IMG/VR virus record: IMGVR_UViG_3300045978_000181
Location: 1 to 23,037 of that record
Length of the DNA: 23,037 nucleotides
DNA from: a virus
Direction: 5' to 3' (one strand)
Made by a program: the position numbers and the translations under genes. Under the pieces are notes generated by a model. It saw only the letters and a list, made by a program, of their open reading frames with translations. It made no database searches and was not told the origin of the DNA. Positions 1-23,037 of this stretch are shown piece after piece; position 1 is the first letter of the stretch; the number at the start of each line of letters is the position of its first letter.

Positions 1-404
1 ATCACAGTATCGGGTTGGTCAAACGTAATCTCTATATACTCAACGCTGGAGCGCTTCTCAGTGCCTCTGATATGAATAATCCCTGGCGTAGCTGTGGTTC
101 CTGCCACGACATGAATGATGGTCGCCCCTCGGCCTGCGCCAATCAACCGGACTTGCCGATCCGTGGGAAAGACAATCCCTGTGGTACAGCGATAAGTGCC
201 GCGCGGCATGTAGACAACGCCACCGCTGCTTGGCATATCATCAATGGCGGCTTGGATGGCCGGGGCATCGTTGCCGGTGTCATTGCCTAAAGCTCCATAG
301 GATGCCTCTTTGACATTGAGCGTGAGATCGTTCAAGAAATCAATCTCGGCGTCGGTATCGGCGCGGGTGTATTTCAGAGGCGAGGCTTTCTTCTGGAGGC
401 TCAT
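1..404 (-). CDS. Tail spike / pectate-lyase-superfamily protein, 3'-truncated by the window
   Basis: Only the first 134 codons are inside the window; the gene runs off its left edge. The ATG (404-402) lies directly after the TAG of the preceding gene (407-405), with GAGGAG about 10 bases upstream. After a short N-terminal adaptor the protein reads YGALGNDTGNDAPAIQAAID (about residues 37-56), then GGVVYMPRGTYRC and a glycine-rich turn (LIGAGRGATIIH). This is the typical entry into the right-handed beta-helix of pectate-lyase-like tail spikes, which bind and often cleave host surface polysaccharide. The position after tape measure and distal tail protein fits a receptor-binding or depolymerase role. 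The catalytic part of the helix is not visible, so enzyme activity is an inference. Confidence 0.85.
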   Translation of the reverse strand, partial: MSLQKKASPLKYTRADTDAEIDFLNDLTLNVKEASYGALGNDTGNDAPAIQAAIDDMPSSGGVVYMPRGTYRCTTGIVFPTDRQVRLIGAGRGATIIHVVAGTTATPGIIHIRGTEKRSSVEYIEITFDQPDTV

Positions 405-1196
405 CTACGCCACACTCCTCAACCCGGTATCGATTTCTTGCTGCACGCTATGCCGGGTAACTACCACGGGCTTATTGCGTTCACGAAGCTCTATCTGTGA
501 GGTGTCATCCCGATTGTAATGCCACAACAGCCGCGTGCCTGGCGGCAGGAGACGAATCGCGTGCCACTCAGCCATCTCCGCCACGTTCGCCGCCGTGTTA
601 CGCAGATTCGTCACTTTGTAGGCAATCCCTGCCGGTGCGCTCTCGGTCCAGTCTTTGCCGTCAACTCGATACTCAGGATCGACATACTCTTCCGTGAGCG
701 GGGCGTGGAATGAGTGCGTCATGGTCGTGATGTTATTGCCCCACAGCAAAAGTCCGAGTGAAAAATAGGGCGCATTTTCCTTTGCCGTTTGCGCGGGAAT
801 CACGATCCGTCCGTGGGTCTTGCCGCTGTAGGTTTGCGGGAGAAAGAGCTTGTAAAAGCCCGCCCCATCGGTGAGATCCTGGGCAATCGTGCGGGTTGTC
901 AAGGTGCCGGAGCCGGTCACGATGTCAGTGAACGTGGTGCCATCGCTACTCACGGCAATTTGTACCTGAGAGAAGTTGGCATTGAGCAACGCTACCCAGG
1001 TGCCGCTTTTCACCCCACTAAAGGCGCAAGTGATCGTCTGTTGTATAGTGCTGGTTGAGCGCCAGGTGCGCACGAGCGGGCGCGTATGGCTCCAGTCAGC
1101 CAATCGGGTCGCGTCGTACCCGGCTTGCTCTGAGGTGGCCGTCGGGAGATAGGCAAAGAAGTCGGAAAATTTCATATATTGCAGCCCCCCGGCCAT
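405..1196 (-). CDS. Distal tail / minor tail protein following the tape measure
   Basis: This reads as 263 residues from ATG 1196, one base after the tape-measure TAA (1200-1198), with AAGGGG upstream. A second ATG at 1175 (protein starting MKFSDFFAYL) has GGGGGG about nine bases upstream and is an equally good start. The open frame extends further upstream but only inside the tape-measure gene, so I did not use it. The protein is beta-rich, with a galactose-binding or discoidin-like pattern: TWRSTSTIQQTITCAFSG, a WVALLNANFSQVQIAVSSDG strand pair, and a final YDPEYRVDGKDW-like segment (here VDPEYRVDGKDW). Proteins of this size directly after the tape measure usually form the distal tail cap or baseplate. 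I do not recognise the exact family; the role comes from gene order. Confidence 0.7.
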   Translation of the reverse strand: MAGGLQYMKFSDFFAYLPTATSEQAGYDATRLADWSHTRPLVRTWRSTSTIQQTITCAFSGVKSGTWVALLNANFSQVQIAVSSDGTTFTDIVTGSGTLTTRTIAQDLTDGAGFYKLFLPQTYSGKTHGRIVIPAQTAKENAPYFSLGLLLWGNNITTMTHSFHAPLTEEYVDPEYRVDGKDWTESAPAGIAYKVTNLRNTAANVAEMAEWHAIRLLPPGTRLLWHYNRDDTSQIELRERNKPVVVTRHSVQQEIDTGLRSVA

Positions 1197-1197
1197 C

Positions 1198-4100
1198 TTA
1201 TTTAATCCCCTTAATGGCCGTGCGAATCTTCCCACCCCGCCGCAAGTCGTCAGCGACAGCCTGAATGATCGCTTCTTCCGTTGCGGCGGGTGTGTTACCC
1301 CCACTAGCAACCCCTATCGTCAGAGGGACAGTCACCGAGATAGGGCCGGTCGATTGTTGCCCGGCAGGGGTAATTTTGACGTATTCACCGGGATGGGCAA
1401 GGAACAATTGCTTGCCGGTCGTGATGCCCTCATAGCCATATTTGGCTGAGGTGATACTGTCAAAGAATCCAGTGAGACTCTCTTCCAGGCGAAAGATTCC
1501 GCCATCAATACTGCCAAGAATCCTCACCTGCTCAGCAGAAAGATCAAGCTGTTCTTGCACCCGGCGTTGTTGCTCGGCAAGAATCGCATCCTCAATCTTG
1601 CCCAGGTTGATAATCTCCTGCACCGCCTCCAAGCGTAACTGATCGATACGGGCGGAAGTCTCTGCTTCCGCCGCATCAATCGCGGCCTGCTCTTGCAGAG
1701 AAAGGGCCTCCGCTTGATCTTTAAAGGCTTGCTGTTGCGCCTCGGCATCTGCCCGTACTTGCTCCGCCCGCAAATCAATTGAGCGCAAGGAGGCTTCCAT
1801 CTGCGCGCTCGTGCTGGCGATCTCTTGCTGGATGAGTTCAACCCGGTCGCCTTGCGCGGTGGCTTCATCGCGGTTTTGTTCCAGTTCGGCCATGACGTCA
1901 CGGAACAACGAACCAAATTGCTGTGGGTCAAGGAGCTTCTGCCCGAGGGAGAGTTGATCTTGCAGCACTTGCGATAGCTCTTGGATCAGTTCCGGTCGTC
2001 GCTCTTGCGGTGCCGTGGCCAGAGCAGCCCGCAGTTCAGCCGCCCGTCGTTGCGTGAAAGAGAATTTTTCAGGATCAGAAAATGGTGAGGTGCTCAGGAC
2101 AATCTGATCAATCGTGCTTTGCAGTTGTTTTGCTGCCTGACGAAAGTCCTGCGCGACTTGTAACTCATCACGTAAACCGTCAAGGCGTTCTTGAAACAAG
2201 TCTTGGGTGGCCTCTTTTTCGTCCGCGAGTTGCTTAAGACGTGCCTCGGCAGCATCTTGCGCAGCCTCAGCTTCCTTTTTGAGACTCTCGCGCCGTTCAT
2301 CATAATCTTTCTTAATGTCGCGGATTCTTTTTTCCAGGGCGTCTTGTTCCTCTTGTTCCATCGCCTGGAATAGTTCCACGGTCGCGCGGCGCATCTCACG
2401 AATGGCATCGAGGGCTTGATCTAATTCGGCGTCCGTGAAGTCCGTGCGCGTGGAAGCGCCGAGGGCTTGCAATCGTCCGCCTTGCGCGCCAATCCGCGCT
2501 CGTGCGCCTTCCGCGCCAGAAATCGCCCCGATCGATTCGAGATCACTCAGGACATTGATGCGCAGATCAAAACGTTCCTGGGTGATGGAGCGCAGCGTCT
2601 CCCATAGTTCTTCGAGTTTCTTTTGAATATCCTCAAGGTCGTCTTTGGTCTCATCCTTCCCCGGCCCGCCAAACGCATCCCATAATTTCTCAACTTCCTC
2701 ACGCGCCACGCCCGCACGTTGGACAATCTTTTCCAATTCGTCCGCGCCTAAGCCATCGCTCAGGTCAATGCCTTCAAACAGTTGCTCTTCAATAAAGGTA
2801 GTGAGAAACTGATTGACAGCCAACTGTTCCAATCCGGCCATGATTTGCTCACCGACGAGTTTGCCGATCTCAATGCCGGGTTCATTATTTTGTACGGCAT
2901 CAATGAAGGCTTCCGTGATGACATCAAAGGTCGCACTTGCCTTGACCACTGACTCCTGAAACTTCTCAATATCGAAAATGCCCTCTTCGCTAAAAGATTG
3001 CAGCGCAATCTTGGCTACATTGACCGCGGCGGGAATATCCTGCGAGAAGATTTCCACCGCGCCCATGATCGTATCTTTGTAGAACTCCACACCGATCACT
3101 TCGTCAGCAAATAAGTCGTTGAGTTTCTCCGTGAGGGATTCAAAGGTAATGCCTGCTTTCTGGATAATTTCCTGCATCGCATCGTCAATTACTTCGGGGT
3201 CCAGACCGAGGTTATCGAGCAACATATTGCCGAACGTGGTCCCGGCTTGCTCTACGGATTTGCCAATCTTCTGCGCTTGATCGCCGGTAATAAAAGTGCC
3301 GAGCGCTTGCAGTTGCTTACTCAGTTCTGGCCCGGCTTTGTCGGTCAGGATTTGTTTACTTGCCGCAAGAAAATCGCCGCCAAACATTTTGTTTGCGAGT
3401 TTTTTGCTCTCTTCAAAAAAGTATTCATTCGTGTCGAGTTCTGAGGCAAAACTGACTTCGATGTCTTTGAGGAATGATTTGACTTCCTTGCGGATCTGAG
3501 TGCCCTTACTCGGCGTGCTTTGAAAAAGAGACCCAATAAAGGAACCAAACAATGAACCCGCCGCGGCTCCTAATGCTGAGCCAATCGCCATTCCCGCAGG
3601 GCCAAAGGGAGCGCCAAGAATTGCGCCGCCGATGCCCCCTGCCACGCCTCCGATGGTGCCGCCTAAATTTGCCGATCCCCCTGAAAGGCCAAATGCCCCC
3701 GCCAGCCCCTTCCCCATCGACATGCCTGCGGCTCCTGCCGCGGCTGCACCAAAGATCGACCCGAAGGACATTCCAGAGGACGCCGCAATCATCGGCGCAT
3801 TACCCGCCTCGAACACACCGGGCGCCGCTTGCTCCCATGTCACGCCGGCGGCATCGGCGGCACTACTGCCAAACATGGAGCCGAAATCGAGACCAACCGA
3901 TTGCCCTAACGAGCTGACACTACTCGAAAGCGAATCAATAAACGTAGAGCCAAGATTGAACCCCTGCTGCCCAAAGATACCCGCCGCATCACCCCCTAAG
4001 AGTTGGTTAAAATTGCCGAGGATCTCTTTCTCATTCTGCCCTTTGCCAAAGAGCACGCCTTCTACTAAGCGCACGCCCATCGTTTGACCAAGATCCTTAA

Positions 4101-6198
4101 ACAGGTTCCCGATGGATTGTGTGCCAGAGAGAATCCCTTGCGTGAAGGTTTTCAAGTCCTCGGTGGAGAGGGCGGCATCATCCAGAGATTCTTTGTAGCG
4201 GTCCACCGATTCTGCCGCTTCAAGATTGGCCAGGCGGGCTTTCCGTAGCTGCTCAATCCAGGCCGCTTCCGCCTCGGTGAGTGTGTCCTCAGAGGCGGCA
4301 GTCAATTCAGTAATGTACTGCCGCTCAATGCGGGCGCGGGCAATCTCGCCTTCGATGCGCGCCACTTCTTCCTTGGGGGCAAGGCTCGCGTTAATGAGTC
4401 GCCCTTCTTCCTGGATCGCCTGTAACTCTTGATCGAGTTGCGCAAGACTCTTGGCGTTGGCTTCTTCTTCTTTCTGATCCTCTTGTCGCTTCTTTTCGTT
4501 TAATTGATTGATAAGCGCATTCGCTTTCTGTACGTCTGCGAGCCGCTCTTTCTCAGCCTGCGCCGCTTTCCGATCCGCTTCAGCTTTGGCGTGCGTCGCT
4601 TTCGTTGCTGCGTCCTTTTTCTGCTTCTCTTGTTCGAGCGCTAACACCAATCGATAGGTCTCATCAGCGAGGGCTTTATCACCTGTTGCTGCCAGTGTTG
4701 CCGCCCGATGATATTCCGCGAGTTTCTCACCAGAGAGATTGAGCGTGTCGCCTTGCTCTTTCAGTCGCTCATTATGTTTGCGGATCTCTTCTGCGGCCTT
4801 TATCTGCGCAGGTGTGTATTGTGATTTGACCACTTCTGCGGTGGTACTGAGGGCGGCATCGGCTTTCTTGGTCGCCGCTTCCAGTTCCGCAATCTGCGCA
4901 ATCAGGGTATCAATGTTTTGCTGCAGCTCTGGCCCCCGTAGTACGCCGGTAAAGAACCCGCCGATGCCGCCGCCTTGAATCTTCGCCTGATCGGCTTGCA
5001 GCTCGGCCAGTTGTTGTTTAAGCCGGGCGAGTTTCTCGGCTTGGGTGTCCAGGTTCAAGGCCTGTGAGATCCGACTCGTGAGTGCAAGGATATTCTCGGC
5101 AATCGTTTGCGTGATGCCGAATTTCTGGTTCATCGCATCAATTGCCTGACCAATCGTCACGGCGGCCGCGGCTGAGGCCCGCCCCACTGTCTGTGGGATC
5201 TCGGCAAACTTCTTCCCCACCTCATCACTGCGACGTAGGATTGCGTCTAAAACCTCATTGACTTCGAGTTTTCCCGCGCGCGCGAGATTCAACGTCTCCT
5301 TGGTGGATTTCCCGAGGCCCTCGGCAATCAATTCGACAATCGCCGGGGCGCGGGTCAGAATCACGTTGAGTTCGTCTGCTTGGAATTTGCCTTGCGCAAA
5401 CACCTGCCCGAGTTGCAACAAGGCCCCGGCCATATTGTCTGCGCTAATCTTGCTGACCGCCCCCACCTTTTGCAGGGTATCGGCAATCTGCAACAGATCC
5501 GCATTGCTCTTGCCCAAACCTTGCGCGGCAAACGAGAGCTGCGTGAAAAATTCGACGTTGGCCTGCAACGGAATGCCTAAGGCTTTGGCCGAGCTTTGGA
5601 GCCGCTCAAAGATCGTGGCCCCTTGTCCGGCAGCCGTTGAGAGGTTCTCAATGCGAGCGCGTAAACTCTGCACGTCATCGGCAATCTCGATAAATTTCGT
5701 CACTCCTTGAAAACTGACAAAGGACGCCGCCGCAGCTGCGAGATTCGTCTTGAGTGAGGAAAAACTGCTGCCACTCGCCCGCGCTTCCGTGTTCAGATTG
5801 CGCATCGCCGCCGCGTTCTTCTCGAATTCCGCCCGCGTGGCCGCCAATTGTTGCGCAAGTTGACGGCTTCCCGTACGGGCGAAAATATCCGCCTCCGCCA
5901 TCTGTCGCGTTGCCTGGGCGTGCGAAATGGTACCAGTGATCACTTGCCGTTGAATGGTAATTTTCTGCTGTATGGCGGAGATTTCTTGCAGGGAGGCCAC
6001 ACGGGCTTGGGCTTGCGCTTCGCGTTGGCGATTGAGGGAAGCGCGCACTTCTTCCATTGAGCGCACCGAGCGAGCGGCCGCATCAGCCATGCTCTGAAAG
6101 GCTTGATTGACTTGTTGACTGCCCTGCTTCGCACCGGTTGCGTCGATCGATATTTTTATGGAGGCTATGGCAATATCCTTAAGTTGAATTATACACAA
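1198..6198 (-). CDS. Tape measure protein
   Basis: The longest open frame is 1,666 codons from a TTG at 6198. Tape measure proteins set tail length, plug the tube and are ejected ahead of DNA. Residues about 165-390 are the conserved tape-measure domain (helical, with FAQGKFQADELNVILTRAPA). Coiled coils of Lys/Glu/Ala/Gln follow, then a glycine/alanine-rich membrane-inserting stretch at about 795-885 (GGTIGGVAGGIGGAILGAP), then more coiled coil. The start is uncertain. The TTG has no Shine-Dalgarno sequence, whereas AAGGA at 6180-6176 sits seven bases before an in-frame ATA (6168) that would give (M)ASIKISIDATGA, the form this family usually starts with. No ATG, GTG or TTG lies between the TTG and residue 37. 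The 5' end abuts the plus-strand RHH/endonuclease cassette and contains its putative operator. Confidence 0.95.
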   Translation of the reverse strand: MCIIQLKDIAIASIKISIDATGAKQGSQQVNQAFQSMADAAARSVRSMEEVRASLNRQREAQAQARVASLQEISAIQQKITIQRQVITGTISHAQATRQMAEADIFARTGSRQLAQQLAATRAEFEKNAAAMRNLNTEARASGSSFSSLKTNLAAAAASFVSFQGVTKFIEIADDVQSLRARIENLSTAAGQGATIFERLQSSAKALGIPLQANVEFFTQLSFAAQGLGKSNADLLQIADTLQKVGAVSKISADNMAGALLQLGQVFAQGKFQADELNVILTRAPAIVELIAEGLGKSTKETLNLARAGKLEVNEVLDAILRRSDEVGKKFAEIPQTVGRASAAAAVTIGQAIDAMNQKFGITQTIAENILALTSRISQALNLDTQAEKLARLKQQLAELQADQAKIQGGGIGGFFTGVLRGPELQQNIDTLIAQIAELEAATKKADAALSTTAEVVKSQYTPAQIKAAEEIRKHNERLKEQGDTLNLSGEKLAEYHRAATLAATGDKALADETYRLVLALEQEKQKKDAATKATHAKAEADRKAAQAEKERLADVQKANALINQLNEKKRQEDQKEEEANAKSLAQLDQELQAIQEEGRLINASLAPKEEVARIEGEIARARIERQYITELTAASEDTLTEAEAAWIEQLRKARLANLEAAESVDRYKESLDDAALSTEDLKTFTQGILSGTQSIGNLFKDLGQTMGVRLVEGVLFGKGQNEKEILGNFNQLLGGDAAGIFGQQGFNLGSTFIDSLSSSVSSLGQSVGLDFGSMFGSSAADAAGVTWEQAAPGVFEAGNAPMIAASSGMSFGSIFGAAAAGAAGMSMGKGLAGAFGLSGGSANLGGTIGGVAGGIGGAILGAPFGPAGMAIGSALGAAAGSLFGSFIGSLFQSTPSKGTQIRKEVKSFLKDIEVSFASELDTNEYFFEESKKLANKMFGGDFLAASKQILTDKAGPELSKQLQALGTFITGDQAQKIGKSVEQAGTTFGNMLLDNLGLDPEVIDDAMQEIIQKAGITFESLTEKLNDLFADEVIGVEFYKDTIMGAVEIFSQDIPAAVNVAKIALQSFSEEGIFDIEKFQESVVKASATFDVITEAFIDAVQNNEPGIEIGKLVGEQIMAGLEQLAVNQFLTTFIEEQLFEGIDLSDGLGADELEKIVQRAGVAREEVEKLWDAFGGPGKDETKDDLEDIQKKLEELWETLRSITQERFDLRINVLSDLESIGAISGAEGARARIGAQGGRLQALGASTRTDFTDAELDQALDAIREMRRATVELFQAMEQEEQDALEKRIRDIKKDYDERRESLKKEAEAAQDAAEARLKQLADEKEATQDLFQERLDGLRDELQVAQDFRQAAKQLQSTIDQIVLSTSPFSDPEKFSFTQRRAAELRAALATAPQERRPELIQELSQVLQDQLSLGQKLLDPQQFGSLFRDVMAELEQNRDEATAQGDRVELIQQEIASTSAQMEASLRSIDLRAEQVRADAEAQQQAFKDQAEALSLQEQAAIDAAEAETSARIDQLRLEAVQEIINLGKIEDAILAEQQRRVQEQLDLSAEQVRILGSIDGGIFRLEESLTGFFDSITSAKYGYEGITTGKQLFLAHPGEYVKITPAGQQSTGPISVTVPLTIGVASGGNTPAATEEAIIQAVADDLRRGGKIRTAIKGIK

Positions 6199-6212
6199 AC
6201 TATGTGTATGAT
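6184..6212 (+). promoter_or_regulatory. Sigma70-like promoter predicting a leaderless transcript
   Basis: TTGAAT (6184-6189) and TATGAT (6207-6212) are 17 bases apart, close to the sigma70 consensus. Transcription would start about seven bases further on, at or within a base of A6219, the first base of the RHH start codon. There is no Shine-Dalgarno sequence before that ATG, so the mRNA is probably leaderless. The promoter points away from the tape-measure gene and lies over its 5' end. Confidence 0.6.
6191..6209. promoter_or_regulatory. Perfect 7-bp inverted repeat, candidate operator
   Basis: ATACACA (6191-6197) and TGTGTAT (6203-6209) are exact reverse complements around the 5-base centre AACTA. 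The repeat fills the -35/-10 spacer and overlaps the first three bases of the -10 hexamer, a standard position for a repressor that blocks RNA polymerase. The ribbon-helix-helix protein encoded 10 bases downstream is the obvious candidate ligand, since such proteins bind short inverted or tandem repeats and commonly repress themselves. Binding is an inference. Confidence 0.5.
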
Positions 6213-6218
6213 AAGTCT

Positions 6219-6371
6219 ATGAGAACTCCTCTCAAGCGCATTCAAATTTGCATTGCCGTTCAACAACAAACCAACTTACGAGACTTACAAAAAGCAACAG
6301 GCATGAGCGTGTCTGAGCATATTCGTCGCGCCATTGACCAATATCTTGCCAAACAAAGGAAGAACAAATAG
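6219..6371 (+). CDS. Ribbon-helix-helix (Arc/CopG-like) DNA-binding protein, 50 aa
   Basis: This small gene reads ATG at 6219 to TAG at 6371. The translation has the ribbon-helix-helix layout: a basic N-terminal beta strand (KRIQICIAV, residues 6-14), helix 1 (NLRDLQKATG, 19-28), a turn, and helix 2 (SVSEHIRRAIDQYLAKQ, 30-46). Such proteins act as dimers that insert the strand pair into the DNA major groove. The stop codon shares its last base with the GTG of the endonuclease VII-like gene (TAGTG), so the two are translationally coupled. A candidate operator covers its promoter, so autorepression that also limits the nuclease is the simplest model. It could instead be a regulator of phage genes elsewhere or an antitoxin-like partner. 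Confidence 0.8.
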   Translation: MRTPLKRIQICIAVQQQTNLRDLQKATGMSVSEHIRRAIDQYLAKQRKNK

Positions 6372-7381
6372 TGATAACTCCACCACTGGAAAAAACCTGC
6401 CGTATGTGCGGGACAACAAAACCGACGGAAGCCTTTGTTCCCAACGGCAGAGCAAAGGATGGATACTCTTCATATTGTCGAGCTTGTCGAATTCCGCTTC
6501 TCGTTGCCAGTTTTGACAGGCTCCGAGCAGAGAAAAAGGAAGTTCGTCGCCAGAATTTGTTGACTGGCACTAAGCAATGCTTCAAATGCAAGATCGTAAA
6601 AAAGCTAGAAGCATTTTCTCGTAGCAATAAAACCGAAGATGGACGGCGGGCACGCTGCAAAGAGTGCACTAGTAGTGATCCACGTAAAAAAGAATTTGAT
6701 CGTCTGGTATGGGCAAGAAAAATAGAAGCAAGAAAAGCGGCCTTTGTCTTCCAAGCAGAGAAACCGTGCATTCGCTGCCACATACAAAAATGCCTCAAGG
6801 AATTTCCTAAGGACCCGAGAACATTTGACGGATATAAGTCCGTATGTCTCATGTGCTATTGGTCCTCTCGCGGACGTGAATCCCTTGGAGAGAAAGGCAG
6901 AGCAGCGGCTAAACAGAAAGCTGCTGTCATACTCACTGCTGGAGAAAAATCTTGTGTTCGTTGTAACCAAATCAAGCCTTTGACTGCCTTTTGGCAAAAG
7001 TCGGCAAACTGGAATAAAACCCACCCTTTCTGCAAAGACTGTGCTGATAGGCCTGCTATTCGGGAAAGTTTTAAGAAACAGCGAATGCAAAATCCATCGA
7101 AATACGCAGACATCCATCTAAGGAGAAAATACGGTATCTCTCTTGAAGAGTACGAGGCTCTGCTTGCTTCACAAGACGGCGTGTGTGCAATCTGCAAAAA
7201 GGAAAACACACAACGTGACTGGAGATTAGATCGCCCGCGCCGAATGCATGTTGACCATTGCCACCAAAGCGGGAAGGTTCGCGGTCTGTTATGTGTACGA
7301 TGTAACAATGGCATAGGATTTTTCCGTGACCATCCTGCGTTGCTTACTGCCGCCATTGCCTATCTTTCTCGCTCGGTATAG
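6371..7381 (+). CDS. Endonuclease VII-like HNH (His-Me finger) homing endonuclease with four zinc ribbons
   Basis: The 336-residue protein starts at GTG 6371, coupled to the RHH gene. It contains four tandem CxxC...CxxC ribbons, with pairs at C10/C13-C36/C39, C70/C73-C96/C99, C133/C136-C159/C162 and C195/C198-C221/C224. Each keeps a 'K-x-x-x-F ... dG' core. They are followed by a recombination-endonuclease-VII-type domain: YGISLEEYEALLASQDGVC (about 254-272), C272/C275, the catalytic VDHCH (294-298), GKVRGLLCVRCN with C308/C311, and a final NGIG. All expected metal and catalytic residues are present, so it is probably active. It lies opposite to the tail operon between the tail chaperone and tape-measure genes and overlaps the chaperone 3' end by 38 bases. 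It looks more A/T-rich than its neighbours. A free-standing homing endonuclease is the best reading; a Holliday-junction resolvase is less likely in this position. Confidence 0.85.
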   Translation: MITPPLEKTCRMCGTTKPTEAFVPNGRAKDGYSSYCRACRIPLLVASFDRLRAEKKEVRRQNLLTGTKQCFKCKIVKKLEAFSRSNKTEDGRRARCKECTSSDPRKKEFDRLVWARKIEARKAAFVFQAEKPCIRCHIQKCLKEFPKDPRTFDGYKSVCLMCYWSSRGRESLGEKGRAAAKQKAAVILTAGEKSCVRCNQIKPLTAFWQKSANWNKTHPFCKDCADRPAIRESFKKQRMQNPSKYADIHLRRKYGISLEEYEALLASQDGVCAICKKENTQRDWRLDRPRRMHVDHCHQSGKVRGLLCVRCNNGIGFFRDHPALLTAAIAYLSRSV

Positions 7382-7781
7382 GGGCTTTCTTCTCGTGCTC
7401 TTTACTCCGATGATAGTCGATATAGGCGATGTCGAGGGCTTCCAGTCTGACAAACAGCCATTCGCGTTGCTCGGGGTCTACAAGCCCACTCAACCGGCAA
7501 TGCGCCTCGAACTCGGTCAAGGGAATCGCGCCAATCCCGAACCCGACCGGGCGCCGCCGCGAGAGCCGCCAGAAACTTTCCCACACCGAAGTCAGATGCG
7601 GCAGTAAGAACGGACGATTGAAATAGACCGCTAAGTCGGGATCTTGTTCCGCTGAGGTCCCGGACGGATCGAGGGCGAGGTGCTCGCGCACCCTTAATGC
7701 AAAGACGTCTCCCCATCCTGGCGACCCGTCTGAGCCTCCCCCGCTCCATTCAAGCTCGAAGCGGAGGAGTTCAACAAATTT
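7344..7781 (-). CDS. Tail assembly chaperone, downstream (T-like) frame reached by -1 frameshift
   Basis: This frame opens exactly at the slippery site: the codon before it in this frame is TAA (7784-7782). It runs 145 sense codons to TAA 7346-7344 without an ATG. The only internal start, GTG 7691, has AAGG too close to serve as a normal ribosome site. After the shift the product reads VELLRFELEWSGGG, then GWGDVFALRVREHLALDPSG, a sensible continuation of a tail chaperone. Fused to the upstream frame it gives a 289-residue protein (7344-8212), like lambda gpGT. Such fusions bind tape measure and tube protein during tail assembly and are absent from the virion. The last 38 bases overlap the 3' end of the plus-strand endonuclease gene. 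Confidence 0.75.
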   Translation of the reverse strand, partial: KFVELLRFELEWSGGGSDGSPGWGDVFALRVREHLALDPSGTSAEQDPDLAVYFNRPFLLPHLTSVWESFWRLSRRRPVGFGIGAIPLTEFEAHCRLSGLVDPEQREWLFVRLEALDIAYIDYHRSKEHEKKAPIPSEKDRQWRQ

Positions 7782-8212
7782 TTAGTGTCAGCCTCTTCAT
7801 CGGCCTTCTTGTAGTAGGCCAGGTCGCCCGCCACATCGACCGCTCGCTTGCGAAACTCCGGCTCATGTTCCAACGCCTCAAGTACGCCTTCTTTGGAGAA
7901 ATCCACGCGATTGCCCTGCTCATCATGGACGCCGATCCAATCCGTGATCGCGGCCTGCAACGCCTGGTTCTCCATTTTCTCCCGCAGGTCCCAGGGGATA
8001 AACTTCATGGAGCGGATGACCATTTGATACTTCTGCACTGCTTTGTCGTAGGCGTCCTTGTAGCGTTTGGATTCCGTCGAGCAGATGCGAAAGGCGGGAC
8101 CGTCCTGCGGATCTTCTAAGATGAGTTGACCGTCAAACTTCTCATCGTCCAGGCTGACCCACACGCCTTCATCTGAGTGACGAAAGCCAGTGCGGCTGAT
8201 TTTGAATTTCAT
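7694..8212 (-). CDS. Tail assembly chaperone, upstream (G-like) frame
   Basis: The 172-residue protein starts at ATG 8212 behind a strong GGGAGGGACAG site. The open frame extends to 8494, but that extension is Arg/Gly-rich shadow sequence inside the previous gene. The N-terminus is a small beta domain (GFRHSDEGVWVSLDDEKFDG), followed by an acidic helical body with KFIPWDLREKMENQALQAAI, common in tail chaperones. It lies after the tube protein and before the tape measure, the standard place for this gene. Most ribosomes would stop at TAA 7696-7694 and make the short form; a fraction would shift at AAATTTG (7781-7775) and add the T-like domain. Confidence 0.75.
   Translation of the reverse strand: MKFKISRTGFRHSDEGVWVSLDDEKFDGQLILEDPQDGPAFRICSTESKRYKDAYDKAVQKYQMVIRSMKFIPWDLREKMENQALQAAITDWIGVHDEQGNRVDFSKEGVLEALEHEPEFRKRAVDVAGDLAYYKKADEEADTKNLLNSSASSLNGAGEAQTGRQDGETSLH
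7736..7781 (-). promoter_or_regulatory. Programmed -1 ribosomal frameshift signal (slippery heptamer plus stem-loop)
   Basis: On the minus strand the upstream frame reads ..AAA AAT TTG.., so AAATTTG (7781-7775) is in the X_XXY_YYZ register needed for tandem slippage from AAT/TTG to AAA/TTT. After a 5-base spacer (7774-7770), CTCCTCCGCT (7769-7760) pairs with AGCGGGGGAG (7745-7736) in ten consecutive pairs, one a G-U wobble, across a 14-base loop. Slippery site, spacing and GC-rich stem all match the known signals of phage tail chaperone genes. Confidence 0.75.
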
Positions 8213-8229
8213 CTGTCCCTCCCGTCTGT

Positions 8230-8673
8230 TTAGGATTTCTTGCGCCGTCGTTTCTTGGCCGGTGTCTTCTCTGCTTCCTCCCCGTCCTCGTCCTCCTCCT
8301 CGTCTGCGGGTTTGGGGCCTTCGTAATGATCGAGGAAGAACCCCACCTCTTGCACCCAGCGGGAGCTTTCCCGCGCGGTATAATTGCCGGTTGGCGCGGC
8401 GGGCAGCGTCGGCAGCCCTAACTCCGAGTGCCGCTCTTGCAAGTCCTCGCACGCTGGCACCCAGTCCGCCACATTCTCTATGTAGTAGGCCCAAAACTCG
8501 GCCTCGCCATATTTCTCACTGTCGGTGAACGCGGCAATCTGTTCGGGAATCTCGCCTTCAGTTTCAGACGAAATACCGGCGTAATAGGCCCGCCCATCCT
8601 CGGCCATGATGCCGATGCTCTCGGGTTGCGGGTCCTCATCAATCGTCATTTTCACGTCGATAAAGTAACGCAT
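8230..8673 (-). CDS. Degenerate Rv2179c-like exoribonuclease-domain protein in the tail operon
   Basis: The 147-residue protein is called from ATG 8673, with AGAGG upstream, in preference to an in-frame GTG at 8688. The N-terminus (MRYFIDVKM, then SIGIMAEDGRAYYAGISSE) and the later EFWAYYIENVADWV strongly resemble the RNase-T-like 3'-exoribonucleases of the Rv2179c family, whose N-terminus is normally MRYFxDTEF with catalytic Asp6 and Glu8. Here Asp6 stays but residue 8 is Lys. The region between the two blocks is shorter than I expect for the family, and no clear final His-Asp motif is visible. The C-terminus is an acidic linker (DEEEDEDGEEAEK) ending in KKRRRKKS. Nuclease activity is unlikely; a structural or nucleic-acid-binding role is possible. 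The family match is from memory of the motif pattern. Confidence 0.5.
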   Translation of the reverse strand: MRYFIDVKMTIDEDPQPESIGIMAEDGRAYYAGISSETEGEIPEQIAAFTDSEKYGEAEFWAYYIENVADWVPACEDLQERHSELGLPTLPAAPTGNYTARESSRWVQEVGFFLDHYEGPKPADEEEDEDGEEAEKTPAKKRRRKKS

Positions 8674-8704
8674 GGTCTGCCTCTTCACTGTGAGTTATAT
8701 GCCT

Positions 8705-9907
8705 TCAGGATATCATGTCCACTTGTGCCATTATTGAGGGAGTCAAACTATAGCCGGTAAATCGTACCGCCGTGGCCGTGAGATCCTGCGCCACTGGAGT
8801 ATTTTGCCCTTGCTCCTTGGGCGTACCCGCGAGGTAGACCTTCGGAAAGCTAAAGATGACATGCTTCCCCGCCCCATCCGAGAAGGGCAGCCAGAGCGAT
8901 GTTGGCGTGCGGTTCACGACTTTGTTGACAAAGGTCAGGTCAGAAAAATAGAGATTGAGCGCCAGAGAAATGTCAAAGGTGCCATCGATCAGGCCTGCCG
9001 CTGCTGGATTGGCAATGGCCCGCAGCTCCGTCACATTGGGGTTGATGTTCAATGTCACTTGCCGTGCAAGCGTGGTAATCGCTGCCCCGCCCTCAAAGAA
9101 GGTGACGACGTTCGACGTGCAGTTCATCGTTTGCGTGGTGCCTGCGGGGGTGACTGTCTCGCCCGCAAAGGCAGAGGTGGCGCTGTTGACGTTCTTGCCT
9201 AAGAAGTTGACCGTCCCCGTCACCACGTTTCCTGCCGTGGCATCCATCGACAGTCCCGTCGGACGAAAGCCCACGCCTTGCAGATACACGTTCGTCAAGT
9301 CGGTAAAATGTTGCTCGAAGCTAAAGGCGTTTTGGTTGGCGGTTCCTGTCCTGACCATCTTGGCGGTGATGGTGATCGGTTCACCCGCCGCGTCATCGAC
9401 CAGGGTCTTGGTTGCCGGGACAATGTTCAAATCCAGCGCCGTCACATCGGCATCGGCATCGGCAATCTTCATGATCCCATTATTCGCGGTCGTGCCGGTA
9501 AAGCCACTGACTTTGACCCACATGCCGGGTTTGTAGCCTTCCGTGACAAAACTCCCGGCCGTGCGGTGGATAGTGTTTGTAGAGGCAACGGCGGAGATCG
9601 TGGTCTGCGCGATGGTGTCGGCGGAGTAGAGCGTCCCGCCAAGAATTGCCACGAAGAAATCATCGAGCGCCCCGGCTTGCAGTTCCCAGTTGTAGTCAAA
9701 CGCCGCGCTGTAGCCGGTCTCGATTTGATCGGGCACTGTGCGCGAGGCGTCGGCTTCTTGCGAGGTGACCGTCTGCGAGTTGCGTTGCAGCCCTCCGCCA
9801 CCAGGGACGCGCCGCACGGTGGTCATGATGGGCGTTGGTGGGGTAATTCCGTAGGAAATCTCCTGGCAATAACGAAGCGATACTCTACTCGAACTAGCCT
9901 GAGGCAT
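8705..9907 (-). CDS. Major tail tube protein
   Basis: The 400-residue protein has ATG 9907 with AAGGAG upstream. The N-terminus RYCQEISYGITPPTPIMTTV is the usual opening of this tail tube family ('xE.tyGttP..p'), and QIETGYSAAFDYNWELQAGALDDFF is its conserved core. Residues about 105-185 form an inserted domain (GSFVTEGYKPGMWVKVSGFT, TANNGIMKI) commonly seen in large tube proteins and probably displayed on the tail surface. Its place immediately before the tail chaperone part of the operon agrees. It polymerises into the tail tube around the tape measure. Confidence 0.85.
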   Translation of the reverse strand: MPQASSSRVSLRYCQEISYGITPPTPIMTTVRRVPGGGGLQRNSQTVTSQEADASRTVPDQIETGYSAAFDYNWELQAGALDDFFVAILGGTLYSADTIAQTTISAVASTNTIHRTAGSFVTEGYKPGMWVKVSGFTGTTANNGIMKIADADADVTALDLNIVPATKTLVDDAAGEPITITAKMVRTGTANQNAFSFEQHFTDLTNVYLQGVGFRPTGLSMDATAGNVVTGTVNFLGKNVNSATSAFAGETVTPAGTTQTMNCTSNVVTFFEGGAAITTLARQVTLNINPNVTELRAIANPAAAGLIDGTFDISLALNLYFSDLTFVNKVVNRTPTSLWLPFSDGAGKHVIFSFPKVYLAGTPKEQGQNTPVAQDLTATAVRFTGYSLTPSIMAQVDMIS

Positions 9908-9973
9908 ACAACACTCCTTGTTAGCTCAGGCCTACGTAGAGGCACCGCGTGTGGACGGTTAGGGGTTAATGTC

Positions 9974-10129
9974 TTAGACCTCGATGACTTCCTTTTTCTT
10001 CCCGAGTGGGCACGTATTGCGGGGACACAGGAATTTCCCACAAATCCGGCCCGCGCTATTAGGATGCGCCAGGACTCGTCCACAGCTCGGGCATTTTAAT
10101 ACTTCGCCAATTTTCACGAGGACCCGCAT
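9974..10129 (-). CDS. 51-residue zinc-ribbon protein
   Basis: A small open frame runs from ATG 10129, with AGGGG seven bases upstream, to TAA 9974. It encodes CPSCG (C13, C16), then C30, C35 and C40 in ICGKFLCPRNTCPLGKKK, ending with a basic and then acidic tail. The paired cysteines suggest a single zinc-binding knuckle or ribbon. It lies 66 bases upstream of the tube gene in the same direction and starts opposite to the zinc-finger endonuclease gene. Function is unknown. The clean start, ribosome site and cysteine spacing support a real gene. Confidence 0.6.
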   Translation of the reverse strand: MRVLVKIGEVLKCPSCGRVLAHPNSAGRICGKFLCPRNTCPLGKKKEVIEV

Positions 10130-10132
10130 TAT

Positions 10133-10161
10133 TTGCCCCTGCCTACACTTTCTGTTATAAT
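10133..10161 (+). promoter_or_regulatory. Extended -10 promoter for the plus-strand HNH endonuclease
   Basis: TGTTATAAT (10153-10161) gives an extended -10 with a perfect TATAAT at 10156-10161. TTGCCC (10133-10138), 17 bases upstream, is a partial -35. Predicted transcription from about 10168 leaves a leader of about 95 bases before the GTG at 10264. The site lies in the divergent gap between the zinc-ribbon gene and the endonuclease gene. Confidence 0.6.
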
Positions 10162-10263
10162 TGTACTCGCGGCTAGGAACGGATTAGCTACCCGAACCGA
10201 AACCTCTGTTTCCTCACAGAGTTGCCGTGCAATCCAAAGAGAGGACACTAGAGGAGGTGACTT

Positions 10264-11244
10264 GTGCCAGCTTTTATTGATCTTTCTAGACAAACCTTTG
10301 GACGGTTGACTGCGCATATGTACGTCGGTAAACGTCAGTGGCAATGTCACTGCGAGTGCGGAAATACGCTGATTGTCCGGGCTGACCACTTGAAAGACGG
10401 CGCAACTTTGTCTTGCGGATGTCTTCGTACCGCAGAAGACTTGACCGGGCGTAGATTTGGTGCCTGGTTGGTGATCTCGCGAGAAACAAATAATTTGTTT
10501 GGAACTCCGATGTATCAATGCCGTTGCGATTGCGGATCCCTGAAGATCCATCAAACCAGCAACTTGCTTTCTGGTTCTACGAAATCGTGTGGCTGTCTTT
10601 CTTACGGGACCGATTATGTTGGTCAACACTACGGACGATTGACCGTTTTGATGAAACTCAAAACTTCCCACGGGCAACCAGTAATCCTTGTCTGTTCGTG
10701 TACTTGTGGGAATCACACCCGCGTACTTGCGACCAACGTTGTAAACGGACGAACACAATCTTGCGGTTGCTTGAACAAGGAGAAGGCGCGCGGTCAACGT
10801 TTTACTCAAACACATGGCTTGTCCCGTAGCCGCGTCTACAGCATTTGGGCAGGTATGCGACAACGGTGCTATAATCCCAATGCTAGTAACTACAGCTTGT
10901 ACGGCGGCAGCGGAGTGATCGTTTGTCGGGCGTGGAAATCTTCGTTCGAGAGGTTCTACAAAGACGTAGGCGATCCGCCCAGTCCGAAACATTCCCTGGA
11001 TCGTTTTCCAGACCCCACAGGGCCATATGCTCCGCACAATGTTCGATGGGCTACAGCCAAACAACAAGCGAATAATCGGCGTATTACCCAATATCTCACA
11101 TTTGCTAATCAAAGATTGACTATTCCAGAATGGGCAGATTTGACGCAGATACCCGTTCAGCGTCTTCGTAGCCGCTTGTCGTATGGCTGGCCTATCGAAC
11201 GTGCCTTGACGGAACCTGTAAAACATAAGAACCCGACTATTTAA
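10264..11244 (+). CDS. Zinc-finger HNH-type endonuclease (free-standing, probable homing endonuclease)
   Basis: The 326-residue protein starts at GTG 10264 behind a near-perfect AGGAGGTGA. Three repeats carry CxCxCG...SCGC zinc-binding modules (C28/C30/C32-C51/C53, C86/C88/C90-C109/C111, C144/C146/C148-C167/C169), each introduced by a 'G(R/A)..V' strand. A His-Me-finger-like domain follows: YGGSGVIVCRAWKSSFERFY, HSLDRFPDPTGPY, HNVRWATAKQQANNRR. The C-terminus (LTIPEWADLTQIPVQRLRSR) is the helix-turn-helix tail that usually accompanies this nuclease type. It is transcribed against the virion operon between tail terminator and zinc-ribbon genes and overlaps the terminator gene tail-to-tail by eight bases. 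The Asp replacing the common DRIDNDG spacing (DRFPDPTG) is a small deviation; the core residues look intact. Confidence 0.8.
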   Translation: MPAFIDLSRQTFGRLTAHMYVGKRQWQCHCECGNTLIVRADHLKDGATLSCGCLRTAEDLTGRRFGAWLVISRETNNLFGTPMYQCRCDCGSLKIHQTSNLLSGSTKSCGCLSYGTDYVGQHYGRLTVLMKLKTSHGQPVILVCSCTCGNHTRVLATNVVNGRTQSCGCLNKEKARGQRFTQTHGLSRSRVYSIWAGMRQRCYNPNASNYSLYGGSGVIVCRAWKSSFERFYKDVGDPPSPKHSLDRFPDPTGPYAPHNVRWATAKQQANNRRITQYLTFANQRLTIPEWADLTQIPVQRLRSRLSYGWPIERALTEPVKHKNPTI

Positions 11245-11644
11245 ATTCATCCCTGTAAAAAGGAATTGTTACGTTTTTTTGTCTCCAACCCTGTATAACC
11301 TGCTCAGGAGAGAGACTGGGTTGTTCAAAAGAAATGGTCTCGGTTCCTGAAAGAACATCTTGACTATTGGCATTGATGAATCGCGCCTCAATCTGATCTG
11401 CGAGTTGCGCAATGGTCGTCTGACCATTGTTTTCTTTATCGAACACTTGCACCGAGACCACGCCAACATGCCTTCGTTGCGCTGGCATCCCGATGGTCAA
11501 CTCTTGCCCTTCGCCGTTCAGCACATGCACGGCAATGTATGCTGATGCTGGCTCGCTGAAGGGCGTGCCTGGCCAGCGGATTCTTGTGGCCGTCCAGCCG
11601 TCAAACTTGGCGCGAATCGCCGTCTGTTCATTTTCCCAGCCCAT
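11237..11644 (-). CDS. Tail terminator-like protein (DUF4128-type)
   Basis: The 135-residue protein starts at ATG 11644, one base past the preceding TGA, with GAGGG upstream. The N-terminus (MGWENEQTAIRAKF, then TRIRWPGTPFSEP) followed by a beta-rich core (VVSVQVFDKENNGQTTIAQL, LADQIEARF) fits the small tail terminator proteins that cap the tube and dock it to the head. It lies between the HK97-gp10-like gene and the tube gene, as expected. The endonuclease gene now separates it from the tube genes and overlaps its last eight bases. Confidence 0.75.
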   Translation of the reverse strand: MGWENEQTAIRAKFDGWTATRIRWPGTPFSEPASAYIAVHVLNGEGQELTIGMPAQRRHVGVVSVQVFDKENNGQTTIAQLADQIEARFINANSQDVLSGTETISFEQPSLSPEQVIQGWRQKNVTIPFYRDEFK

Positions 11645-11645
11645 C

Positions 11646-12095
11646 TCATTCCCTCAGATTCGCTTCGGCTATCGCTTCGAGCTGGGCATCGATCTCGGCT
11701 GCGACTTCTGCGATGGTTAGTTCGACAAATTGAGCCGGAGCCTGCTTAGATGACCCCATGTTCAATCGCTCTATGTACGGGAGCAAGTTACTGATCCAAA
11801 TCTCCCTAAATGGATTCTCCTCCGTCACTTGCTCCAAATTGCGTTGCTCCATGCGGGCAAGTGCTGCCCCACCCTCTGCGCCAAATTGGCCTTCTGGTAA
11901 CTCATACGTGCCCGGCGTGTCCACACTAATTCCCCAACTACCACGTGCGCGACCAGTATCGACAGGCGTTTTCTCGATGAGGCCATTGTGAACCTTGAGC
12001 GTCGTTAATCGCGCTCCTTGCTGCACGGTGATATTGAGCGCCCGACTCAACTCCTTCAGGTCTGCGGTGAATTCGAGGACCGTCCCTTCCGCCAT
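11646..12095 (-). CDS. HK97 gp10-like neck / tail completion protein
   Basis: The 149-residue protein begins at ATG 12095, which shares its first base with the preceding stop (TAATG), behind AGGAG. Residues about 40-55 read KTPVDTGRARGSWGIS, the signature of the HK97 gp10-like family, which forms part of the connector between head and tail. A helical C-terminus with several acidic residues follows. Gene order (adaptor, stopper, this gene, terminator) matches the usual connector module. Confidence 0.85.
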   Translation of the reverse strand: MAEGTVLEFTADLKELSRALNITVQQGARLTTLKVHNGLIEKTPVDTGRARGSWGISVDTPGTYELPEGQFGAEGGAALARMEQRNLEQVTEENPFREIWISNLLPYIERLNMGSSKQAPAQFVELTIAEVAAEIDAQLEAIAEANLRE

Positions 12096-12457
12096 TACGG
12101 TCTCCTCACTTGCAGTGAATAGGTCGCCGTCGCGGGGTCCGTACTCACTCGCTTAATCGTCCATAGATCGTTATTGCCGAAATCGAGCAGGTCATCCTCA
12201 ATGGGCACGAGGCCATTGAGGTCTAGCATCGGGACAAGATAGAGCCGATCCTGCGCCAGCACGTTCACGTTATCAATCTTCTCGTGGCTGTAGGTCTCAC
12301 GTAGTGCGCGAAACGAGACTGCCGCCGCATAGCCCCCGGTCCCCTGGCCCTGGGCATCGTAGGCGAGTTTACAGAGTGTGCAGGCTTCAGGAATGGTACC
12401 CGCAATGCGAAAGGCCGTGATCGCGCCGCGTTGAAAGATGCCAGGATTCAAAGCCAC
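12095..12457 (-). CDS. Probable head-tail stopper / head closure protein
   Basis: I called GTG 12457 (120 residues), because AAGGAGG lies seven bases before it. A longer form from ATG 12490 would overlap the previous gene and has no ribosome site. The protein is mostly beta strands and ends in LDFGNNDLWTIKRVSTDPAT plus a short strand, resembling the small barrel of head closure proteins where a bound edge strand follows 'W.I..v..DP'. Position between adaptor and gp10-like genes supports this. The family is inferred from context more than from a diagnostic motif. Confidence 0.6.
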   Translation of the reverse strand: MALNPGIFQRGAITAFRIAGTIPEACTLCKLAYDAQGQGTGGYAAAVSFRALRETYSHEKIDNVNVLAQDRLYLVPMLDLNGLVPIEDDLLDFGNNDLWTIKRVSTDPATATYSLQVRRP

Positions 12458-12483
12458 TGTGTACCCTCCTTCGGGGTATAGTG

Positions 12484-12867
12484 TCACCATGCATTATAGG
12501 ACACGCGCACCGTGGCCGGGCCACTCAACAGAATCGCGCAGAGCTGCCCGCGCCAGTGTTCTTCGGCTACGGGATAAATGTAGGTCTCGCCGGGATACGC
12601 GCAGTAGCCCGCTGCATCAGGATTGGTGAGGCCAGTGGCGCAACTTGCCGTGCGGTCCACATAATTGAAACAGACCGGCACCGCGGCATTGGCCTGCGTC
12701 CGTACCCGGATGGCGGTCCGAATCGCATCGGGGCCGACCCGCACCCCTGCGGACGTTGAGGTGACATCAACAAATCCGCCTGTGGCCCCGCTATCCACGT
12801 CCACTACGTCACCAGCAGCGACCAGCGGCAAGAACAATAAGAGAGCAAACAATGCAATAGTTTTCAC
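12484..12867 (-). CDS. Exported protein with N-terminal signal peptide, inside the connector module
   Basis: With GTG 12867 (AAGG six bases upstream) the 127-residue protein starts KTIALFALLLFLPLVAAG, a clear signal peptide: short basic start, long hydrophobic core, and a small-residue AAG cut site near residue 20. A longer form from ATG 12888 overlaps the previous stop (ATGA) and adds TTRRVHV, which gives a weak twin-arginine look but lacks the usual Phe. The mature part is beta-rich with four cysteines (VCFNY, CATG, YCAYP, LCAIL) that could form disulfides in an oxidising compartment. A capsid connector gene would not need export, so this may be a passenger gene acting on the host envelope, for example in superinfection exclusion. 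No family recognised. Confidence 0.65.
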   Translation of the reverse strand: MKTIALFALLLFLPLVAAGDVVDVDSGATGGFVDVTSTSAGVRVGPDAIRTAIRVRTQANAAVPVCFNYVDRTASCATGLTNPDAAGYCAYPGETYIYPVAEEHWRGQLCAILLSGPATVRVSYNAW

Positions 12868-12884
12868 GTGTACCCTTCTTGTGG

Positions 12885-13409
12885 TCATGCGCGCATCAGT
12901 TTCATCATGCCCATGCCGCCACTACTGACACTGGAGCTAATCGAGCCATAGGGTTCAACCATCGTCAGAACACTATTCGGTAACACCTGTTGGGTACTGT
13001 TCTCGTCTTTCGTGAGCGACAACGAACCGACGGTAATTTGTTTGTATTCCAACATGTCGGGATCTGCGGTCCGATCTTCCACTGCTAACTGCCGCGCCAA
13101 CTCTGCGGTCGCGTTCTTGAGCCACACCGGAATAATCGTCGGGTCGATATAATAGGGCGGATCGATTTCCGGCACGCCCGTGCGCGGCCAGCGGAGCGCT
13201 TGCTCCCGTGTGGTCTTGGTCCCAAGCCATGCGACTTCTTCATCCAGCACCCGCGTCGCGTGGACCAGCGCCACATCTTTCTGCTCGTCCGGCAGATTGT
13301 TCCACGTCTCGGGCCAGAGATGCGCGGCGTGATACGCATCTCCCTCTGCACGAGTGGCGTAGGAATTGCTCGTCGCTCCGCCCGGTGTAGCATCGAGTAC
13401 AACAGCCAT
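12885..13409 (-). CDS. Head-tail adaptor (gp6 / DnaT-like connector) protein
   Basis: The 174-residue protein has ATG 13409, with no strong ribosome site. The N-terminus NSYATRAEGDAYHAAHLW and the following helices (VALVHATRVLDEEVAWLGTK, ALRWPRTGV) match the DnaT-like and gp6-like adaptor family: alpha-helical proteins that sit under the portal and open the neck. Typical phrases are ATR.LDe...w.G and ALqWPRtgv. The C-terminal tail (SSVSSGGMGMMKLMRA) is Met/Gly/Ser-rich. Order after the coat genes is normal. Confidence 0.8.
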   Translation of the reverse strand: MAVVLDATPGGATSNSYATRAEGDAYHAAHLWPETWNNLPDEQKDVALVHATRVLDEEVAWLGTKTTREQALRWPRTGVPEIDPPYYIDPTIIPVWLKNATAELARQLAVEDRTADPDMLEYKQITVGSLSLTKDENSTQQVLPNSVLTMVEPYGSISSSVSSGGMGMMKLMRA

Positions 13410-13422
13410 ACATCACATTATG

Positions 13423-13719
13423 TTAGCGACCGTAACAGATCCACTGGACATTTTTACTGAACGTGGTCGCCGCAATCGGCGTGGTGTCGCTCGCGCTCGT
13501 CGCTTTCCAGGTCTTGATCGTAATCTTGCCCGGATTGGCGATTTGATCGGGAATATCCACCGTGACGTTCGAGACCGCAAGAATCGGGTCACTTTGCAGT
13601 GTGGCGGTGGCATACGTCACTTCGCGCAGTCCCGTGGTGACCGAATCACTCGCTGCCACGGTCGTATGCCGCCCGCTGGCCATCGCGCCAATATCACTGG
13701 TTTTGAGTACAAAGCTCAT
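13423..13719 (-). CDS. Small capsid-associated protein of unknown function, 98 aa
   Basis: ATG 13719 has a strong AAGGAG site. The protein is beta-rich with strings of Thr, Val and Ala (TGLREVTYATATLQSDPILA) and ends VQWICYGR. It lies between the coat gene and the adaptor gene, where decoration or head-stabilising proteins are often found. I see no signal peptide or TM segment and no family-specific motif, so a decoration role is a guess from position and composition. Confidence 0.65.
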   Translation of the reverse strand: MSFVLKTSDIGAMASGRHTTVAASDSVTTGLREVTYATATLQSDPILAVSNVTVDIPDQIANPGKITIKTWKATSASDTTPIAATTFSKNVQWICYGR

Positions 13720-13735
13720 GATTTGCTCTCCTTAG

Positions 13736-13752
13736 GCCCCTCCGTCGGGGGC
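13736..13752 (-). other. GC-rich stem-loop between two capsid-region genes
   Basis: GCCCC and GGGGC (five GC-rich pairs) enclose a 7-base loop just upstream of the Shine-Dalgarno site of the 98-residue gene. No run of T follows, so it is not a normal terminator. It may influence translation or mRNA decay. Confidence 0.35.
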
Positions 13753-13755
13753 TCG

Positions 13756-13995
13756 CTATTTCTTCGCGGGCGCCGCTGCCGGTTCTTTCTCGCCAGGACT
13801 CTTGTCAGGAGCCGCCGCACTCGACGGTGCCTTCGGTGGCGCTGCAGCTTCTTGTGGCCTCCCTTGGGCCATGGGCTTGTCCTTGTCTTCCCACAAGGTA
13901 TGTTCCTCGGGGTTGTAATCCGCCTGATTGAGAATCAGTTTCTCGTCTGGATTATCCGGGTTGACAATTTCTACTGTTGGTACTGCTTCGGACAT
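13756..13995 (-). CDS. Small protein following the coat gene, 79 aa
   Basis: I chose ATG 13995 (behind GAGGAG), giving 79 residues starting SEAVPTVEIVNPDNPDEKL, over an upstream start in the coat coding region. Residues 8-35 contain a short domain (VEIVNPDNPDEKLILNQADY, NPEEH) that recurs in small phage proteins near coat genes. The second half is a Pro/Ala/Lys-rich disordered tail ending in APAKK. Function is not known to me. Confidence 0.65.
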   Translation of the reverse strand: MSEAVPTVEIVNPDNPDEKLILNQADYNPEEHTLWEDKDKPMAQGRPQEAAAPPKAPSSAAAPDKSPGEKEPAAAPAKK

Positions 13996-14006
13996 TGTTA
14001 TTCTCC

Positions 14007-15161
14007 TCAAGTTTCTGAACGAACGGCGAGATTGGGATCGAGCGTCTTGACGCCGTAGAGCACGTCGAGCGCCATGAAGAGTTTCGAGTTGTTGCCATCG
14101 TAGAAGCGCCGGGCTCGGACCGAGAGACCAGTCACGGGATCACTTGCGGTGAAGGCTTCGGCGCCGGGGAGATCCATCGGCAATTGCGCCATCGCTAAAG
14201 CAAAGGCGTTGCGATGGAACATGAGGCTCACGTTGTGCGCGGCATCATTGGCGGCGGTTGTGAGCGTAATCACCGAGCTGTTGGCGTAGGCTTGCACGGT
14301 CGGCGGGGTAAAACTGAGCGTACCAGCACCGCCACTCAAGGTCACGTCTGCCGTCACGGCGTATTTCTGCGTGTTCCCGGCAATGCTGAAGCTATCCCCC
14401 GCTTTGATCGTTTCTGATCCAGTAAAGCCACTCACCACGACCGAGGTGGCACCTTTGGCGAGACCTGCCGCGACGTTGACCGCGCCCGCTTTATCGCCGG
14501 CCGCTTGCGAGGCCGTGCCTGGGGTGTAGGACAACACGTTCTGATTAGCGAAGATTTCCACCCCATAGCGCATGCCGAGCGAGCCCCGCAGTAATGCTCC
14601 TTCGGTGGCGGTAGGCGCAGTCCCGACGAGCACGGTGGAGGCATTGAGAAAGCCCGCTTCCAAGGTGCTGTCGATCATGTAGTGCCACATACCATCCATC
14701 GGCACCTGATTGTCGAACATCACTTTGCGCGCCGCCGTAATCACAGTGTGATCCGTGGCCGAGCCATAGTCAGACACCCAGGGGATATCCCGAGAGAGCG
14801 CGACGAGAGATTGGTCGATGGTATCGGCAGTCGCATACGAGGCGGGGTCAATATGCTCGGCAATAATCCGCTCGTTCGTGAAGGCCCGCTCCTTATCCGT
14901 CAACTCAAACTTCACCTCTTTCCACTGATTCAGGACAATGTTCACAACTTGTGTATCGAGGTTCTGCGAGCTCGATGGGGCATCTAAGGCCACGAACGTC
15001 GAGGGTTTGCGAATCGTGATCGTCTCGCCCATGCCAAAGCTGTTGCGTTCGGCCTCGAAACCGCGATGTACGCGGGAAGCCATGCCGAGATTTTTTCGTA
15101 AATGGATTAAGAATTCTTGCGCGTAGAAGATGGGAGAATACGCGCCGAGGGTGTTGGCCAT
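14007..15161 (-). CDS. Major capsid protein, P22 coat-like
   Basis: The 384-residue protein starts at ATG 15161 (ANTLGAYSPIFYAQEFLIHL) behind AGAGG; the open frame extends upstream but only through the gap. The opening, the ETITIRKPSTFVA strand, VLNQWKEVKFELTDKER and the ending VLYGVKTLDPNLAVRSE are typical of the P22 coat family with an HK97 fold. Residues about 240-320 (GATSVVVSGFTGSETIKAGD) form an inserted beta domain comparable to the P22 I-domain. The scaffold gene precedes it in the same operon, as expected for coat assembly. Confidence 0.9.
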   Translation of the reverse strand: MANTLGAYSPIFYAQEFLIHLRKNLGMASRVHRGFEAERNSFGMGETITIRKPSTFVALDAPSSSQNLDTQVVNIVLNQWKEVKFELTDKERAFTNERIIAEHIDPASYATADTIDQSLVALSRDIPWVSDYGSATDHTVITAARKVMFDNQVPMDGMWHYMIDSTLEAGFLNASTVLVGTAPTATEGALLRGSLGMRYGVEIFANQNVLSYTPGTASQAAGDKAGAVNVAAGLAKGATSVVVSGFTGSETIKAGDSFSIAGNTQKYAVTADVTLSGGAGTLSFTPPTVQAYANSSVITLTTAANDAAHNVSLMFHRNAFALAMAQLPMDLPGAEAFTASDPVTGLSVRARRFYDGNNSKLFMALDVLYGVKTLDPNLAVRSET

Positions 15162-15198
15162 TGTGTCCTCTGTCGTGCTCCCTTCAGAAGAGAGCCGG

Positions 15199-15242
15199 TG
15201 TTCTGGTCCACCTGCCCGACAGGAGGACAACATTCTGTTGTC
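15199..15242 (-). other. Two overlapping, mutually exclusive hairpins in the coat gene leader
   Basis: In the 166-base gap before the coat gene, GACAACA and TGTTGTC (15242-15236 and 15232-15226 on the minus strand) are perfect inverted repeats with a 3-base loop. The TGTTGTC part also opens a second imperfect hairpin running to 15199, with CCTG/CAGG, TCC/GGA and TGTT/AACA pairs. Only one can form at a time. No U-tract follows. Confidence 0.4.
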
Positions 15243-15327
15243 ATGCAGCCGCCCAACAGCTGCGCGGAAGAAAAGGTCCGCGCCCTACACGTCCAACGCG
15301 CCGGGAGCGGGAAAGTGACGGGGGAGG

Positions 15328-16131
15328 TTATTCCGTCACTTGCACTTGATTCATGGGAATGCCGCGTTTGGCGGCTTCCTCTTTCACTGCCTGATACTTA
15401 TTCACATCGCGCAGGTCATTGCGAGAGATACTCAGCACACCCTGGCCCCGCCCGGTGTTGCCATGACTCCCGTTCCCATTGCTGCTTTTCAGTAACAACG
15501 GGTTGGTTGAGATCAATTCTTGCAAATACTCATTCATCGTCGCCGGGTTGCGCCCGTCTTTGCCGTAGCGCACCGAGCCGTTGTCTTTCCATACCGCTTT
15601 GCCTTCCTCATCCAACGCCCATACCTTCTCCGCCGCCAACTCAAGGAAGGGAATCATGCCCGCCTCAATGCCAAGCTCTGTCGCGTTCTTCCGCAAGTCA
15701 CTGGTGATGAGCGTCATCTGCAATTTCTGCTCAAGGGCCTTGATCCGCTCCTTGTCTGCATCCCACGAACTCGTCATCTTGCTGACTTGCGCCTCGTGAT
15801 CGCGTTTCATCGATTCCGTGCGCTTGGTAAACAGTTCTTCGAACTTGCCTTCGTCCATCAAGGATTTATTCTCAAGTTCTTCGAGTTTCTTGAGCGCGTC
15901 ACGGGCTTTCTGCGGGTCGAGATCCCCGAGGGAGGCCTTCAGCGCCTTGAGCTCTTCTTGTGAGGCTTTATGCTGCTTGAGGAGCCGCTCGTTATTGGCT
16001 TTCAAGCCCGTCGTCTCTTCAAACTCGAATTCGTCAAGAGTCCAACTCTTGCCGTCTTCGGCTTGCGTGTACTTGTCACGATAGGCTTCGGGTACATCGT
16101 CCAACGAGGTGACCCGAGTCTTGAGCTTCAT
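15328..16131 (-). CDS. Capsid scaffolding protein
   Basis: The 267-residue protein starts at ATG 16131 behind GGGGG; a TTG five codons upstream is less likely. It begins KLKTRVTSLDDVPEAYRDKY, the usual 'd.VPe.lr..Y' opening of scaffold-like proteins, then is highly charged and coiled-coil for about 100 residues (ERLLKQHKASQEELKALKAS). The C-terminal third has a short conserved region (FLELAAEKVWALDEEGKAVW, NEYLQELISTNP), then a Gly/Asn/Ser linker and a basic tail that could contact coat. It lies directly before the coat gene, which supports the role. Confidence 0.85.
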   Translation of the reverse strand: MKLKTRVTSLDDVPEAYRDKYTQAEDGKSWTLDEFEFEETTGLKANNERLLKQHKASQEELKALKASLGDLDPQKARDALKKLEELENKSLMDEGKFEELFTKRTESMKRDHEAQVSKMTSSWDADKERIKALEQKLQMTLITSDLRKNATELGIEAGMIPFLELAAEKVWALDEEGKAVWKDNGSVRYGKDGRNPATMNEYLQELISTNPLLLKSSNGNGSHGNTGRGQGVLSISRNDLRDVNKYQAVKEEAAKRGIPMNQVQVTE

Positions 16132-16160
16132 GCTGCGCCCCCACAAAAAAGAATCTGCTG

Positions 16161-16191
16161 ATTATAAAAAACCAAAATGAAAAAAAGTCAA
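16161..16191 (-). promoter_or_regulatory. Sigma70-like promoter for scaffold and coat genes
   Basis: On the minus strand TTGACT (16191-16186) and a perfect TATAAT (16166-16161) are separated by 19 bases. The spacer is T-rich and the whole site stands out as the most A/T-rich patch in the structural operon. Transcription from about 16154 would give a leader of about 20 bases before the scaffold ATG. The 19-base spacing is longer than the 17-base optimum, so strength is uncertain. Confidence 0.6.
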
Positions 16192-16198
16192 GCAACCC

Positions 16199-16354
16199 CT
16201 ATTTGCGACGGCGGGCGAGCGCGAAGCCGATGGCCAGAGCTTGCTTCCGACTCCGCACTTTTGGCCCGCGTTTGGAGCCGCTGTGGAGTTTTCCGGCGTG
16301 GAACTCGCGCATGACCGCGGCGACCTTCTTTTGGGTCTTGGTCTTTTTTTTCAT
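16199..16354 (-). CDS. 51-residue basic protein, DUF6496-like
   Basis: ATG 16354 overlaps the previous stop (ATGA), and the frame ends at TAG 16199. The translation opens with a Lys-rich run, then MREFHAGKLHSGSKRGP, KVRSRKQALAIGFALAR and RRK. This matches the short phage and bacterial family with the pattern 'KvmhEFk.GkLhSGSk.GpkV..rkQAiAIal'. The function is unknown; the strong positive charge would suit nucleic acid binding. The coat promoter lies immediately downstream. Confidence 0.75.
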   Translation of the reverse strand: MKKKTKTQKKVAAVMREFHAGKLHSGSKRGPKVRSRKQALAIGFALARRRK

Positions 16355-17520
16355 GGCTGGCCCCCGAATTGCGCCCGCAGTTGTTTTAACGTGAGCGGAT
16401 TGCCACGAAAGTCGAGCAGCGTAGAAAGATCGCGCACCAGTCCGCGTCTGAAGAGTTCCGCTTTTCCCTTGCCGAGTTGCTTGTTCTGAAAATCGACTCC
16501 CTTGCGTTCCAGGAAGCGTTCAAACGGTTCATCGATGCTGATTTGTCCATCCATGCTTGCCTGAGTCCTTCGCCGGGCACTTGCGATGCGTTCCTCACTC
16601 CAGCCCATTCCCCGGAGCTTCTCTCGAAACAGTTGATCTACTGTCTTATCATCTGCTTGTGGTAGCGTTCTTCCGGCAATCTCACCGAAGGCTTTCAGCT
16701 CGGGGAGCAATTGGCTCCGCTCATTCCAATGACGGGGGAACGGAAGCATCGGCAATTGATGGCCTATCGGGGTGCCATCAAGCAACCAGCGCTTCCCCGA
16801 ATAGGCTAAACAGATAATTGTTGTGCGTGAGTCCATGACCGAAAGCTGACGGTATCCCTTCACAAGATCGCCATTCGCTTGTATTGTCTCCATCCGTGCA
16901 GCCGTAGAAACCGCACTAATACTTGACCTCACTAATGCTTCCGCTTGCGCTCGGGAAAGGGATAACAGCCCATCCGAGTAATTAAGGGCGGCTGATCCAC
17001 GTATCGTTCTGGCAATTTCTGCCGTAGGTGTCCCCCGCAACAATCCTTGTTTCACTTCGGTAGCGAACCTCTGTTGTAAATCCTTCGCCTGACGTGACCA
17101 CCATGCGGCGCTCGGCGAACCATCGATCACCGCGTTGCCCGCAATCGCCTTCACTTGCTGTGAGGTCCATTGCACGGAAGCCAAATTCAAATAGATACCA
17201 ACCGGCTCAGAGATCGCCCCATTGAGCGCACGCACGGTCCACGAGCCTTCTAACGCCGCAACCTCTTCCATCTTCGCCTGTTGAGTATCACGAATTGTTC
17301 TATAGTGGGTGCGGATAATCTGCTGCGCTTGCGTGAGCAACCGCTGATACCGATCTTTGCGAAAGGCGGTCACATGTGCGCGCTCCAAGAGCGTGATGAG
17401 ATCATTCTCTAATTTGCGTAATTGCCGGAGCACTTCCTGCTCTTCGTGAGCGGAGAGCCGCGCCAAAGTCACACTATGTGACAGCGTGCGGTCGGCAAGT
17501 TCCGCATTGGCCGTCGCCAC
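16351..17520 (-). CDS. Minor head protein, phage Mu F / SPP1 gp7-like
   Basis: The 389-residue protein starts at GTG 17520, sharing one base with the previous stop (TAGTG). The long N-terminal half is helical (residues about 20-90 charged coiled coil). Residues about 165-240 read RGTPTAEIARTIRG, LSRAQAEALVRSSISAVSTA, then DSRTTIICLAYSGKRW, the core signature of the Mu-F-like minor head family, which sits near the portal and assists early assembly and DNA ejection. Position just after the portal module is typical. Confidence 0.85.
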   Translation of the reverse strand: MATANAELADRTLSHSVTLARLSAHEEQEVLRQLRKLENDLITLLERAHVTAFRKDRYQRLLTQAQQIIRTHYRTIRDTQQAKMEEVAALEGSWTVRALNGAISEPVGIYLNLASVQWTSQQVKAIAGNAVIDGSPSAAWWSRQAKDLQQRFATEVKQGLLRGTPTAEIARTIRGSAALNYSDGLLSLSRAQAEALVRSSISAVSTAARMETIQANGDLVKGYRQLSVMDSRTTIICLAYSGKRWLLDGTPIGHQLPMLPFPRHWNERSQLLPELKAFGEIAGRTLPQADDKTVDQLFREKLRGMGWSEERIASARRRTQASMDGQISIDEPFERFLERKGVDFQNKQLGKGKAELFRRGLVRDLSTLLDFRGNPLTLKQLRAQFGGQP

Positions 17521-17750
17521 TACGCCCGCCCTCCCGGCGTCATGAATTTCATCAGATCCCCCAACGACACCTCGGGCTTGTTCCCATGCAGTTTCGATTC
17601 ATAAAAAATGAGCGTGCCCATCATCTCAGCAAAGTGCAGGCATTCGTCGCGGGGATATTTGCGTTTGCGCAAGGACTGAAACGCGGTATGAAAGATGAAG
17701 GCCCAGTGCTCCAGATAGGCTTCCAGCTCGGTTTGGTCTTGTGGCGTCAT
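17520..17750 (-). CDS. Hypothetical protein between portal and minor head genes, 76 aa
   Basis: ATG 17750 overlaps the portal stop (TAATG) and the TAG overlaps the next start, so the gene is held in a translationally coupled chain. The product is helical and aromatic-rich (LEAYLEHWAFIFHTAFQSLR, ECLHFAEMMGTLIFYESKLH). No motif or TM segment is clear. The coupling to portal and minor head genes suggests a head assembly role, but I do not recognise the family. Confidence 0.7.
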   Translation of the reverse strand: MTPQDQTELEAYLEHWAFIFHTAFQSLRKRKYPRDECLHFAEMMGTLIFYESKLHGNKPEVSLGDLMKFMTPGGRA

Positions 17751-19159
17751 TAGGCTGCCTCCTGTGTATCTGTCGCCTCCTCTTCCTCGTCAAGATTCTC
17801 TCCTGGTCCTTGTGGCATCGGCGGCGGCTCTGCGTCAATTAAGGCTTTCTCCTGATCAATCGTGCGGCCTTCTGGCAACAACCCGCCGCGTTGCACGTTG
17901 TACAGGTACGTGTCGCGTGAGATCCCTTGCGCTTGCCACGCTTGCACCAGGGACACAAGATCCTGTGGGCTCATGCGGGCCTCGATGAAATCTTGGTTCA
18001 TTGCACACACAATGTTCGGGTCTTCGAGATCATCCGTCATTCTTCCCCACCACGCCATCATGCGTAGTGCTTTGGTCATCGCTTGCCCGGTCGTGCTGGT
18101 AATCGTGGACAAGAGCGAGACTTTGCCGGATTGATTGATGCGCGCCGTCTCAGCCGCCTCCACGCCTTCCTTGGGTTCCTCGATGACCGAGGCTCCGAGC
18201 CGCGCCATGCGAGCTTCATCGTCAATCAGGGCTTGGCGAATGTCGGCAATGCCAGCGCCGCTATATTCGAGGTACCCAGTCGTTGCGCCCATCGGCAGCG
18301 TCCAGGCGTAGCGGCTGCCAATGCGAAACTTGTCCTCCGTCTGTGAGAGCCCGGCAATCCAGGGCTGCGGCTTACTGGTGAACTTGATCGCGTCGTAATA
18401 GTCCGCCGTCACTTTGTAGTGCCCGAGATTCGCGGAGACAAGATCGGTGAGCGGGGGCTTGGTGCAATCGACACCGCCATCAAACACGAAGGGGATAAAG
18501 CGGAGCCGCTCGCCGTTGCGGTTCGGTGGTTCTTCTTCAGTCGGCAGCCATTCGTTGCTAGTACCGACTTGCCGAAAGATGCGGAGCCGACAGAAGCCCG
18601 ATTCATCAAGGTCAAGGACGTGATACACGTCTTTCTTCTCCACTTCGAACTCATCTTCTCCCCGCTCAAATTCCACTTCTTTGAGCACGACCATCGTTGG
18701 CACCCGTTTGCCATCCACCACATCTTCCCGCCAGTACGTAATATTCTCGGCGCTATACTCCGCGAGATAGGGGCGGCTGCCGCCCTCGCGCATGTCGATG
18801 CGAATGCCATAGCGCCCGGTCTGTAACTTGTCCTCTACGTCCTTTTTCAAAAAGTCCTCAATCGTCACGCCGGAGAGGGTGATGTCTTCGAGCCAGTCCT
18901 GCATAGCTCTCGGCACTTCAATCTGCGGTGAGACCCGAAACGCCATCCCCAAGAGTCCCTGAATCGTGCGCCCGGTGGCATTGTAGAAACGCGCCCCATC
19001 GAGATAGTCGTCATAGTCGTCGTAGTCCATGCCGGTGAGCTTATGCAGATAGGTCTCGCCTTTTTGCTTGATGACAAATTCACCGTCTGTGACATCACGA
19101 GTCGTTTGCCAGAGCGGGGAGAAGAGGGCATAGTGCGGATGGACGGTCGTGACAGGCAT
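17750..19159 (-). CDS. Portal protein (DUF4055-like)
   Basis: The start is ATG 19159, giving 469 residues beginning PVTTVHPHYALFSPLWQTTR, two bases after the terminase stop and behind GGAG. The longer open frame upstream reads into the terminase gene. Matches to the DUF4055 portal family include MDYDDYDDYLDGARFYNATG, GLLGMAFR, an ITYWREDVVDGK segment and QPWIAGLSQTEDKFRIGSRY. The C-terminus is acidic (GENLDEEEEATDTQEA). It forms the dodecameric DNA channel at one capsid vertex and docks terminase. Confidence 0.9.
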   Translation of the reverse strand: MPVTTVHPHYALFSPLWQTTRDVTDGEFVIKQKGETYLHKLTGMDYDDYDDYLDGARFYNATGRTIQGLLGMAFRVSPQIEVPRAMQDWLEDITLSGVTIEDFLKKDVEDKLQTGRYGIRIDMREGGSRPYLAEYSAENITYWREDVVDGKRVPTMVVLKEVEFERGEDEFEVEKKDVYHVLDLDESGFCRLRIFRQVGTSNEWLPTEEEPPNRNGERLRFIPFVFDGGVDCTKPPLTDLVSANLGHYKVTADYYDAIKFTSKPQPWIAGLSQTEDKFRIGSRYAWTLPMGATTGYLEYSGAGIADIRQALIDDEARMARLGASVIEEPKEGVEAAETARINQSGKVSLLSTITSTTGQAMTKALRMMAWWGRMTDDLEDPNIVCAMNQDFIEARMSPQDLVSLVQAWQAQGISRDTYLYNVQRGGLLPEGRTIDQEKALIDAEPPPMPQGPGENLDEEEEATDTQEAA

Positions 19160-19160
19160 A

Positions 19161-20495
19161 TCACACTCCAGTAACTTTAATTCTGCCAGCGGCAACGTAG
19201 AGCGGGAACTCCGCCATAATGAGATACCCGAGCGCATCGGTGTGATGATCGAGGCCTAGCGATTTATCCGGGATGCTCGTGCCCTCTTTGTACGGTAGCC
19301 GCTCCAATCCTTCAATGAGCCGTTTACAACGCGGGTGAATAAAGAGGCGGCGTTTCCCGTGCGCATTGCAAAGAAGAGCGTTTGTACAGTTCACCCGATC
19401 CACAACCGGGTACGGATGCGGGGGCGCCCAGACACGCAACCCGGCTTGCTGCAAAATGGTAAAATCCGTCTGCCCGACCGGCGCAGAGGTTTTGCGGGCG
19501 TTGCCGGTCGGGTCTGGATAGATCATCATACGCCGTCCCGCATATTTGCTCTTCAGCACTTCGGCGAGTTCTTGTGTGTTGCTGTTAAACAGGCTCAGTT
19601 CTTCTAGTACGTGACACTCATCCCCGGCCTTCTGGCAAATGACCGCGCTCATCGGGGCCACGTTAAAGTCGATGCCAATGAGGAGATCACTACCCGTGTC
19701 CTGCAGGTCGGCTCTCACATGGTGCTCACGCTGAAACATCAGAAACACGCGGTTCACAGATTGTGTAAAATCGGCCTCGAACTCTTGCGCGAAGGTTCGG
19801 GGGTCGAGCGTCTCCTTAACCGCCGCGATTTCCTCCTCCGCCACGAGGCCGCCCTCAGCCGTGCTAAACTTGAACGCGGCCCAATGCGCAGTTTCTTGCG
19901 CCAGCGTGTACATATCGTAGAGATGGTTATAGCCACGCGGGCTGCCCATTATGAGCGCCTCGCCTTGCTTGTCAGCGAGTGCCGGCCGGATCACTTCTTG
20001 CCAGGTGAGCGGATCAATCGTGCTGTATTCATCGAGCACGGCAAAGTCCAAGCCCACTCCACGGAGCGCATCCGGGTTGTCCGCACTGCGTAACGCAATC
20101 GTGGACTCGTAGCCTCTCAGTGTGAGCGAAAGTTCGGTCTCATGCGTGTGCCGAATCCACTGCGGCGGCACCGCAGACTTGAGCGCCGCCCATACGGTTT
20201 GTTTCGCCATTCGATATGACGGGGCGATGTACCAACACAGCTTGTTATATCCCGTCCGGGCGAGGCGGATCATTTCCGCCACGGCGAGTGAACTCTTACC
20301 GGAGCGACGACCGGCCACCACGACACGGAAGCGGGCAGGAGAAAGAAAGATGGCGCTTTGTTTGGGCGTCAGGCGTTCAATGCCACGGGGAATCCACGAC
20401 GAGGCAGCACGGGAAGTGAGGAGCCGCACGTCAGGGAGTGGCTTCGGGTGCTTGGCTTCCAGGCGGAGCAGCCGAGCTTCAATCTGTGCTAACAA
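19161..20495 (-). CDS. terL: Terminase large subunit (ATPase and nuclease)
   Basis: The 444-residue protein starts at TTG 20495 inside the end of the small subunit gene, which overlaps it by 17 bases; GGAG and GAGG lie upstream. It carries Walker A GRRSGKS (62-68), Walker B DFAVLDE (150-156), the coupling motif GSPRGYN (184-190), and nuclease acids at GIDFN (D276), PDPTGN (D327) and DHHTDALGY (D414/D418). All key residues are present, so it should both pump and cut DNA. The gene leads the packaging module and feeds DNA to the portal encoded next. Confidence 0.95.
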   Translation of the reverse strand: MLAQIEARLLRLEAKHPKPLPDVRLLTSRAASSWIPRGIERLTPKQSAIFLSPARFRVVVAGRRSGKSSLAVAEMIRLARTGYNKLCWYIAPSYRMAKQTVWAALKSAVPPQWIRHTHETELSLTLRGYESTIALRSADNPDALRGVGLDFAVLDEYSTIDPLTWQEVIRPALADKQGEALIMGSPRGYNHLYDMYTLAQETAHWAAFKFSTAEGGLVAEEEIAAVKETLDPRTFAQEFEADFTQSVNRVFLMFQREHHVRADLQDTGSDLLIGIDFNVAPMSAVICQKAGDECHVLEELSLFNSNTQELAEVLKSKYAGRRMMIYPDPTGNARKTSAPVGQTDFTILQQAGLRVWAPPHPYPVVDRVNCTNALLCNAHGKRRLFIHPRCKRLIEGLERLPYKEGTSIPDKSLGLDHHTDALGYLIMAEFPLYVAAGRIKVTGV

Positions 20496-20898
20496 TGGAC
20501 GCCTCTCCTTCTATTTCAAGTGGCGGTGTGTGATGTTGCTCCAGAGCAACAATGCGCGCCTTGAGTTCTTCCAGTTCGGTTGCACGGATGGCAAACTCAA
20601 GAATCCGTGCGGCAGCCGCAACACGCGAATGTGTTGCGGCGTCTCCGTCAGACATAATCTCCTTGAGGGTCTCAGCTGCTTCACTGCTCACTTGCTGTAA
20701 TCGTCCTACCGCGCGACTGACCGCAAACGCACGGGCTTCACGATAGGCCGCAATGAATAGCTGATCTTCTCTCAACCAGCGATAGAGTGTCCGTGCGCCC
20801 ACCTGTGCCGCTATTGCCGCCTCTTCTACCGTCCGTTTGGTAAGTAACGCCAGAATCACCCGATCCTGCTTTTCTGAGGTTCTGCCACTCTTGGCCAT
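20479..20898 (-). CDS. terS: Terminase small subunit
   Basis: The 139-residue protein reads from ATG 20898. Residues about 22-50 form a helix-turn-helix (VEEAAIAAQVGARTLYRWLR), followed by an all-helical oligomerisation region and a short C-terminal tail likely to contact the large subunit. Such proteins recognise the packaging site, often within or near their own gene. The last bases overlap the start of the large subunit gene, so translation is coupled. I cannot say which kind of packaging end (cos or pac) is used. Confidence 0.9.
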   Translation of the reverse strand: MAKSGRTSEKQDRVILALLTKRTVEEAAIAAQVGARTLYRWLREDQLFIAAYREARAFAVSRAVGRLQQVSSEAAETLKEIMSDGDAATHSRVAAAARILEFAIRATELEELKARIVALEQHHTPPLEIEGEASIVSTD

Positions 20899-20965
20899 GC
20901 ACTGCCTACCCTTTGCTTATCCCCTGTTACCTATACCGCAAAACGCTGCCCAGAAAAATGAACCC

Positions 20966-21145
20966 TCAGTCAGTCTTCTCCCGGAGGGCTTCTAGCCACG
21001 CATCCCACGCAAGTTGCACGTCATAGTTTTTGTACTGTTCAGGCCACACGTGGGTGCGGTCAGTATCCCACCGGCTGATAGATTTCTCGTAGGGCGGCTG
21101 GGAGATCCATTGCTCGAAGCGACGGCGCTCTTGCTCCTTGTTCAT
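20966..21145 (-). CDS. Small phage protein, 59 aa
   Basis: ATG 21145 overlaps the TGA of the membrane protein gene by four bases. The product has a repeated aromatic pattern (RRFEQWISQPPYEKSISRW, then VWPEQYKNYDVQLAWDAWLE) common to short conserved phage proteins and to the tails of some phage enzymes. Function is unknown. It is the last gene before the 67-base gap in front of the small terminase gene; that gap shows no convincing promoter. Confidence 0.65.
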   Translation of the reverse strand: MNKEQERRRFEQWISQPPYEKSISRWDTDRTHVWPEQYKNYDVQLAWDAWLEALREKTD

Positions 21146-21297
21146 ATAGTCCTCACGACTTTGTATCGTCTCGTGCCGATGCGCAACGGCTCCCCGTCAT
21201 TCGCGCAGGCATAGACCTCCAGGCGGGCAAGGAGAAGGCCAGTGAGGAGGCCCACGATGAAGGCGGCGCCAGCGATGAGTAGAATTTCGAGGGTCAT
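21142..21297 (-). CDS. Small single-TM membrane protein, 51 aa
   Basis: ATG 21297 overlaps the stop of the nuclease gene (ATGA). Residues about 3-25 (LEILLIAGAAFIVGLLTGLL) form one hydrophobic helix with Gly spacing, followed by a basic C-terminus (GTRRYKVVRTI). This would sit in the inner membrane. A holin-like, spanin-like or envelope-modifying role is possible, but no lysis genes are nearby and I do not recognise the family. Confidence 0.6.
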   Translation of the reverse strand: MTLEILLIAGAAFIVGLLTGLLLARLEVYACANDGEPLRIGTRRYKVVRTI

Positions 21298-21746
21298 TTG
21301 GGTTTCTCCTTAACTGCAAGAAGTCCGATAATCCATTCAAGCGCTTTACAGCTCATAATCTGCCGAGGGCTTACCCGCAACAGAATATAGCCGAGCATGA
21401 TGGCCTCGGCATATTTCTCCATGTCAGCCTCGAATCCTTTGCCGCGGTTATGACGGCCTCCGCCCTTGAGCCATGCCCCTCCCTCAACCTCGACTAAAAT
21501 TCTCGGGACAATACCTTGATCTGGATCGAATGCAGGGAGGCAGAGATCAGCTCTCCACTCGCGCCTGGGATGGAAGTGAAACTCAGTCCCGAATGAGATT
21601 CCGGCCTCGGTGAGTTGGAGAGCGAGGATCTCAGCCGGGGTAGGAACGTGGTCAAGAGCGGGCATTGGCTGCGGTGAGGGCTTCGTTGTAGAATGCCCTT
21701 GTTTCGCACACAACGCCTCAAATTCGGCTTCGGAGAGTCTGAGCAT
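21294..21746 (-). CDS. PD-(D/E)XK-like nuclease
   Basis: From ATG 21746 (behind GGAGG) the protein is 150 residues. Residues about 63-120 contain REWRADLCLPAFDP, then ILVEVEGGAW, GGGRHNRGKGFEADMEKY and a final YILLRVSPRQI. This is the restriction-endonuclease fold pattern D...E-x-E with a basic and Tyr/Asp helix, as in the small phage nucleases that act in recombination or DNA degradation. The N-terminal 35 residues are likely disordered. Role in this phage is not defined; it precedes the packaging genes. Confidence 0.75.
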   Translation of the reverse strand: MLRLSEAEFEALCAKQGHSTTKPSPQPMPALDHVPTPAEILALQLTEAGISFGTEFHFHPRREWRADLCLPAFDPDQGIVPRILVEVEGGAWLKGGGRHNRGKGFEADMEKYAEAIMLGYILLRVSPRQIMSCKALEWIIGLLAVKEKPK

Positions 21747-21747
21747 A

Positions 21748-22191
21748 TTATGCCGCCCTCCGCTCACGTTTGGTGTGTTGCGCCTCTTTATGCCGTCTGG
21801 GGAGTCGAGAATCGTCACGGACCGACGCGGCCCAGACCTGCTGAAGGATACGCTCGCGGGTGACGTCAGGATCGAGGTCAAGGGCGAAGCAACACCGGGA
21901 GAAAGATAGGGGGTAGTCTCTGAACTTAATGTCTTTGTCCAGGAGGTAGTTGAGGTCTTCTTCCAGGTAAGTCCTCATCCTGGCGTAGGGGTGGGTGGAG
22001 TGTGTCACCCGTTGGGCTTCTTTCAGGAGGCAAACCACGAGATCTTCCAGGAGCGTGAGGATAAGACTGAGCTCACCGCTCAATGGCTCAGCGCGAGCAG
22101 GGAAGAATTGACAGGGCAAAAAGGCAACCTTGTCGGCGGCCTCGCGGGCAAAGGTTTCGACGACGGATTGATTATGCGTCCATGTAGCCAT
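21748..22191 (-). CDS. Unknown 147-residue phage protein
   Basis: I used ATG 22191, right after GGAGGAGG, although the open frame continues upstream. Residues about 95-125 (FRDYPLSFSRCCFALDLDPD, VTRERILQ) fit a recurrent phage domain of the form 'dfpfSFe.vC..LgldP...R..l', probably a small DNA-binding helical unit. The C-terminus is strongly basic (RRHKEAQHTKRERRAA). A DNA-binding role is plausible from these features, but I cannot assign a family. Confidence 0.65.
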   Translation of the reverse strand: MATWTHNQSVVETFAREAADKVAFLPCQFFPARAEPLSGELSLILTLLEDLVVCLLKEAQRVTHSTHPYARMRTYLEEDLNYLLDKDIKFRDYPLSFSRCCFALDLDPDVTRERILQQVWAASVRDDSRLPRRHKEAQHTKRERRAA

Positions 22192-22216
22192 GTGGCACCT
22201 CCTCCTCGGGTACAGA

Positions 22217-22789
22217 TCACTCCTTGTTATTGACGACTCGCAGCATCGGCCTCGTGTCAATCTGTTCCACACACTCCTCACGCGCCCCGGCCTCCCGGAA
22301 TTCTGCAGCGAAGCGCACGAAGTCTGACCACTGCGCTTCCGAGGTAGCAACCGGTGAAAACTGTTCTGCCATCAGGTGGCCCCACAGATTCGCGTACTCA
22401 CTTTTTGTGTGGGTCAGCAGATGGCGGAACACGTCCATCGTGATCGCGCGCCCAGCCGGTGTGCGCGGCTCATGTCCAAGCGGGCCCGGTATGTCGTGAT
22501 AGGTCTGCTGATATTGGCGATGCAGGAAATGGCGGAGGTCAGCAGCCGAAAGGGGAATGCCGTCTTCGGTGACGCGACCTGCGTAGCGATCGCGCATCGT
22601 ATGCACCCAGGCCAGAATGCCGGGGATCGATTCCTCCGGCGTGCCGCTGTCGCGCAGATGTTTGCCGAGGTCGCCATCGAAGGCGAGCAGATGCCGATGG
22701 CGGGCGGCTTGGTTGTCGATGTTCGCGCAGGCGGGGCAGTAATTAGTGGCCGGAGTGCGAGTTTCCGTATCTCTTTGTTTGAGCGGCAT
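22217..22789 (-). CDS. Unknown 190-residue protein with an N-terminal CxxC
   Basis: ATG 22789 lies inside the end of the upstream gene (47-base overlap) but has a good AAGG six bases upstream. The N-terminus has CPAC (residues 18-21) with nearby His residues (RHRHLLAF), a possible partial zinc site. The remainder is helical and rich in His and aromatic residues (LRHFLHRQYQQTYHDIPGPL). I do not recognise it. The overlap implies it is translated together with the upstream replication-like gene. Confidence 0.6.
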   Translation of the reverse strand: MPLKQRDTETRTPATNYCPACANIDNQAARHRHLLAFDGDLGKHLRDSGTPEESIPGILAWVHTMRDRYAGRVTEDGIPLSAADLRHFLHRQYQQTYHDIPGPLGHEPRTPAGRAITMDVFRHLLTHTKSEYANLWGHLMAEQFSPVATSEAQWSDFVRFAAEFREAGAREECVEQIDTRPMLRVVNNKE

Positions 22790-23037
22790 ACTTGACCTTT
22801 CGTTCTCGTTCGTAGGTGCGTTCGAGCCAGCGGCGCACGAACCGTTTCCAGCCGGTCGGACTTGCTGGCGTACTTGAGCGGTTTTCCATGATCCACGCGG
22901 CCATGCGCGCGAACTCCGTTTCGAGGGTACGGATATTCAACCCCCCGGCCGTGACCGACACCGATTCCCACCAGGAATAGTCGAGGAGGGTACCGTTCGG
23001 GGGTGTAATGTGATGCTGCGTCGTCAGGAAGTCATGG
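22743..23037 (-). CDS. C-terminus of a replication- or DNA-binding-type phage protein, 5'-truncated
   Basis: An open frame enters from the right edge and ends at 22743, giving 97 visible residues. It includes LLDYSWWESVSVTAGGLNIR, then LETEFARMAAWIMENRSSTP and GWKRFVRRWLERTYERER. The last part matches the short C-terminal module ('F..Ma.Wl..Np..p..gw.rFv..WL.R') seen at the ends of many phage replication and helicase-loader proteins. The N-terminal function is outside the window. A GTG inside this frame (22961) is not a convincing start. Confidence 0.65.
   Translation of the reverse strand, partial: HDFLTTQHHITPPNGTLLDYSWWESVSVTAGGLNIRTLETEFARMAAWIMENRSSTPASPTGWKRFVRRWLERTYERERKVKYAAQTKRYGNSHSGH

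Follow-up and report, generated by a model that had tools for sequence, protein, structure and literature searches.

Positions 6184-7381 of the viral DNA analysed here (23,037 nt in total; the window) probably represent an inserted two-gene cassette, in which a CopG-like ribbon-helix-helix (RHH) protein is the candidate autorepressor that would keep a mobile nuclease low, the mRNA probably having its 5' end at the ATG of the RHH gene or close to it. The case for this cassette rests on comparative data, and its inverted repeat alone is weak evidence and suggestive only. Insertion, joint occurrence of both genes, change of the partner and a conserved promoter position can be read from the compared sequences; binding, repression, timing and homing are what we infer for this cassette. 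It is a more tentative, though quite plausible, idea that the RHH gene with its leaderless promoter is a portable general control kit that unrelated mobile nucleases (endonuclease VII, GIY-YIG, HNH and RNA-guided TnpB) as well as anti-defence genes have repeatedly acquired and that limits their expression after a first burst.

The cassette and its place in the tail operon

The virion genes of the window are encoded on the minus strand and the cassette on the plus strand, an antisense orientation that was not mentioned in the earlier note. It is flanked by a tape measure gene (1198-6198, minus strand; Pfam TMP_3, E 1e-37), which reads away from it, and by a tail assembly chaperone gene (7344-7691, minus strand; Phage_TAC_18, E 1e-13), which overlaps the 3' end of the nuclease gene by 38 bp. 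Two distantly related phages, Nanhaivirus R5C and R26L, lack the cassette and have a gap of 7 bp between the chaperone gene and the tape measure gene. It is likewise absent from Pan1, another distant relative, where an unannotated chaperone frame reaches directly to the tape measure start. The GC content of the cassette is 42-47% vs about 55-59% in the neighbouring genes. As the flanking genes abut in the Nanhaivirus phages and the GC content is lower, the cassette is regarded as an insertion. The empty-site comparison relies on distant phages because no close relatives of the window phage were found with the tail chaperone and tape measure as baits. Being intergenic and missing from these distant relatives (R5C, R26L and Pan1), the nuclease gene is placed like that of a free-standing homing endonuclease. 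A second antisense nuclease gene of the HNH type is located at 10264-11244 (plus strand; phrog_374, E 2e-91) beside the tail tube gene and has no RHH gene; in R5C, the genes corresponding to its flanks are 18 bp apart.

The first gene of the cassette (6219-6371, plus strand) encodes an RHH protein of the CopG/Arc type with 50 aa, which matched Pfam RHH_1 above the cutoff with an E-value of 5e-6. Its predicted model (pLDDT 93) has the RHH fold. The top Foldseek matches were ORF56, the RHH domain of PutA and CopG with probabilities of 0.84-0.99, but E-values of 0.14 or worse; ORF56 of pRN1 and CopG were the nearest solved folds, and ORF56 was also matched by sequence (E 1e-4). The nuclease (6371-7381, plus strand) consists of 336 aa. 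Four zinc-ribbon-like CxxC repeats, recognised by eye in the translation, precede the catalytic part, an endonuclease VII domain (about 7115-7369) that covers positions 3-81 of the 82 in the Pfam profile Endonuclease_7 (E 4.3e-23). A PHROGs match was to endonuclease VII as well (phrog_2633, E 4e-52).

Upstream of the RHH gene, direct reading and a consensus scan gave a -35 hexamer TTGAAT (6184-6189, plus strand), followed after a 17-nt spacer by the -10 hexamer TATGAT (6207-6212, plus strand), which ends 6 nt before the ATG. Since the ATG comes seven nt after the -10 box, its A at 6219 is the predicted transcript start. A perfect 7-bp inverted repeat, ATACACA-N5-TGTGTAT (6191-6209), is the candidate RHH operator; its left arm occupies 6191-6197, and its right arm (6203-6209, after a 5-nt spacer) overlaps the -10 box. 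At the junction of the two genes, the RHH stop TAG (6369-6371) and the nuclease start GTG (6371-6373) share one G (TAGTG), and a Shine-Dalgarno-like AAGGAAG (6356-6362, plus strand) presumably serves this GTG. Promoter, repeat, ATG and TAGTG had been named in the earlier note, and each was found exactly where it had been placed. The absence of a ribosome site before the RHH ATG was confirmed as well, as direct reading revealed no Shine-Dalgarno motif upstream. The local signals by themselves are only suggestive because the chance figures are modest: P is ~0.05 for a repeat of at least 7 bp with a spacer of at most 10 in 64 nt and ~0.011 for a promoter placed so as to start at ATG 6219, and the consensus scan found 2 promoter-like sites vs 1.2 expected in a 1.8-kb region.

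Some further features of this region are ambiguous. The RHH gene might alternatively start at position 6204, where there is a GTG in frame. The tape measure gene may start at the listed TTG at 6198, inside the repeat, or, preceded by AAGGA, at a non-standard codon close to 6177. On the minus strand, TTGAGA-16-TATCAT (6235-6208, 10/12) faces the tape measure gene, uses the same -10 region and outscores the plus-strand promoter.

RHH relatives, their promoters and their nuclease partners

Loci were collected by the RHH protein alone and the next same-strand gene was taken as partner (n=41). A mobile nuclease gene was located directly downstream in 13 of them, compared to about 2 of 105 further genes taken from these loci as controls, one clearly and one weakly nuclease-like (Fisher P about 1e-6). 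These partners comprise six GIY-YIG, four TnpB and one HNH nuclease as well as those of the window and of L007, the latter matching endonuclease VII families. A further viral scan and genome searches added endonuclease VII-type partners in L281 and L304, a GIY-YIG partner in L284, NUMOD4-HNH partners after a gap of 37-53 nt in L271 and L293, and TnpB in L262, L294 and L331 by Pfam and in L273, L283 and L335 by eye. Loci derived from promoter patterns contributed GIY-YIG in L105 and AP2-HNH in L082. Including the later searches, the totals are four endonuclease VII, eight GIY-YIG and four HNH partners, plus TnpB. Partners of all four types were confirmed with Pfam; among the endonuclease VII types, this applies to the window and L304, and those of L007 and L281 were assigned by PHROGs. 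The proposed search for RHH genes directly upstream of endonuclease VII-type genes elsewhere was thus successful in three loci. No relatives were obtained from viral contigs with the window nuclease as bait, from named phages with the window RHH protein or from plasmids with the L009-type RHH protein; the L015-type RHH protein gave one weak match only in named phages.

The promoter position was compared in those 12 nuclease-linked RHH genes whose upstream region could be read, allowing at most one mismatch in the -10 box; L082, L105, L098 and L205 were left out of these statistics as they had been found via promoter patterns. A -10 box lies 5-9 nt before the ATG in 10 of the 12 vs 0.6 expected from shuffles. 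RHH genes led by a Shine-Dalgarno motif all belong outside the nuclease-linked class. This layout supports the prediction that nuclease-linked RHH transcripts start at the ATG or a few nt from it at most. It is neither RHH-specific nor diagnostic alone because TATAAT-6-ATG also precedes unrelated marine phage genes, which made up most of the results of a DNA-pattern search. Conservation of the window repeat as a palindrome was ruled out, as only its TGTGTAT arm recurs among the relatives: it overlaps the -10 box at equal distance from the ATG upstream of several related RHH genes.

The RHH relatives have 42-50 aa, and the RHH domain takes up the whole protein. RHH antitoxins are common, and the pair could be read as a toxin-antitoxin or restriction-like system in which the RHH protein neutralises or licenses the nuclease. 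Proteins of 42-50 aa leave no room for a toxin-binding tail, however, and no such region of the antitoxin type was found in them. Due to this lack of an extra domain, and with partners of unrelated folds and a cassette devoid of a methyltransferase, this explanation is highly improbable. To our knowledge, the C proteins of restriction systems do not belong to the RHH family. In PvuII, the regulator transcript is leaderless and the regulator gene overlaps the nuclease gene (PMC2997769), which resembles the layout of the RHH-nuclease pair and is a point in favour of a restriction-like pair; C proteins, though, activate as well as repress.

Movement of the unit

Four related tail operons (L002, L006, L015 and L105) carry RHH genes at three junctions, and at each of these some of the other operons have no insertion. 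In L006 and L015, the unit is inserted between genes for proteins of 92 and 245 aa, which overlap by 4 bp in L002. In L105, it lies between the 245-aa and tape measure genes, a junction that measures 2-5 bp or is overlapping in L002, L015 and L006. L002 itself contains the RHH gene alone, beside a 135-aa gene. The RHH coding DNA of L015 (GIY-YIG) and L007 (endonuclease VII-type) is 83% identical, while both flanks are at background level, and the two nucleases have different folds despite the similar RHH genes. The RHH protein of L007 also falls among the GIY-YIG-linked ones in a tree that is poorly resolved, its 43 columns with one starred branch being too short. Judged by the called ORFs, 14 of the 19 viral loci examined have the cassette in antisense orientation to the genes on both sides.

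A 1.31-kb RHH-TnpB element (L341-L345) occurs in four copies in genome G707 and in a fifth copy in G453 with 94-98% identity. It comprises promoter, RHH gene and TnpB gene, lacks tnpA and has the ends TCATCAGTAGCTCC...GGGGAGGATGTCAA with the RHH gene inside; the sequence outside the copies is unrelated. The earlier view of the pair as a regulated mobile unit is therefore upheld in part: RHH genes precede endonuclease VII, GIY-YIG, HNH and TnpB genes and related phages have acquired or lost the unit at several junctions, but the exact repeat is not kept as a palindrome.

The RHH protein might instead be a DNA-targeting or accessory subunit of the nuclease, any repression being secondary. The same type of RHH protein accompanies nucleases that differ in fold, including the RNA-guided TnpB that needs no such subunit, and the promoter is kept together with the RHH gene, which argues against this role. 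It nevertheless has a small but real probability since one open reading frame of L021 (60-650) encodes an RHH-like domain, with an RHH_1 E-value of only 0.026, together with a nuclease domain of the HNH type. In addition, MobC of plasmid RA3, an RHH autorepressor of mobC-nic, also aids transfer (PMC4175270).

Proposed control of the nuclease and comparison with known systems

According to the favoured autorepressor model, the cassette, placed antisense to the tail operon, would combine a promoter of its own with genes for a minimal RHH protein and an endonuclease VII of the homing type. Its mRNA would begin at the RHH ATG or no more than a few nt away, and the nuclease would be translated via the overlap with the RHH stop. 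RHH dimers would bind across the -10 box and thus silence the promoter. When fresh DNA enters a cell without the RHH protein, a short burst of nuclease may be produced, which is then held low. One module of RHH gene and promoter has probably become linked to various mobile nucleases of unrelated types, with which it would travel.

CopG and ORF56 repress their own operons. Negative autoregulation with a burst followed by repression is favoured because the RHH model is nearest to these two. In CopG-RepB of pMV158 and in the ORF56 system of pRN1, a minimal RHH protein is likewise encoded by the first gene of the operon and the second gene product acts on DNA; there, however, the partner is a replication initiator, while here it is a mobile nuclease and repression is only predicted. 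CopG is named as repressor of repB in PMC4485353. The homing endonucleases of T4 (seg, mob and I-TevI) are intergenic and tightly controlled, as is proposed here. PMC2988022 reports that they are controlled through promoters of the phage, through RNA structure or, in the case of I-TevI and its own operator, through self-repression, and notes the antisense placement of segD. In the passages considered, the nuclease itself represses or its gene has no promoter of its own, and no dedicated regulator gene is described. Searches of an open-access library, in which most subscription papers are not included, gave no account of a dedicated regulator of the RHH type for homing nucleases or TnpB.

Homing nucleases should be low enough to spare their carrier, yet present once an empty target appears. 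For a range of nucleases with unrelated folds, RNA-guided TnpB among them, a single type of small regulator seems to provide the solution, suggesting a plug-in control module that is common to selfish nuclease genes. With the RHH cassette, the control of selfish nucleases becomes directly testable, and the module can serve as bait for downstream genes that encode new mobile nucleases or anti-defence proteins.

RHH relatives were also found before other genes or alone, as expected if the RHH protein were an ordinary phage regulator and nucleases had been inserted behind it by chance. This is improbable given that RHH and nuclease genes are missing together at each junction in related phages save for the lone RHH gene in L002, that the multi-copy TnpB element contains both the RHH gene and the promoter and that RHH and nuclease genes mostly overlap by 4 nt. 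Tad2-like (anti-Thoeris) genes directly follow the RHH gene in seven loci (L017, L018, L020, L022, L024, L025 and L066) and a Lar gene in L279; the RHH proteins are possible regulators of these anti-defence genes. Such an arrangement is similar to anti-CRISPR operons, in which a small repressor gene, aca, controls a phage accessory gene. As far as described in PMC9410906, Aca proteins are of the helix-turn-helix type and encoded after acr, whereas the RHH gene precedes its partner. ParA-type ATPase genes follow in L334 and L337 and a truncated serine recombinase with a Resolvase domain in L270. In L205 (minus strand), the RHH gene is followed by a gene for a 467-aa NUMOD3-like protein and then by an ORF opening with an apparent intein C-terminus. 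The genes downstream in the remaining loci were not recognised. Lone RHH genes with the shared promoter type are located antisense in structural operons in L011 and L002.
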